Positions 1-64,000 of a DNA stretch of 64,000 nucleotides are shown piece after piece. Both the position numbers and the translations under genes were made by a program. Numbering within the stretch: position 1 is the stretch's first letter; every line of letters begins with the position of its first letter. The DNA is from Caldilineales bacterium. GTDB lineage: Bacteria; Chloroflexota; Anaerolineae; Caldilineales; Caldilineaceae. The stretch covers positions 1 to 64,000 of the forward strand of contig JAAXGZ010000064.1 of assembly GCA_012271135.1 (NCBI GenBank), read 5' to 3'. Below the pieces are notes generated by a model that was given only the letters and a program-made list of their open reading frames with translations, searched no databases and had not been told where the DNA came from.

Positions 1-2
1 TG

Positions 3-1490
3 CTACGGCATGCCAATGCGGTCGCCGCTCGCATCGCGCGGCGGCAACGGCCAATGAATGCCCCGCTGCCCGGACAGATCCCTGTTGGGAGCGGCCGCGA
101 AATCCGGCTCGGGCATGCCCACGAGTTCCCCGTCCACCACCCAATTGAGATCCGGTCCGTACAGCTCGCCGACAAGGAGCTTCGTCAACCGTTCCAGGTC
201 GGCGGCGTGGGCGGAGAGAGAAGCCAGGTCCCGTTGCTCGGCAGGATCGGCATCCACATCGAACAACTGGCGCCGGTGGCCCCAGGGATAGTAGATCAGC
301 TTCAGCGAACCCTGTCGGATCATGCGGCTCGACTTGGGTCCCTCGCCACATTCTCCGTACAGATGGCTGCGGCATTCGGAACCGAACATGGACCGGCCTT
401 CCACGTGGTCGGGGACCTCCAATCCGGCCATGTCCAGCAGCGTCGGCATGACGTCCTGCCAACCCACCAACCGGTCGGACACCGTGCCGGCGGTTGCGGC
501 GGCCTGTTCGCGCGTGCCCTGAACCAGCATGGGCACATTCGCTGAGGCTTCGTAGTACACGCGCTTGGCCCACAAGCCATGGTCGCCCAGCATGTCACCG
601 TGGTCGGAGGTGAACATGATGATCGTGTTGTCCAGCAAACGTTCTTCGCGCAGAGTGCCGACCACAAGGCGCATCTGGTGGTCGATGTGCGTGCACAGGG
701 CATAAAACGCCCTGCGGATACGTGCAATCTCGCCCGGAGGCATGTGCTGCCACTTGGATCGGATCACCCTCAGGAGGTAGGGCAGGCTGTCTGGATCGCC
801 GCTCCAGTCCCCCGTGCACGCATCGTCCATGTCCAGGTCCCGGTACAGATCCAGATATGCCTGGAGGGGCACCAACGGCGGATGGGGATGCACGTAGGAC
901 AGATACCAGAAGGCCGGCCTGGTTGGATCGCGCCGCTTGATCTGCCGGCACATCGTCCGGGTGATCCAGTTCGTGGTGTGGTGGGATTCGGGCAGGTGCC
1001 ACGGTCTGAAGGTGTACTCGTTGTTACTCATGCCGTGGGCGTAGCCCAGGCCGGCTTGGGCCTGATCCGCCAGCCAGAGGTCGTAGTCGTCGACCGCGCC
1101 CAATATGGGACGGCCCTCCTCCACCAGCATCACATCGTCGAAGCCGATTCGATCCCGCTGCGGGTACACATGGAGCTTGCCCACGGCCTGGGCCTGGTAG
1201 CCGTTGTCGCGGAAGGTTTGGGCCAAGGTCGGGAAGGCCGGCATTGGTTCCAACACCTTGAACTCGCGGTCGCCGTGGGCGCGGGTGGACATGCCCGTCA
1301 TCAGCGTGCGGCGCGCCGGTATGCAAACCGGACATTCACTGTAGGCATTGGTGAACCGGACCCCATTGCGCGCCAGGGTATCCAATGTCGGAGTCCTGGC
1401 CACCGGGTGTCCGGCCTCGCCCATCAACCGGGCAGGCCAGTGGTCGGTGCAAATCAACAGGACATTGGGTTGGCTGGACACGACGGACAC
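3..1490 (-). CDS. Sulfatase (formylglycine-type, arylsulfatase/choline-sulfatase-like)
   Basis: PNVLLICTDHW N-terminal metal motif; CIPARRTLMTG (C-x-P-x-R FGly signature); TSDHGDMLGDHGLWAK. Likely GTG start near 1490; the ORF track extends further upstream without homology. Confidence 0.9.
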   Translation of the reverse strand: MSVVSSQPNVLLICTDHWPARLMGEAGHPVARTPTLDTLARNGVRFTNAYSECPVCIPARRTLMTGMSTRAHGDREFKVLEPMPAFPTLAQTFRDNGYQAQAVGKLHVYPQRDRIGFDDVMLVEEGRPILGAVDDYDLWLADQAQAGLGYAHGMSNNEYTFRPWHLPESHHTTNWITRTMCRQIKRRDPTRPAFWYLSYVHPHPPLVPLQAYLDLYRDLDMDDACTGDWSGDPDSLPYLLRVIRSKWQHMPPGEIARIRRAFYALCTHIDHQMRLVVGTLREERLLDNTIIMFTSDHGDMLGDHGLWAKRVYYEASANVPMLVQGTREQAAATAGTVSDRLVGWQDVMPTLLDMAGLEVPDHVEGRSMFGSECRSHLYGECGEGPKSSRMIRQGSLKLIYYPWGHRRQLFDVDADPAEQRDLASLSAHAADLERLTKLLVGELYGPDLNWVVDGELVGMPEPDFAAAPNRDLSGQRGIHWPLPPRDASGDRIGMP

Positions 1491-1677
1491 CTGTTGGCAA
1501 AGGGGCAGGGGATGTGGCAGGTCCCGTCCGAGTGCCGTTCTTGGGCAACAGGGGCGACCAAACCGCACACACCCATATAATACGTGACCAATTTCGATCC
1601 CGTTTGCCGTTGCCGATCCGTTGCGATGGACCGGCCAATTGGCTGTTTGCGGCTGTAGCCGATGGAGCCCGATCAGG

Positions 1678-2556
1678 ATGAGCATCGTTCCGGAAGTACG
1701 CGTGGGCCTCAATGCACTGGTTGGGGAAGGCCCGATCTGGGACTCGGATAAGAGGGTGCTGTGGTGGATTGACGTCCTGTCCAGCGAGTTGTACGCGTTT
1801 GATCCAGCGAACGGCAGCAACCGAACCTGGGATACGGGTCGCCATGTTGGCACCGTGGTGCCATGGACCGAAACCCATGTACTCCTGGCCCTTCAGGACG
1901 GCATTGGTTCACTCGAACTCGAGACCGGCCAGGTAACCATCCACAACGACCCGGAGTTCCTCCTGTTGGGCAATCGGTTCAACGACGGCAAGTGTGATCC
2001 TGCGGGCAGGCTGTGGGCTGGGACGATGGCCTATGACAACCCCACCGACCAGGGAAGCCTTTACCGTGTCGACACGGATTTCAATGTCACCAAGATTCTG
2101 GGCGGCATCGGCATATCCAACGGCATCGTCTGGAGTGCCGATCAGGCCACGATGTATTACATCGACTCCATGTCCTACAAGGTTCGGACCTGGAACTTCG
2201 ATCCGAACTCCGGCGACATCTCCGGCGAACAGACCCTCATGGAGGTCGAGCCGGACTTCGGATTGCCGGACGGCATGACCATCGACGAGGAGGGACATCT
2301 TTGGGTGGCCTTCTACGGAGGCGGCAAGGTCTGTCGGGTTCATGCCGAATCGGGAGCGGTCCTTGACACCATCGATCTGCCCGCGCGCAACATCACGGCC
2401 TGTGCCTTCGGTGACGACGACCTGGGCACGCTGTACATCACGAGCGCAGCCCAGCAGATGTCCGACGACGAATTGGCGGCCGCCCCCATGAGCGGAAACC
2501 TGTTTTCCTGCAGGCCGGGCATCAAGGGCGTGCCCGCCGTTCGGTTTGGCGGCTGA
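1678..2556 (+). CDS. SMP-30/gluconolactonase/LRE family protein
   Basis: LVGEGPIWDSDKRVLWWIDV, NRFNDGKCDPAGRLWAGTM, ISNGIVWSADQATMYYIDS, LPDGMTIDEEGHLWVA: typical SMP-30 beta-propeller motifs. Confidence 0.9.
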   Translation: MSIVPEVRVGLNALVGEGPIWDSDKRVLWWIDVLSSELYAFDPANGSNRTWDTGRHVGTVVPWTETHVLLALQDGIGSLELETGQVTIHNDPEFLLLGNRFNDGKCDPAGRLWAGTMAYDNPTDQGSLYRVDTDFNVTKILGGIGISNGIVWSADQATMYYIDSMSYKVRTWNFDPNSGDISGEQTLMEVEPDFGLPDGMTIDEEGHLWVAFYGGGKVCRVHAESGAVLDTIDLPARNITACAFGDDDLGTLYITSAAQQMSDDELAAAPMSGNLFSCRPGIKGVPAVRFGG

Positions 2557-2607
2557 ACCGGATGTCGCGCGCTGCGCCGGGCGGATCGTCCTGACGTCCA
2601 GCCACCA

Positions 2608-3648
2608 TTGTTGCAGCCCCGGAGGCCGACCTTGTACCGGTGCAAGGCCACCTGCCGCGCGTATGCCAACATTGCCTTCGTCAAGTATTGGGGCGTGGTT
2701 GATACAAGCCTGAACCTGCCGGCCAACGGGTCCCTCAGCATGACGCTGAGCCATGCGCATGCCACCACCACCGTGGCGTGGATGGATGGAACTTCCGCCC
2801 GGGAGGCCGACATCGTGGTCATTGACGGCAAGGAGGAGTCGGGATCCGTCTATCGGCGCACCGTCAGCCACCTGGATCGGATACGCACTGCCATCGGGGT
2901 CAATTGGTCTGCACGCGTGGAAAGCCGCAACAGCTTCCCTGCCAGCGCGGGGATTGCCTCCTCGGCCAGCGGGTTTTGCGCCTTGACCGTTGCGGCCTGC
3001 CAGGCGCTGGCGGTTGGCGGCCTGCGCGATGTTCCAGACCGACTGCACCAGGCGCGGTTGGCACGCCGGGCCAGTGGCTCCGCCTGCCGCAGTTTCCAGG
3101 GAGGTTTTGTGGAGTGGGACGCGGGCGGCGGTGACTCCACGAGCGTTGCACAACAGGTGGCCGGCCCAGACCATTGGCCGCTGCACGATGTTGTGGCCGT
3201 GCTTGATGCCGGTCCCAAGTCGGTGAGCAGCCATGATGGCCACCGACTGGCTGCGACCAGTCCCCTTCAGGAGGAACGCGTGCGCCAAGTACAGTCACAT
3301 CTGAACGCGGCCCGGTCGGCAATCCGCGCACGCGACCTCAAGATCCTGGGCGAAATCAGCGAACGCGATGCCATGCTCATGCACGCGGTCATGATTTCGT
3401 CGGAACCTCCCCTGCTGTTCTTGAGCGCAGGTTCCGTTGCATTGATGCGGCAAATTCGGGACTGGCGGCTAAAGGAGGGGCTGGAGGTCTACTTCACCGT
3501 TGACGCGGGCCCGAACCTCCACGTGCTCTGCAACGAGGCCGACGTCGGGGAAGTGTCGCATCGCCTTGCCCGTGGTCCCTCGGTCCAGGACATACTCGTC
3601 AACGGACCGGGACCTGCACCCGAACTCCGAAATTCGCACTTGTTCTGA
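2608..3648 (+). CDS. mvaD: Diphosphomevalonate (or phosphomevalonate) decarboxylase family
   Basis: ANIAFVKYWGVVDTSLNLPANGSLSMTL and NSFPASAGIASSASGFCALT match the GHMP-family mevalonate decarboxylase signatures. Exact start uncertain. Confidence 0.85.
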   Translation: MLQPRRPTLYRCKATCRAYANIAFVKYWGVVDTSLNLPANGSLSMTLSHAHATTTVAWMDGTSAREADIVVIDGKEESGSVYRRTVSHLDRIRTAIGVNWSARVESRNSFPASAGIASSASGFCALTVAACQALAVGGLRDVPDRLHQARLARRASGSACRSFQGGFVEWDAGGGDSTSVAQQVAGPDHWPLHDVVAVLDAGPKSVSSHDGHRLAATSPLQEERVRQVQSHLNAARSAIRARDLKILGEISERDAMLMHAVMISSEPPLLFLSAGSVALMRQIRDWRLKEGLEVYFTVDAGPNLHVLCNEADVGEVSHRLARGPSVQDILVNGPGPAPELRNSHLF

Positions 3649-3746
3649 CCCCCGCGCGCCGGGGGCGCGATTCACCGCGGCGCGTCACCCATCCGCTCCC
3701 GGACATCCTGCAATTGGGCATCGGCCTCCCGATCGGACTGCCCGGA

Positions 3747-3752
3747 TATAAT
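3747..3752 (+). promoter_or_regulatory. Candidate -10 element (TATAAT) 8 bp upstream of the radical SAM ATG
   Basis: Exact TATAAT immediately before ATG at 3761; no recognisable -35. Confidence 0.35.
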
Positions 3753-3760
3753 CGGCAGGC

Positions 3761-5248
3761 ATGGACATTCTCTACATCCATCCGGCCAAACAGGAAGTGG
3801 AAGCCGAGTACGGAAAGTACCGGGCCAGCCCCTTCTATCCGATCATTCCGGTCGGCGTGATCGGAATGGCCAATCTGTTGCGCAGCCGAGGATGGTCCCT
3901 GCAGGGTCTAAACCTGCCGCTGGAACGCATGCTGGACACCGGTTTCCGGCTGGAACGCTGGCTGCAAGAAGTCGATCCGCCCTCCCTGGTCATGATTGAC
4001 CTGCACTGGTACGAACACTGCTTCGGGGCCGTCGACGTTGCCCGACACGTGCGCCGGTTGCTTCCGGACGCCAAGATTGTGGCCGGCGGTTTGACTGCAA
4101 CATACTTTGCCGAGGAAATCCTTGCCACCCATTCGGAATTCGATTTCATCATTCGCGGCGATGCCGAAGTGCCCCTCGCCGCCCTGGTCGATCAGGTTTG
4201 CGGCGATGCCATGTTGGACCCGGCGAGGGTGCCGAACCTGACTTGGCGGGAAGGCGGCCGCGTTCGCAACAGTACGGAGTTCTACACAGCTGATGCGCCG
4301 ATGTTGGACTCGATTGACTTTGTCGGCCTTGACTGGCTTGTCCACGGCGAAAGCTACGGTGCCCTGCAATATACAGGCGGTGGCCGCATTGACGCCCACA
4401 GGACGGAGCGGAAGGGCCACTGGCTGACCATAGGGCGCGGTTGTGCCTTCAACTGCATCTACTGCGGCGGCTCCAAGGATGCCCACACCGAACTGGCCGC
4501 GCGGTCCGGCTACGTTATGCGGGATCCGGTCAACGTCGTGAACGACGTGGAGCAACTCGCTGCTTCAGGCTACAAGCAGGTTTCCCTTTCACTGGACCCG
4601 GCCACCTTTCCGGCCCGATGGTGGCGAACGTTCTTCGGCGAGTTGCAGACACGGGGCATTCGCATTGGAATTTACAACGAGTTTTTCCAGCTTCCGTCGC
4701 AGGAATTCATTCGGTTGCTGGGGGAGACGGCGGACCTGGAGCATACTGAGGTAGCCATCTCCCCGCTGTCGGGCAACGAGGAAGTACGCAACCTGAACGG
4801 CAAGCACTACTCCAACGAACGGTTCCTGCGGATGCTGGGCAACCTGGAGCAGTACCAAATACCAATCTTTGTATATTTCAGCCTCAACCTGCCCGGCGAA
4901 ACCGTGCTGACATTCCGGGAGACAATCCGACTGGCCAAGGCGGTGGGCAAGGCCTATCCGGCCCGGCTGCTGCGCATGCTCAACCCCTGCCACACCATAG
5001 ATCCGATGTCGCCCATGAGTCGGCTCCCAGGCAACTTCAAGATCCATGTCGAATTCAACTCCTTCAAGGACTACTACGAGTACTGCCGCTCCACCGGATG
5101 GGAACCCAGAAAGGTCGTCCGGGGTGAACGACGTGGTTTCTCAATGGACGGACGGCCTGCGGAGACGGTGGAACAGATGGCCCGCATCTGGGACGGTTTC
5201 GCCCGAACCCAGCGGTTCCAATGCTTTCCGGTTGCAAGGGTCTGGTGA
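3761..5248 (+). CDS. B12-binding-domain radical SAM protein
   Basis: N-terminal cobalamin-binding-like domain followed by GRGCAFNCIYCGGSK (CxxxCxxC). Confidence 0.85.
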   Translation: MDILYIHPAKQEVEAEYGKYRASPFYPIIPVGVIGMANLLRSRGWSLQGLNLPLERMLDTGFRLERWLQEVDPPSLVMIDLHWYEHCFGAVDVARHVRRLLPDAKIVAGGLTATYFAEEILATHSEFDFIIRGDAEVPLAALVDQVCGDAMLDPARVPNLTWREGGRVRNSTEFYTADAPMLDSIDFVGLDWLVHGESYGALQYTGGGRIDAHRTERKGHWLTIGRGCAFNCIYCGGSKDAHTELAARSGYVMRDPVNVVNDVEQLAASGYKQVSLSLDPATFPARWWRTFFGELQTRGIRIGIYNEFFQLPSQEFIRLLGETADLEHTEVAISPLSGNEEVRNLNGKHYSNERFLRMLGNLEQYQIPIFVYFSLNLPGETVLTFRETIRLAKAVGKAYPARLLRMLNPCHTIDPMSPMSRLPGNFKIHVEFNSFKDYYEYCRSTGWEPRKVVRGERRGFSMDGRPAETVEQMARIWDGFARTQRFQCFPVARVW

Positions 5249-5488
5249 GAGCGACGCCGGAAACCAACTGGCTGCCCTGTCCAAATCGCTGCCGCATTGC
5301 CGGAGCCGGGCCGGGCATGTCCGGCCGCCTGTGTATTGACAGCTTCGGGCCGACCCGCGATTGCTACGGCTATGAATGCCTGGTGTTCCTGACCGGTTCG
5401 ATGCGAAACCGAATGATGACTACGGCACCGCCATGGTGGCCGGTTGGCTCCCGCCCCTCTGCGGCCGTCGTGCCCAACCCGACTTCGT

Positions 5489-5518
5489 TTAACCCAATGG
5501 GTGCGCACTGTCTATAAT
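5489..5518 (+). promoter_or_regulatory. Candidate sigma70-type promoter upstream of hflX
   Basis: TTAACC (5489-5494), 18-nt spacer, TATAAT (5513-5518); about 70 nt before the hflX ATG. Confidence 0.5.
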
Positions 5519-5590
5519 CAGGAGTCCCTCCGGGAACAGTGACGCGCCCGCCCGGCCTGTTGCTGCGACCCTGGTCGTTTCACAGAAGGC

Positions 5591-7021
5591 ATGCCTCAAG
5601 GCGAAGCCATGGTTGCGCCGCGCAACACATCCTCCATTACACAGGTTGACGACTTCAGCCGAGTGGCCCGCGACGGGTCGGACGGCCCCCTGCGGGATGA
5701 GCAGGGACTGATCGTCTCTGAGCCGCAACGGGAACGGGCTGTTGTGGTCGGTGTCGAACTCCGGTCGGAACCCGGAGCGCTGTCACTGGAGGATTCACTG
5801 ACCGAACTGGAGTTGCTGTCCGACACGGCCGGCATCGACGTGGTCGCGCGTCTGAGCCAGCGCATGCAAACTCCGAACCCTGCCTCCCTGGTTGGCGAAG
5901 GCAAGGTCGCCGAACTGGCCGAGATGGTCGGGGAGACCGGCGTCGGCGTGGTCATTTTCGACGCGGAGCTGTCGCCGCGACAGCAGCGCGTCCTGGAAGC
6001 GGCGGTGTCCGAAAACGTCAAGGTGATTGACCGGACCGCGCTCATTCTGGACATCTTCGCCAAGCACGCGCGCACGCGCGAGGGCATCGTTCAGGTTGAA
6101 CTGGCCCAATACCAATACAGACTCCCGCGCCTGACCAGGGCTTGGACCCACCTTGCCCGGCAGGCCGGCGGGGGTGCCGGAGGACCGGGCGGAGGAGTCG
6201 GTCTGCGGGGGCCGGGCGAAACCCAGCTGGAACTGGACCGGCGACAGATTACGTCCAGGATTGCCAAACTGAACGCCGAACTGGAGACCATCAAGGCCCA
6301 TCGGCTGCGCACCAGTGCGCGCCGTACCCAGGATGCAACCCCGCGGCTGGGCTTGGTCGGCTACACCAATGCGGGCAAGAGCACGTTGCTAAACCGGTTG
6401 ACTGATGCTTCGGTATATGCAGACGATCTGTTGTTTGCCACGTTGGATCCGATTACGCGCAAGTTGAAGCTGCCCAAAGGTCAGGAAGCCTTCGTAACCG
6501 ACACGGTGGGTTTCATCCAGAAACTGCCCACCTCTTTGGTCGCGGCCTTTCGGGCCACCCTGGAAAGCGTCAACGAAGCCGACCTGCTGTTGCACGTGGT
6601 GGATGCTACGCACCCCAATCTGGAGGAACACATCAACGTCGTCGAGGAACTGTTGGATTCGCTGGGTGCGGGGCGTACACCGATGATTCTGGTACCCAAC
6701 AAAACCGACCTGCTGGCAACAGGCCAGGACCCGCTGACCCGGCTGCCAACCGGATGCCGGGAGACCTACCGGGCTGTCGCACCGGTCAGCGCGGTGCACG
6801 GAACCGGAGTGGCCTCCTTGCTTGACACGCTGGTCGAAGTCCTCGCCTCGCAAATGGAGTCGGTCACACTACACATACCCTACGCCCGAGGCGATGTGGT
6901 TTCGCTGATTCATCGCTACGGACAGGTTGAATCGGAGACCTACGACACCGACGGGACGCATCTGGTGGGGCGCGTGCCTCATCACCTAAGCGGGAAGCTG
7001 TCCTCCTTTGTAGTCAACTGA
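5591..7021 (+). CDS. hflX: GTPase HflX
   Basis: GGPGGGVGLRGPGETQLELDRR, GYTNAGKSTLLNRLT, DTVGFIQKLPTSLVAAFRATLE, NKTD: canonical HflX motifs. Confidence 0.97.
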   Translation: MPQGEAMVAPRNTSSITQVDDFSRVARDGSDGPLRDEQGLIVSEPQRERAVVVGVELRSEPGALSLEDSLTELELLSDTAGIDVVARLSQRMQTPNPASLVGEGKVAELAEMVGETGVGVVIFDAELSPRQQRVLEAAVSENVKVIDRTALILDIFAKHARTREGIVQVELAQYQYRLPRLTRAWTHLARQAGGGAGGPGGGVGLRGPGETQLELDRRQITSRIAKLNAELETIKAHRLRTSARRTQDATPRLGLVGYTNAGKSTLLNRLTDASVYADDLLFATLDPITRKLKLPKGQEAFVTDTVGFIQKLPTSLVAAFRATLESVNEADLLLHVVDATHPNLEEHINVVEELLDSLGAGRTPMILVPNKTDLLATGQDPLTRLPTGCRETYRAVAPVSAVHGTGVASLLDTLVEVLASQMESVTLHIPYARGDVVSLIHRYGQVESETYDTDGTHLVGRVPHHLSGKLSSFVVN

Positions 7022-7070
7022 GCCGTACAACCGCCGATCCCGCACCCAAAACTGATCGGGAGCTGATTTG

Positions 7071-8354
7071 ATGTCGCAATCCGTAATTCTGACCGACAGC
7101 CACAACCGCACACAGGTGGAGATGCCCGTCATCGACGGTGCCATCCCGGCCAAGTCCCTCCAGAAACTACGGGTGACGCAAGACGGGGCGGGATTGGTGT
7201 CCTACGACCCGGGCTACCAGAACACGGCTCCGGCGATCAGCAGCATCACGATGATCGACGGCATGGCGGGGAAACTGTTGTATCGCGGCTATCCGATCGA
7301 AGTCCTGGCGGTTGCATCCAACTACCTGGAAGTGGCGTTTCTCCTCAACAACGGGGAATTGCCTTCCACCGCCGCCGCGGCTCGGTGGCGGGAGGAAATC
7401 CAGACACACGCGACGGTGGACCCGTTCATCGTCGACCTAATTCGCTCATTTCCACGCGATGCGCATCCGATGGGTATCCTGATCAGCGCCCTGGGCGCCA
7501 TGGGCACGCTGTATCCCGAGGCCAAGGAGGTTCTGGACAGCGACATCCGGCGGCGGCAGGTGTATCGGTTGCTTGGGCAGCTGCCCGTGGTGGCCGCACA
7601 TATCTATTGCCATGGCCAGGGCCTCGAGGCCGAGGAACCCAAGGCGGACGACGGCTATATCGGCAATTTTCTGCGGATGGTTCGAAACTTCGGCCTTGAA
7701 ACCGCCGAAGAAGTCCCGGCCATCCGGGCCGCCATGAACTGTCTGTTCATCCTACACGCCGACCATGAGCAGAACTGTTCGACCACCGCCATGCGTTCCA
7801 TCGGCTCGTCCCATGCCGATCCCTACAGCAGCATGGCAGGGGCGGTGGCCGCCCTGTACGGCCCGTTGCACGGAGGCGCCAACGAGGCGGTATTGCGCAT
7901 GCTCGAGGAAATCGAGTCCGCAGACCATGTGGAGGTCTTCCTGCAGCGCGTGATTAACCGGGAGGCCCTGCTGATGGGGTTTGGCCACCGGGTGTACAAA
8001 AACATGGACCCGCGGGCGACGTTGATCAAGAAACTGGCCTACAGCGTCTTCGAAGTCACAGGTGCCAATCCTAAGATCGACTTGGCCATGGCCCTGGAGC
8101 AGGCGGCGTTGGGCATGGAGTACTTCCAGGCCCGGCGCCTCTATCCAAACGTCGACTTCTACAGCGGCATCATCTACCAGGCTCTGGGCATTCCGGCGGA
8201 CTATTACACCGTCCTGTTCAGCATCGCGCGCGCCGCGGGATGGCTGGCTCACTGGCAGGAGCAACTTGAGGATCCGGCACAGAAAATCGCGCGTCCGAAG
8301 CAGATCTACCGCGGGCCGGCCGAGCGGGCATTCGTTCCCTTGGAACAACGCTGA
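7071..8354 (+). CDS. gltA: Citrate synthase
   Basis: LLYRGYPIEVLA, FILHADHEQNCSTTAMR, LYGPLHGGANEAVLRML, MGFGHRVYKNMDPRA. Confidence 0.95.
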   Translation: MSQSVILTDSHNRTQVEMPVIDGAIPAKSLQKLRVTQDGAGLVSYDPGYQNTAPAISSITMIDGMAGKLLYRGYPIEVLAVASNYLEVAFLLNNGELPSTAAAARWREEIQTHATVDPFIVDLIRSFPRDAHPMGILISALGAMGTLYPEAKEVLDSDIRRRQVYRLLGQLPVVAAHIYCHGQGLEAEEPKADDGYIGNFLRMVRNFGLETAEEVPAIRAAMNCLFILHADHEQNCSTTAMRSIGSSHADPYSSMAGAVAALYGPLHGGANEAVLRMLEEIESADHVEVFLQRVINREALLMGFGHRVYKNMDPRATLIKKLAYSVFEVTGANPKIDLAMALEQAALGMEYFQARRLYPNVDFYSGIIYQALGIPADYYTVLFSIARAAGWLAHWQEQLEDPAQKIARPKQIYRGPAERAFVPLEQR

Positions 8355-8404
8355 CGGCCAGGACCCCGCACCCGCCCTTCCATCTTCCGCCAGGAGACAA
8401 CAGC

Positions 8405-9391
8405 ATGAGCAAGGCCAAGGTATTCGTGACGCGCATCATCCCTGAACCGGGCATGCAGACGGTCCGGGACGCCGTGGACGCGACGGTTTGGCCGGAGGAT
8501 TTGCCGCCACCCAGGGAGACCGTCTTGGACGGAGTGAGGGGGTGCGACGGCATTCTTTCCCTGCTGACCACGCCAATTGACCAAGAGGTCATGGATGCCG
8601 CGGGTTCGCAGTTGAAAGTGGTAAGCAACTACGCGGTCGGCTTCGACAACGTGGACACCGACACCGCGACAGCCCGCAATATTCCCGTGGGGCACACGCC
8701 GGATGTTCTAACGGACACCACCGCGGATTTCGCCTTCACTTTGCTGATGGCCGCGGCCAGGCGGGTCACGGAAGGATCCCGCTATGTGCTGGAAGGCAAG
8801 TGGCAAACCTGGGGACCCTCGCTGCTCCTGGGCCAGGACATCACGGGCGCAACTCTGGGCATTGTCGGGTTTGGACGGATTGGCAAGGGCATGGCCCACC
8901 GCGCCTCGGGTTTCGACATGGACATCCTCTTTGCCGACGACTGGGTGGCGGCGGATGATCCGGTGGCGGTTGCAATGGGTGCCCGCAAGGTGGACCTGGA
9001 TACACTCCTTACCGAGTCGGACTTTGTGTCCGTTCACACCCCGCTCACGCCGGAAACCACGCATCTGTTCGATGCCGCGGCCTTCGCCAGGATGAAGTCC
9101 ACGGCCATCCTGATCAACACCGCCCGCGGTCCGCTCGTGAATCCCGACGATCTGCATGCGGCCCTGAAATCGGGAGACATCCTTTACGCGGCCCTGGATG
9201 TCACGGAACCCGAACCGCTTCCGCTCGACAGTCCGCTGTTGGAACTCGACAACATCATTGTTGTGCCGCACATTGCCAGCGCGAGCGTGACCACTCGAGC
9301 GCGCATGTCCGAGATTGCGGCCGCCAACCTTCTTGCCGGTTTGGAAGGCAGACGCCTCCCGCATTGCGCCAACCCCGAAGTGTACGGTTAG
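8405..9391 (+). CDS. D-2-hydroxyacid dehydrogenase (glyoxylate/hydroxypyruvate reductase-like)
   Basis: NYAVGFDNVDTDTATARNIPVGHTPDVLTDTTADFAFTLLM; GATLGIVGFGRIGKGMAHR; NTARGPLVNPDDLHAAL. Confidence 0.9.
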   Translation: MSKAKVFVTRIIPEPGMQTVRDAVDATVWPEDLPPPRETVLDGVRGCDGILSLLTTPIDQEVMDAAGSQLKVVSNYAVGFDNVDTDTATARNIPVGHTPDVLTDTTADFAFTLLMAAARRVTEGSRYVLEGKWQTWGPSLLLGQDITGATLGIVGFGRIGKGMAHRASGFDMDILFADDWVAADDPVAVAMGARKVDLDTLLTESDFVSVHTPLTPETTHLFDAAAFARMKSTAILINTARGPLVNPDDLHAALKSGDILYAALDVTEPEPLPLDSPLLELDNIIVVPHIASASVTTRARMSEIAAANLLAGLEGRRLPHCANPEVYG

Positions 9392-9730
9392 CCACCCGGT
9401 TGCGGCTCATCCCCTGCACAACCCGGATTGACCACAGGCAACCCGGCAATCCTGCAGGGCACGTTTGCTGACGGGACGGAACTCGGGACAAGGACAGCCG
9501 CACGTCCCGGCCCCGTGGGCAGGCCGGCTTCATCGGTCATGGACCACGGGCCGACAAGTGCCGGACAACCGGCCTCGTCGCCACTGGGGTTCCGGACTTC
9601 CGTTCCACTGACCGAACCGAGCCAACGGGAACGTTGATCTCCGGGAGCCGGTCGTTGGGCCCGGCGAACGGCCCGGGTGTCTCCCGAGGTCGGAACCACG
9701 CTGTTAACTGTCGGCGGCGCTCGCTCGCGG

Positions 9731-12187
9731 CTAGAAGGGTATTGCAGGTTGCACAGAAGCATCGGCTCCGTCCGGTTCCGGGAATTCGTGCGCTAGCCAC
9801 TCCACAACCTGGTTGTCAATCCAGGCAGCCCAGTCCAAGTCCGGTAGACCGGTCTGCCGTGTACCCATGAGTTCTCCCGGTCCCCGCTGCTTCAGGTCGT
9901 GTTCGGCGATTTCGAAACCGTTGTCCAGCGACATCAGGAGTTCCAGCCGTTCCCGGGACTCCTGATCGTCCGTGCCACAGATCAGAACACACGTCCCGGA
10001 ATGGTTTCCCCGCCCCACCCGGCTGCGCAACTGATGTAGCTGGGCAAGCCCGTAGCGTTCGGCGTTTTCGATGAGCATCAACGTTGCGTTGGGTACATCG
10101 ATGCCCACTTCGATGACCGAAGTGGCCACCAGTACATCAATGCTCCCCTGGCGGAATCCTTCCATTGCTGCGTCCGCCTCGGGCTGGTCCATGCGTCCAT
10201 GGAGCTTGGCCAACCGCAGATCGGGAAACACGTCTCGGGCCAACCACTCGAACTCCGTTTCCACCGCACCCACCGACGCCTCGTGCCGGTCCGCGTCGAT
10301 TCGGGGATAGACAATGCAGGCCTGTCGGCCTTCCGCAACTTGCCGCCTCAGGTGACGGTACACCTGCCGGCGATCCTCCGGTCTGCGGAGCAGGGTCCGG
10401 ATGGGAAGCCGGCCGGCCGGCCGGCTTCGAATTTCGGAGACATCGGAGAAGCCGGTCAGTATCCTGTTGAGCGAGCGCGGAATCGGAGTGGCCGACATCG
10501 ATATCAGGTGTGGTGTGAGACTCCCCGCCGCGCCATGCAGCTCATCGGAGACGCTTTCTCGCTGGTTCACGCCGAATCGGTGTTCCTCGTCGACCACCAG
10601 CAGTCCAAGACGGTGGAACCGCACCTGCGACTGCACCAAGGCCGTAGTGCCAACCACGATGCGGCTTTGGCCGTTGGCCAGCCGCGTACGGACTTCGGAC
10701 TGCTCCGCCTGCGTCTGAGTTCCCGCCAGCAGATCCACTTGAATCGGGTCCAATGCCCGATCACCTTTCATGCCTCTGACCAGCGCGTCAAGCGTGTCCC
10801 GATGTTGGCGCGCCAGCAACTGCGTGGGCGCAATCATCACGGCCTGAAGCCCCAGGTCCGCTGTCAGAATCATGGCCGCTGCGACGACCGCGGTCTTACC
10901 GCTGCCGGCTTCGCCGCGCAGAGTGCGCCGAGCCGGAGAATCGTCGTCCAAATCATCCAAGATCTCAACCACCGCTCGTTGCTGCTCTTCCGTGAGCTGA
11001 AACGGCAGCGACGCGGCGTACTCGGCAATGAACGTCGGTGGGGCCGCCATGCGCGGGGCCTGCCGCTCGAGCCATGCCCTGCGGCTGGCCCGGATGCGGT
11101 CGTGCATCTCATACAGCTCCTGGAACGCCATCCGCCGGCGCGCCCTGAGCCACTCCTCCTCATCCGCAGGTTGGTGGAGCATCTTGAGCGTCATCCACAG
11201 GGAAGGAAGGTCGTAGCGCTGTCGCAGGTCCCCCGACAGGGGATCGTTGAGCTGCTGGTGCAACCGCGCATCCAGGAGGCCCCCAACCAGCTTGCGTACA
11301 AAACTGTTGGTCAGGCCCGCCGACAGTCGATAAATGGGAAAGCAGGTGTGGCGGGGCATGTGCCCGCGGGCGGCAAGGTCAAGATTCTGTCGAACGGTTC
11401 GGCCGTCAATCGGTTGCATCTGGGGATTGTTGATAAAGCACCGCGCTCCCCGCTGCTCAACTTGGCCGTATATGTGGTAGAGAGCCCCTTCATCAACTGC
11501 ATTGAAGACCCACTGATTCCACCAAATCAACTCGACTTCCCCGGAACCGTCCGCAATCCGCGCCCGAATGCCCGTCTTGCCCACATGCTTGCCGTAACGG
11601 AAACGAGCCTTGCTGCCGGTCACAACGCGTCCCATCACGGACACCGCGCGTCCGGGTGCCAGTTCACTCAGTTGCAGGTTGTCGAACATCTGATACCGCC
11701 TTGGGAAATAAAACAAAAGATCCCCCAAGGTGTGGACATCCAGTTGTGCCAGCCTTTCGGCCATCGCCGGTCCTACGCCTCGGGCAGCCGTGACCGGATC
11801 ATCCAGACCGGCATTGGCTGCCACCAGGTTCCGCCCGGCATGTCGATCGTTCATGGCCGCGTGCAGTTCATCCTCCTCTTCCTCCGCGTCCAAGTCCGCC
11901 CCGCTTCCGGCCGAGCCCTCGCACCAGCTGCGCAGTTGCCGAAGCAGGGACGGCCGCAAATGCTCGCAGTCGTCATACAGTCCCAACAACTCCGCGACGG
12001 TCTCGATGGCATCCGTGGCCAAACCGGTGGTCTGGGCCGCGTGGGCCCAGCTGATCCCCAACCTGCGCATGCCCCAAGGCGTACTTCGATTGGCAAATCC
12101 CTGTGCTTCTTCCAAATCGAGGACCAGCCGCAGGCGCGTCCAGGGCGCCGTGTCTGCCTGACTTGGCGCGTCTGCAATCACAGGCAT
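9731..12187 (-). CDS. recG: ATP-dependent DNA helicase RecG
   Basis: Wedge domain GVGPAMAERLAQLDVHTLGDLLFYFPRRY; LRGEAGSGKTAVVAAAM; VVDEEHRFGVNQRE; MSATPIPRSL; SVIEVGIDVPNATLMLIENAERYGLAQLHQLRSRVGRG. Confidence 0.97.
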   Translation of the reverse strand: MPVIADAPSQADTAPWTRLRLVLDLEEAQGFANRSTPWGMRRLGISWAHAAQTTGLATDAIETVAELLGLYDDCEHLRPSLLRQLRSWCEGSAGSGADLDAEEEEDELHAAMNDRHAGRNLVAANAGLDDPVTAARGVGPAMAERLAQLDVHTLGDLLFYFPRRYQMFDNLQLSELAPGRAVSVMGRVVTGSKARFRYGKHVGKTGIRARIADGSGEVELIWWNQWVFNAVDEGALYHIYGQVEQRGARCFINNPQMQPIDGRTVRQNLDLAARGHMPRHTCFPIYRLSAGLTNSFVRKLVGGLLDARLHQQLNDPLSGDLRQRYDLPSLWMTLKMLHQPADEEEWLRARRRMAFQELYEMHDRIRASRRAWLERQAPRMAAPPTFIAEYAASLPFQLTEEQQRAVVEILDDLDDDSPARRTLRGEAGSGKTAVVAAAMILTADLGLQAVMIAPTQLLARQHRDTLDALVRGMKGDRALDPIQVDLLAGTQTQAEQSEVRTRLANGQSRIVVGTTALVQSQVRFHRLGLLVVDEEHRFGVNQRESVSDELHGAAGSLTPHLISMSATPIPRSLNRILTGFSDVSEIRSRPAGRLPIRTLLRRPEDRRQVYRHLRRQVAEGRQACIVYPRIDADRHEASVGAVETEFEWLARDVFPDLRLAKLHGRMDQPEADAAMEGFRQGSIDVLVATSVIEVGIDVPNATLMLIENAERYGLAQLHQLRSRVGRGNHSGTCVLICGTDDQESRERLELLMSLDNGFEIAEHDLKQRGPGELMGTRQTGLPDLDWAAWIDNQVVEWLAHEFPEPDGADASVQPAIPF

Positions 12188-13020
12188 CCCTCCACCACCA
12201 GGACACCGACCACATTGGGACCCAGTTGGGCCGCCAATCCGGGCGGATACGGCAGGTCCACCACACTAACATCCGGGATTTCCCGGGGCAGGCGTTCCCG
12301 CAGGCTGGTCACGACATCGGCGTAGGCATGGTGCAAGATGCCAATCTTCTCGATCTGTGTGTACTCCAAGACATGGGCGCACAGTGTGTCTGTCAACTGC
12401 TCACGGCTGCAAACTTTCTCGATGGGGATCAGTCTGCCTTCCTCCATCGTCAACAGGGGCTTGATCCCCAACAGCGATCCCAAGCGGCTCAAAGAGGCCG
12501 TGAGGCCGGTGCTTCTCTCGAGATAATGGAGGCTCTCGGCGAAGAAGGAGGCGAACAGCCTGGGAGCCGTGCCGGCCACCTCCCGGGTAATTCGATTCAT
12601 GCCTGAGCCCGTGGCGGCAGCGGCTGCCGCCGTCTCAACGAGGAATCCCAGTCCCAAGGAAACACTGCGCGAGTCGATGACGCGTACGGATACGCCTGCC
12701 AAGTCCCTGCTCACGCTTGCCACCGCCTGATGAATGGGACTCACCATGCAACTACTGTGAATCGCGACGATGCTCCGACTCTCCCGAGCCGCCAACTCAA
12801 GGGTCGCCCGCACCGCATCGGGTTTGGGCGGCACTACTTCCGGCATGGCGGCGGACGTGCACCGTCCCGAACGGACCAGCCGGTCGAACATCGCGTCCGC
12901 CGTGAGCTCCGTATCCTCCACTTCCTGCCCAAGCAGGCGGATCCGATGGGGAATCGTGAACACTGGCAGGCCCGTCCGGAGAAAGGCGTTGCTGTCTGTG
13001 ACGATCGCAGGGCCTGGCAT
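12178..13020 (-). CDS. DegV family protein (fatty-acid-binding, FakB-like)
   Basis: AIVTDSNAFL, GRCTSAAMPEV, VIDSRSVSLGLGFLV: DegV-family motifs; 10-bp overlap with recG start. Confidence 0.88.
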   Translation of the reverse strand: MPGPAIVTDSNAFLRTGLPVFTIPHRIRLLGQEVEDTELTADAMFDRLVRSGRCTSAAMPEVVPPKPDAVRATLELAARESRSIVAIHSSCMVSPIHQAVASVSRDLAGVSVRVIDSRSVSLGLGFLVETAAAAAATGSGMNRITREVAGTAPRLFASFFAESLHYLERSTGLTASLSRLGSLLGIKPLLTMEEGRLIPIEKVCSREQLTDTLCAHVLEYTQIEKIGILHHAYADVVTSLRERLPREIPDVSVVDLPYPPGLAAQLGPNVVGVLVVEGCL

Positions 13021-13051
13021 GAAGATGTTCGCCGCCGGTCAAGGACGCCTG

Positions 13052-14767
13052 CTACTCGATCGCGAACAAGTACATGTGGTTCCGTTGGCGGGTGTCTACC
13101 CACTCCAGGTCAAGTGAAGTGGCAGCGGCAACCAGCGCCTCCACGGCCGCATCCTGATCAGGATCGGCGTCGGCTCCCCGGTACGCGGTCAGGAACTCCG
13201 CCTGTCCTTGCTGAATCGCTGCAAACCGGGGCTGAAGATACTCCCTCAGCAGAAAGTCCACTGCGTCCTCAACCCGGGACCACCCGCCCAACACGGTTTC
13301 GCCACCGGCGAGCGCAACGAATTGTCCCTCCAACACCGGTCCGCGCTCCGAACCGGAATTGCGCACGGACTTGGCAACAGAGCCGTACACGGATGCATCG
13401 GCTGCTTCCTGCATTCCGCCCACAACCGCATCCCGGGGGCCCCCGCTTGGTTCGAACCTATACATCGCGGCCACGCCGGACAACACAAAGGGAGTATCTA
13501 TCACGGTCGCCGAGGTGGGTGGCAAACCAGCCACGGCAGCCTGTGCCGCCGGCAGGGCATTGCTGTGGTTGGGCAGCACGAGAACGTGGCTGCCTCCGGC
13601 TGTCCGGATTGCATCCTGAAACTGGCCCACCGAGGGGTTGTAGGTATCGTTGCACTGAATCAAGCAATTGGCTCCCAGCGATTCGAACAATTCCGCGAAC
13701 CCCGGACCAGCCGCAACCGCGACCAGGGCCAGTTCATCGGATCGGGCCGGCTGAAGCACCTGCACTGTCCCTTGGTCCTGTCTGGATACCCGGTCCTTCG
13801 CCATGGCCGCGGCTTGGGCATCCAGATTCTCGACCACGACATCCGTAATGAAAGCGCTGGCACACCCCCACGACAACACTGCGCCCGGATCGCGCGCATG
13901 CACGTGCACCTTGACCAGTTCCTCATTGCCTTCGACCAATCCGTACTCGCCCATGGCTTGCAGTTCGGCGCGCATTTGATCCACTGGATTAACCGGATGG
14001 TGTGCCAAGAACTGGATATCGAAGCCGTGTTCGACAGCTGGAACTTCGCCCTTGGCATAACCGACAGGCACCGGAGCAACCGCTTCAGCCGGCGGATCGA
14101 ATTCGGGAATCTGCACGTCCCTGAAACCCTTGAGCAGACCTTCCAGGTAGAGTGCCAAACCCCATCCACCTGCGTCCACGACGCCTGCCTCCTTCAGGAC
14201 AGGCAGGAGTTCCGGGGTACGTTGAACCGAATCCCTGGCTTCCTCACACGCCGCGGACAACATGGCATCGAAGCCGACCGACACAGGCAGGCAGGCCACG
14301 TGCTCCGCAACATCCCGAGCCACGGTTAGCACCGTACCTTCCCGCGGTTCAGCCACGGCGGACTGCGACTTTCCGGCTCCCGCCGCGAACGCCTTCGGCA
14401 ACACGGAGGCATCCAGACGGCCGGCCGATGTCACCTCCGCGGCAAAGCCAGCCATGAACTGGCTGAGGATGACACCGGAATTGCCCCTCGATCCGGCCAG
14501 GGCAGCTTGCGCGGCCCGGGCCCATATGGCCCGGACGTCATCCGGACTCGAACCGCCGACAGCCTCTACGACCGCCTGCAACGTCAGCGTCAGATTGGTG
14601 CCGGTATCTCCGTCGGGAACCGGAAACACGTTTTCGCGGTTCAACTGCTCTCGGTGCCGCGCAACCCAAGCGGTGGCCGCATCAAGCATGCGGACGGCCA
14701 CGTCGCGGGATACGGGTCCTGTCTGGGATTGCACGGGGTTATCGCTGAATTCGCGCCGAACAGGCAA
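13052..14767 (-). CDS. DAK2/DhaL-domain protein, fatty acid kinase FakA-like (YloV)
   Basis: LNRENVFPVPDGDTGTNLTLTLQAV and GSRGNSGVILSQFMAGFA (DhaL domain) plus long C-terminal DegV-like region. Confidence 0.9.
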   Translation of the reverse strand: MPVRREFSDNPVQSQTGPVSRDVAVRMLDAATAWVARHREQLNRENVFPVPDGDTGTNLTLTLQAVVEAVGGSSPDDVRAIWARAAQAALAGSRGNSGVILSQFMAGFAAEVTSAGRLDASVLPKAFAAGAGKSQSAVAEPREGTVLTVARDVAEHVACLPVSVGFDAMLSAACEEARDSVQRTPELLPVLKEAGVVDAGGWGLALYLEGLLKGFRDVQIPEFDPPAEAVAPVPVGYAKGEVPAVEHGFDIQFLAHHPVNPVDQMRAELQAMGEYGLVEGNEELVKVHVHARDPGAVLSWGCASAFITDVVVENLDAQAAAMAKDRVSRQDQGTVQVLQPARSDELALVAVAAGPGFAELFESLGANCLIQCNDTYNPSVGQFQDAIRTAGGSHVLVLPNHSNALPAAQAAVAGLPPTSATVIDTPFVLSGVAAMYRFEPSGGPRDAVVGGMQEAADASVYGSVAKSVRNSGSERGPVLEGQFVALAGGETVLGGWSRVEDAVDFLLREYLQPRFAAIQQGQAEFLTAYRGADADPDQDAAVEALVAAATSLDLEWVDTRQRNHMYLFAIE

Positions 14768-14811
14768 GGCCCGCCAAGCCGGACGGCGGGGACACCGTGC
14801 CCTCGGTGCGA

Positions 14812-14817
14812 ATTATA
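14812..14817 (-). promoter_or_regulatory. Candidate -10 element (TATAAT on minus strand) for the fakA-degV-recG operon
   Basis: ATTATA on + strand at 14812-14817, 45 nt upstream of the fakA start; no clear -35. Confidence 0.35.
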
Positions 14818-15130
14818 GACATTCGGGCCCGGTTGCCCCCGGTGTGCGGTTGTCCCTGTGCGGCATCGGGTTCGAAAATCGCGGATTGGGTCCACAGATC
14901 CCGGCCGGCACTCTCGCGACCGGTCGGCCGCGAGCCGACCTCCGCAACCAACGGAGCCGGATCAGCCCAGTAGCCTCGACAACGTACTGCAAACCCCTGC
15001 CACTGCCGTCGTTGGGTCAAACCTCCACCCAATCGGGCGAGTTGGAGTAGACTGTCTGCCTGCCTCCCAGGCGTCCACACGGCGCCCACACGGAAGGAAA
15101 CACGATCGGGACTGTCGAGAGGATGCAACA

Positions 15131-15307
15131 ATGCCAAAGTGCGACTACTGTGCCAAAGGCCCCCTGTACGGCAACAACAGACCCTGGTCGAACAAGGCAA
15201 CCCGAAGGCAGTGGCACCCCAACATTCAAAAGATCAAGGTGATCGAGGACGGCCGCAAGGTGACCAAGCGACTGTGCACCTCCTGCATCAAGTCCCTGAG
15301 TCGTTAG
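15131..15307 (+). CDS. rpmB: 50S ribosomal protein bL28 (CxxC-containing form)
   Basis: [58 protein letters not shown]; two CxxC pairs. ORF track start (14858) is too far upstream. Confidence 0.92.
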
Positions 15308-16413
15308 GCGGCACTGTCCCCGGCTTGCAGCGCAACGGGTGCGGATTCCAACTTGAACCTGGTGCTGAGCTGGCCGCAGCCGGCGTCCATCTCGACACCG
15401 CGGCGCACCCGGACGCTGACGGGTACACCACTCGCCTCCACTTGCGCGGCGAACGCCCGAACCCGCCCATCCGGCGTGGGCCGGTAGGGCTGTCCGGGTA
15501 TCGGGTTGAACGGAATCAGGTTGACGTGGCAGCGCCGTCCCCGTAGCATCCGCCCGAGTTGTCGGCCAAGTTCAAGGGTGTCGTTGACGCCATCGAGCAT
15601 CACATATTCGTACGTGACCCGGCGTCCAATTCGTTCGACGTATTCGTCTGCCGCCGCCATGATGTCGCGGATGGGCCATCGCCTGCCCGGCGGCACCAGT
15701 CGGGTACGCAGGTGGTCATGGGGTGCATGAAGGCTAACGGCCAGCCGTAGCTGGAGCCCTTCGCCGGCCAGCCTGCGCATGGCCGGCACCACGCCGATCG
15801 TGCTGACGGTTATGTTGCGTGCACCCAGTCCGTATGCCTCGGGGGATGTCAGCACGCCGATTGCATCCCGCACCGGAGCGTAGTTGTGCAGGGGTTCGCC
15901 CATACCCATGAAAACAACGTTGGTGACCCGCGAACCGTTGGCCCGTGCGCGATCCGTTGCCAAATCCCGGCGCTGTGCCAGCAGACTCGACAGGGCCAGC
16001 ACCTGCCCCACGATTTCGCCTGACGTCAGGTTGCGGGTCAGACCATCCAGACCCGTGGCGCAAAACGTGCAGCCCATGGCACAGCCGGCCTGGCTGCTGA
16101 TGCACAGGGTTCGTCGCCGATCGTAGAGCATCAGGACCGCTTCGATCGTGGCACCGTCGGCAAGCCGGAACAATACCTTGAGGGTGTCGCCTGACCGTGA
16201 CAGGCGACTGTCCGCGATCTCCAGTGGCCAAACAGACCCCCAATCCGCCAGTTGCCGTCGCAGGGGGACCGGCAGGTTGACCATCTGCTCGCTGGCTTCA
16301 ACGTACTGTCCAAACACCCAACTGCGGATCTGCCTGGCCCGGTAGGCCGGGTATCCCCATGCGGCCAGCAACCCCACCAAGTCATCCCGAGACAGGTCAA
16401 GCAGGGAACGCAT
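15304..16413 (-). CDS. rlmN: 23S rRNA (adenine2503-C2)-methyltransferase RlmN
   Basis: [35 protein letters not shown] (radical SAM CxxxCxxC), [29 protein letters not shown]. Confidence 0.95.
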
Positions 16414-16520
16414 GGGCAGTCAAGGTTCGGCGGAGAACAAGGGCTTGTACGGAATGGACTCGGGGCCTGTCAGGTGACCGCGTCCATCCTGTGTCGCAGC
16501 CGGGCGGTGAATGTCCGAGG

Positions 16521-17687
16521 CTACGAGTCTGCCACCCCGCCGTCCAAGTGGAACGCGCCGTACACCCGGCGCGTCAGACCGCCGGCCGTTCCACTATCGA
16601 AATCGGGTGTGCAACGGGCTACAGCCTGTTCGTCGACTTCGACTCCGAGCCCTGGCTGGGTCGGGGGCTCGATCCAGCCGTTCGACACCGGCAGCGGATC
16701 GACAACCAGTTCGTAGACATCCGGATTGTCGTCCGGGTCGATCATTTCCTGTATCACGAAGTTCGGCATGGCGAAGTCCGCGTGGACACACGCTGCCGTT
16801 GACACCGGTCCGTAGGGATTGTGGGGGGCGATGCCGGCATAGTGGACATCCGCCATCGATGCAATTTTCATCAGCTCCGTGATGCCGCCTGCGTGGCAAC
16901 AATCCGGCTGCAGAATACTGGCGGCGTTGACATCAAGAATTTCCCGGAAACCCCAGCGTGTGAACAACCGTTCGCCAGTGGCGATTGGAGTATCCAGCTT
17001 TTCGCGCACGGCCGCCATGGCCTTGGGATTTTCGGCCTGGCAGGGTTCCTCGAGGAAAAACGGCGACGCCTCTTCGAATGCACGACCATAGCGGACAGCC
17101 ATTTGCGGGGTCAGACGGCCGTGCAAGTCCAATAGGATGTCGACTTCATCGCCCACCGCCTGCCTAACTTCGTTCAGGGACGCGGCGGCCTGTTTCACCT
17201 TCGGTACGCCCTCCACAATTCCGGTGATTGGCACCGGTACGGTCTTGATCGCAGACCAGCCTGCCTTCTTCTTGGACACCGCCGATTCCGCCGCCGATTC
17301 CGCAGTATCGCCACCAAAGTGGGTATAGGCCCGGACTCGGTCTCGAACCCTGCCCCCCAACAACTCGTACACCGGCCGGCCGAACTCCTTGCCCTTGATG
17401 TCCCAGAGGGCTTGGTCGATGCCGGACAGCGCCGACAGGCCGATCACCCCCTGTCTCCAAAAGCCGCTGCGATACATCAGTTGCCAAAGGAACTCCGTGC
17501 GCAGAGGGTCCTCGCCGTGAATCATGGAAGCGAAGTCCTGGAGGCAACCCGCCACGGCACGCGGCTTGCCTTCAAGGGAGGCTTCACCCCATCCGACCAA
17601 ACCGGACTGGTCCGTCTCGATTTTAACAAACACATATACCCGGTTCGCGCCGGCTGCCAGCAGGGGTTTGACGTCCGTGATTTTCAT
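16521..17687 (-). CDS. Mandelate racemase/galactonate dehydratase-type enolase-superfamily protein
   Basis: SGIDQALWDIKGKEFGRPVYELLGG, DILLDLHGRL, EEPCQAENPKAM, GERLFTRWGFREIL, QPDCCHAGGITELMKIA, APHNPYGPVS. Confidence 0.9.
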   Translation of the reverse strand: MKITDVKPLLAAGANRVYVFVKIETDQSGLVGWGEASLEGKPRAVAGCLQDFASMIHGEDPLRTEFLWQLMYRSGFWRQGVIGLSALSGIDQALWDIKGKEFGRPVYELLGGRVRDRVRAYTHFGGDTAESAAESAVSKKKAGWSAIKTVPVPITGIVEGVPKVKQAAASLNEVRQAVGDEVDILLDLHGRLTPQMAVRYGRAFEEASPFFLEEPCQAENPKAMAAVREKLDTPIATGERLFTRWGFREILDVNAASILQPDCCHAGGITELMKIASMADVHYAGIAPHNPYGPVSTAACVHADFAMPNFVIQEMIDPDDNPDVYELVVDPLPVSNGWIEPPTQPGLGVEVDEQAVARCTPDFDSGTAGGLTRRVYGAFHLDGGVADS

Positions 17688-17736
17688 GGGACAGTGCGGA
17701 AATGCAAGGATTGAGGCAACACGGTTCCTATCCGTA

Positions 17737-18222
17737 TCAGTACTTGTAGTCGTCCCTGATCGGACTAAAAATGTCCACCACTCTGGCGGTTTCCGTCCCC
17801 TTGACAACCACGCTGTGCTCCACGTTGCCGGGAATGAAAAACACACCACCGGAGCCTACCGTAGTGGTCTCGCCCTGCATGGTGAATTCCAGGGTTCCGG
17901 AGACGACATATCCCGCCTGTTCCTCCGGATGGCTGTGGGCCGGCACCACCGATCCGGCCTGCATGTCCACAAGCGATATCATGATGTCGTCGCCCCAGAA
18001 TGTCCGGAGGGCAGGGCCTTGGTCGCCGAACGGTTTCAGAGCCGAGCGGTTGTCGGAGTTGAAAAACGGCACGGATGTGCTCCTGGCTTGCATGAATAGT
18101 TCGGCTGCTCCCTGAACGGTAGGGACCGGCAATCCTTCTCCCCGCCATTCCCGTGTCGGCCGCAGGCCGGCGCGCCAGTGTGCCACAGAGCACCCGGTGC
18201 GCACCGATGCGGTCTTGGCCAT
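17737..18222 (-). CDS. Cupin-domain protein
   Basis: GSVVPAHSHPEEQAGYVVSGTLEFTMQGETTTVGSGGVFFIPGNVEHSVVV: cupin motifs 1 and 2. Start may be 18222 or 18288. Confidence 0.85.
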   Translation of the reverse strand: MAKTASVRTGCSVAHWRAGLRPTREWRGEGLPVPTVQGAAELFMQARSTSVPFFNSDNRSALKPFGDQGPALRTFWGDDIMISLVDMQAGSVVPAHSHPEEQAGYVVSGTLEFTMQGETTTVGSGGVFFIPGNVEHSVVVKGTETARVVDIFSPIRDDYKY

Positions 18223-18286
18223 GGCGACGCGGACACGCGGATCCTGCGCTAGAATGCCGCCCATCCCTCCATTCAGTCCCCTGTCC

Positions 18287-19291
18287 ATGACCCGGCGTCA
18301 ACTCACGGCTGCAGTGGCAGTCAGACCAACCCTATTCAACGCTCTATTCGGAGAACAGAGCCAGCAGAATCTGGCATCGCTGGCCGCCTTGCGCTACCAG
18401 GAGGAGGACGATCGCCTCTCGGAGGACGAAATGATCGCCTTGGTCCGGGATTGCGAGGTGGCGGTCACCGGCTGGGGAACGCCTCCGTTCTCCCAAAACG
18501 TGGTGGATGCCTGTCCGAATCTGAAGTTGGTGGCCCATTCCGCCGGTACCATCAAGCATCTCCTGCCCGATCCGGTCTGGAACAGGGGGATTAAGGTTGT
18601 CCATGCCGCAGCGGCAATCGCACCGGCCGTGGCCGAAATGACAATCCTGTTGATGCTGATGTGCCGCCGGGACGTGCACAACATCAGCAGGCGCATGCAT
18701 GCGGGCGAGCAGTGGCCCCAACCGGAGTTGGGCTTTGAGCTGGGGGGGACCCGGGTCGGGGTCATCGGAGCCGGTCACACCGGCCGCAACGTCATCAAGC
18801 TCCTCCACGGGTTCTCCGCGGACATCGTGGTCTACGACCCGTACCTGTCTCCGGAACGGGCCGCCGAACTGAAGGTGACCCGGGCGTCGCTGGAGGACCT
18901 GATGTCCACCTGTCCCGTCATCACGGTCCAGGCTCCGACAACGCCGGAGACCCACCATATGATTTCCAGGGAGCATCTGGCCATGATTCAGGACGGTGCC
19001 CTGTTCATTAACACAGCCCGTTCCCAGGCCGTGAATGCCGATGCCCTCTACGAAGCCCTGAAGACGAACCGTTTTCAAGCCGCACTCGACGTCTTCGACA
19101 GCGAACCCCTGGCTGTCGACAGCCGTTTGCGCGGGCTGCCCAACCTGGTGCTGACCCCACACTTGGCGGGCAAAAGCGAACAGGCCCGCAAGCGGCAGGG
19201 GGCTCTGATTGTCGAACAGCTGCAACTGTACGCGGCCGGCCTGCCGCTGACGCAGGAAGTCACGCGGGACATGTTGGCCACCATGGCCTGA
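18287..19291 (+). CDS. D-isomer-specific 2-hydroxyacid dehydrogenase (SerA-like)
   Basis: VGVIGAGHTGRNVIKLLHGF (Rossmann), FINTARSQAVNADALYEAL, LVLTPHLAG. Confidence 0.88.
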   Translation: MTRRQLTAAVAVRPTLFNALFGEQSQQNLASLAALRYQEEDDRLSEDEMIALVRDCEVAVTGWGTPPFSQNVVDACPNLKLVAHSAGTIKHLLPDPVWNRGIKVVHAAAAIAPAVAEMTILLMLMCRRDVHNISRRMHAGEQWPQPELGFELGGTRVGVIGAGHTGRNVIKLLHGFSADIVVYDPYLSPERAAELKVTRASLEDLMSTCPVITVQAPTTPETHHMISREHLAMIQDGALFINTARSQAVNADALYEALKTNRFQAALDVFDSEPLAVDSRLRGLPNLVLTPHLAGKSEQARKRQGALIVEQLQLYAAGLPLTQEVTRDMLATMA

Positions 19292-19307
19292 ACCCAGCCC
19301 CTGCAAC

Positions 19308-20045
19308 ATGCGCATCAGCCTTCAATCCCAGTCACTCCGGACCAATTCCCAAGGGTTGTCGGAGTGGGCCAGGGATGTCAGGGAAACCGAAATCGAACCA
19401 GCCCGCAGCGCAATCCTGGTCTGCGACGTATGGGATCGGCACTGGTCGAAGGGCGCGAACCTGCGCTTGGCGGCCCTTCTGCCGCGGATGGAAGACCTCC
19501 TGAACCGTACACGCAGTCGCGGCTTCCACATCGTCCATGCCCCTTCGGACACGTTGGAGTTCTACGCAGACTCCCCGGCACGGAAACGCATTGCCGAGTT
19601 GCCGCTGATTCCCCCGCCGACAGATGCGGCCCGTGAAGATCCGCCCCTGCCAATCAACGACCAGGATGGCGGTTCGGATTCGGGCGAGGACACGCCGACT
19701 GCCGTTTGGACTCGCCAACACCCGGCCCTGACCATCGATCAGGACAGGGATGTGGTGTCCGACAACGGACCGGAAATCTGGAGTTGGATGCAACACACCG
19801 GAATCCGTCGGCTGTTCATCCTGGGTGTCCACACCAACATGTGCATTCTCAACCGAACCTTCGGCATCAAACAGATGGCCCGCTGGAATGTGCCTGTAGC
19901 CCTGGTCCGGGACCTCACCGACAGCATGTACAATCCGGCCTGTCCTCCCTATGTCAGTCACGATGCAGGCACCGGTCTGGTCATCGACTACATAGAGAAG
20001 TTTTGGTGTCCCACCGTCCATAGCCAATACCTGTTCGGCTTATAG
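19308..20045 (+). CDS. Isochorismatase-family cysteine hydrolase
   Basis: AILVCDVWDRHWSKGAN and RRLFILGVHTNMCILNRTFGIKQM (catalytic Asp and Cys contexts). Confidence 0.85.
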   Translation: MRISLQSQSLRTNSQGLSEWARDVRETEIEPARSAILVCDVWDRHWSKGANLRLAALLPRMEDLLNRTRSRGFHIVHAPSDTLEFYADSPARKRIAELPLIPPPTDAAREDPPLPINDQDGGSDSGEDTPTAVWTRQHPALTIDQDRDVVSDNGPEIWSWMQHTGIRRLFILGVHTNMCILNRTFGIKQMARWNVPVALVRDLTDSMYNPACPPYVSHDAGTGLVIDYIEKFWCPTVHSQYLFGL

Positions 20046-20096
20046 ACAACCTGGCGGGACCCATCGTCGCCATTACTTTCACAGGAATCAGACCAG

Positions 20097-20519
20097 ATGC
20101 CCCTGGGTACCGCAAACCAAGTCATCGCCGGTGGCGGCTGCCACCACATCGCCCTCCAAACCCGTGACTGGGAGGCCTCGCTGAAGCTGTACCGGGATGT
20201 GCTGGGCATGCCGGTGTCCGCTCAATTCGGTACACCGGAACGGAGGGTTTGGCTTCTCGACATGGGTGACGGCAGTTTCATGGAACTGTTTGAACCCACT
20301 GCGGATACCCCGGCGCCCGGTACCGATGCGGCCAACGATCCCATCTTCCATTTCGCGCTGGCCACGTCGGACACCAAGGCCAGCATCGAACACGTACGGT
20401 CCGCTGGTTACGAAGTGACCGTGGAACCCAAGACGGTTGAACTTGGCGACATGACCGTAACGATTGCCTTCTTCAACGGTCCCAGCGGGGAGAGCATCGA
20501 GTTCTTCCAGGTGCACTGA
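20097..20519 (+). CDS. VOC (glyoxalase/bleomycin resistance) family protein
   Basis: GCHHIALQTRDWEASLKLYRDVLGM ... DGSFMELFE ... FFNGPSGESIEFFQVH. Confidence 0.88.
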   Translation: MPLGTANQVIAGGGCHHIALQTRDWEASLKLYRDVLGMPVSAQFGTPERRVWLLDMGDGSFMELFEPTADTPAPGTDAANDPIFHFALATSDTKASIEHVRSAGYEVTVEPKTVELGDMTVTIAFFNGPSGESIEFFQVH

Positions 20520-20647
20520 CAGCGGCGTCACCTGGTTGCCCGCGCATCGATGCCGCGGCGGCTGGCGCGACGCCACTTGAGGATTCTTGTTGACGGGGCC
20601 CTCCGCATCGGCGCTGCAAGTTGCGCGCTTCCGGAGAGAGGCTGGCT

Positions 20648-22885
20648 GTGACCGGGTTGCCGAACCTGGCCGATAAGGCGGCGGCCGAGGCCAGATCGCC
20701 GCTGAAGCTCTATGTGCAGGGTCCGTACGGCACCGGCAAGACCTCCTTGTCCCTGCACAGGTTGGCCTGGCTGCAACAAACCTTCCCGGCTGAGGGCTTC
20801 AGGACGGTGGTCCTCCTGCCGACCAACCTGTCGCGGCCCGAGTTCCGAAGACGGTGGCGCCCATTCGCCAACCGGACCGCCAACCAGCCGCGGATACTAA
20901 CGCCCCATCGCCTGGCCAGCACCGCGGTGACCCTGGCCTGGCCCGAGCTGGCGGTGGAAGCCGGCTTTGCAAAGCCGCTGGGCGAACCTGTCCCCATCAC
21001 CCGGGAACATGTGCAGTACATCCTCATCCCCCGTGTGAAGTCCCTGTTCCAAGAGGGCAGACTGGCGGGGGCTGCAGCCAAGTACAGCCGCAGGGAACGG
21101 AGGGTGGTGCGGGAGGCGATTGAAATCCTGCGGGCGTCCGCAATGTACAGGCTGACGTTCCAGGAGGCGCGGGACCGCCTGATCGACGGTCTTCAACCCG
21201 GACCCTATCGGGAAGGGGTTGCGGCATCCCTGACCAATGTCGCGGACCTCCTGGCAGACTTCCGGCGGTTCTGCCTGGCACACGGCCTGATCGACGAAAG
21301 CCTGCTGATCAGCCTGTTTTACCGGGTTATTGAACGTGAAGACCTCCTGCAAAGCTGCGTGCTGCCCACCTGTCGCCATTTGTTGGTCGAGAATCTAGAG
21401 GAACAGACCTACAACACCCACGTACTTATTCGAACCCTGGCACCCCATTTGGAATCACTCCTGGTCACGGTGGACGAAGATGCCGGTGTCAGGTACTTCG
21501 ACGGCGGATACCCCGAGGGCTGCGGCGATATCGCCGCATTGTGCGATCTGCGCGTTCGGACCGCCAATCCGTCCAATCCAATCCAGTCCCTTCTGGCCGA
21601 AGGGCTCAACGCGGCGCACAGAAACCGGGATCCTGCCCCGTCCGACGGCATCAACTGGGACGTGGATGGGCAGATCGAATTGCGTGCAACCGATGGCATG
21701 GCGAAGGGACCGCATGGCGGACGATTGGCCCACTCCAGCCACCAGCACAACATCGACATGCTCGCTGGGGCAGCGGATCTCGCGGCGAGTCTGATTGCGG
21801 CCGGCGTTGAACCCGGCGACATTGCCTTAGTGGCCCCGATCGTCACCAATCAAATGAGGGTGACCCTTAAGCAGCACCTTGCCGGTGCCGGCGCGAACCT
21901 GTACTCGCACCGTCCCAGCCGCGCCCTGCACGAAGAACCAGCCACGAGAGCATTGTTGTGTCTCGCCCGGATCGCCTATCCCGGGCTCGCTGCGAGAAAG
22001 CCCAGCGAACTTGACCTCCGCGTTGCGTTGATGAAGTCCATTAAGGGCCTAGCCGGCCTGGAGGCGTACCACTTGGCCAGGGCCTGGCTCCCCCACTGGG
22101 AGTCCGATGAAACGGGATTCATTCACTTGCCCGCCGGCGTTGGTGAACGGGTCGGTACAGCCCGTGGCCGGGACTGGGACGCACTAAGGAATTGGCTGGT
22201 TGCCTATCGGAGCGAGGAGAGTACATTTTCACTGCACGGATTTCTCGCCCGTCTAATCCACGAAGTGCTGAGCAAACCCCAGTATGGATTCGACCGTGAT
22301 CCGGAGGACATGCGAGTGGCCGCGCATCTGGCGCGTTCGGCTGCCGTGTTCAGGGAACTCGTACTAAAGCACGGAATCCATGCGGACTTGGCAACCGCCC
22401 CGGAGAACGGAGCCGCCGCGCTGTTCACGGATCTCGTGGAAGAGGGGTTGCTGGGCGATCCCTATGTCCCGGACGAGGATCCGCCCGGAGACGCCGTCTT
22501 CCTGGCCCCCGTGACATCCCTGCTGATGCGGTACCGGTCGTGGCGACACCAGATATGGCTGGACATCGGCAGCGAACTCTGGGGGCAACGCCTGCGCGGG
22601 CAACTGGCCCATCCATGGGTGCTGTCCCCCACGCGCGCGCATGCCGGCCCCTGGCGGGACGGGGAGGAAAGCCTGGTCAGCAGGATTCTTCTGAGCCGCT
22701 TCGTGATGGGCCTGGCGCGACGCACCCGCGATTGCGTGTGGCTTCTGCACTGCGACTACAACGAAAGAGGTGGCGAACAACGAGGTCCGTTGTTGCCCGT
22801 CTATCAGTACGTTGCAAATGCGGAAGGCGGAGACGGCTTGTCCCCTTCCCCGCACGGGGTGGTGCAGCCCCGGGACCGGTCATGA
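20648..22885 (+). CDS. Divergent UvrD/SF1-like P-loop protein (degenerate helicase)
   Basis: YVQGPYGTGKTSLSLHRL (Walker A), HLLVENLEEQT (Walker B-like), LLVTVDEDAGVRYFDGG (motif III-like), IALVAPIVTNQMRVTLKQHLAGAGANLYSHRP...ATRALLCLARIAYPG (UvrD C-terminal-like). GTG start at 20648 preceded by GGAGAG. Confidence 0.65.
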   Translation: MTGLPNLADKAAAEARSPLKLYVQGPYGTGKTSLSLHRLAWLQQTFPAEGFRTVVLLPTNLSRPEFRRRWRPFANRTANQPRILTPHRLASTAVTLAWPELAVEAGFAKPLGEPVPITREHVQYILIPRVKSLFQEGRLAGAAAKYSRRERRVVREAIEILRASAMYRLTFQEARDRLIDGLQPGPYREGVAASLTNVADLLADFRRFCLAHGLIDESLLISLFYRVIEREDLLQSCVLPTCRHLLVENLEEQTYNTHVLIRTLAPHLESLLVTVDEDAGVRYFDGGYPEGCGDIAALCDLRVRTANPSNPIQSLLAEGLNAAHRNRDPAPSDGINWDVDGQIELRATDGMAKGPHGGRLAHSSHQHNIDMLAGAADLAASLIAAGVEPGDIALVAPIVTNQMRVTLKQHLAGAGANLYSHRPSRALHEEPATRALLCLARIAYPGLAARKPSELDLRVALMKSIKGLAGLEAYHLARAWLPHWESDETGFIHLPAGVGERVGTARGRDWDALRNWLVAYRSEESTFSLHGFLARLIHEVLSKPQYGFDRDPEDMRVAAHLARSAAVFRELVLKHGIHADLATAPENGAAALFTDLVEEGLLGDPYVPDEDPPGDAVFLAPVTSLLMRYRSWRHQIWLDIGSELWGQRLRGQLAHPWVLSPTRAHAGPWRDGEESLVSRILLSRFVMGLARRTRDCVWLLHCDYNERGGEQRGPLLPVYQYVANAEGGDGLSPSPHGVVQPRDRS

Positions 22886-23496
22886 CAGGGGGAGCAGCCT
22901 ATTGGAACGAGCGGTACGCCCACGGCAGCACGCCTTGGGACACCGGCATCACCCCACCCGAAGTCGTTGCGTTCTGGAAAACCCATGGCGACCACTTTTC
23001 CCCGGACGCCCTGGTCGTGGATGTAGGTTGCGGCACGCAGACCAACCTCGGGTTCCTGGCCCAACGGGGCGTCCGTGCCATGGGTTTCGACTTGAGCCTG
23101 GTCGCCCTTCTTAGGGGACTGCCGCGTTACCGGGAGGCTCGGGCTGCAGGTTTGGGGGTGGGAGCCGCCGTCGCGTCCGCGACGGCCTGGCCGTGCCGGA
23201 CATCGGAGGCCAGCTATGTTCTCGATGTCGGCTGTCTGCACACACTTGAACCGGACCAGCGAAGTGCCTATGTCCTTGAACTGGCACGCGTGCTGAAACC
23301 AGGCGCCTGGTATCACCTGTTTTGCTTTCAGCGACTGTCGCCTGCACCGTCCGATCCGGAACAACGCAGGTTTTTCCTCAAGGGGGAACTGGAAACGTTG
23401 TTCGACGAACACTTTGTCACCGACTTGGAACAAGTGGACGAACAACCCCAGGACGGGAAACATGGCACGTGGAGGCTGATGCGCAGCAGAAGGTAA
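22882..23496 (+). CDS. Class I SAM-dependent methyltransferase
   Basis: YWNERYAHGSTPWDTGITPPEVV, LVVDVGCGTQTNLGFLAQRGVRAMGFDLS; ATGA overlap with upstream gene. Confidence 0.87.
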   Translation: MTGGAAYWNERYAHGSTPWDTGITPPEVVAFWKTHGDHFSPDALVVDVGCGTQTNLGFLAQRGVRAMGFDLSLVALLRGLPRYREARAAGLGVGAAVASATAWPCRTSEASYVLDVGCLHTLEPDQRSAYVLELARVLKPGAWYHLFCFQRLSPAPSDPEQRRFFLKGELETLFDEHFVTDLEQVDEQPQDGKHGTWRLMRSRR

Positions 23497-23669
23497 CCGC
23501 GGCCCTGGCCGTCCGTACCGCTTCCCGACCTTCGCCGACGGCAATTCAGCCGCGCGGGGCGGAAATGGTCCGGGCCGTCCCCAACAACAGGCGGTTCCCC
23601 GGTCCGTCTAACATTGAGCAACTGTTCAGGGAACAAACCTCGATCCCGCAACCAAAGGCAGCATGCACC

Positions 23670-24701
23670 ATGCCAGATTCCCAAACCCGATTTCGGTTGG
23701 ACAATTCCTTGGAGACCCTTTATGCCGGACGGGCTGCCGACCTGGCCTGCACCGCCGATGATCCCCGCTCCCTGAGGGCGTGGCAGGTCGCGACGCGGCG
23801 TCAAGTGAAGGCGATGCTGGGCATCGCGGACGTGCCAACTCCCCGCATCACGTCCAGGTCCCTGTTGCACAGGCGGGATCGGGGCCTCATCGAAGAAGAA
23901 AAGTGGCTGGTCGAGACCGACTCGGCTCCGGACATGCCCCTGTACTTGTTGCGACCAACCGCGTCCAGTCCCCGGGGCACACTGCTGGTCTTCCACGGAC
24001 ACAACCCGTCCGTCCAGACCATTCTGGGAAACTACCCGTCGAAAGAGGAGCAGAGGGAGGCCGAAGGACGCGACGGCAACTACGCCCAGCTGTTGGCCGA
24101 AGCCGGCTATCTAGTGTGTTCGGTGGAACAGCGGGGTTTCGGCGAACGGCAAAGCGGAACCCCTGTGCAGGACATTCCCAACTCGTGCCGGCACCAGTCG
24201 TTCTTCTACCAGATGTTGGGGCGCACCATGGTTGGGGAACGGTGCCTCGACGGCAAGGTCGCACTGGACTTCCTGACCACCATGGAGAACCCGGTGTCCG
24301 GCGACATCGGCATCACCGGCAACTCCGGCGGCGGAACGACGACACTCTGGCTGGCAGCCATCGACGATCGGCTCGCGGTGGCCGTGCCGGGATGCTACTT
24401 CTGCAGCTTCAAGGAGTCGATCATGGATATCCGGCACTGCGAATGCAACTATGTGCCCGGGTCCGCCGGTCGGCTCGACATGGGAGACTTGGCCGCCTTG
24501 ATTGCCCCGAGACCGCTCCGGTTCATCCAGGGGATCATGGATCCGATATTCCCGATCGACGCATCCCGCGCGGAATTTGCACGCACCGGGAAGGCCTACG
24601 AACTCCTGGAGGTTTCGGATCGGATCAGCATGTCCGAGTTCGAGACCGGCCACGCCTACAACGCGGGGGCCGCCGCCGATTGGTTCGATCGCTGGCTTTG
24701 A
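23670..24701 (+). CDS. Alpha/beta hydrolase (acetyl xylan esterase/dienelactone hydrolase-like)
   Basis: GTLLVFHGHNPS, CSVEQRGFGER, DIGITGNSGGGTTTLWLAAID (nucleophile elbow), FETGHAYNAGAAADWFDRWL. Confidence 0.85.
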   Translation: MPDSQTRFRLDNSLETLYAGRAADLACTADDPRSLRAWQVATRRQVKAMLGIADVPTPRITSRSLLHRRDRGLIEEEKWLVETDSAPDMPLYLLRPTASSPRGTLLVFHGHNPSVQTILGNYPSKEEQREAEGRDGNYAQLLAEAGYLVCSVEQRGFGERQSGTPVQDIPNSCRHQSFFYQMLGRTMVGERCLDGKVALDFLTTMENPVSGDIGITGNSGGGTTTLWLAAIDDRLAVAVPGCYFCSFKESIMDIRHCECNYVPGSAGRLDMGDLAALIAPRPLRFIQGIMDPIFPIDASRAEFARTGKAYELLEVSDRISMSEFETGHAYNAGAAADWFDRWL

Positions 24702-24960
24702 GCGTACCAACCGGCAAGATGGGCACGTGAGGACCGCAAGCGGTGCAGCCCCCGCGCGCGACGGATCCGGACCGCCAGGCAGTATGCATCGGCACTTGGC
24801 AAACGGGCCGACCCGGGGATTCCCAGCGGCCTGACTGCGGGAGGCCGAACCCGACCACCGTTTCCCGCACCTTCGTCCGGTAACCTACAATTCCCGTGCC
24901 GAGCCCATTTCCCGAAGCCCGGTCGTTCCCATCCCCTGCAACCCGCCCCGCGAGGTTTCC

Positions 24961-26361
24961 ATGGCCGCAGCGCAGTCACGTCCCAACCTGATCCTGATGG
25001 GTATCGATTCCATTCGTGCCGACCACATGAGCTGCTACGGCTACGAACGCCTGACAACCCCGCACCTGGACAAGTTCGCGGACAGCGGCGCCTTGTTCGA
25101 GAACACCATCAGCGCCCACATTCCGACCACATCGGCCTACGGTTCAATGTTGACCGGCCGCGACACGTTCGGAACGCAGGTTGTGGCCCTCCGCCACCGG
25201 GGAGGTCTGCGACCGGACATCAAGACGCTGCCGGAAATGCTGCGGGCCATCGGATACGACACCACGTGCGTCGGGTTCACGGGCAACCCCAGCGCGCGCG
25301 GCTTCGACACCTACCTGGACTATGCAGCCTGGGGCAGCTGGGCCACGGGACGCAGTCCCAAGGCCCAGAACCTGAACGAAGTTGCAGTACCCGAGCTGGA
25401 ACGCCTGGCGGCGGGCGACAGGCCCTTCTTTCTCTTCCTCCGGCACATGGATCCGCATGCCCCCTACCTGCCGCCGGCACCGTACGAAACGGCGTTCTAT
25501 CACGGCAACGAACTGGACCCCGGCAACCGCTCCATGGATCCGGTGATGGCGTTCAAGCCCTTCAGGGACTTCTTCCGCATGTGGATGCCGCCCGGCATCA
25601 CCGACAAGGACTACGTGATCGCGCAGTACGACGGCGCGATTGCGTACATGGATGCCTGCATCGCCACGCTGCTCGAATCGATCACCGCCTTGGGGCTGGA
25701 CGACAACACGCTGGTGGTGATCAACGGGGATCATGGCGAGACCCTCTACGACCACGAGTGCTGGTTCGACCACCACGGCATCTACGACAATGTGCTGCAC
25801 GTACCGCTGCTGATGCGGTTCCCCGACCGTGTTCCGGCGGGTCTGCGCCTGGCCGGCTACAACCAGCACAAGGACCTGGTCCCGACCATCCTCGACTATC
25901 TCGGGACGGAGACCGACCAGGATCTGGACGGGCGCAGTCTGCGCAAGCTGGTCGACGGGGAGATGGACACCTTCGAAACCGGTATTTACATCACCGAATG
26001 CACCTGGATGCGCAAGCACGGCTGGCGGACTCCGCAATTCAAGTACATGCATGCCCTGGAGCCGGATTTCCACTTCAAACCCGAAATCGAGCTGTATGAT
26101 TTGAGTGTGGATCCGGGGGAAGACCACAACATCGCACCGGAAAACCCCGAACTGTGCGACTACTTCGAAGGCCGGATCCAGGCCTGGATCGCCAAACGAG
26201 AGGCCGAGACCGGCCTGCCAAACCCAGTGCAGAACCAACCGCACTGGCATGGAAACATGGACATTGAATACTTCAGTTCGTCGCAGGAGGCCTACGACAC
26301 CCTGCACATCGGTGATCCCGTCCAGGGCCAGCGCCTGCAGGCGGGCGAGAGCAACGACTGA
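24961..26361 (+). CDS. Sulfatase-fold (alkaline phosphatase superfamily) hydrolase lacking the FGly Cys/Ser
   Basis: NLILMGIDSIRADHMSCYGYERLTTPHLD; nucleophile region AHIPTTSAYGSMLTG; VINGDHGETLYDHECWFDHHGIYDNVLHVPLLM. Confidence 0.88.
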   Translation: MAAAQSRPNLILMGIDSIRADHMSCYGYERLTTPHLDKFADSGALFENTISAHIPTTSAYGSMLTGRDTFGTQVVALRHRGGLRPDIKTLPEMLRAIGYDTTCVGFTGNPSARGFDTYLDYAAWGSWATGRSPKAQNLNEVAVPELERLAAGDRPFFLFLRHMDPHAPYLPPAPYETAFYHGNELDPGNRSMDPVMAFKPFRDFFRMWMPPGITDKDYVIAQYDGAIAYMDACIATLLESITALGLDDNTLVVINGDHGETLYDHECWFDHHGIYDNVLHVPLLMRFPDRVPAGLRLAGYNQHKDLVPTILDYLGTETDQDLDGRSLRKLVDGEMDTFETGIYITECTWMRKHGWRTPQFKYMHALEPDFHFKPEIELYDLSVDPGEDHNIAPENPELCDYFEGRIQAWIAKREAETGLPNPVQNQPHWHGNMDIEYFSSSQEAYDTLHIGDPVQGQRLQAGESND

Positions 26362-26432
26362 CAGTCCGCTCGGATTGCAGTCGACCGCGAATCGATTCCC
26401 TTGAACCGGACCAGAGGAGGAAATTGGCACCC

Positions 26433-27218
26433 ATGTTGAGCCAACGGCAAATCGATCAGTTCCACCGCGACGGCTTCCTGAACGCCGGCAAGGTCCTGTC
26501 CCAGGAGATCGTCGACCACCTCAACGCGGAGGTGATGCGAACCATTGAGGAAAGCGAAAACCCCGAAGTACGGCAACCCGTCAGTTGCCGCAACCTCAAT
26601 GTGAACGACGAGGAACCGGTGTGGCAAATCGTGGACATCTGGATCAGCTCGGAACCCTTTCGAGAACTGATTTTCCACCCGGACGTGACGCAAGGACTGG
26701 CACAGCTGACCGATGCCACCGAGTTGAGGATCTGGCACGACCAGATCCAATACAAGCCACCGCAGAAGGGCGGCGTCAACATGTGGCACCAGGACGCGCC
26801 GCTGTGGCCCATTATTGCGCCCATGACGGAAGTTACGGCCTGGATTGCGCTGGACGATGCGGGCATCGACAACGGCTGCATGAGCATGGTGCCCGGATCC
26901 CACAAATGGGGCGACAACATCGACTTCCTCCACACATTGGAGAACTATGAGGCGATGCCCTCCACCTTCAATGGTCATGACATTGAAGTCCGGCGTTGTC
27001 CGGTCCGGGCCGGCGAGGTCCACTACCACCACTCCCTGACCTGGCACGGCAGCCATGCCAACACCAGTGGTCGGCCACGGCGCGCCATTGCCCTCCACTA
27101 CATGACCCAGGAAACCACATTCGTGGCCAGCGGCGAGCACATCATGAAGCCCTATGTCACCGTCAACGATGGCGACCTGCTGCAGGGAGAGTATTTCCCG
27201 CGCGTCTATCCCCACTGA
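26433..27218 (+). CDS. Phytanoyl-CoA dioxygenase (PhyH) family Fe(II)/2-oxoglutarate oxygenase
   Basis: QIDQFHRDGFL start; MWHQDAPLWP (HxD); WHGSHANTSGRPRRAI distal His/Arg. AGGAGG ribosome-binding site upstream. Confidence 0.88.
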   Translation: MLSQRQIDQFHRDGFLNAGKVLSQEIVDHLNAEVMRTIEESENPEVRQPVSCRNLNVNDEEPVWQIVDIWISSEPFRELIFHPDVTQGLAQLTDATELRIWHDQIQYKPPQKGGVNMWHQDAPLWPIIAPMTEVTAWIALDDAGIDNGCMSMVPGSHKWGDNIDFLHTLENYEAMPSTFNGHDIEVRRCPVRAGEVHYHHSLTWHGSHANTSGRPRRAIALHYMTQETTFVASGEHIMKPYVTVNDGDLLQGEYFPRVYPH

Positions 27219-27257
27219 CCCGGGCCAACCGGGTCGACAGTCCAAAGGACCTTTCCC

Positions 27258-28244
27258 ATGCTCAACGTTGCCGTGGTCGGTATCGGGAACATCGGCCAAA
27301 ACCATTCCCGCATCTACCAGGCCCACCCGGACACGGAACTCGTGGCAGTGGTGGACGTCGTCGAAGCCGCCGCCACCGCCGGGGGCAAACGGTTCGGCGT
27401 TCCCCACTTTACGTCCATCCCGGACCTGCTCGCGAGCGATGTCCATGTGGATATGGCCAGCGTCTGCACCGCGGGCAAGGAAAACGGTGGCGACCACTAC
27501 GAGCCGACCATGGCCCTGCTTGGGGCCGGGATCCCGGTGCTGGGGGAGAAACCGATTTCCAACGAACTGCCCAAGGCACGGGAGATGGTGGCCCTGGCCA
27601 GGGAACGCAACTTGCGCTACGGCATCAATCTGAACCATCGTTTCACCCCCGCCGCCATTCGGGCCAAGGAGTGGGTGGACACCGGCCGCCTCGGCGAACT
27701 CAACATCATCAACATGACGATGTGGATCAACAACCCCAACGAGACGTCGGAGCACTTCCACATGCGGGCCCTGCATCCGCACTCCCTGGACGTGATGCGC
27801 TACTTCGCCGGCGACGTCGAGAAGGTGCAGGCGTTTTTCAAGAAGGGCAAGGGCCGTGCCATCTGGTCCAACGTGCAGGTCAATTTGCTCTTCCGGAACG
27901 GCGTCATCGGGCACCTGACCGGCAGCTACGACGCGGGAGGCAGCTTTGGCCTGGAGGCCCTCGAGGTTGTGGGCTCCGACGGTCGCTTCGTCCTGCGCGA
28001 AGCCTGCCAGCATCTGGAGTTCTACCCGCGCCACAGCATGGAAACCGAGTCCTACGCCTACCTGGGCGGCATGATGGCATTCCCGGAGACCTTCGACTCC
28101 CGGATCGCACGCTGGATCGAACAGAACAAGGCAGGCGCGGCACCCGAGGACATCGACGCCTCCGGCGAGGACGCCCTGCGGGTCCAGACCATCATCGAAG
28201 GGGCGATCGAGTCCTGGCACACCGGAAAAGTGGTGTCCGTCTAG
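27258..28244 (+). CDS. Gfo/Idh/MocA family oxidoreductase
   Basis: LNVAVVGIGNIGQNHSRIYQAHPDTELVAVVDV; GEKPISNELPKAREMVALA; GINLNHRFTPA. Confidence 0.92.
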   Translation: MLNVAVVGIGNIGQNHSRIYQAHPDTELVAVVDVVEAAATAGGKRFGVPHFTSIPDLLASDVHVDMASVCTAGKENGGDHYEPTMALLGAGIPVLGEKPISNELPKAREMVALARERNLRYGINLNHRFTPAAIRAKEWVDTGRLGELNIINMTMWINNPNETSEHFHMRALHPHSLDVMRYFAGDVEKVQAFFKKGKGRAIWSNVQVNLLFRNGVIGHLTGSYDAGGSFGLEALEVVGSDGRFVLREACQHLEFYPRHSMETESYAYLGGMMAFPETFDSRIARWIEQNKAGAAPEDIDASGEDALRVQTIIEGAIESWHTGKVVSV

Positions 28245-28284
28245 TCCGCTCCGGATCCCCCCATACAACATCAAAGGAGACCCC

Positions 28285-29082
28285 ATGCAGCTTGGCATCA
28301 ATTCGGTCCTTTTCGGAGGTCACGACCTGGAGACCGCCTTCAAGTACGCCAGGCGTGCTGGCTACGACGGCATTGAGCTGGCCGCCATCCCCGCAATGGC
28401 CGACCACTTAGACCTGGATCGATGGCAGGACCAGGCCGAGGACATCCGAAACCTGTCCCGAGCCTACGAATTGCCCCTGCTAGCGATGGAGCAGCCGAGT
28501 CAGGAGCCCGAGGTGATGGAGAAGGCCATGCAGGCCGCCGCCGAGATTGGCGTGCCCATCGTCAACTGCGGACCGGGCGGCGAAGCGGACAACGAGGAGA
28601 GCCTGCAGCAGTCCATCGAGTCTCTGGGACACCTGGCGGACCGGGCGGAGCACTACGGTGTAATCCTCTGCGTTAAGGCCCATGTGGGCAACGCCGTGTA
28701 CAACACGCCCACTACCCTGAAGGTTATGAAGGCCATCTCCAGTCAGGCTTTCGGCATCGACATGGACCCCAGCCACATCCACCGCGCGAACGAGAATCCC
28801 GTCGAAGCCATCGCGGCCGTAATCCAACGGGTAAAGCACGTTCACATCAGGGACTGCCGGGGGCGTCAGGAAGGCCCCGGCGATCCGGAAAACCAAGCCA
28901 ACGGCCGTGGCGACATCGATCTTCTGGGGTACATTCGCGTACTGCACGAACACGGCTACGACGGCCCCTTGAACCTGGAGGTGATTGGCGCCAGGGAGTA
29001 TGGCATTGCCGAATGCTGCGTGATTGCCGCAGAGGCCAAGGGCCACATGCAAGCCTGCCTGCAGGCTTGCGGAGCCCGTTGA
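28285..29082 (+). CDS. Sugar phosphate isomerase/epimerase (AP endonuclease 2/TIM-barrel)
   Basis: GINSVLFGGHDLETAFKYARRAGYDGIELAA; FGIDMDPSHIHRANENPVEAI; HVHIRDCRG; GPLNLEVIG. Confidence 0.9.
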   Translation: MQLGINSVLFGGHDLETAFKYARRAGYDGIELAAIPAMADHLDLDRWQDQAEDIRNLSRAYELPLLAMEQPSQEPEVMEKAMQAAAEIGVPIVNCGPGGEADNEESLQQSIESLGHLADRAEHYGVILCVKAHVGNAVYNTPTTLKVMKAISSQAFGIDMDPSHIHRANENPVEAIAAVIQRVKHVHIRDCRGRQEGPGDPENQANGRGDIDLLGYIRVLHEHGYDGPLNLEVIGAREYGIAECCVIAAEAKGHMQACLQACGAR

Positions 29083-29272
29083 GGACACTGGGACGGAATC
29101 CATGTGGGCGCCGGCTTGTGCCAACAGCCCGTTGACGGACACCCCAAGCTGACGAACAATCGCGCATGCGTCTCCGTGAGACATCCCCGCCTACGAACGC
29201 CGGACCGGACCTGTAGGGCCGGCGGTCTGGCCCGCTCGAATTATCCGGACTTCGCCTGCGGAGGCCCCTCCC

Positions 29273-31438
29273 ATGTCTGTGCAGGCTGAAGTCCTGCAAA
29301 CCATATCGAGACCGGTTGAGGCGTCCCTCCAGACCCTGTTGCGGCCTGTTCGATTTTTTAGGGATTACAACCCAGACGACTTTCCCGCCGATCTGGTGGC
29401 GGGCATTACGACCGGCATCATCCTGATCCCGCAGTCGATTGCCTACGCCCTGATTGCCGGACTGCCGCCCGAAGTCGGCCTTTACACGGCGATCGTTGCC
29501 CCGATCGCCGCCGCATTGTGGGGTTCCAGCAATCACCTCCACACGGGTCCGACCAACGCAGAGTCGTTGCTGGTCCTCATGATTGTGAGTTCCGTCGCGA
29601 CCAGCAGCGATCCGATCGAGTTCCTCCTGATCGCGGGACTCCTCACCGTGCTCATCGGTGTCATGCGGCTGGCCTTGGGGTTGTTGCGGGCCGGATTCAT
29701 CATTAATTTCATTTCCGACGCGGTCATGGTCGGCTTTACGGCTGGTGCCGGCCTGCTGATCATCACGTTCCAACTAAGCGGGTTGCTGGGACTGGACGTG
29801 GAACGGACGTTCACGTTCATCGATGCCGCGCGCACCCTCGGGCAGACGTGGGAGGGCCTGCACTTCGTCAGCCTGGCACTGGGTTTGGGCACGGTAATCC
29901 TGATTTTCGCGCTACCGCAGCTCCATCCTCGGTTGCCGTCGCTCTTCCTGTCCGTGTTCCTTATGTCGGTGCTGGTGGCCTCGTTCGGCCTGGCTCACCG
30001 CGGTGTAAGCGTGATTGCGCCAGTGCCGGCCGTTCTGCCCCCTGTCGCCAATCTGCCCCTGACGGATTTCCAGTTGGTCGCCAAGTTGATCCCGGGCGCC
30101 TCGGCCATTGCCCTGATCGGCTTGATCGAGGCCCTCACGATTGCCCGTTCGATCGCGAGCCAGACCGGCCAGCACCTGGACAACAACCAAGAAATCGTCG
30201 GGCAGGGAGTTGCCAACATTCTCGTCGGATTCCTGTCCGGATATTGCGCATCCGGCTCCTTCACCCGCAGCAGGGTGAATCTCAACGCCGGCGGAAAAAC
30301 CCCCATGACGACCCTTTTGTCCGGCGTATTTGTACTGGTGGCCGTGCTTACCCTTGGTTGGGCCATCCGCTACCTGGCCAAACCGGTGCTGGCAGGGTTC
30401 GTGATTGCCACCGCCATCACCCTCATCAACCTGCCCCACGCTCTTCAGATCCTGCGTACGAGCAAGTCGGAAACCTTCATCATGCTCGTTACCTGGGGTT
30501 CGGTGTTCGTCTTCTCCCTGGTCGAAGCAGTGGCCATCGGCATCACCGCCTCGCTGCTCGTGTACGTCTACAAGACCAGCCGACCCCGCGTGATCCCACT
30601 GGTCCCGGACGCGAAGTTCAAGCACCTCCGCGAACGGAACCCCAACAAGGACCCGGTCTGTCCCCAACTGGACATCATCGCCATTGAAGGCGATTTGTAC
30701 TTCGGGGCTGCGAACCATGTGGAGTACCTGCTGAGAAATCGGCTGGCGGATGCCGGACGCCAGTACTACGTTCTGCTGAACCTGCAGAACATGGTGAGGG
30801 TCGATATCAGCGGTGTCCACATGCTGGAGAATTATGTAAATGAAATCAGGGGCCAGGGAGGGGATGTCTATTTCTTCAAGATGACGGACATCGCCCGGCG
30901 CCTGTTCACCTCTTCGGGTTTCATGGACCTGGTCGGCCCGGATCATTTCCTGCACGACGAAAACGCCATCGACTACCTGTTCCATCGTGTGCTGAACCCC
31001 AAGGTGTGCATATACGACTGCCCCCTGCGTGTGTTCCGCGAATGTCAGAACCTACCCAAAATCTCCATCCCCTTCCAGGATAAGGTCCAAGGCATGACTT
31101 CGCTGCCGTATGTACCCCTGATCCACGTGGAGGAGTTGGAGGGCCGATGCACGCGGCGGCCCCTGGACTTCGAACTCATTGACGTGCGGGAGGCGATGGA
31201 GTGGGACCGCGGCCACATTCAGGTGGCGAGGCACATGGCCTACTCGACCTTCAGCGTGGAGGACCTGGATGTGACGCCCGACCGCGAGGTGGTGGTGATT
31301 TCCCGTTCCACCCGTCGCTCGCGCATCATCGCCTACGTGTTGATGGAGTCCGGTTTCAGCAATGTCAAGGTGGTCGAAGGGGGCATGTCCGCCTGGATCG
31401 ACGCCTCCTTCATGACCGCCATAAGCGTGTACACATGA
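29273..31438 (+). CDS. SulP-family anion transporter with STAS and C-terminal rhodanese-like domains
   Basis: PADLVAGITTGIILIPQSIAYALIAGLPPEVGLYTA (SulP); VRVDISGVHMLENYV (STAS); FELIDVREAMEWDRGHIQVARHMAYS...VVVISRSTRRSRIIAYVLMESGFSNVKVVEGGMSAW (rhodanese). Confidence 0.92.
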   Translation: MSVQAEVLQTISRPVEASLQTLLRPVRFFRDYNPDDFPADLVAGITTGIILIPQSIAYALIAGLPPEVGLYTAIVAPIAAALWGSSNHLHTGPTNAESLLVLMIVSSVATSSDPIEFLLIAGLLTVLIGVMRLALGLLRAGFIINFISDAVMVGFTAGAGLLIITFQLSGLLGLDVERTFTFIDAARTLGQTWEGLHFVSLALGLGTVILIFALPQLHPRLPSLFLSVFLMSVLVASFGLAHRGVSVIAPVPAVLPPVANLPLTDFQLVAKLIPGASAIALIGLIEALTIARSIASQTGQHLDNNQEIVGQGVANILVGFLSGYCASGSFTRSRVNLNAGGKTPMTTLLSGVFVLVAVLTLGWAIRYLAKPVLAGFVIATAITLINLPHALQILRTSKSETFIMLVTWGSVFVFSLVEAVAIGITASLLVYVYKTSRPRVIPLVPDAKFKHLRERNPNKDPVCPQLDIIAIEGDLYFGAANHVEYLLRNRLADAGRQYYVLLNLQNMVRVDISGVHMLENYVNEIRGQGGDVYFFKMTDIARRLFTSSGFMDLVGPDHFLHDENAIDYLFHRVLNPKVCIYDCPLRVFRECQNLPKISIPFQDKVQGMTSLPYVPLIHVEELEGRCTRRPLDFELIDVREAMEWDRGHIQVARHMAYSTFSVEDLDVTPDREVVVISRSTRRSRIIAYVLMESGFSNVKVVEGGMSAWIDASFMTAISVYT

Positions 31439-32529
31439 CGATTCACAACGGTCGTCCGGCATGGCCAAACCATGAGATACCGGAACATCCGGAACCCTAC
31501 CCCTACGTCTTCATGGGATTCGAGCTGGCGCGGGCTACGGAAGCCGCAGCGCTGGCCGCAGGCCGGTATGTCGGTTTGGGGCTGCCCCAACAGGCGGACG
31601 AAGAGGCCTCTACAAGCCTGCTCAAAGAACTTGGCTGGCTACCGTGCCAGGGGTATGTTATCGGCCACGGGCACCGTGAGCGGGAGGTCCAGAATCCGGA
31701 CAATCCGGCATTGTGGGTTGGAACGGGTTCCGGGCCGGAGATGGACGTGGTCTACGCCGCGGTCGACGGCACAAACCTTCTGGCACAGGGCAGACCCGGT
31801 GCCGTCTCCGTGATTTGCGCCACGCCCCGGGACCAGATGTGGCTGCCCCGCTCGGCCCTCAACATGCAGAAAATCGTGGTGGATCGCAGGGTGGCGAAGG
31901 CCTTGGTACCGGAGTGTCTGGACGCGCCGCCCGGATGGGTCCTGGCCTTGGTGGCACGCGAACTGGACAAGGACATCAGCGATTTGGTGGTCTGGGTACT
32001 CGACAGACCCCGCCACACCAACCTGGTATCCCAGATCCGTCTGGCGGGGGCCAGAGCCCAAATCCGCATTGACGGCGACATCGCCGGTGCCTTGCTGGCG
32101 GGCAATCCGGACAGCCGGGTGGATGTGCTCATGGGCGTGGGCGGGGCGGTGGAGGGCCTCTTGGCAGCCGCCGGCGTCAAGGCCATGGGCGGGGCCATGG
32201 TAACCCGGCTGGCTCCGCGCGACGAGGAAGAGCGCAGGATGGTCCTGGACGAGGGACACGACCTGCAGACCATCCAGGCGCTTGACGACCTGGTCAAGAC
32301 CAACGACATCTACTTCGCGGCCACCGGAATTACCGACGGCGAACTGATACGCGGTGTGACCTTTACGGGCCGGCTCGCGAAAACCCACTCCCTGATCCTG
32401 GGCGAAGGCGGTGTCAAGCGATTTGTGCAGTCCGAACACCCCATGCGCGGCGGTCGTTCGATTGCCATGCAGGACAGTCACACCGTGCGCGCAGCCGATC
32501 CGGAAGCCGTCAGCGTCCCGCGATTGTGA
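31435..32529 (+). CDS. Divergent GlpX-like (class II fructose-1,6-bisphosphatase fold) protein
   Basis: ARATEAAALAAGRYVG, VDGTNLLAQGRPGAVSVI, PRSALNMQKIVV, GDIAGALLAGNPDSRVDVLMGVGGAVEGLLAAAGVKAMGG, NDIYFAATGITDGELIRGV align over full length with GlpX. Confidence 0.85.
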   Translation: MTIHNGRPAWPNHEIPEHPEPYPYVFMGFELARATEAAALAAGRYVGLGLPQQADEEASTSLLKELGWLPCQGYVIGHGHREREVQNPDNPALWVGTGSGPEMDVVYAAVDGTNLLAQGRPGAVSVICATPRDQMWLPRSALNMQKIVVDRRVAKALVPECLDAPPGWVLALVARELDKDISDLVVWVLDRPRHTNLVSQIRLAGARAQIRIDGDIAGALLAGNPDSRVDVLMGVGGAVEGLLAAAGVKAMGGAMVTRLAPRDEEERRMVLDEGHDLQTIQALDDLVKTNDIYFAATGITDGELIRGVTFTGRLAKTHSLILGEGGVKRFVQSEHPMRGGRSIAMQDSHTVRAADPEAVSVPRL

Positions 32530-33694
32530 TGTCCCCCACGTGCGCGGCGATGAAGTCCCAGTCGTAGACAACACCCAGGCCCGGTCCCTGCGGCACCGGG
32601 ACGCAGCCATCCTCGTCCAACGCCTCTGGGTGATCCAGATAGCCGCAGGCATATATCGGAGGAACGCAATTCGGCATGTCCGGACCGATGAGTGCCATCT
32701 CGTACATGTGCGTGTTCGGCAGCGCCGACATCAGCGCCCGGTGACCAGGCCCACACGCGTGCAGTTGCAGGTCGAACCCGAGCGCCTGGCACACGTGTGC
32801 GATTTTCAAGGCTCCGGTAATGCCCATGTCGTATTCGGGATCGACATGCACCATGTCGCAGGCACCGTCCAGGAGAAAGTTCGCCTTCAGTTCGATGCCG
32901 CGCACATGTTCGCCCACGAGCAGCGGTGTCCGCAGCCGTTCACGCAGCCGGCGATGGCTGCGCGCCGAGGTTCCGCTGTCGCGGTAGGGATCCTCGTACC
33001 AGAAAAATCCGGCCTCGTCGCAGGCCTGGCCGACGTACAGGGCATCCATCCAGGTACGCAGCTGGCAGGCCGGATCCAGCATCAGCCTCCAGTCGTCGCC
33101 CGCGGCCGCGCGCACGGCCAGGGCGTTCTTGGCCTCCTCGCGGGCGTCGCCTTCGTGCCAGCCATGGATTTTGAAGCCCCGAAAACCTGCTGCCCGGCAT
33201 TCGCGGGCGTAGTCGACATAGGCTTCAATGCTGTCGAGGCCGCCCGGTTCGCGCTGACCGTGATAGGTGCTGGCATAGGTCGGCAACCGAGAGCGAAACC
33301 CTCCAAGCATGGCTGAGACGGAAACTCCGTGTGCCTTGCCGGCCAGATCCCAGAGGGCCAGATCGAGGGGCCCGTGTCCCATATGGTCGTAGGCGCGTGC
33401 CTCGCGCTTCAACTCCTCGTAAATCAGTTCCCGCTGCAGGGGATTCCGGCCCAGCAGCAAGGGTGCCAGCATCCGCATCTGCCCGAGTGTGGATTCGGTA
33501 CCCACCCAATGCGTTACATACTCCCCGCTCAACCCGTCGTCACAGAGAATGCGCACCGCGAAGCGCCGAACCGGCAACGAGCCATCCCGATCGGCAACCA
33601 TGTTGCCTACGCCCTGGGCATCATGTGCTCCAAGGGACAGACCGGCCACCTGAAATGTGAACGGGTGGATCTCCACGCGGCGGATTTGGCTCAT
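32510..33694 (-). CDS. Mandelate racemase/muconate lactonizing enzyme family protein
   Basis: GPLDLALWDLAGKAHGVSVSAMLGG, GFKIHGWHEGD, FWYEDPYRD, LVGEHVRG, LHACGPGHRALM. Second enolase-superfamily gene in the window. Confidence 0.88.
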   Translation of the reverse strand: MSQIRRVEIHPFTFQVAGLSLGAHDAQGVGNMVADRDGSLPVRRFAVRILCDDGLSGEYVTHWVGTESTLGQMRMLAPLLLGRNPLQRELIYEELKREARAYDHMGHGPLDLALWDLAGKAHGVSVSAMLGGFRSRLPTYASTYHGQREPGGLDSIEAYVDYARECRAAGFRGFKIHGWHEGDAREEAKNALAVRAAAGDDWRLMLDPACQLRTWMDALYVGQACDEAGFFWYEDPYRDSGTSARSHRRLRERLRTPLLVGEHVRGIELKANFLLDGACDMVHVDPEYDMGITGALKIAHVCQALGFDLQLHACGPGHRALMSALPNTHMYEMALIGPDMPNCVPPIYACGYLDHPEALDEDGCVPVPQGPGLGVVYDWDFIAAHVGDITIAGR

Positions 33695-33927
33695 GGCTTT
33701 GGCACCGAATGCATGGTGGAAGGGGAATCGACCTTAGATCCTACCCGCAGGCTGTAATCGCCAAGGACCTCTGGCAGGTCCAAGGCCGTTGATCGGCGCC
33801 TGAAACCGGCCGGTGGGAACCAACCATCCGCCCTCGGTACCTTGGCCACATCGCAGCCCCGCACAGGCAATCCAGCTTCCTGCCTGCCACAGACTTCAAC
33901 CGGCGCCAACCCAAGGAACAGTCCGGC

Positions 33928-33957
33928 TTGACCGCTGCCCGGCAGTCTGCCTATACT
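33928..33957 (+). promoter_or_regulatory. Sigma70-type promoter for the valS T-box transcript
   Basis: TTGACC (33928-33933), 18-nt spacer, TATACT (33952-33957). Confidence 0.7.
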
Positions 33958-33961
33958 GGGA

Positions 33962-34220
33962 GGAGTTCAGCAGAGAACTGGATCGCACCGGACCAGTACC
34001 TGCCCAACGCAGCTGCAGAGAAGAGGGCCGCAAGGCTGAAAGCCCTCCGCTGGCAGTGGGCAGCGAAGTCACCGGGAAGCCAGAGCAGGTGAATCGGCGG
34101 ACAGCCTGCTTCGGGTCAGCCCGTTACAGCTGCGCAAGAGAGCGGTGCCGGCTACAACGGGTGCCGAATCAAGGTGGTACCGCGGAGACCGCTTCGTCCT
34201 TGTACGAGCGGTCTTTTTTG
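33962..34220 (+). promoter_or_regulatory. T-box riboswitch leader of valS
   Basis: T-box core AAGGTGGTACCGCGG (34171-34185); distal stem I GAGGGCCGCAAGGCTGAAAGCCCTC; candidate GUC (Val) specifier at 34068-34070 in GCGAAGUCA; attenuator hairpin plus T6; valS follows directly. Confidence 0.92.
34187..34219 (+). terminator. T-box attenuator (intrinsic terminator)
   Basis: GACCGCT (34187-34193) pairs with AGCGGTC (34207-34213), followed by TTTTTT (34214-34219). Confidence 0.88.
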
Positions 34221-34246
34221 TTGCCAACAACAACGGACTCACGGCG

Positions 34247-36961
34247 ATGCCCAGCAACGAAAGCCAGGCTTGGAACCCGTCCCAACACGAGGAAGCCCTG
34301 TACCGGGCGTGGGAAGAGGCTGGATATTTCCGGCCAGAGACCCAGGTCGCCCTGGGTCAGGCGGACCCCGACAAGGACCCCTTCGTGATCGCCATGCCGC
34401 CGCCCAACGTGACCGGCGCGCTGCACCTCGGCCACGCCATCATGGATGCGGTTGAGGACTTCCTGGTGCGGTACCGACGCATGCAGGGCCATCCCACACT
34501 CTGGGTGCCGGGAACCGATCACGCGGGCATCGCCACACAAAGCGTTGTGGAGAGACATCTGGAGGCGCAAGGCGCTAGTCGGTCGGATTTGGGCAGGGAA
34601 GCCTTCGAACAGGAGGTCTGGGCCTGGAAGGACGAGTATCACCAACGTATTTCGAGCCAGCAACGACGTATGGGCATCGCATGCGACTGGAAACGGGAGC
34701 GGTTTACATTGGATCCCGGCCTTTCCCGTGCTGTGCGGTCGTCGTTCGTCCAGTTGTACCGTGAAGGCCTGATCTACCGCAAGCACTACCTGGTGAACTG
34801 GTCGCCCCGCCTTCAGACGGCGGTGTCGGACCTTGAAGTTGAGTACAGCGAAGAGACGGGAACCCTCTACACGTTTCGCTATCCCCTGGAAGACGGTGAC
34901 GGGTTCATTCCCGTCTCCACCACAAGACCAGAGACGATCCTCGGGGATACCGGTGTGGCCGTGCACCCGGATGACGACCGCTACCACCAGTTCATTGGCC
35001 GCCACGCCGTGGTGCCGGTCATGAACCGGCGCATCCCGGTGATCGCCGACGAAACCGTGGATCGGGAATTTGGCACCGGGGCCCTGAAGATTACTCCCGG
35101 CCATGACCATACCGATTACGAGATCGGCTCGCGCCACGATCTTCCGACCGTGACGGTCCTGGACAGGCATGGCAACCTCAACGAGAACGCCGGTAGGTTC
35201 GCGGGTCTGGATCGTGAGACGGGACGCAGGCGTGTCTGGGAGGCACTAGAACAGGAGGGACTGGCAATCGGCACGGCACAGCACCCGCAAAGAGTGCCCA
35301 GATCCCAGCGTTCGGGCGAAATCATCGAGCCCAGACTGAGTCTGCAATGGTTCGTGTCCATGCAGGACATGGCCGCCGCTGCGTCGGATGCGGTGCGCAG
35401 CGGCGAGATCCGGATCGTGCCCGAACGGTTCGAGGCCGTGTTCCACAACTGGCTCGACAACATTCGCGACTGGTGCATTTCCAGACAGCTGTGGTGGGGC
35501 CACCGCATACCGGTCTGGTACGGCCCGGACGATCACGAGTTCTGCGCCATGGACGAAGACGAAGCCCACATGCAGGCGCGGGCACACTACGGACGCGATA
35601 CAAACCTGCGTCAGGACCCGGATGTCCTGGACACGTGGTACAGCAGCGGTCTATGGCCCTTCAGCATCCTGGGTTGGCCAGACGACACCCAAGACATGCG
35701 GGACTGGTATCCGACCACGGTGCTGGAGACCGGTTACGACATCATCTTCTTCTGGGTGGCCCGCATGATCATGATGGGACTCAAGTTCACCGAGCGCATT
35801 CCTTTCCGCACGGTTTACCTGCACGGCCTGGTGCGTGCCGAGAGTGGTGAGAAGATGAGCAAGTCGCTTGGCAACGCCGTCGATCCCCTCGACCTCATTG
35901 CCGAATACGGTGCCGACGCACTGCGATACTCGCTGTTGACCGGGATCACGCCGGGCAACGACGTGCAATTGAGTACCCAACGCCTGCAAAGCAACCGGAA
36001 CTTCGGGAACAAGCTTTGGAACGCCGCCCGGTTTGCATCGATGCACCTGGACGGCGTGGACCTCGCCTTGACCGAACCCGCCAACCGATTCCAAACAGCG
36101 TACTCGGTGGATCGGGAGCGGCTGACCTGTCTGGCCAACCAGTGGATCCATGATCGGTGCCAGGCCGTCACGGCGGATGTCACGCGCCTGATTGACAGCT
36201 GGCAGATTGGCGAGGCCGGAGCCATTCTTCACAATTTCGTTTGGCACGAGTTCTGCGACTGGTATCTGGAGTCGGCCAAGGTGTATCTCCAGAGCGGACA
36301 AGCGGACACGGCGGCCGAAACCCGTCGCACCATCGCCTGGAGTCTGGAACGAATCCTCCGACTGCTGCATCCCTACCTGCCGTTCCTGACGGAAGCGGTG
36401 TGGAAGCAGTTGCCGGGTATGCCCGATCGTGCCGTGACCCTCATGATGGCCCGGTGGCCGGATGCGGAAAGTACGCAGCCCGAATCTGTGCGCGACTACG
36501 CCCTGATCCAGGGAATCGTGCGCGCCGTCCGCAATCTCAGGTCGGAGTACCGCCTAGACCCCGGCCGGCGCTTGGAGGCATGGCTCGTGTCACAGGAAGA
36601 TGCCGAACTCCTCACCCGGAATCGTGACATCCTGTGCTCGCTGGCCAGGCTGGATGCAGGGTTGCTGCAAGTCCAAACCGAAACTCCTGCCCAATCACAA
36701 ACGGCCACCGCTACCTCGGGACCGGTCACCATCCATCTGCCTCTGGCCGGGATTCTCGACATTCCGGCAGAGCGCACGCGGCTGGCCAAGGACCTCGAAT
36801 CCCTCGAGGCCAGACGCGGACACGCCGTGCGCATGCTGGACAATCCCGGCTTTGTCGCCAAGGCTCCTTCGGAAGTGGTCCAGCGGGAACGGGACAAGGT
36901 CGACGGTTTGACCTCCGAAATCGAACAGACGCGGACACGCCTGCACGCCTTGGGGACCTGA
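34247..36961 (+). CDS. valS: Valine--tRNA ligase
   Basis: MPPPNVTGALHLGHAI (HIGH), DVLDTWYSSGLWPFS, SGEKMSKSLGNAVDP (KMSKS), C-terminal coiled coil. The track start at 34145 lies inside the T-box. Confidence 0.97.
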   Translation: MPSNESQAWNPSQHEEALYRAWEEAGYFRPETQVALGQADPDKDPFVIAMPPPNVTGALHLGHAIMDAVEDFLVRYRRMQGHPTLWVPGTDHAGIATQSVVERHLEAQGASRSDLGREAFEQEVWAWKDEYHQRISSQQRRMGIACDWKRERFTLDPGLSRAVRSSFVQLYREGLIYRKHYLVNWSPRLQTAVSDLEVEYSEETGTLYTFRYPLEDGDGFIPVSTTRPETILGDTGVAVHPDDDRYHQFIGRHAVVPVMNRRIPVIADETVDREFGTGALKITPGHDHTDYEIGSRHDLPTVTVLDRHGNLNENAGRFAGLDRETGRRRVWEALEQEGLAIGTAQHPQRVPRSQRSGEIIEPRLSLQWFVSMQDMAAAASDAVRSGEIRIVPERFEAVFHNWLDNIRDWCISRQLWWGHRIPVWYGPDDHEFCAMDEDEAHMQARAHYGRDTNLRQDPDVLDTWYSSGLWPFSILGWPDDTQDMRDWYPTTVLETGYDIIFFWVARMIMMGLKFTERIPFRTVYLHGLVRAESGEKMSKSLGNAVDPLDLIAEYGADALRYSLLTGITPGNDVQLSTQRLQSNRNFGNKLWNAARFASMHLDGVDLALTEPANRFQTAYSVDRERLTCLANQWIHDRCQAVTADVTRLIDSWQIGEAGAILHNFVWHEFCDWYLESAKVYLQSGQADTAAETRRTIAWSLERILRLLHPYLPFLTEAVWKQLPGMPDRAVTLMMARWPDAESTQPESVRDYALIQGIVRAVRNLRSEYRLDPGRRLEAWLVSQEDAELLTRNRDILCSLARLDAGLLQVQTETPAQSQTATATSGPVTIHLPLAGILDIPAERTRLAKDLESLEARRGHAVRMLDNPGFVAKAPSEVVQRERDKVDGLTSEIEQTRTRLHALGT

Positions 36962-37033
36962 TTCAAGGACCCGCACCGCCGATGAATCCGCATTTTCCAA
37001 CCCTGTGCGATCCGGTCCGGCAACCGACTGCTG

Positions 37034-37042
37034 TGCTACAAT
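37034..37042 (+). promoter_or_regulatory. Candidate extended -10 element (TGCTACAAT) upstream of the Rieske/cyt b operon
   Basis: TGnTACAAT in the 287-bp gap before the Rieske start; no clear -35. Confidence 0.35.
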
Positions 37043-37248
37043 CCGCGTCGTTACCGGGGCCACAAGCACGTAGATTTTTTAGCCTTTCCGCCGTTGCTGA
37101 CTGTTGGTGATCCGACCCCCACAGTTTGTTGATTGCTCCTCGTGTTCCCGCTGTCGCCCCCTGCCTTCTTCCCTGACTCCAGTCGTAACCCCGATCGTCC
37201 GCATCCTGCCTTAAATGGCCAGGATGGTTCCAGTGCGTAGTCAATCCC

Positions 37249-38169
37249 GTGGCTGAACTCTCATCTGCCGGCCAGGCGCACATCCTGGAAGCCAAGCGAA
37301 GAGCCGCCGAACGGCTGGGCATTCCGTTTGATCCGGAGGGCGCGGCCTCGACACCGGCCCCATCTGCCGCCGAGGCTCCATCGGTTCCGGAACCGGAGCC
37401 TCGCAACGAACCGCCTGCAATGGAAGCTTCCGTTGCAGCGGAGGAGGAAACGGCCCCCTCGATTGACGCAGCGGAACCCGAACCTTCCGTCGCTCAGGTT
37501 GATGCAGCCCCGGCAGCGACTACCCCGCCGCCCGAGCCCGCGGCTCCTGCGGCCACCCCGGCCACACCGCGATCCAGGCCGGCCACACCCGCACCGCCGC
37601 CCGAACCGGAAGTTGCGGAACCCACCTACTTCCAGAGTCAGGTCCGGACCGTAAACCGGCGGGAGTTCCTCGCCTATTCCTGGTCCGCGGCCGTGGGAAT
37701 CGTCACCGCCCAGAGTTTGGTCGCCACCGGCCTGCTCATGTATCCGCGGTTCAAGGCAGGCGAATTCGGCGGCGACTTTCTGCTCGGCTCCTCGTCCGGC
37801 CTGCCGTCGCTGGAGGCGGCGCCGCAAAGCGACCCGATCGGAAAGTTCTGGCTGGTCAACACCGACGAAGGCCCGCGCGCTCTCTACATGGTGTGCACGC
37901 ACCTGGGCTGTCTCTACAAGTGGGTGGACGCCAACAAGCGCTTCGAATGCCCTTGCCATGGTTCCAAGTTCACGCGCGAAGGGGATTATCTTGAAGGACC
38001 CGCGCCCCGCAGCCTGGACCAGTTCGTGGTTGAAGTAACGCAAAACGGCAGCGTCGTGGCTTCCACGCAGAGCGCGGTGCACGGTATCCAGCCCCCGGGC
38101 GCGCCCGCCGAAGGCACCGAAATCGTGGTCAAGACAGGCAGCAGGATTCAGGGACCAGCCCGTCCGTAG
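37249..38169 (+). CDS. Rieske 2Fe-2S protein with long N-terminal extension
   Basis: [26 protein letters not shown] cluster-binding boxes; [29 protein letters not shown] Tat-like/TM segment after about 130 aa of Ala/Pro/Glu-rich sequence. Confidence 0.93.
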
Positions 38170-38173
38170 TTCG

Positions 38174-39799
38174 ATGTCAGTTCAAAGTCCCGCGCCCCAA
38201 AAGAAACCCTGGTTCATCGCGTTGCTGTCCGCGCTGGACGGCATCTTCATCTACCTGACGGCCGGCATTTCGACCCGCGAGTTCCGGGCGATGTTGCGCG
38301 GGGATGCACCAGGACGCCCCAACACGCGGCTCACGCCGCACGCCGATGCCTTCCTGTTGCACATCAAGCCTTCCTACTACCACGAAAGCGTCACGCGCTT
38401 CACGCACACATACCGCCTGGGCCTGCTTTCGACCTACCTGTTCCTGTTTGAAACGATCACCGGCATCATCCTCATGATTTGGTACGCCCCGACCCCCGAA
38501 CGGGCGTACGTGGACATGATCCGATTGCTGAACAACGTTCCGTTCGGGCAACTGATGCGCGACCTGCACCGCATCGGCGCGGAACTCATGGTGGGCATCG
38601 TGACACTGCACATGGTGCGGACCTACTTGACGGGTAGCTACAAGCCGCCCCGGGAGTTCACGTGGCTAACGGGTGTGCTGCTGTTGGTCATTACCCTGTT
38701 CCTCAGTTTCTCCGGCTATCTGCTGCCTTGGGATCAGCTGGCGTTCTGGGCCGTCACCATCGGCACCTCGATGGCCGAAGCCGTGCCTCCCGCATTTGTG
38801 GGCGAGATCATCAACCTCCTGGCACGCGGCGCTCCGGACATTGCGGCCAACGGCCTGTTGCGGTTCTACCTGTTGCACGTACTGTTCCTTCCCCTGCTGT
38901 TGATTCTGTTCTTCTTTGTCCACTACTACAAGGTCGTCCTCTACGGCATCAGCCTTCCGGCACAGGAGGAGGAAGTGGGAGAGGATACGGCCAACCGGGT
39001 CCCGGCCAACCGCCGGGTCTACTACCTGCCCGAGGTCCTGTTGGACGAAGGCACGTTCCTCCTAGCGGTGACAGCCATCATCACCGCGGTCACGGTCTTC
39101 CTCTTCCAGGCACCCCTGGAACACATTGCCAATCCGCAGCAGACACCGTTCCATACGGTTGCACCGTGGTACTTCTACTGGCTGCAGGGCCTGTTGAAGA
39201 TCGCCGACAAGATGTGGGCGGGCGTCATCATTCCCGGGGTCCTGCTGGTGATGCTCATGGCCATTCCGTACCTGGACCGGAACCCCAGCCGTCGGGGAGC
39301 CGACCGCCGAGTCGCCACCATTTCCGGCATTGTGGCCGGCGTTCTCATGATCATCCTGAGCTGGATGGGCACTCCGGCCTATGCGGTTCAGGGTGCTCCT
39401 GCCCTGGAGGTTGTCGAGAAATTGATGCCTGAAGAGAAGGTCGGCATATCCCGGAAAATCGGCTACAAACACATTCCACTCGGAACCTACGACACCAGGG
39501 AACCCATCACCACGGACGACGCGGAGTTTGCCAAGTTGTTGGACAAATTTGTCCACTTGCTTGAGGACTGGGAGGAAAAGGCACCCGATTTCAATGATCC
39601 ATGGGGCCTGTTGACGGTGACGCAGGACCAGGCAAACCTGAAGCACCTGAGATGGGAGATCACGTGGATCAGCGACGCGGGAACCGAGGAGTACTTCAAG
39701 CAGGACTACTGGCTCCACAAGGGCTCCTACTACTGGGAACAGTACGGCCGCAAGAAATTCGGCGTGCCTGAGTTCCTTGAAATGCAGAACGGCGGCTGA
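38174..39799 (+). CDS. Cytochrome b (b6/petD-fused type) of a bc complex, with C-terminal extension
   Basis: [23 protein letters not shown] and [26 protein letters not shown] haem His pairs; [19 protein letters not shown]; multiple TM segments. Confidence 0.93.
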
Positions 39800-39852
39800 G
39801 CCATCCGGGCCATCCGGCGTCGCAAGCCCGTTTCAAACCCAAGAACCGTTTG

Positions 39853-40800
39853 ATGCGCTCTCTTTACGTCCGCAGTTTTGGCTCCAAATTGATTTGGGGG
39901 CTGGTTTCATCGTTCGTGATCGTGGTCTGCGTGGGCCTGACCGCCCAGACTGAGGACACCCGCATGGAGGTCCAGACCAAGAATTGGGAAGGCCGCGGCA
40001 TCGAAAACGGCGCTGTCCTCTTTGCCAACAACTGCGCTACCTGCCACGGACAGCAAGGCCAAGGTCTACAGGGGGTCGCACCGGCCCTGAACAGCCGCTA
40101 CTTCTTTACCCGCCGCTTGGGGGATGTGGGCCAGGACGGGGTGATGACCCTGTCCAACTACGTCTACCTGACGGTGGCCGCGGGCAGGCCCAGCAAGGAC
40201 AACTCCCAGTGGGCCAACCGCATGGTCCCGTGGAGTTCCCAGTTTGGCGGTCCCCTGCGCGGCGATCAGGTGGTCGACGTGGTGGCCTATGTGATGAATT
40301 TCGAGGAGACGGCGCTGCAGCAGACCGCCTCCGAGGATCCGTTCCAGCCGTTCCTGGACGTGTCCAAGCCGCCCGAGTTCCAGAACATCGGAATCAGCGC
40401 GGATGCGGAGTGGACACCGGTCCAATTGGCAGTCACTTCGGTTTTGCCCATGGGCGACCGGGATCCGGACTACCTGTTCGGAGCCCTGGCATGCAGCGGC
40501 TGCCACGACCTGAATGAACCGCAGGCTCCATCGTCCATGGGCGAAAGCGGTCCCAACTTCGGGACCATTCACGAACTGGGCACCTATCGTCCGGAAGCGG
40601 CTGCCGATCCGGCCGCCTACCTCAAGGAAAGCATCATGTCACCCGATGCATTCCGCGTGGAGGGCTACGACGACGCCATGCCCGACGACTTTGCCAGCCG
40701 CATGACGGAAGAGGAAATCGATCGGCTGGTGCAGTGGCTTCTGGATCCCAATCGCGTCACCCATACGCGGGATGCCGGAGGCAACATCATCGACGAGTAG
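39853..40800 (+). CDS. Dihaem c-type cytochrome
   Basis: N-terminal signal/anchor; NNCATCHGQQGQGLQG and ALACSGCHDLNEPQ (two CxxCH). Confidence 0.9.
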   Translation: MRSLYVRSFGSKLIWGLVSSFVIVVCVGLTAQTEDTRMEVQTKNWEGRGIENGAVLFANNCATCHGQQGQGLQGVAPALNSRYFFTRRLGDVGQDGVMTLSNYVYLTVAAGRPSKDNSQWANRMVPWSSQFGGPLRGDQVVDVVAYVMNFEETALQQTASEDPFQPFLDVSKPPEFQNIGISADAEWTPVQLAVTSVLPMGDRDPDYLFGALACSGCHDLNEPQAPSSMGESGPNFGTIHELGTYRPEAAADPAAYLKESIMSPDAFRVEGYDDAMPDDFASRMTEEEIDRLVQWLLDPNRVTHTRDAGGNIIDE

Positions 40801-40873
40801 CTTCTCGTAGCGGAGTTTGTGCGCGTTTCGCCTTGGCGTATGATTCCCGTCAAGGACAATGGTCTCCCTGCCG

Positions 40874-40945
40874 GCGGGTGTAGTTCAGTGGTAGAACGTC
40901 AGCTTCCCAAGCTGAATGTCGACGGTTCGAGTCCGTTCACCCGCT
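40874..40945 (+). tRNA. tRNA-Gly (anticodon CCC)
   Basis: GCGGGTG/CACCCGC acceptor stem, TAGTTCAGTGGTAGAA D-arm, TCAGC-TTCCCAA-GCTGA anticodon arm, GGTTCGAGTCC T-arm; CCA not encoded. Confidence 0.96.
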
Positions 40946-41024
40946 CTTCGCTCCGGCGCAGCTCCTGACACCGGTTTGCGCCGGCCTTCGCAACCGGCCA
41001 ACCAGCAGTTCCACCTGCGGGCGG

Positions 41025-42914
41025 GTGCTGCCTGTGGTAATCCCGAACATCCCCTCCGAGATCTGGTTCTCCGCCATATTGGCGGCGGCGACCTATCTCT
41101 TCATCACGGCCCGGGTTCCGTGGGAACTCACGTCGATCCTGATCATGGTGGGCTTGGCCTTGACCCGGATCCTGACTCCAGCGGAGGCGGTGGCCGGCTT
41201 CGCCAACCTGGCCACGGTCACCATTGCCGCCATGTTCGTACTGAGCGAAGGCATGGTGCGCACCGGTGCCCTGGAGCTTGTCAGTGTATTTCTGGGGCGG
41301 GTAGTCAAAGGGAGTTCCGTACGCCTGCTCCTGGTCCTGGCCGCCACCGTGCCGCTGCTCAGCGCGTTCATCAACAACACGCCGGTGGTGGTGATGATGG
41401 TGCCGGTGATCGTGTCCCTCTGCCTGCGGAACCAGCTGAGCGTATCCAAGATCCTGATCCCGCTCAGCTACTTCTCCATTCTGGGCGGCACCATGACACT
41501 GATTGGAACCAGCACGAATATCCTGGTCAACGAACTGCAGATCGCCAATGGCGAGCCGTCGTTCCGTATGTTCACGTTTGCTCCCATGGGCGTCGTCGCC
41601 ATTGTCGGCGGCGTATTGCTCATCATTGCCTTGGGAAACAGGTTGCTTCCGGATCGCGATGCCGAGGAGGGCGATCAGGACATACCTGCCCATGCGTTTG
41701 TCAGCCAGATGCTGATTCCGCCCAACTCGGCCCTGGTGGGACGTCGAGTCGTCGAGTCGTTCGCCAACCTCAAGGTGTCCCAGAGCATGCAGCGCCGGGT
41801 GTCCCGGGTACGACGCCTGGACGGAGACCCGGAATCGGCTGACGAGAATGCGGAGGTCCGGTTGCTCGCCCTCAGCAGAGGCGAAACCAACGAGCCGCAC
41901 AGCCTCGAGCCCGGCCAGGAGTTCCAGGCTCACGACTTGGTTCACATGAAGGGATCGGCACACGGCTTGGCAGCCATCCGCGACAGGTATGAGCTCGAAC
42001 CAAGCCTGGCCCGGGTAACCCGCCAACACCGGCAATCCCAATCGCCGGAGCTGGCAGAAACGCTCCAGGCCGTCATCCTTTCCCGCTCGGCACTGATTGG
42101 ACGTACCTTGCTGGAAGTCGAAAGCCTGCGCAACTTCACGGTCATGATCGCAGGGATCCTGACAAGCGGCTCCGGTCCCACGGACCGCGTTACGGCCAAC
42201 ACCGAACTGGTCAGTGGCGACGCCTTGTTGCTGACGGGACCGCGAACCGAACTGAACCGCGTGCGTGACCGGTATGGGCTTCTCTATACGGAGGACGATC
42301 CCAAGCTGCCAACTTCACTGGATCGCAAGTACCTGGCCATCGCCGTCATGGCACTCGTGGTTCTGGGCGGCGCGCTGACGGCGATTCCGATTGCGATCCT
42401 GGCCTTGATTGGGGCCTGCATCATGGTGATCACGGGATGCCTCGCCACCGAACAGGCCTTCGCCGCGTTGGACACCAAGACCCTGATGCTGATTGCCGGA
42501 ACCATACCGCTGGGTCAGGGCATGCAAACATCCGGTCTGTCCCAGCGCATTGCGGAGACCCTGATGACCAGCAATGCCATGCAGGACAACGTCTACCTGA
42601 CAGTGTCGATCCTGTTCATGGTTGCGTCCGTCCTGTCCGCCTTCATCTCCAACGCCGCGGTCGCAGTCCTACTGGTTCCCATCGCCCTGCAGATGGCAGG
42701 TGCAATGGGAATTGCCTCCCGGCCCCTGTTGATGGCGGTCTGTTTCGGTGCCAGTTCCAGTTTCAGCACACCCATCGGCTACCAGACCAACACGATCGTC
42801 CAACGACCAGGCAGATACCGCTATCTGGACTACGCCCGTCTGGGACTGCCGCTGCAGGCAATGGTCTGGGGCCTGTGCACGTTTCTGCTGCCCGCCTTCT
42901 ATCCCTTCAGGTGA
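41025..42914 (+). CDS. SLC13/ArsB-NhaD-type permease with central TrkA-C (RCK-C) domains
   Basis: LLSAFINNTPVVVMMVPVI and VLSAFISNAAVAVLLVPIAL duplicated permease motifs; GASSSFSTPIGYQTNTIV; RCK-C-like middle. Confidence 0.88.
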   Translation: MLPVVIPNIPSEIWFSAILAAATYLFITARVPWELTSILIMVGLALTRILTPAEAVAGFANLATVTIAAMFVLSEGMVRTGALELVSVFLGRVVKGSSVRLLLVLAATVPLLSAFINNTPVVVMMVPVIVSLCLRNQLSVSKILIPLSYFSILGGTMTLIGTSTNILVNELQIANGEPSFRMFTFAPMGVVAIVGGVLLIIALGNRLLPDRDAEEGDQDIPAHAFVSQMLIPPNSALVGRRVVESFANLKVSQSMQRRVSRVRRLDGDPESADENAEVRLLALSRGETNEPHSLEPGQEFQAHDLVHMKGSAHGLAAIRDRYELEPSLARVTRQHRQSQSPELAETLQAVILSRSALIGRTLLEVESLRNFTVMIAGILTSGSGPTDRVTANTELVSGDALLLTGPRTELNRVRDRYGLLYTEDDPKLPTSLDRKYLAIAVMALVVLGGALTAIPIAILALIGACIMVITGCLATEQAFAALDTKTLMLIAGTIPLGQGMQTSGLSQRIAETLMTSNAMQDNVYLTVSILFMVASVLSAFISNAAVAVLLVPIALQMAGAMGIASRPLLMAVCFGASSSFSTPIGYQTNTIVQRPGRYRYLDYARLGLPLQAMVWGLCTFLLPAFYPFR

Positions 42915-42973
42915 CGCTGCGATCCGGCTTGGAGCGGGACGGCCGTTGACCGCCGGGCCAGCACCAATTGCCG

Positions 42974-43642
42974 TTACTCCGCATCCAGCAGGTGGGGGCC
43001 TTCGTTGCCGGCGTCGTTCACCAATCTGCTGGCTGGTTGGGCATCAAGCGCGTCGTCGGGACAAGCCTGACAGAGATCCCGCAACCCCGGTACTGCCCAT
43101 TCGTCGGCCATCAGCCACATGTCGTACTGCCTTGGGTGCAGGATCACCGGCATGCGGTGGTGGTAGGTTTGCATGAATTCGTTGGCGTCGGTGGTCAGGA
43201 TGGTACAGGACTCGATCTCATGGCCGTCGGGACTTTGCCAGTGTTCCCAAAGCCCGGCCATGGCAACGTAGCTGCCGTCGGCCATTGCAAAGCGGTACGG
43301 TTGTCTGCCGCCCCGCTCCCGTGTCCACTCGTAGAAAAACGTTGCCGGGATCAGGCATCGCCTCCGCTTGAACGCAGACCGGAAAGATGGTTTCTCGGCC
43401 GCAGTTTCACTGCGCGCATTGATGAGGCGCGCAGCCCAGGAGGTGTCCTTGGACCACCCCGGAATCAGACCCCAGTGTGCAACCGTCAATTCCCTGTCTT
43501 CCGCGACGGGGTTGCGGCGGACGATGGCCACAGGCTGGGTCGGTGCAATGTTGAACCGCGGCACGATGCCCTGGGGCAAATCCACCGCGAATTGCAGTTG
43601 GAAGGAGGCCTGCTTGGGGATGAGACCAAAGCGTCCACACAT
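42974..43642 (-). CDS. SRAP/HMCES (YedK) family protein, SOS response-associated
   Basis: MCGRFGL start with catalytic Cys2; RFNIAPTQPVAIVR; LIPGWSK; NARSETAAEKPSFRSAFKRRRCLIPATFFYEW; HHRMPVIL. Confidence 0.93.
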   Translation of the reverse strand: MCGRFGLIPKQASFQLQFAVDLPQGIVPRFNIAPTQPVAIVRRNPVAEDRELTVAHWGLIPGWSKDTSWAARLINARSETAAEKPSFRSAFKRRRCLIPATFFYEWTRERGGRQPYRFAMADGSYVAMAGLWEHWQSPDGHEIESCTILTTDANEFMQTYHHRMPVILHPRQYDMWLMADEWAVPGLRDLCQACPDDALDAQPASRLVNDAGNEGPHLLDAE

Positions 43643-43767
43643 GCGACAGTCCTCGAATTGTGCCGCGACCAAGTGCCCGCGGTTTCCTGATCGGTTGCCT
43701 GCACCATACAATAACGCCCCGAAGAAGGTACGGCCTCAATGTTCGGTTCCCGGGTCCGCCCAATCCC

Positions 43768-44052
43768 ATGCCTGTCTACGAGTACACCTGCCCAGCTTGC
43801 TCCATTCGGTTCGCGCACCTTTGGAAAACGATGGCGGCGGCCTCCGCAGGGAACAGTCCGGCCTGCCCGGAGTGTCGCCATCCCGACACCAAGCGGGTCG
43901 TTTCACAGCTTGCGGTACTGGACAGCATCGGCGGCCTAACCCAGGGAGAAGTCAATCAGGTCAAGGCGGCCGAAGAACGGGCGGCGTCGTTCACCCCCCG
44001 TGAACACATCGACCAGCTCAGGGCGGGACGCGCCCCTTCGGAAGGGGCGTAG
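43768..44052 (+). CDS. FmdB-family zinc-ribbon protein
   Basis: MPVYEYTCPACSIRF ... CPECRHPDTKRVVS: FmdB zinc ribbon. Confidence 0.85.
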   Translation: MPVYEYTCPACSIRFAHLWKTMAAASAGNSPACPECRHPDTKRVVSQLAVLDSIGGLTQGEVNQVKAAEERAASFTPREHIDQLRAGRAPSEGA

Positions 44053-44065
44053 CCGTACGAGGTAA

Positions 44066-45454
44066 ATGAACACCGAGTACACGCTTCCGGCCGGTGGTAG
44101 TCGGCGGCCGGAAGCCACAAATCGGCGGCACCTGCCGCTGGGCGTGCGCGAGTACCTGTGGCAGGACGCCCGGCTGCGGCAGCAGTTGGAAACTGCGGTC
44201 AACCGGACGTTTCGGACCTGGGGCTACAACACCGTCATCTTGCCGATGTTCGAATTCGGCGACATGCTGACGACCCGCACGCACGCTGCCACCCACGATC
44301 GCCTGTACCGCTTCCTGGACATGGAAGGCCGCACACTGATTCTGCGGCCCGACATGACAGCCGCCGTTGCCCGCTTGGTGGGCACGCGCCTGGCCGGGAT
44401 GGAAGGCCCCTTCCGGTTTTGCTATGCCGGCAGCGTGTTTCGTCACGAGGAAACCTCGGGTTTGGAGTATCAGCAGGAGTTTCGGCAGGCCGGAATTGAG
44501 TTGGTGGGATCCGCCGACGCCATGGCCGATGCCGAAATCCTGGCATGCATGGCAGCCGGCCTCAACGCATGCAACCTATCGGATTTCAGGATTGTGGTCG
44601 GCCACGCGGACTACTACGGCGGATTGTTGGACGCCCTTGACCCGCAGCCGTCCGACGCCCGACAGTTGCGGTGGGCAATGCACCGCAAAAGCGAACACGC
44701 TCTGGCCCGGTTTGTCGAATCCTGCCGCCCGAGTCCGAGGCAACGGGCCACACTAGAGAACCTGCTCACGCTGCAGGGTGCGGATGTGGCCGGGTTGTTG
44801 GAACGAGCCGCGGGGTTTTGCCTCAATCAGCGCATGGAATCGGCGCTGCTCAACCTGAGGGAACTGACCGAACAGCTGGATGCGTACGGCATCCTGGCAC
44901 GAGTCACGCTGGATCTTGCCGAATACCGGAACCTTGAGTACTACACCGGAATGACATTCGAGTTTCTGTTGCCCGATTCGGCTGCAGTGGCCGGCAGCGG
45001 CGGCCGGTATGACGGGTTGATAGGCAGATTTGGGCGCAGTCGTCCGGCGGTCGGCGGGATCCTGCATCTCGACCGCCTGGTCCGGGCTGTGCATTCAAAC
45101 CAAGCACCGCAGGCCCTGAGCCCCAAGCCTCCGCTCTGTCTGGTGGGGCAGACCAATTCCGGGGTTGCACTAGAGTCGCTGGGCAGGCTGCGCCAACAGG
45201 GACTCGACATCGTCGTGCACACTGATCCGCTGCCCGCATCAGGGATTCTGGCCATGGGGCACAGTCTGGGGGCCCGAGTCGTGGCGGACTGGTGCGACCG
45301 CACACAGTCCTTCGATGTGCTGGCATGCACGATTCCGGAGTGTGTCGGGCCGATGGACGTGTCGAAGTTCGAGCAACTGCTTGAGAGCCTGCAGCGGACC
45401 GAGCCGTCCGCCTCCGATCAATCCACCGCGATCATGGCAGGGGGAAATGTCTGA
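44066..45454 (+). CDS. hisZ: ATP phosphoribosyltransferase regulatory subunit HisZ
   Basis: Class II HisRS-like: YRFLDMEGRTLILRPDMTAAVARLVGTRL, FRHEETSGLEYQQEFRQAGIELVG, YYTGMTFEFLLP; directly upstream of short hisG. Confidence 0.9.
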   Translation: MNTEYTLPAGGSRRPEATNRRHLPLGVREYLWQDARLRQQLETAVNRTFRTWGYNTVILPMFEFGDMLTTRTHAATHDRLYRFLDMEGRTLILRPDMTAAVARLVGTRLAGMEGPFRFCYAGSVFRHEETSGLEYQQEFRQAGIELVGSADAMADAEILACMAAGLNACNLSDFRIVVGHADYYGGLLDALDPQPSDARQLRWAMHRKSEHALARFVESCRPSPRQRATLENLLTLQGADVAGLLERAAGFCLNQRMESALLNLRELTEQLDAYGILARVTLDLAEYRNLEYYTGMTFEFLLPDSAAVAGSGGRYDGLIGRFGRSRPAVGGILHLDRLVRAVHSNQAPQALSPKPPLCLVGQTNSGVALESLGRLRQQGLDIVVHTDPLPASGILAMGHSLGARVVADWCDRTQSFDVLACTIPECVGPMDVSKFEQLLESLQRTEPSASDQSTAIMAGGNV

Positions 45455-46103
45455 CGCGACCTGCCGGCGGCCCCTGCGCATATCCCTGCCCAAAGGACGT
45501 TTGGCCGACGACGTGGCACGGCACCTTCGGGACGGGGGACTGGACGTTCCGGACTTCTCCGCCTCCCGGCAACTGACCCTGCGCACCGCGGACGGCACCC
45601 AGGAGTACATTCAATCCAAACCGACCGATGTTCCAACCTTCGTGGTGCATGGGGGCGCGGACATCGGGTTCTCGGGCTTGGATACGCTGCGGGAAGAAGG
45701 GGTGGACGTACTTGAACCCTTCACGCTCCCCATCGGCATCTGCCGGATTTCCTTGGCGGGGCCGCGGACGTGGCGCGACGTGGACCTGCATCTGAAGGAC
45801 CACCTGCGGGTGGCCACCAAGTACACGCGCATCGCGTCCGACTGGTTTGTGTCCCAAGGGATCAATGCCGAGGTAATCAAGCTCAATGGTTCCGTGGAAC
45901 TGGCACCCCTGACGGGTCTTTCAGACCTGATCGTCGATTTGGTGGAGACCGGGCGCACCCTGCAGGCGAACGGGCTGGTGGAACTGCAGCACGTGTTGGA
46001 CAGCAGGGTGGTGGTCATCGTCAACCGCTCGGCGTCCAGGCTGCGGGAGAACGAGGTCAGTCGCTTCCTGGCCTGCGTCCGTCCCTGTCCGCCGGGAGCC
46101 TGA
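45447..46103 (+). CDS. hisG: ATP phosphoribosyltransferase catalytic subunit HisG (short form)
   Basis: LRISLPKGRLADDVARHLRDGGL, KLNGSVELAPLTGLSDLIVDLVETGRTLQANGL; 8-bp overlap with hisZ. Confidence 0.94.
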   Translation: MSDATCRRPLRISLPKGRLADDVARHLRDGGLDVPDFSASRQLTLRTADGTQEYIQSKPTDVPTFVVHGGADIGFSGLDTLREEGVDVLEPFTLPIGICRISLAGPRTWRDVDLHLKDHLRVATKYTRIASDWFVSQGINAEVIKLNGSVELAPLTGLSDLIVDLVETGRTLQANGLVELQHVLDSRVVVIVNRSASRLRENEVSRFLACVRPCPPGA

Positions 46104-46106
46104 GTG

Positions 46107-46667
46107 ATGGATGCCCCTTCCCGTGCGCCGGCAACCGGAATTGCCGGCGCCAAAATCAGAGTGCCGCGGTGGTTCGAGGATTCCAGGGGTCGTTTCGCCG
46201 AAACATGGCGTTCGGAATGGTGCCCGGGTTTCGACATGTCCCAACTGCAGGGAAATCGCTCGGACAGCCGTCCGGGAGTGCTGCGGGGCTTGCACTATCA
46301 CTTTCTCCAGTTCGACTATTGGCAGGTGGTCCAAGGGGAAATCGAAGTTGGCCTGGTCGACTTGAGGGCCGATTCGGACACCTTCCTCCGGGCCGAAGTC
46401 CTGCGCCTGAACGCGCAGGCGGGCTGGGGATTGTTCATTCCGCCCGGCGTGGCCCACGGCTTCCATAGTCCCCGCGGGGCAATTCTGACGTACCTGGTCA
46501 ACCGGTACTACACGGGAACCGACGAGTTCAGCGTACTCTGGAACGATCCGGAGCTTGCAGTCCCGTGGACCTGCACCGATCCCATCCTGTCCGAGCGTGA
46601 CAGCCAGGCACCGCGCTGGCAGGACATTCCCGATTCAGACAGACCAATGACAAAGGCAATTCGATGA
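46107..46667 (+). CDS. dTDP-4-dehydrorhamnose 3,5-epimerase-like protein
   Basis: GVLRGLHYHFLQFDYWQVVQGEIEVGLVDLRADS, LFIPPGVAHGFHS: RmlC-type cupin. Confidence 0.87.
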   Translation: MDAPSRAPATGIAGAKIRVPRWFEDSRGRFAETWRSEWCPGFDMSQLQGNRSDSRPGVLRGLHYHFLQFDYWQVVQGEIEVGLVDLRADSDTFLRAEVLRLNAQAGWGLFIPPGVAHGFHSPRGAILTYLVNRYYTGTDEFSVLWNDPELAVPWTCTDPILSERDSQAPRWQDIPDSDRPMTKAIR

Positions 46668-47548
46668 ACGAACCGATTCGCATCGGCGTCCTGGGCGGCA
46701 GCGGCGTCTATGACATGGAAGCCCTCACAGACGTGAGGGAACTAACCCTCGAAACCCCCTTCGGTGCTCCTTCCGGTCCCTACTTGGTCGGAAACATCCA
46801 TGGACAAAGGGTGGCATTTCTGGCCCGGCACGGCCGCGGACACACCATCTCGCCCTCGCGCCTGAACTTCAGGGCCAACATCTACGGCTTCAAGCAGTTG
46901 GGGGTCGAGTACCTCATCAGCGTCAACGCCTGCGGCAGCTTGCAACGGCGATACAAGGCCGAGCAGATCATGGTGCCGGATCAACTGTACGACCACACGC
47001 GGCTGCGGAACCTGTCGTTCTTCAACGACCCGGATGTTGGAACCGAGAATATTGTGTGTCACATCAGCCTGGCCGATCCGTTTTGTCCAGCCCTCAGCAA
47101 AGTCTGCTATCAGGCCCTGGTGGACACGGGAGCCGACGCCATCAAGGGCGGCAACATGATCACGATCGAGGGTCCTCGCTTCAGCACGAAGTTCGAAAGC
47201 CGGACCTTCGCCAGTTGGGGTACGGATGTCATTGGCATGACCACGTCACCCGAAGCGCAACTCGCCCGCGAGGCCGAGATGAGCTTCGCGGTCATGGCCC
47301 ACATCACGGATCAGGACATCTTCGACGAGGAGGCCACGGTTACCGTGGAGGTGGTGCTCGGACACATGGAGGCCAACATTCGTGCCGTGCGGCTCGCCCT
47401 GGTCAGGGTGGTGGAGCTATTGGAGGGTGCAACACACTCCCCCTTTCACAGGGAACTGGACTCCGCCATTCAATCCGGACGCAACTACATCACCGACGAG
47501 CAGTACCGTCGGTTTTCCCATCTCATCGGGCGCTTGAAGGCCGTCTGA
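46664..47548 (+). CDS. mtnP: S-methyl-5'-thioadenosine phosphorylase
   Basis: IRIGVLGGSGVYDMEALT, FLARHGRGHTISPSRLNFRANIYGFKQLGVEYLISVNACGSL, GPRFSTKFESR, IGMTTSPEAQLAREAEM; ATGA overlap with upstream gene. Confidence 0.93.
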   Translation: MNEPIRIGVLGGSGVYDMEALTDVRELTLETPFGAPSGPYLVGNIHGQRVAFLARHGRGHTISPSRLNFRANIYGFKQLGVEYLISVNACGSLQRRYKAEQIMVPDQLYDHTRLRNLSFFNDPDVGTENIVCHISLADPFCPALSKVCYQALVDTGADAIKGGNMITIEGPRFSTKFESRTFASWGTDVIGMTTSPEAQLAREAEMSFAVMAHITDQDIFDEEATVTVEVVLGHMEANIRAVRLALVRVVELLEGATHSPFHRELDSAIQSGRNYITDEQYRRFSHLIGRLKAV

Positions 47549-47554
47549 AACAAC

Positions 47555-48760
47555 GTGTCTTTGCCGGTCTCGAACCGCGCAGCCTGCCGCCTGCTGCGCA
47601 ATCTGGTCGAAATCCCATCGGTCAGCGGCGACGAACTGGCCGCCAGCCGATGGCTGGCCGCGCAGATGCGCGACCTCGGCTATGACCATGCCGAGGTGGA
47701 CTCCGCCAACAACGCCGTAGGGCGCATGGGCAGGGCCGACGCTCCGCGCACCGTGATGCTACTGGGCCACATCGACACGGTGCCTGGACACATTCCGGTG
47801 GAACTCAAGGTTGTCGGCGGGAAACAGGTTCTGTACGGCAGGGGCACAGTGGACGCCAAGGGACCGCTGGCCACCTTCACCGTCGCGGCCGCAAACCTGA
47901 AACAGACATTGCCCGAAGACTGCCAAGTGGTAGTGGTGGGTGCGGTGGAAGAGGAAGCCGCCACATCCAAAGGCGCCCGTTGCGTCAGGGATCGCCACAA
48001 CGGCCGCATCCTCCCGATTCCGGACTACTGCCTGATCGGGGAACCAACTGGCACCACGGGCATTGCCCGTGGCTACAAGGGCCGCATCCTGCTGCGGTTC
48101 CATGCCTGGCAGCCCACGGCACACACTGCCGGCCCAAGCATGGAAGTCGCGGAGCTGGCCGTGGCGTTTTGGTTTTATGTAAAACAGTTGGTGGAAGCCG
48201 GAGGACAGCCGGGATCCCAAGTGTTTGAGGCAGCATCCCCTAGCCTGCGCGAAATCAACACCGAACTTTGGCGGAACGGTCGAAACCATGTCAACACCCT
48301 GATTGGGATTCGCCTGCCGCTGGGTTTCGACGCGTTGCACTTTGTGCAGAATCTGCGCCGTTGGTGCGAGCAGCAGATCGGACCGGTCCGGGAGCCTATG
48401 CCGGCGCGCATCGATGCGGACACCTCGATCGGGTTTGCCTGCGCCGGACCGATCGTCGAAGCCCAGCTCGACCTGAGCGGGTTCGAACCCGCCTGGCTCA
48501 CCCCGCGGCGCAATCACCTGTCCACCTGCCTGCGGGGCGCCATTCGGCGGGTCACCGGCGGGCCACCCCGCTTCCTGGTTAAGACCGGCACCTGCGACAT
48601 GAACGTGGTCGGCCCCGCCTGGGGCTGTCCCGTGTTCGCCTATGGGCCGGGAGACTCTGAACTGGACCACACCCCGGAGGAACACATCGAAATCGAAGGA
48701 TACCTCGATGCTGTCCGTGTTCTGACGGACTCGTTGGGCACCCTGGTCAGGATGTTCTGA
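47555..48760 (+). CDS. M20-family deacylase, LysK/[LysW]-lysine hydrolase-like
   Basis: [67 protein letters not shown]. Confidence 0.82.
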
Positions 48761-50432
48761 CCGGCTGCCGACGCGGGCCGGGGTTCCGTTTCCGGCTTCC
48801 TGCCAGATTGGTGAGGTAGTCGCCGAACGTGCCTTGGAATTCCCTCAGGGCACCGTTCTGCAGGACCACGACCCGGTCTGCCAGGCGGTCCAGGAAGTAA
48901 CGGTCGTGCGACACCATCAGGATGGCGCCGGCGAAGCCCAACAGGACCTCCTCCAGGATTTCGGCCGACTGGATGTCCAGGTTGTTGGTTGGTTCGTCCA
49001 AGACCAGGAAGTTGGGTTGCTGAAGCATCATCAGGGCCATCTGCAACCGGCTCCGTTCGCCACCCGACAACGCCCCCACGGGATCCAGACACTGGCGGTA
49101 GCCGAACTGGAATTTCCGCAGGAAGGAAACGGCGGTGGCCTCGGTCATGGAGTGGTCGCGGCGCACCGTGGCAACCAGGTTCAGCCGGTAGTCGAGGTTG
49201 CGGTGTTCCTGGTCGTAGAAACCCAGCTTCAGGCTGGGCCCCAGCTTAATCGTACCGCCGGTGGGCTGCAGTTGGCCGCGGATCAAATTGAGCAACAGGG
49301 ACTTGCCCGCACCGTTGGGACCCACAATGGCCACCCGTTCACCCTTCCAAACCAGCAGATCCGCGCGGTCGAACAGCCGGACACCCGTATCGGGAAAGGT
49401 GAAGGAGACATTGGTCAACTCCAACACCTTCTCGCTCCCCCGCCGGTACTGCAGGGCCAGGTCCATGGTTTCGGAGTCGGTAACCGGTGCATCAATGCGG
49501 TCAATGCGGTCAATGCGCTTGAGAATGCTCTTGCCGCGGGTGATTAACTTGGGATTGTCAAAGACGGCTCCCCAGGTCAGAAGGCGCTTGGCCGACTCCT
49601 CCAGCCGTTTGATTTCCTTTTGTTGTGCCTGGTAGTGACGGGCCTGACTGGCAACCGCGGCCTCCTTCTGGATCACGTACTCCGAATAGTTGCCCGGCCA
49701 GGCAAATACCTTGCGTCGTTCCAGTTCAATGATGGAATCGACGATCAGGTCCAGCAAGTAGCGGTCGTGGGACACAATCGCCACTCCACCGCCAAAGGCA
49801 CCGATAATCCGTTCCAGCAACTGCTTGCCGCGCAGGTCGAGATGATTGTCGGGTTCATCCAGCACCAGGAAATCGGGCCGTCCAACCAGAATGCGCGCCA
49901 GGGCCAACAGCTTCTTTTGACCTCCGCTCAGGTCGGAGACCCGCAGACCAAAGCTGTCCTCCGCCAAGCCGACCTGCCTCAGGGTCGCTTCGATGGTCCG
50001 TTGGAAACTGGGACCGCCCAGTTCGGCATACCGGGCAACCAGTGTGTCCTGGCGAGCGATGGCCGCCTCCAATCTGGCCGGCTCCCCGTATACCTCCTCC
50101 AGTCCCATGCTGGCCTCGACCTCTTGGAGTTCCGCCTCAACCCGGTCCAGTTCCGGGAGGGCACCCTGCATCGCCTCCAATACCGTCGCGGACCGAGGCA
50201 ACTCGGCCTCCTGAGGCAGATAGCCGAACCGGACTGGACGGTCGTGGACCACGCTGCCGACATCGACACCATGAATCCCCGTAAGGCATTTGAGCAACGT
50301 GCTCTTGCCCGAACCATTGCGTCCCACGACACCAACAGTCTCCTGGCTGTACACAGCCAGGGTCACGTCCTCCAGGACGGGTTCGTCAAAGTAGGCCGCC
50401 GTAACCTGGTTGAACGAAAGGACTCTTTCCTT
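48747..50432 (-). CDS. ABC-F family ATPase (Uup/EttA-like)
   Basis: Two ABC domains: GVVGRNGSGKSTLLKCL/LSGGQKKLLALARIL and AIVGPNGAGKSLLLNLI/LSGGERSRLQMALMML, no TM segments. Confidence 0.95.
   Translation of the reverse strand, partial: KERVLSFNQVTAAYFDEPVLEDVTLAVYSQETVGVVGRNGSGKSTLLKCLTGIHGVDVGSVVHDRPVRFGYLPQEAELPRSATVLEAMQGALPELDRVEAELQEVEASMGLEEVYGEPARLEAAIARQDTLVARYAELGGPSFQRTIEATLRQVGLAEDSFGLRVSDLSGGQKKLLALARILVGRPDFLVLDEPDNHLDLRGKQLLERIIGAFGGGVAIVSHDRYLLDLIVDSIIELERRKVFAWPGNYSEYVIQKEAAVASQARHYQAQQKEIKRLEESAKRLLTWGAVFDNPKLITRGKSILKRIDRIDRIDAPVTDSETMDLALQYRRGSEKVLELTNVSFTFPDTGVRLFDRADLLVWKGERVAIVGPNGAGKSLLLNLIRGQLQPTGGTIKLGPSLKLGFYDQEHRNLDYRLNLVATVRRDHSMTEATAVSFLRKFQFGYRQCLDPVGALSGGERSRLQMALMMLQQPNFLVLDEPTNNLDIQSAEILEEVLLGFAGAILMVSHDRYFLDRLADRVVVLQNGALREFQGTFGDYLTNLAGSRKRNPGPRRQPVRTS
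49492..49518 (+). repeat. Three tandem 9-bp units (TCAATGCGG, TCAATGCGG, TCAATGCGC) in the ABC-F gene
   Basis: Read directly; encodes (Arg-Ile-Asp)x3 on the minus strand. Confidence 0.95.
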
Positions 50433-50544
50433 CATCGTAGCCGTCCGCCCGGGCACCGCATCGCCATCGAATGGTCAATCCTCCTGCACCGTGCCCCGCG
50501 GCCGACCTGCGGAGGTTTAGGGTCGCAGGGCACCGAATTCCAAA

Positions 50545-51336
50545 TCAGGGAAGGGCTCCCGTAAAACCTCCATCCACGGCCAAACCGACGCCGGTGATGA
50601 AGCCTGCCTGCCTGCTGCACAGGAACGTGACCGCCGCACCAAATTCCATGGGATCCCCAAGGCGTCCCAGCGGCACCGTGGCTGCTCGTTCGGCAAACGC
50701 CTCCTCCACGGTGATGCCCTTCTGGTCGGCAGCCTGTTGGGCCAGTTCATCAAGCCGATCCGTCTTGGTCACACCCGGGCACACGGCATTCACGGTCGTC
50801 CCGGTCGCGGCAAGTTCCATGCTCAGGGTTTTGAGCACGCCGTGAACCCCGGTGCGCGTGGCATTGCTCAACACCATGCTTTCCATCGGATGCTTGGCAC
50901 TGACGCTGGTGATGGCCACCAAGCGGCCCTGATCACTGGCGGTGACATGCGGCAAGGCGGACCGGAGGAGCCTGACGGCGCTCATGAGGTTCAGTTGCAA
51001 CGCCAAGGCCCACTCGGTGTCGGTCTTGTCCGCGAACTCTCCGCTGGGCGGCCCCCCGGCGTTGGCCACCACAATATCAAGGCCGCCGAACCGATCAGCA
51101 GCCGCTTGGATGAAAGCGCCTGGAGCCTCCGCGTCGGACATGTCCGCAACCAAGGCCAACACCTCGGAACCGGTCTCCTCCCGTATACGGTCCGCAGCCG
51201 CCTGCAGGCGGTCTTCGTTGCGTGCGCAGATGGCAACGCGGCAGCCTTCCTGCGCCAAGGTCAGAGCTGACGCGAAGCCCAATCCGGCACTGGCCGCCGC
51301 AACAGCCGCGGCCCGGCCCTTGAGGTTCAGATCCAT
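50545..51336 (-). CDS. SDR-family oxidoreductase
   Basis: AAVAAASAGLGFASALTLAQEG, VANAGGPP, SNATRTGVHGVLKTLSMELAATGTTVNAVCPG, FITGVGLAVDGGFTG. Confidence 0.93.
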   Translation of the reverse strand: MDLNLKGRAAAVAAASAGLGFASALTLAQEGCRVAICARNEDRLQAAADRIREETGSEVLALVADMSDAEAPGAFIQAAADRFGGLDIVVANAGGPPSGEFADKTDTEWALALQLNLMSAVRLLRSALPHVTASDQGRLVAITSVSAKHPMESMVLSNATRTGVHGVLKTLSMELAATGTTVNAVCPGVTKTDRLDELAQQAADQKGITVEEAFAERAATVPLGRLGDPMEFGAAVTFLCSRQAGFITGVGLAVDGGFTGALP

Positions 51337-51452
51337 GGTTGTTCCCCGTTGTGCACTGACGATGAGTCCTGGGAAACCGAATCGACGTGGCCTGCCGGTT
51401 CGGCCTGCGGCCAGAATAGCACGGTCGGCCCGCGCCGGGCCGCCGGGCCGAC

Positions 51453-52262
51453 CTACAGTTTCAGGGCGCGCACGAACAGGACTGGGGGAATGTCCGGCAT
51501 CGACCCGTACGACAGGGGTTGGAACGGCTCTTCGGTCGGCGGAAAGGACGGCTCCACCAAGCCGTTGACAACCAGACCCGCGGCCGTGAGGTGGCTTACG
51601 ATGGACTGTAGGGACCGATGGAAGTAGTAGTGGGTTTCCGGTTGCGTACGGATCCCGGTGGCCTTGTAGGGTTCCACATTCAAGTAGCGGTGGACCATTA
51701 CGCTATTCCGTTGCCCGGCAATGCCTTGCGCAGCCACGAGTTCCGCGTCGGGAGTGACAAAACAGGGATGCTGTTGGGAAATCACCCATATTCCCCCGGA
51801 GCGCAACAATGAGGCCACTTGCCGGCACATCAGGTCCACGACGGCAACATCCATGAACAACATATTGCAGACCACCGCGTCGAATCGTTTGTGGCGCCGA
51901 TGCAAGCATTTCCAGTCCTCTTCGCTGGTGACGTCCAGACTCAGGACCTCGCAACCGGGATTGCGCCGGGAGGCAATGTGTACAAACGCTTCCGCGCCGT
52001 CCGTGGCAACAACGTCCGCTCCCGCCCGCAGCAGGTCGCGGGTGTACAGACCCGCGCCGCATCCCAACTCCAGAATCTTGCGGCCGCGCACCGGCTCCAG
52101 CAGTTGCATGGCAACGGGCCGAACCAGAACATTGTGAAAATCGTTGCCGCGGTCACCCATGTAGGCATCCCAACATTCGGCGATCCGTTCCCAAACGGCC
52201 AAGGCATCCCGGTTGTACTCCGGCCACTGACCGTCGCGGATCGCATTGGCAGCCGTGCTCAC
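51453..52262 (-). CDS. Class I SAM-dependent methyltransferase
   Basis: KILELGCGAGLYTRDLLRAGADVVATDGAE; FDAVVCNMLFMDV; GGIWVISQQHPCF. Confidence 0.88.
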   Translation of the reverse strand: MSTAANAIRDGQWPEYNRDALAVWERIAECWDAYMGDRGNDFHNVLVRPVAMQLLEPVRGRKILELGCGAGLYTRDLLRAGADVVATDGAEAFVHIASRRNPGCEVLSLDVTSEEDWKCLHRRHKRFDAVVCNMLFMDVAVVDLMCRQVASLLRSGGIWVISQQHPCFVTPDAELVAAQGIAGQRNSVMVHRYLNVEPYKATGIRTQPETHYYFHRSLQSIVSHLTAAGLVVNGLVEPSFPPTEEPFQPLSYGSMPDIPPVLFVRALKL

Positions 52263-52672
52263 AGGGCCTCCGCACAGTGCCGAAACGCATCCATGGCCCG
52301 GGTCAGTTTTCCCGTTCTGGCCGGACGGGTGATCGGTCCGAGCCAGGCGGCAGGGCCATGCCAGGTTTCCCTAACCTTCGCCTGGCACCCCCCAACCGAA
52401 TCCTCGACCTCAAAAACAAGCACGGCGGTCGAAGACCATATCCGCACCTCAATTACCGCCATGCTCGGCTCTGCCGCCAGCCGCACGCAGGCCGCAAGCA
52501 CTCCCCATCTGCTGTCAAGCCTCAGCATGGAACCATCCGCCCACGGCTTCCCCTTCACCCACGCCGCGTGCCGGATGCCGTCGTACCACGCCGGCCAAGC
52601 AGACGTATCCGTGAAAACCGACCATGCCCGATTTCGGCTGGCTTGGATGAATGTACTCGCACTTGCCTGCAT
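52259..52672 (-). CDS. SRPBCC-family protein
   Basis: STFIQASRNRAWSVFTDTSAWPAWYDGIRHAAW ... polyketide-cyclase/START-like pattern; 4-bp overlap with methyltransferase start. Confidence 0.75.
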   Translation of the reverse strand: MQASASTFIQASRNRAWSVFTDTSAWPAWYDGIRHAAWVKGKPWADGSMLRLDSRWGVLAACVRLAAEPSMAVIEVRIWSSTAVLVFEVEDSVGGCQAKVRETWHGPAAWLGPITRPARTGKLTRAMDAFRHCAEAL

Positions 52673-52837
52673 AATGGCTCGGACCACCGGGAATCGCGGG
52701 ACTGCACCGGCCGGTGCAGTTTGCCAGTTTCGAGTGCAAACCGGAAGCCATCCTGCCCCACTTCCACCTCAACAGGCCGTTTCCAGAGATCATGATTGAG
52801 TGTGGCAAATGCAATCGATGTCCGGGCGGAGCCTGCC

Positions 52838-54376
52838 ATGACAACTCTCAATTCCTGTGAAATCCATCTGACGCTCCGCCCCGAGCAGTCCCGGGTTCTG
52901 GACCGGTTCCTGGAGGCATGGGGGCCTCCGGTTTGGATTGTGGGTGGCATGGTCCGCGACCGCCTCCTGGGAATTGCACCCGGACACGACCTTGACTTGG
53001 CCGTACCGCGATCGAACCCATTGGAGGACCAACGCTGGGTCCCCGGCGGCTGGCACGCCTTTTGCCTGGACCCCCGCAGGCAGATCTGGCGATTGGCATC
53101 ACACCCGCCATCCGAGCGGGAGCCGGTTCGAACAATCGATTTGGTCGTCTTGGGAGACAGCCGCATTGAAACCGATCTGGGACAACGCGACTTTCGCGTG
53201 AATGCCATGGCGGTCCAGGTCAAGTCGGTCGTCGGCACGCACGTGACCGGCACGCTGGTCGATCCCTTCGGGGGACGGGTTGACCTTGCCCAACGCACAG
53301 TAGTCCCCGTCTCCGAACACAACCTGTTGTCCGATCCCTTGCGCATGCTCAGAGGTGTCCGGCTATCCCACAGCCTCGGGCTGACGCTGTCGGCGGAATT
53401 GCGGTCGTTCATAGGGCAACATGGCCACCTCGCCGGACAGGCTGCGCGAGAACGGGTAGGGCCGGAAGTGTGGAAACTGGTAACCAGTCCCGCCTCGTCC
53501 ATTCGTGATGTCGCACACGACCTGAACGAGCTGAACCTCTGGCCGCTGGTTGCCGACAGGAAAAGCGGGACGTTCATCCTGTCCGAGAACAATGTGCGCT
53601 GGCTTTCGCGGTTGCAGGCGTGGACAAGGTCAACGAAACCGGACCGGAGCCAGTGCGAACGGAACCCGAATCCCATGGAACCGGACCTCGATGCGGTGAT
53701 CGACCTTCAGCAGATGGCTCGCGGGTACCTGGGTCCGGGGCGCCTGCGCGGTGACTGGTGGGTCATGGCCGCCGTCCTTTGGCTGATCCTCCCGGACACG
53801 CCTGCGGCCAGACCGAGTGCCGGCATGAAGCGCTGGGCCAGACGATGCGCCTTTGCCAGTGCGGAGCAGCAGTGGCTGGGTGCTGTCGGCGCGGCCCTCG
53901 ACCAAGTGTGGCGGCAGTGGGTGCATCCGGCCCACCGTTGCGGTGCCCGGGAACCGACGGTGATTGAGTGTCACCGTTTGATGGAGAAGACCGGCTGGCA
54001 CCTTGGCCTGCCTGCGTTGCAGGATGCATGTGCAATCGCAGCGCCGTTGGCAATGGCAACCGGAACCGGGGCGCAAACCCGCCTGACGGCAACCCAGCAT
54101 GCCGTCAATCGTCTGTGGAGGCTTGGTCAAGGTGGACCAGTGCGGCCGCTGGCAACCGGACAGGATCTTCTGAACTGGTATGCCCTGGCCCCCGGCCCGG
54201 AAGTCGGACGATTGCTGACCCTCCTCATCGAGGCCCAGGTGATGGGCCGCGTCACCTCGCCCGCCGAAGCGCGGGTGTTCCTTGATGATTTGCTGTACCA
54301 TAGAAGTGCAACCGATCCTTTTCAAGGACCCAACACTTCCCGACCGCAACGTCGGACCTGCAATGGCACTAGCTAG
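52838..54376 (+). CDS. CCA-adding/poly(A) polymerase-family tRNA nucleotidyltransferase
   Basis: VWIVGGMVRDRLLGIAPGHDLDLAV (GG..VRD and DxD), QRDFRVNAMAVQ, LVDPFGGRVDLAQRTV, DPLRMLRGVRLS. Confidence 0.9.
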   Translation: MTTLNSCEIHLTLRPEQSRVLDRFLEAWGPPVWIVGGMVRDRLLGIAPGHDLDLAVPRSNPLEDQRWVPGGWHAFCLDPRRQIWRLASHPPSEREPVRTIDLVVLGDSRIETDLGQRDFRVNAMAVQVKSVVGTHVTGTLVDPFGGRVDLAQRTVVPVSEHNLLSDPLRMLRGVRLSHSLGLTLSAELRSFIGQHGHLAGQAARERVGPEVWKLVTSPASSIRDVAHDLNELNLWPLVADRKSGTFILSENNVRWLSRLQAWTRSTKPDRSQCERNPNPMEPDLDAVIDLQQMARGYLGPGRLRGDWWVMAAVLWLILPDTPAARPSAGMKRWARRCAFASAEQQWLGAVGAALDQVWRQWVHPAHRCGAREPTVIECHRLMEKTGWHLGLPALQDACAIAAPLAMATGTGAQTRLTATQHAVNRLWRLGQGGPVRPLATGQDLLNWYALAPGPEVGRLLTLLIEAQVMGRVTSPAEARVFLDDLLYHRSATDPFQGPNTSRPQRRTCNGTS

Positions 54377-54379
54377 TTC

Positions 54380-55720
54380 ATGGGACTAATCGCGATCCTG
54401 GGTTCGGTTGTCGCGATTATCCTGTTGACTGCCTTTTACGTCGCTGCCGAAATCTCCCTTGCAGGTTCGCGGCGTTCCCGAATCCAACAGCTGCAGGATG
54501 ATGGCAACCGCCTCGCCGACAAGGTGGGTGGCATCATTCACGACCCCAGCCAGCTCAGTGCCTACATTTCAAGCTGTCAAATCAGCATCACGATTTGCAG
54601 CATCGTCCTTGGATTCGTGGGCCAGGCCGGGGTCGCGCCCCGCATTGAGCCTCTGCTCCTGAAATTGGGCCTGAACTCAACCACCGCCACGTCGCTGGCG
54701 GTGGGATCGACGCTCATGGTCCTTTCCACGGGACAGGTGTTCATCGGCGAACTGGTGCCCAAGAACCTGGGCATCCGCATTCCCGAGCGGTTGGCCATGT
54801 CCACCGTGACCTACCTGCGGGCCTACCACTTCCTGTTCCAACCTTTCCTGTGGATCTTCAATCTGTTCAACCGGGCCATCCTGTTCCTTGCCCGGGTCGA
54901 GGTCACACACCAGCACGGCTTAGTGCTGACCGACCAGGAGATCCGGCGGATTTCCAGGGAGAGTCAGGAACAGGGCCAGTTCGACTGGGACGAAGGAGGT
55001 GCCATCGACCGCACCCTCAACATCGACAAGGAACCGGTTTCGGCGAAGATGGTGGCTCGGGAACACATTTTCGCCGCCCCTGAATGGACGACCCAGGACC
55101 TGCAGCGAGACCTTCTGGCCAACTCCCCCTACTCCCGCATGCCCGTCTTCGACGGCTCCCTGGACAATCTGACCCGCACCGTTCATCTGCGGGATCTGAT
55201 GTGCGAAGCGGCACCGCGGTCCGGCGCTGAAGCGGACCCTTTCCCGGCGTTTGCAGAAGACATCAAGGTGGACGACGCGCTGGCGGACATGCTGCACAAC
55301 AAGGTGCACTTGGCGATGGTGCGGGACGATGCGGGAGCAACCTCCGGGATCATCACGCTGGAACAGTTGGTGGAAGCCGTCGTAGGGGACATACGGGACG
55401 AGTTCGATCAAGAAGCACCGCCACCCTTTCGGTTCGTCAACAACGATGTGCTGTTCATTGAAGGATCGGTGACTCCGAAAGTACTCTCGGCCGTCTTCGA
55501 TCCCGAACACCAAGCCCTGGATCCCAAGGCTCTCCCACTTGAACCGTCCCCGCAAGCCCCGGCCCACATGACGGACATCGCGCACGAGGGTCTCCGCCGT
55601 GCCGGACCCAATGTGGCGGACGGCTTTTTTGTGAACGCCACCGAGAAAACAGTCAGGCTGGCACTGCAACTGCGGACGGTTTCCGCCAACCGGGATCCGT
55701 CCGAACACGGTGACCCATGA
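54380..55720 (+). CDS. CNNM/HlyC-CorC family protein (DUF21-CBS-transporter-associated domain)
   Basis: DUF21 N-terminus AFYVAAEISLAGSRRSRIQQL...ISSCQISITICSIVLGF; CBS pair; C-terminal FRFVNNDVLFIEGSVTP. Confidence 0.9.
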   Translation: MGLIAILGSVVAIILLTAFYVAAEISLAGSRRSRIQQLQDDGNRLADKVGGIIHDPSQLSAYISSCQISITICSIVLGFVGQAGVAPRIEPLLLKLGLNSTTATSLAVGSTLMVLSTGQVFIGELVPKNLGIRIPERLAMSTVTYLRAYHFLFQPFLWIFNLFNRAILFLARVEVTHQHGLVLTDQEIRRISRESQEQGQFDWDEGGAIDRTLNIDKEPVSAKMVAREHIFAAPEWTTQDLQRDLLANSPYSRMPVFDGSLDNLTRTVHLRDLMCEAAPRSGAEADPFPAFAEDIKVDDALADMLHNKVHLAMVRDDAGATSGIITLEQLVEAVVGDIRDEFDQEAPPPFRFVNNDVLFIEGSVTPKVLSAVFDPEHQALDPKALPLEPSPQAPAHMTDIAHEGLRRAGPNVADGFFVNATEKTVRLALQLRTVSANRDPSEHGDP

Positions 55721-57084
55721 TGGAAGCCTTGGTTCCTATTGCATTGATTGCCTTGTTTGTGGCCGCCAACGGCTTCTTCGTCGCGGCGGAATTCTCCGTG
55801 ATGCTGGCACCCTATCCGCGGATCGAAAGCAGGGAGGAGGCCGGACACCGTCAGGCACCCTATGTCCTGACCATTCTCCGGGACAAGGTACGCCGCAACG
55901 ACTTCATCGCCACCTCCCAGATTGGCATCACGCTGGCCAGCTTGGCTCTGGGCATGTATGCCGAGGAGCGCGTGGCACACTGGCTGCACGAGGTACTCCA
56001 CATACCATGGTTGTCGGAGCAAGCCGCATCCACAGCCGCGCTGCTCATCGCTGTTTGCGGTCTGTCATTCCTACATGTCGTCGTAGGCGAGATGGTTCCC
56101 CAGACCATTGCCGTCCAGATGCCGGAAACGGTGGTACTGGCAGTGGCCGGCACCATGCGGCTCTGCGAAACGATATTGGGGCCCTTGGCACACCAGTTGA
56201 ACCGCGCGGCCGAATTTCTCATCGTCAGGTCTCCGATCCCCGTCGACCAGGACTCGGGGTTGGCCTATTCCAAGGAGGAAATCCAGATCCTGATTGAGGA
56301 GAGCTACCATGCCGACCACATCGAGGATGACGAGTTCGGCTACCTGGAACGGATTGGGAACTTCGACGACCGCACCGTCAACGAAGTGATGACTCCCCGC
56401 ACGCGGGTTGTGGGCATCCAGGAGGATGCAACCTACGCGGAGGTGATCGAGGTGATGCGGGGAGCCGGCCAGTCCCGCTATCCCATCTACGGAAGCAACC
56501 TGGACGACATCAAGGGGATACTCCACTTCAAACAACTGGCGCGGCTGGACCGCAGCGCGGAGTTTCGGCTTGTCAACATCATCACAAGGGTGCCGGACGG
56601 GGATCAGGAACAGGAGACGGGAGCACTGGTGGTTCCAGGTTCCACGCCGCTGCCCCAAATGCTGAAGCTGTTCCAGTCGCGCGGAGCCTACATGGCAGTG
56701 GTGCAGGACGAATTCCAGGGTACGGCGGGATTGGTAACCCTGGAAGACCTAATGGAGGAAATCTTCGGCGAAATCGAAGACGAATCGGACCTCGAGACCA
56801 ACCGCGCCCGGGAAGCGCCCCGGCTCGAGGTCCGATCCAAAACCACCGTGGTGGCCCGGCTCGACGTTCCGGTGAACGAACTGCCCGAGGACTTCGCGGA
56901 AGCCTTGGGAGAGACCAAAGGCGAGGCGGAAACCATCAGCGGGATGATAATGAACGCGATCGACAGGGTTCCTGCGAGGGGAGACGAAACCCACCTGGGG
57001 AAGGTCTTCGTACGCGTGGAGGGCGATCCGCCGGACTTGCTGGCCTTTCTGAAATTGTCGCCATCCAAGCCCTCGGGCAATTGA
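55717..57084 (+). CDS. CNNM/HlyC-CorC family protein (second tandem paralogue)
   Basis: FFVAAEFSVMLAPYPRI, TSQIGITLASLALGMYAEERVA, VNEVMTPRTRVVGI, FQGTAGLVTLEDLMEEIFGEIEDE; ATGA overlap with upstream paralogue. Confidence 0.92.
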   Translation: MMEALVPIALIALFVAANGFFVAAEFSVMLAPYPRIESREEAGHRQAPYVLTILRDKVRRNDFIATSQIGITLASLALGMYAEERVAHWLHEVLHIPWLSEQAASTAALLIAVCGLSFLHVVVGEMVPQTIAVQMPETVVLAVAGTMRLCETILGPLAHQLNRAAEFLIVRSPIPVDQDSGLAYSKEEIQILIEESYHADHIEDDEFGYLERIGNFDDRTVNEVMTPRTRVVGIQEDATYAEVIEVMRGAGQSRYPIYGSNLDDIKGILHFKQLARLDRSAEFRLVNIITRVPDGDQEQETGALVVPGSTPLPQMLKLFQSRGAYMAVVQDEFQGTAGLVTLEDLMEEIFGEIEDESDLETNRAREAPRLEVRSKTTVVARLDVPVNELPEDFAEALGETKGEAETISGMIMNAIDRVPARGDETHLGKVFVRVEGDPPDLLAFLKLSPSKPSGN

Positions 57085-57150
57085 CGGCCGACGAGAACCC
57101 GAGTGGCGGTGCACAGGGCAGCCCGTGCACCGCCTACGCTTTCCACACCC

Positions 57151-58563
57151 ATGCAGGATCCACAATTGGCCCCAAACCGCCGCATGTCGGCGCTCTTCAA
57201 ACTGATCTACGGCTCAGGAGAGTGGATTCCGGCCATCACCTCAACCAGCCGCTCCCTAATCCTGAACTACTTCCTGGTGACCGTAGTCGGCCTCAGGCCG
57301 GGCTTTGTGGGCGTGATCCTGATGATTGGCCGCATCTGGGACGCGGTCAACGATCCGCTCGTGGGGCTCATCAGCGATCGGTTGCAGACCCGGTGGGGCC
57401 GGCGGCGTCCCCTGATGCTGGCGGCCGCCGTACCCATGATGGTGCTGTTCGCCCTGTTGTGGACGAAACCCTTCGACAATCAGTGGAGCCTGTTCGCCTG
57501 GTTCGTCGTGATTTCCGTGGTGCTCGACACCGCCATCACCGTGTTCTCAGTGCCCCACACGGCCCTGGTGGCGGAATTGTCCAGCGACTACGAAGAAAGG
57601 ATTGACCTCAGCGTTTGGCGCAACGCCTTCTTTATTCTGGGCGCCCTCGTCATCGCGGCCCTGTTCAAGATGCTGGCGGAAGACTGGCTGGGCATGCTGG
57701 GCGGGGAATCCAACGTTTTCCGCGGCTACATGCTGGCCGGATGGCTGTTCGGTGCATCCCTGCTGGTGGCACCGATCCTCAATTTCATCACGGTAAAGGA
57801 GCCGGCCAATGTAGTGTCCGAGGTTCCCATCAGCGTGATGGAGGGACTCAGAACTGCCTACCGCAATCGTCCCTTCCTCCTGCTGTCAACCGCCTATTTC
57901 TTCGCATTGACCGGACTTGAAGTTGTCATCGCCACGTTTGTCTGGTACTTGCAGATTGTTTTGAGGGCGACGCCACTCCTAGAGTCGTTGTTGCCGGCGG
58001 TGCTGCTGGGTTCATCCCTGCTGGCCCTGCCCCTGGTCAACCTGCTGGTCAGGAAACTGGGCAAGCTCAAGGCATACATAATCTGCGGCTTCCTTTGGAT
58101 TGCAACACTGCCGGCATATGCCCTGTATCCGCAGGGAGCCGCCGATACGTTTCTCTATTTTTGCGTCTGGCTGGGATTCACCTACGCAGCGGGCATCACC
58201 ATTCCGTGGGCCATGCTGCCCGACGTTCTCGAGTACGACGAATTGCAAACCGGTAACCGCAGCGAAGGACTGTTCACAGCCTACATGGTCTTTTTCCGCA
58301 AGTTGGGCGGTGCCGTGGCAGTATTCGTCGCCAATCTCATCCTTGCCCAGGCCGGCTTCATCGAGGCCACATACGGCACCGGCATCGAGCAGCCCCAGTC
58401 GGTGGTGACTGCCCTGCGGCTCCTTTCCGGTGTACTGCCGACATTGTTGGTAGCGGTTGGCATCTTCGTCATTCGCAAATACCCGATCACGCGTGATCGC
58501 CATCGTGAACTGCTGGCCGAGCTGGCCGAGCGCCGACAGAACGACCCCGTTGTCGCTGACTGA
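57151..58563 (+). CDS. MFS transporter, GPH (glycoside-pentoside-hexuronide) family
   Basis: GRIWDAVNDPLVGLISDRLQTRWGRRRPLML; FSVPHTALVAELSSDYEERI; about 12 hydrophobic segments. Confidence 0.9.
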   Translation: MQDPQLAPNRRMSALFKLIYGSGEWIPAITSTSRSLILNYFLVTVVGLRPGFVGVILMIGRIWDAVNDPLVGLISDRLQTRWGRRRPLMLAAAVPMMVLFALLWTKPFDNQWSLFAWFVVISVVLDTAITVFSVPHTALVAELSSDYEERIDLSVWRNAFFILGALVIAALFKMLAEDWLGMLGGESNVFRGYMLAGWLFGASLLVAPILNFITVKEPANVVSEVPISVMEGLRTAYRNRPFLLLSTAYFFALTGLEVVIATFVWYLQIVLRATPLLESLLPAVLLGSSLLALPLVNLLVRKLGKLKAYIICGFLWIATLPAYALYPQGAADTFLYFCVWLGFTYAAGITIPWAMLPDVLEYDELQTGNRSEGLFTAYMVFFRKLGGAVAVFVANLILAQAGFIEATYGTGIEQPQSVVTALRLLSGVLPTLLVAVGIFVIRKYPITRDRHRELLAELAERRQNDPVVAD

Positions 58564-58632
58564 CGCCAAGCATTCGCTAACGGTTGCCCACGCCTTGGTC
58601 CAGCCGGCTCACTCGAGCCGCACCCTGTCACC

Positions 58633-61600
58633 ATGCCTCCCGTACCCAACGAACCACTGAACATCTACGGTCTGCACGACGCGGGCGGCGAGCACCTCTT
58701 CGAAGAGGCTGATGTACACGGCTGGGTGGTGTTCAACGAATTCATCGGCATGGATGCCGCCGACCGCTCCGGCGTGGACTACAGTGCCTGGTCGGAACGA
58801 GGCTACGGAGTCATTGTCAAACTGCAATTGGGTTTCAACCCGGACGGCACGCTTCCGGCCGTCGGCAACCACTGGAAATTTGCCCGGCGATGCGGCCGTT
58901 TCGTCAAGGTCTCCCGTGGCTGCCGTCACTGGGTGATTGGGAACGAATTCAACAATTGGGCCGCGCGCCCGGGCGCAGACGCACGCGCCCGGATATCCCT
59001 GCTCAAGGACGTGAAGGACCCAGCGCAGACGCAGGCCGTGCTGCGAGCCTTGCCCGAGCGCTTTGACGCGCTTCATGCCGACGGGACCACGACCAACCTG
59101 GCCACCGTCGGCGAAGCCGTGCACCCGGACCGCTATGTCGCCTGTTTCAGGCAGTGCAGGGAGGCTATCCGCCAGGCCGACCCGGACGCACTCGTCATTA
59201 CTGGGGCGGTTACCCCATGGAACACCCACACCCGCTATGCGGGCAACGAGAACGGGGATTGGATCACCTATTTCAGCGACATCCTGAACCGGTTGGGCCC
59301 CCAGGGTTGCGACGGCATCGCGCTGCATGCCTTCACGGTCACGGACGATCCCGTCGACGTTACCGCCGATGCCTGGATTCCCGACCGCTCGCCACGCCGC
59401 CGCAGCGGTTTCAGGGCCTATCGCGACTTCATGCGCGGCATTCCGTACCCTATGCGCCAATTGCCTGTATACATCGTGGAAGCGGATCAATTCCAATCCT
59501 GGAGCGCCCGGCAAAACGGATGGGTGCAGGCGGTCTACCGGGAAATCAACGGGTGGAATGAAGGTCCGGGACACCAGCAAATCCGATGTGCCGCCCTGTT
59601 CCGGTGGGCGGCCAGCCCCGGCGGTCGCTGGCAACTATCCGCATCCGATGCTGTCTTGGCGGACACCGCCGCGGCCCTCAACCAACACTATGCCTGGGAT
59701 CCCCAAAAGGCTCCCCTGCTCAACCCCGAACAGCCCGATGTCTCCGCCAGCCTGTCCCCCGGCAGCGTAGTAAGGACCATCGGCGACATCAACCTACGGG
59801 CCGTGCCCGGCTTCGTAGGATCGCCCCCGGACGCCATCGTGACGAAGCTTCCGTCGGGCCAGCAGTGTCTGATTGTCGACGGCCCCGAACAGGTGGACCG
59901 GCTGATCTGGTGGCACGTCACGGTCACGATGTCCGACCATACCCGGGTCGACGGCTGGTTGGCTCAAGCCGGCGTGGATGCCCAACCATTTATCGCCAGG
60001 GTGTCCGGTGCCCCGGATCTGGCAGCCCCCTTCGACCCGGTGCCCATCCCGGACACGGACGCCCTGGCACCAGGCACCTACTTCCTGATACGGCAACCCA
60101 CCGAACTGCGGCGCACACCGGGCACGCAGGCCAAGGAGGTGGACGACCTTTTGGGAACTGTCCCCATCGGGACTCCGGGCATCGTGCAGGAAGGGCCGTT
60201 GTACGTCGAGGACGGTATCTGGTGGCGCGTGCGCACTGCCTGGCCAGAAGACCGAGATTCGACAGGGTGGTTGCGGGAGGAAACACACCGCAACAAACGC
60301 AACCTGCAGGTCATCGCCATGCCTGGAACACCGGCAATTCCCGAACCCAGGTTTGCGGTTGGCGACACCGTCTGGGTATGGCGCAATGCTCTCCTGCGCC
60401 GTTTGCCCGGAACCTCCAACCAGACGATCGACGACATCGTCATGCAACTGGCTCCCGGCATGTCATTGACCGTGGAAGACGGCCCGCGGATGGAAGACAG
60501 GCTGGTGTGGTGGCAGGTGGCCACTCCCTCCGCGGTGGAGCCCGTGCTGCGGGGATGGGTCTCGGACATGACGCCGACCGGCTACGACCTCCTTCAGGAC
60601 TCGGCACCAAACCTACCGGGTCGGGACAGGCAAGCGCTCCAGCCGGGCGACAGCATTTGGGTGATTGCCAAAAGCCCGATGCGGCGCACGCCGGGTCTGG
60701 ACGGGGATGCAGGCTACGATGTCCTTGGTGAAGTGCCCCGCAACACGCTGTGTACGGTCCTAGGACATCCACAGGGGGTGAGCGAAATCGCATGGTGGCT
60801 GCTGGCAGTGGCCACGGACGAAAATGACCGGATGTGGGGATGGGTGGCCCAAAATGCACCGAACGGCACGCCGCAGATGGGAGCCCATCCGCTGCCCGCA
60901 GTCAGTCCCCCCGTCCCGCGCCGTGCACCCAGCACCCGGGAACGTCGGACCTTTGCCAACCGCGACCGCGTCATGAACATCCAACCCGATGTTCTGCGGA
61001 TACGCAGGACTCCCGGACACGTGGGGAAGCCGGATTCGGACATTGTCGGGCGGGCGCCGTCCCGCAGCACCCTGATCGTCAACGGAGGGCCGGAGATCAG
61101 AGACAATCTCCGTTGGTGGCAGGCGAACATGGTGATCCCTCCCTCGACCCAGTCATCGGGCTGGGTCGCCGAAGGTTCGCAGAGCGGACTGCGCCTGCTG
61201 GCCTACGACTTCCTGGCCGACCACATCGACATCGCTACTCCGTTTCCGGGCCGTTTCCCGATGTCCCAGGGCTGGGGCACCAATCCGCAGTTCTACAGCC
61301 GATTCACCTACGGCGGGGTTCCTATGCGGGGCCACAACGGCTTCGACTTTGCCTTGCCGGTAGGCACACCGTTGCTGGCGACGGACACCGGCAGGGTCAC
61401 CCGAACCGATTTCGGTGTGGGCGGTTTCGGCAAGTTCGTGCTCATGGAGCACGACTGGGGGGAATCGGTGTACGCGCACATGAGCGAATTCTCGGTCAGT
61501 GTGGGCCAGACCGTCGGGCGCGGAGCCACCCTGGGGCTTTCGGGCAACACGGGTGCCAGTACGGGCCCCCACCTGCACTTCGGAATACGGATTCTGCCGT

Positions 61601-61734
61601 ATCGCAGGCCCGACGGCTGGGGCGGGTTCTGCAACCCGGCGCAATTCATGTCGCAGGACATTTTCCGCAATCGTCCAGTGGCCATGGAGCCATCCCCGCC
61701 CGGCGTGGAAAGCGACTCCAACATCCTTCCCTGA
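58633..61734 (+). CDS. Multidomain protein: GH-A-like TIM barrel, five SH3-like repeats, M23/LytM peptidase
   Basis: WVIGNEFNNW and YIVEADQFQSW (GH-A-like Glu contexts); five repeats with R-x-PG...GP...WW pattern; HNGFDFALPVGTPLLATDTGRV and GPHLHFGIR (M23 H-x3-D and HxH). Confidence 0.8.
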   Translation: MPPVPNEPLNIYGLHDAGGEHLFEEADVHGWVVFNEFIGMDAADRSGVDYSAWSERGYGVIVKLQLGFNPDGTLPAVGNHWKFARRCGRFVKVSRGCRHWVIGNEFNNWAARPGADARARISLLKDVKDPAQTQAVLRALPERFDALHADGTTTNLATVGEAVHPDRYVACFRQCREAIRQADPDALVITGAVTPWNTHTRYAGNENGDWITYFSDILNRLGPQGCDGIALHAFTVTDDPVDVTADAWIPDRSPRRRSGFRAYRDFMRGIPYPMRQLPVYIVEADQFQSWSARQNGWVQAVYREINGWNEGPGHQQIRCAALFRWAASPGGRWQLSASDAVLADTAAALNQHYAWDPQKAPLLNPEQPDVSASLSPGSVVRTIGDINLRAVPGFVGSPPDAIVTKLPSGQQCLIVDGPEQVDRLIWWHVTVTMSDHTRVDGWLAQAGVDAQPFIARVSGAPDLAAPFDPVPIPDTDALAPGTYFLIRQPTELRRTPGTQAKEVDDLLGTVPIGTPGIVQEGPLYVEDGIWWRVRTAWPEDRDSTGWLREETHRNKRNLQVIAMPGTPAIPEPRFAVGDTVWVWRNALLRRLPGTSNQTIDDIVMQLAPGMSLTVEDGPRMEDRLVWWQVATPSAVEPVLRGWVSDMTPTGYDLLQDSAPNLPGRDRQALQPGDSIWVIAKSPMRRTPGLDGDAGYDVLGEVPRNTLCTVLGHPQGVSEIAWWLLAVATDENDRMWGWVAQNAPNGTPQMGAHPLPAVSPPVPRRAPSTRERRTFANRDRVMNIQPDVLRIRRTPGHVGKPDSDIVGRAPSRSTLIVNGGPEIRDNLRWWQANMVIPPSTQSSGWVAEGSQSGLRLLAYDFLADHIDIATPFPGRFPMSQGWGTNPQFYSRFTYGGVPMRGHNGFDFALPVGTPLLATDTGRVTRTDFGVGGFGKFVLMEHDWGESVYAHMSEFSVSVGQTVGRGATLGLSGNTGASTGPHLHFGIRILPYRRPDGWGGFCNPAQFMSQDIFRNRPVAMEPSPPGVESDSNILP
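59761..61131 (+). repeat. Five diverged SH3-like protein repeats within the M23 protein
   Basis: Repeat starts near 59761, 60073, 60361, 60646, 60964; each has R(R/A)xPG about 12 aa in and GP/GH...WW(x)V/A near its end. Confidence 0.8.
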
Positions 61735-61748
61735 ACCGATTCTCCGCT

Positions 61749-62468
61749 GTGGCCCCGGCTCCCGTCGTCCAGCTAGCCGTCTCCAAAGTCCCGAAGTACG
61801 CCACGCGCGAAAGCGGGGACACGGTCGAGGTGGTCGAGAGGCCGCACGGCGGTTTGAGTGCGGTCCTGGCCGACGGTCAGCGCAGCGGACGCAGCGCCAA
61901 GAACATCAGCAACCTCGTGGTGCGCAAGGCCATCTCACTGTTGGCCGAAGGCGTGCGCGACGGAGCCACGGCGCGGGCGGCACACGACTACCTTCGCACG
62001 TATCGACGGGGCCAGGTGAGCGCCGAATTGCAAATCGTCAGCATCGACATGGACTCCTGGACACTTGTCGTCTCGCGCAACTGTCATTGCCCGGCCTGGT
62101 TCCGGACCTGCAACAGCCAGGGGCTGCTGCAGGCCCACAGTCAAGCCATCGGCATCCACCGCAACACGCGTCCGGACATCACCGAGCTGCCAATCGAGGC
62201 CGGCAGCATGGTGATAGCGGCCTCCGACGGGGTGTGGGAAGCCGGCCGCCATCCCCAGGACCGCATGAATCTGCCGGCCCTGGTCTGTGACGCGGACCCC
62301 GACGGCAGCCTGCCGGCGGACCGTCTCGCCCGACTGCTGCTCGACACCGCGCTGGTCCTTGAGGAAGGCCGTGCCCGGGACGACCTGACGGTGCTGGTCG
62401 TAAAGGTCCTGGACCGTAGCAAACGGGACGACGCGCGGCACATGACAGTCAGTTTTCCCTTGGGATAG
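61749..62468 (+). CDS. PP2C/SpoIIE-type protein phosphatase-like protein
   Basis: GGLSAVLADGQRSGRSAKNISNLVV, GSMVIAASDGVWEA, GRARDDLTVLVVKV. GTG start at 61749 assumed; the track ORF start 60834 is antisense-frame extension. Confidence 0.72.
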   Translation: MAPAPVVQLAVSKVPKYATRESGDTVEVVERPHGGLSAVLADGQRSGRSAKNISNLVVRKAISLLAEGVRDGATARAAHDYLRTYRRGQVSAELQIVSIDMDSWTLVVSRNCHCPAWFRTCNSQGLLQAHSQAIGIHRNTRPDITELPIEAGSMVIAASDGVWEAGRHPQDRMNLPALVCDADPDGSLPADRLARLLLDTALVLEEGRARDDLTVLVVKVLDRSKRDDARHMTVSFPLG

Positions 62469-62505
62469 GAGCCAATCCGGCCGGGACCGGGCAACAGGAA
62501 TTGGA

Positions 62506-62889
62506 ATGCAGCGTCCGCTCATCAAGGTTGTGGGTGTCAGCGCGGCCGGGAAGTCCACTTTGGCGGCAACCCTCGAGCAGTTGGGCATGCGCGTCCGATG
62601 CGCCAGCCAGGAACACAGTTATGTCAAGGATATGTGGCAACAGCTTCATCCTCCCGATATTCTGATATTCCTGCACGCGGACCTGGGAACCCAGTTGTCC
62701 AGACGCCCGTGGGGGCGGTATACCGAGGCCGGCCACCGGGAGGAATTAGAGAGGCTGGCCCATGCCCGGACGCACGCGGACCTTGTGATAGAGACCTCGC
62801 CGATGACAAAACGGGAAGTGGTCCAGGCAGTTCGGCGGTTTCTGGATGATCGGCATGTCTCCAACGCCCCGTGCGCTCCCCAAGGCTGA
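62506..62889 (+). CDS. Small P-loop NTPase/kinase-like protein
   Basis: IKVVGVSAAGKSTLAATLEQLG (Walker A) and DLVIETSPMTKREVVQAVRRFL C-terminus resembling small nucleotide kinases. Confidence 0.6.
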   Translation: MQRPLIKVVGVSAAGKSTLAATLEQLGMRVRCASQEHSYVKDMWQQLHPPDILIFLHADLGTQLSRRPWGRYTEAGHREELERLAHARTHADLVIETSPMTKREVVQAVRRFLDDRHVSNAPCAPQG

Positions 62890-62972
62890 CATTTTATCGC
62901 TGATTCGGCCACGGATTTTGCCCAAGACGGCACCATTTGTTGTGTTATCATCAAACATGGCTGAGCAGCCTG

Positions 62973-62990
62973 GATTCAATAGGTTGAATC
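62973..62990 (+). promoter_or_regulatory. Inverted repeat GATTCAA-TAGG-TTGAATC upstream of the PFOR-like gene
   Basis: Perfect 7-bp arms, 4-nt loop, read directly; function unknown. Confidence 0.4.
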
Positions 62991-63063
62991 GGGTCGGATT
63001 GGTTCCGTAACGCGCGCGGGCGCGCGCTCGTCGTCGGAGTAGTAACAAGGGGTAAACGCAGCA

Positions 63064-64000
63064 ATGGCTATGCGAAAGATTTCCAGCAACGGCCATCTGT
63101 CGGCCAACGGGCGCTCCCATGACAGCGGAAACCTGAACGGTGCGGTGCCCAAACCGCGTTTCCCCGGCATTCAGACCACCACCGATGGTTCCGGAATGAT
63201 CACGTGGGTTGAAACCCAAATCACGCAGGGGGCCTGCGCCTATCCGATTACCCCGACCACGACCATGGGCGGCGGCTACGGCGCATCCGTGGCCAACGGT
63301 GCCCGCAACCTGTGGGGCCAGCCGCTCAAGTTTTTGGAGCCCGAATCCGAACACAGCGCGGCCACCGCTTGCGAGGGCTTTGCCGTGGCGGGAGGGCGCG
63401 TCAGCAACTTCACCTCGGGCCAAGGCCTGGTCCTGATGAAGGAGGTGCTCTACACCATCAGCGGCAAACGCCTGCCCGTGGTGTTCCACATCGGTTCGCG
63501 GGCCATCACACGCCAAGGCCTGAACGTGCATGCCGGGCATGACGATGTGATGTGTGTGGCGGACTGCGGCTGGGGCATCCTCTTTGCCAAAAACGCACAG
63601 GATGCCGGCGACCTGGCGGTGATGAGCCGTCGTATCGCCGAAGACGGCTTTACCCCCATCCTGAACGTACAGGACGGCTTCCTGACCACCCACACGGTGG
63701 AAGACGTACTGTTGCCCGAGTCCGAACTTCTGGAGGAGTTCGTGGGGCCTCCGGGGGACAAGGTGCCCAACCTTTTCGATCCCATGAACCCCATCATGAC
63801 CGGAGTTGTCCAGAACCAGGACAGCTACATGAAAGGCATCGTGGCCCAGCGCAACTACTACGACCGTCTGCCCGGCATCATCGACGACGTGTTCGCGGAG
63901 TACTCCGAACTCACCGGTCGTCCTTACGACGTGATCGAACAGTACCGGATGGAAGACGCCGACTACGCCATCGTGGGCATCGGCTGCTACATCGAGACCG
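63064..64000 (+). CDS. Pyruvate:ferredoxin (flavodoxin) oxidoreductase-type protein, partial (continues past window)
   Basis: ATG at 63064; WVETQITQGACAYPITPTTTMGGGYGASVANGARNLWG, FTSGQGLVLMKEVLY, no stop before 64000. Missing from the ORF track because it is open-ended. Confidence 0.88.
   Translation, partial: MAMRKISSNGHLSANGRSHDSGNLNGAVPKPRFPGIQTTTDGSGMITWVETQITQGACAYPITPTTTMGGGYGASVANGARNLWGQPLKFLEPESEHSAATACEGFAVAGGRVSNFTSGQGLVLMKEVLYTISGKRLPVVFHIGSRAITRQGLNVHAGHDDVMCVADCGWGILFAKNAQDAGDLAVMSRRIAEDGFTPILNVQDGFLTTHTVEDVLLPESELLEEFVGPPGDKVPNLFDPMNPIMTGVVQNQDSYMKGIVAQRNYYDRLPGIIDDVFAEYSELTGRPYDVIEQYRMEDADYAIVGIGCYIET

Follow-up and report, generated by a model that had tools for sequence, protein, structure and literature searches.

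The window, a 64,000-nt stretch of a Caldilineales bacterium contig, encodes a paralogue of the class II FBPase GlpX, here called GlpX2, whose gene directly follows that of a SulP-STAS-rhodanese anion transporter. In two classes of the Chloroflexota, GlpX2 proteins form a single clade, mostly have this transporter gene just upstream, and have lost catalytic residues recurrently while the sugar-phosphate pocket stayed nearly frozen. We give about an even chance to the reading that GlpX2, derived from GlpX, binds a sugar phosphate and regulates the SulP transporter as its partner. The first-pass annotation of this DNA had described a GlpX-fold protein, perhaps repurposed, with metal and catalytic residues lost, coupled to the SulP-rhodanese gene, and both the residue map and the pairing bear this out; among the roles that it offered, a sensor for the transporter best fits a pocket that is kept while the catalytic residues drift.

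The GlpX2 gene and its active-site residues

GlpX2 matches PF03320 over nearly its full length (profile positions 4-307 of 307, E 8e-87), confirming the end-to-end class II FBPase homology first annotated, and this is its sole Pfam match. Its best PDB relatives are the class II FBPases of M. tuberculosis (6ayy), Francisella (F. tularensis, 7js3) and E. coli, with which it has in common the fold, by full-length homology, the 6-phosphate pocket and the DGD motif. The score against the NCBIfam FBPase equivalog TIGR00330 lies below the cut-off (211.3 versus 259.3 bits). The GlpX2 ATG at 31435 overlaps the SulP stop TGA at 31436-31438, in the position and frame that had been claimed for it (Table 1).

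Table 1. Coordinates of the transporter and GlpX2 genes and of motifs and residues within them; positions are those of the window
Feature	Position	Strand	Remark
SulP-STAS-rhodanese transporter, 721 aa	29273..31438	+	only SulP in window genome
GPTNAES motif, SulP membrane domain	29546..29566	+	GP[T/A/S]N in SulP genes of the module with readable motif
CPQL motif, start of STAS region	30659..30670	+	Cys invariant in 13 aligned homologues
Three-Cys motif VCIYDCPLRVFREC (C-x3-C-x7-C), STAS-rhodanese linker	31004..31045	+	61/62 linked SulP sequences
Rhodanese active loop VVVISRSTRRS	31289..31321	+	catalytic Cys is Ser 677; Cys in 48/62 relatives
ATGA overlap, SulP stop and GlpX2 start	31435..31438	+	kept in three congeners
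GlpX paralogue (GlpX2), 364 aa	31435..32529	+	without equivalents of E57, D85, Y119, K29, E59, D61
H78-G79-H80 replacing the E57/E59 loop	31666..31674	+	IGEGE in FBPase, IGEE in other GlpX2
A108 replacing metal ligand D85	31756..31758	+	
T113, equivalent of nucleophile T90, kept	31771..31773	+	Ala in congener G001/L020
N143 replacing Y119 (6-phosphate contact)	31861..31863	+	
R191-P-R193, 6-phosphate pocket, kept	32005..32013	+	R193 = R166
D213-G-D215, furanose-hydroxyl contact, kept	32071..32079	+	= D186/D188
E240, equivalent of metal ligand E213, kept	32152..32154	+	

Residue equivalents were taken from a multiple alignment with E. coli GlpX, whose numbering is used below. In that enzyme Ca-1 is held by D85 and E213 and Ca-2 by D33 and E57, while an RxR motif holds the 6-phosphate and the DGD motif contacts the furanose hydroxyls (PMC5892879, PMC10289334). 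The window GlpX2 keeps D33 (as D55) and E213 (as E240), the Asp of ADEEA and the Glu of GGAxEG that had been read as retained, and has lost E57 and D85, so that each metal site is short of one ligand and most of the substrate site remains. The replacement of the metal Asp within DIAVDPxEGT was correctly noted (D85 is A108), but the accompanying change of E88 to D111 is ordinary, since Asp stands there in 9 of 11 canonical rows. E57 is replaced by G79 without a gap, or by H78 with a one-residue shift, and E59 by R81 or, with the same shift, H80; thus both carboxylates are gone, as annotated, while their replacement by His depends on the alignment. The equivalent of D61 is lost as well, the Lys of GRGDKN is absent as first read (K29 is P51), and the K164 position remains basic (R191). 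Judged from these residues, FBPase function has very likely been lost in the window GlpX2.

The closest public contigs belong to the Caldilineaceae MAGs SB0661_bin_34, IRC1_bin_30 and bin34, whose GlpX2 proteins are 96-99% identical to that of the window and whose gene neighborhoods and ATGA overlaps are the same. Among these congeners dN/dS is 0.07-0.13 for GlpX2, like that of the neighboring ValS (valyl-tRNA synthetase), and 0.06-0.10 for the SulP gene; GlpX2 of this genus is under strong purifying selection. The catalytic-site substitutions are fixed across four species-level genomes of the genus, which together with the low dN/dS argues that they are not due to chance. An AlphaFold2 model of GlpX2 built from four near-identical sequences (pLDDT 30, pTM 0.19) was not used.

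A clade paired with SulP-STAS-rhodanese genes

A search of 396 Anaerolineae genomes found GlpX2-type homologues that are 41-57% identical to the window protein, versus 36-45% for canonical GlpX, and that often share a genome with a canonical copy. A 400-genome search of the phylum added further families outside Anaerolineae, chiefly two, so that the clade is distributed over Anaerolineae and Chloroflexia; the genomes outside Anaerolineae presumably include those of Chloroflexus aurantiacus J-10-fl, C. aggregans and Roseiflexus RS-1. From 91 paralogues, the 82 that were long enough entered a tree whose alignment left out the catalytic columns, and all of these, the window protein among them, form one clade apart from canonical GlpX (SH-aLRT 100). 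Locus L161 was assigned to the canonical-like set and is not counted among the 91.

Clustering of the ORFs surrounding 76 GlpX2 loci gave the SulP-STAS-rhodanese gene as the sole recurrent neighbor, directly upstream on the same strand at 63 loci; antisense frames of the pair aside, the next families occur at no more than 9 loci each. The conserved domain of GlpX2 begins at most about 80 nt from the SulP stop in 50 of 59 cases, gene starts in the relatives being approximate rather than rigorously called. Canonical GlpX has no adjoining SulP-rhodanese gene at any of nine Chloroflexota loci, within flanks of only about 1.5 kb, nor in E. coli. Both genes are present in 75 of the 396 Anaerolineae genomes, GlpX2 alone in 2, SulP-rhodanese alone in 13 and neither in 306 (Fisher p 2e-64, uncorrected for kinship, which inflates the statistic); the exceptional genomes include several incomplete MAGs. 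For four genomes the paralogue count relied on adjacency (G126, G147, G393 and G102, in the last of which the GlpX2 motif was also read directly, L160), and for one on a partial match (G218). The pair is split between contigs or lies far apart in at least seven genomes, e.g. about 130 kb apart in G066. We discarded an apparent SulP-GlpX2 fusion (G015), whose frame crosses a run of exactly 100 N at a gap in the assembly. The two genes are very probably functionally coupled.

The first-pass annotation had proposed looking for the SulP-rhodanese/GlpX-like pair in other genomes, and it proved to be phylum-wide in Chloroflexota; this range goes beyond what had been noted, as do N143 in place of Y119 and the Ser in place of the rhodanese Cys. 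Outside the Chloroflexota the search covered plasmids, where the best GlpX matches were no more than 41% identical and mostly annotated as glpX, and no plasmid carried most of the SulP C-terminal architecture. No paper describing the pair was found in the literature searched, and a transcriptome paper on Chloroflexus aggregans does not discuss it.

The upstream protein has both the Sulfate_transp and STAS domains (Pfam), and the PDB holds prestin, SULTR4.1, SLC26Dg and BicA as its relatives. Its membrane domain and STAS are homologous to those of SulP/SLC26 transporters (SLC26Dg, 5da0; BicA, 6ki1; plant SULTR4.1, 7lhv), from which it differs in the added three-Cys linker motif, rhodanese domain and GlpX-like partner gene. 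The linker consensus among the linked SulP proteins is CIYECxxRxFxECQNLPK, and its three Cys together with the invariant Cys of CPQ are a possible metal or Fe-S site. An active rhodanese has Cys in a CRxGxRS loop, where the window protein has Ser 677, and with this change both accessory enzymes, rhodanese and GlpX2, appear to have been disarmed in the window genus. A few other SulP relatives have Gly, Ala or Asp at the rhodanese catalytic position. Two SulP-rhodanese genes in tandem precede GlpX2 in several genomes of Chloroflexus type and in one from Anaerolineae (L144, L145, L159, L064).

Pocket conservation, catalytic drift and possible functions

In the 91 paralogues the pocket is largely kept and catalytic residues are often lost. 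R166 is present in all 91, position 164 is Lys or Arg in all, and D188 and Y119 are kept in 89 and 87, respectively; D186 has become Glu in 32. The T90 position holds Thr in 48, Arg in 32, Cys in 3, Leu in 3, Ala in 2, Ser in 2 and Val in 1, the D33 position holds Asp in 53, His in 27, Asn in 4 and Glu in 3, and E213 is replaced by Gln in 19. K29 is Lys in one member only, and nearly all members have lost E59 and D61. At least 7 changes at T90 and at least 8 at D33 are needed on the tree. Among the columns that are invariant in canonical GlpX, D33, T90 and D61 belong within GlpX2 to the most variable fifth, and R166 and D188 to the least variable third. This pattern would be expected if ligand binding were selected and hydrolysis were not.

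The T84A mutant of M. tuberculosis GlpX and the T89A mutant of Francisella GlpX are inactive (PMC5892879, PMC10289334), so that GlpX2 members with Arg, Cys, Leu, Val or Ala at position 90 are very probably dead FBPases. All six metal and nucleophile residues are kept in about 17 of the 91, a figure taken from a 92-row count that included the canonical-like L161, and these members may be active. The replacements are patterned, with His33, Thr90 and Gln213 combined in one subclade and Arg90 in another. The His-Gly-His of the window is confined to its genus, and other members show different changes (T90R, D33H, E213Q); the His-based metal site once suggested thus finds no support as a general feature.

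We favor the reading in which GlpX2, produced together with the SulP-STAS-3Cys-rhodanese anion transporter, would serve that transporter and not gluconeogenesis. Its old FBPase pocket would bind a fructose-type sugar phosphate, and the protein may work in the cytoplasm, as sensor or as regulatory subunit, at the end of SulP that carries STAS and rhodanese. If sugar phosphate is sensed on the transporter, anion uptake would follow the carbon state of the cell, which is the presumed direction of control. Ligand binding is less certain in the window genus, where Y119 is also lost, and the frequent Glu at D186 means that the ligand of GlpX2 may not be fructose. More tentatively, a sugar-phosphate-sensing former FBPase may gate SulP-STAS-rhodanese across the Chloroflexota, cultured phototrophs (Chloroflexus, Roseiflexus) included, after many independent losses of catalysis.

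In the main rival reading GlpX2 would have remained an enzyme, its substrate or metal site altered (e.g. for PAP/PAPS or for a phosphate ester that is larger or contains sulfur), and would act on a compound tied to the imported anion. The members with all six residues and the patterning of the replacements suit it, and the rhodanese and Cys motif of the upstream protein point to sulfur chemistry, but most members have a replacement at T90 or D33, the window genus is without two metal ligands and its congener G001 without T90 too, and there is no second recurrent neighbor family to mark a pathway. The CysQ/inositol-monophosphatase family (PF00459) belongs, like GlpX, to the wider sugar-phosphatase superfamily, and the window GlpX2 has no match to it. 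For the PAP or inositol-phosphatase link raised in the first-pass annotation we found nothing beyond the SulP neighbor, and a PF00459 protein encoded elsewhere in the window genome could fill such roles. On balance we consider an altered enzyme unlikely, if still worth weighing. A role of GlpX2 confined to the structure or assembly of SulP, the frozen pocket serving fold stability alone, seems distinctly improbable. Tight pairing and recurrent catalytic loss require no ligand, and GlpX proteins form stable 222 tetramers (PMC5892879); yet the pocket positions that vary least hold charged residues in contact with the substrate (R164, R166, D188) and do not belong to the core, and a separate set of canonical-invariant columns drifts freely.

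Another FBPase, either a further GlpX or one of class I, is encoded in 58 of 77 GlpX2 genomes. Among the remaining 19, all 18 examined have at least one catalytic residue of GlpX2 lost or altered; in one of these the change is T90S, a substitution that leaves characterized FBPases partly active. The window genome is one of the 19, and the separate canonical FBPase sought at the suggestion of the first-pass annotation is absent from it (no second PF03320 protein and no PF00316 protein). Its sole PFK, L163 (G000:C114:36400-37380), bears the motifs GGDD and PKTMDND, which we take to be the signature of the reversible PPi-dependent type, and as no FBPase turned up, this PFK probably carries gluconeogenesis. 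An ordinary class II FBPase standing beside a transporter by chance would agree with the full-length PF03320 match and with GlpX2 being the only GlpX of a genome where class I FBPase was not found, but the sub-cut-off score, the loss of E57, D85, K29 and Y119, the altered residues in those 18 genomes and the PPi-type PFK make it very improbable. A decaying pseudogene, to which the lost catalytic residues might point, has next to no chance of being right, because the frame is open in all four congeners, the dN/dS values contradict decay and the pair persists in two classes, Anaerolineae and Chloroflexia.

Related systems and neighboring genes

GlpX2 differs from the class II FBPases in its separate clade, its SulP pairing, the replacement of metal or nucleophile residues in most members and the nearly universal loss of K29 and the E59/D61 loop. 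Transporters encoded next to a metabolite-sensing cytoplasmic partner include AmtB-GlnK and SbtA-SbtB. The logic proposed here would be alike, although the PII fold is unrelated and the sensor would be a disarmed sugar-bisphosphatase. Should GlpX2 be a sugar-phosphate sensor for SulP, it would link central carbon state to anion uptake, a link for which we found no description in the literature searched. GlpX genes are annotated automatically as FBPase, and the whole GlpX2 clade would be misnamed, affecting metabolic models of Chloroflexota. The clade would also supply, for an enzyme of well-known structure, a range of natural variants that keep the pocket and have lost catalysis.

The SulP gene is preceded on its strand by a set of genes conserved in the genus, which encode sulfatase-like, PhyH, Gfo/Idh/MocA and TIM-barrel isomerase proteins (24961-29082). 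A general functional link of this cluster to GlpX2 and SulP was rejected because it is genus-specific, being absent from the other families. In its sulfatase-family protein (PF00884; 24961-26361, + strand) the C/S-x-P-x-R motif reads T-T-S-A-Y (HIPTTSAYGSMLTG); without a formylglycine Cys, it is perhaps a phosphoesterase or a dead relative. Another Caldilineaceae genome has a broken GlpX-like gene, with split frames and an internal TGA (G026:C47:707-1621; L016, L018, L019).
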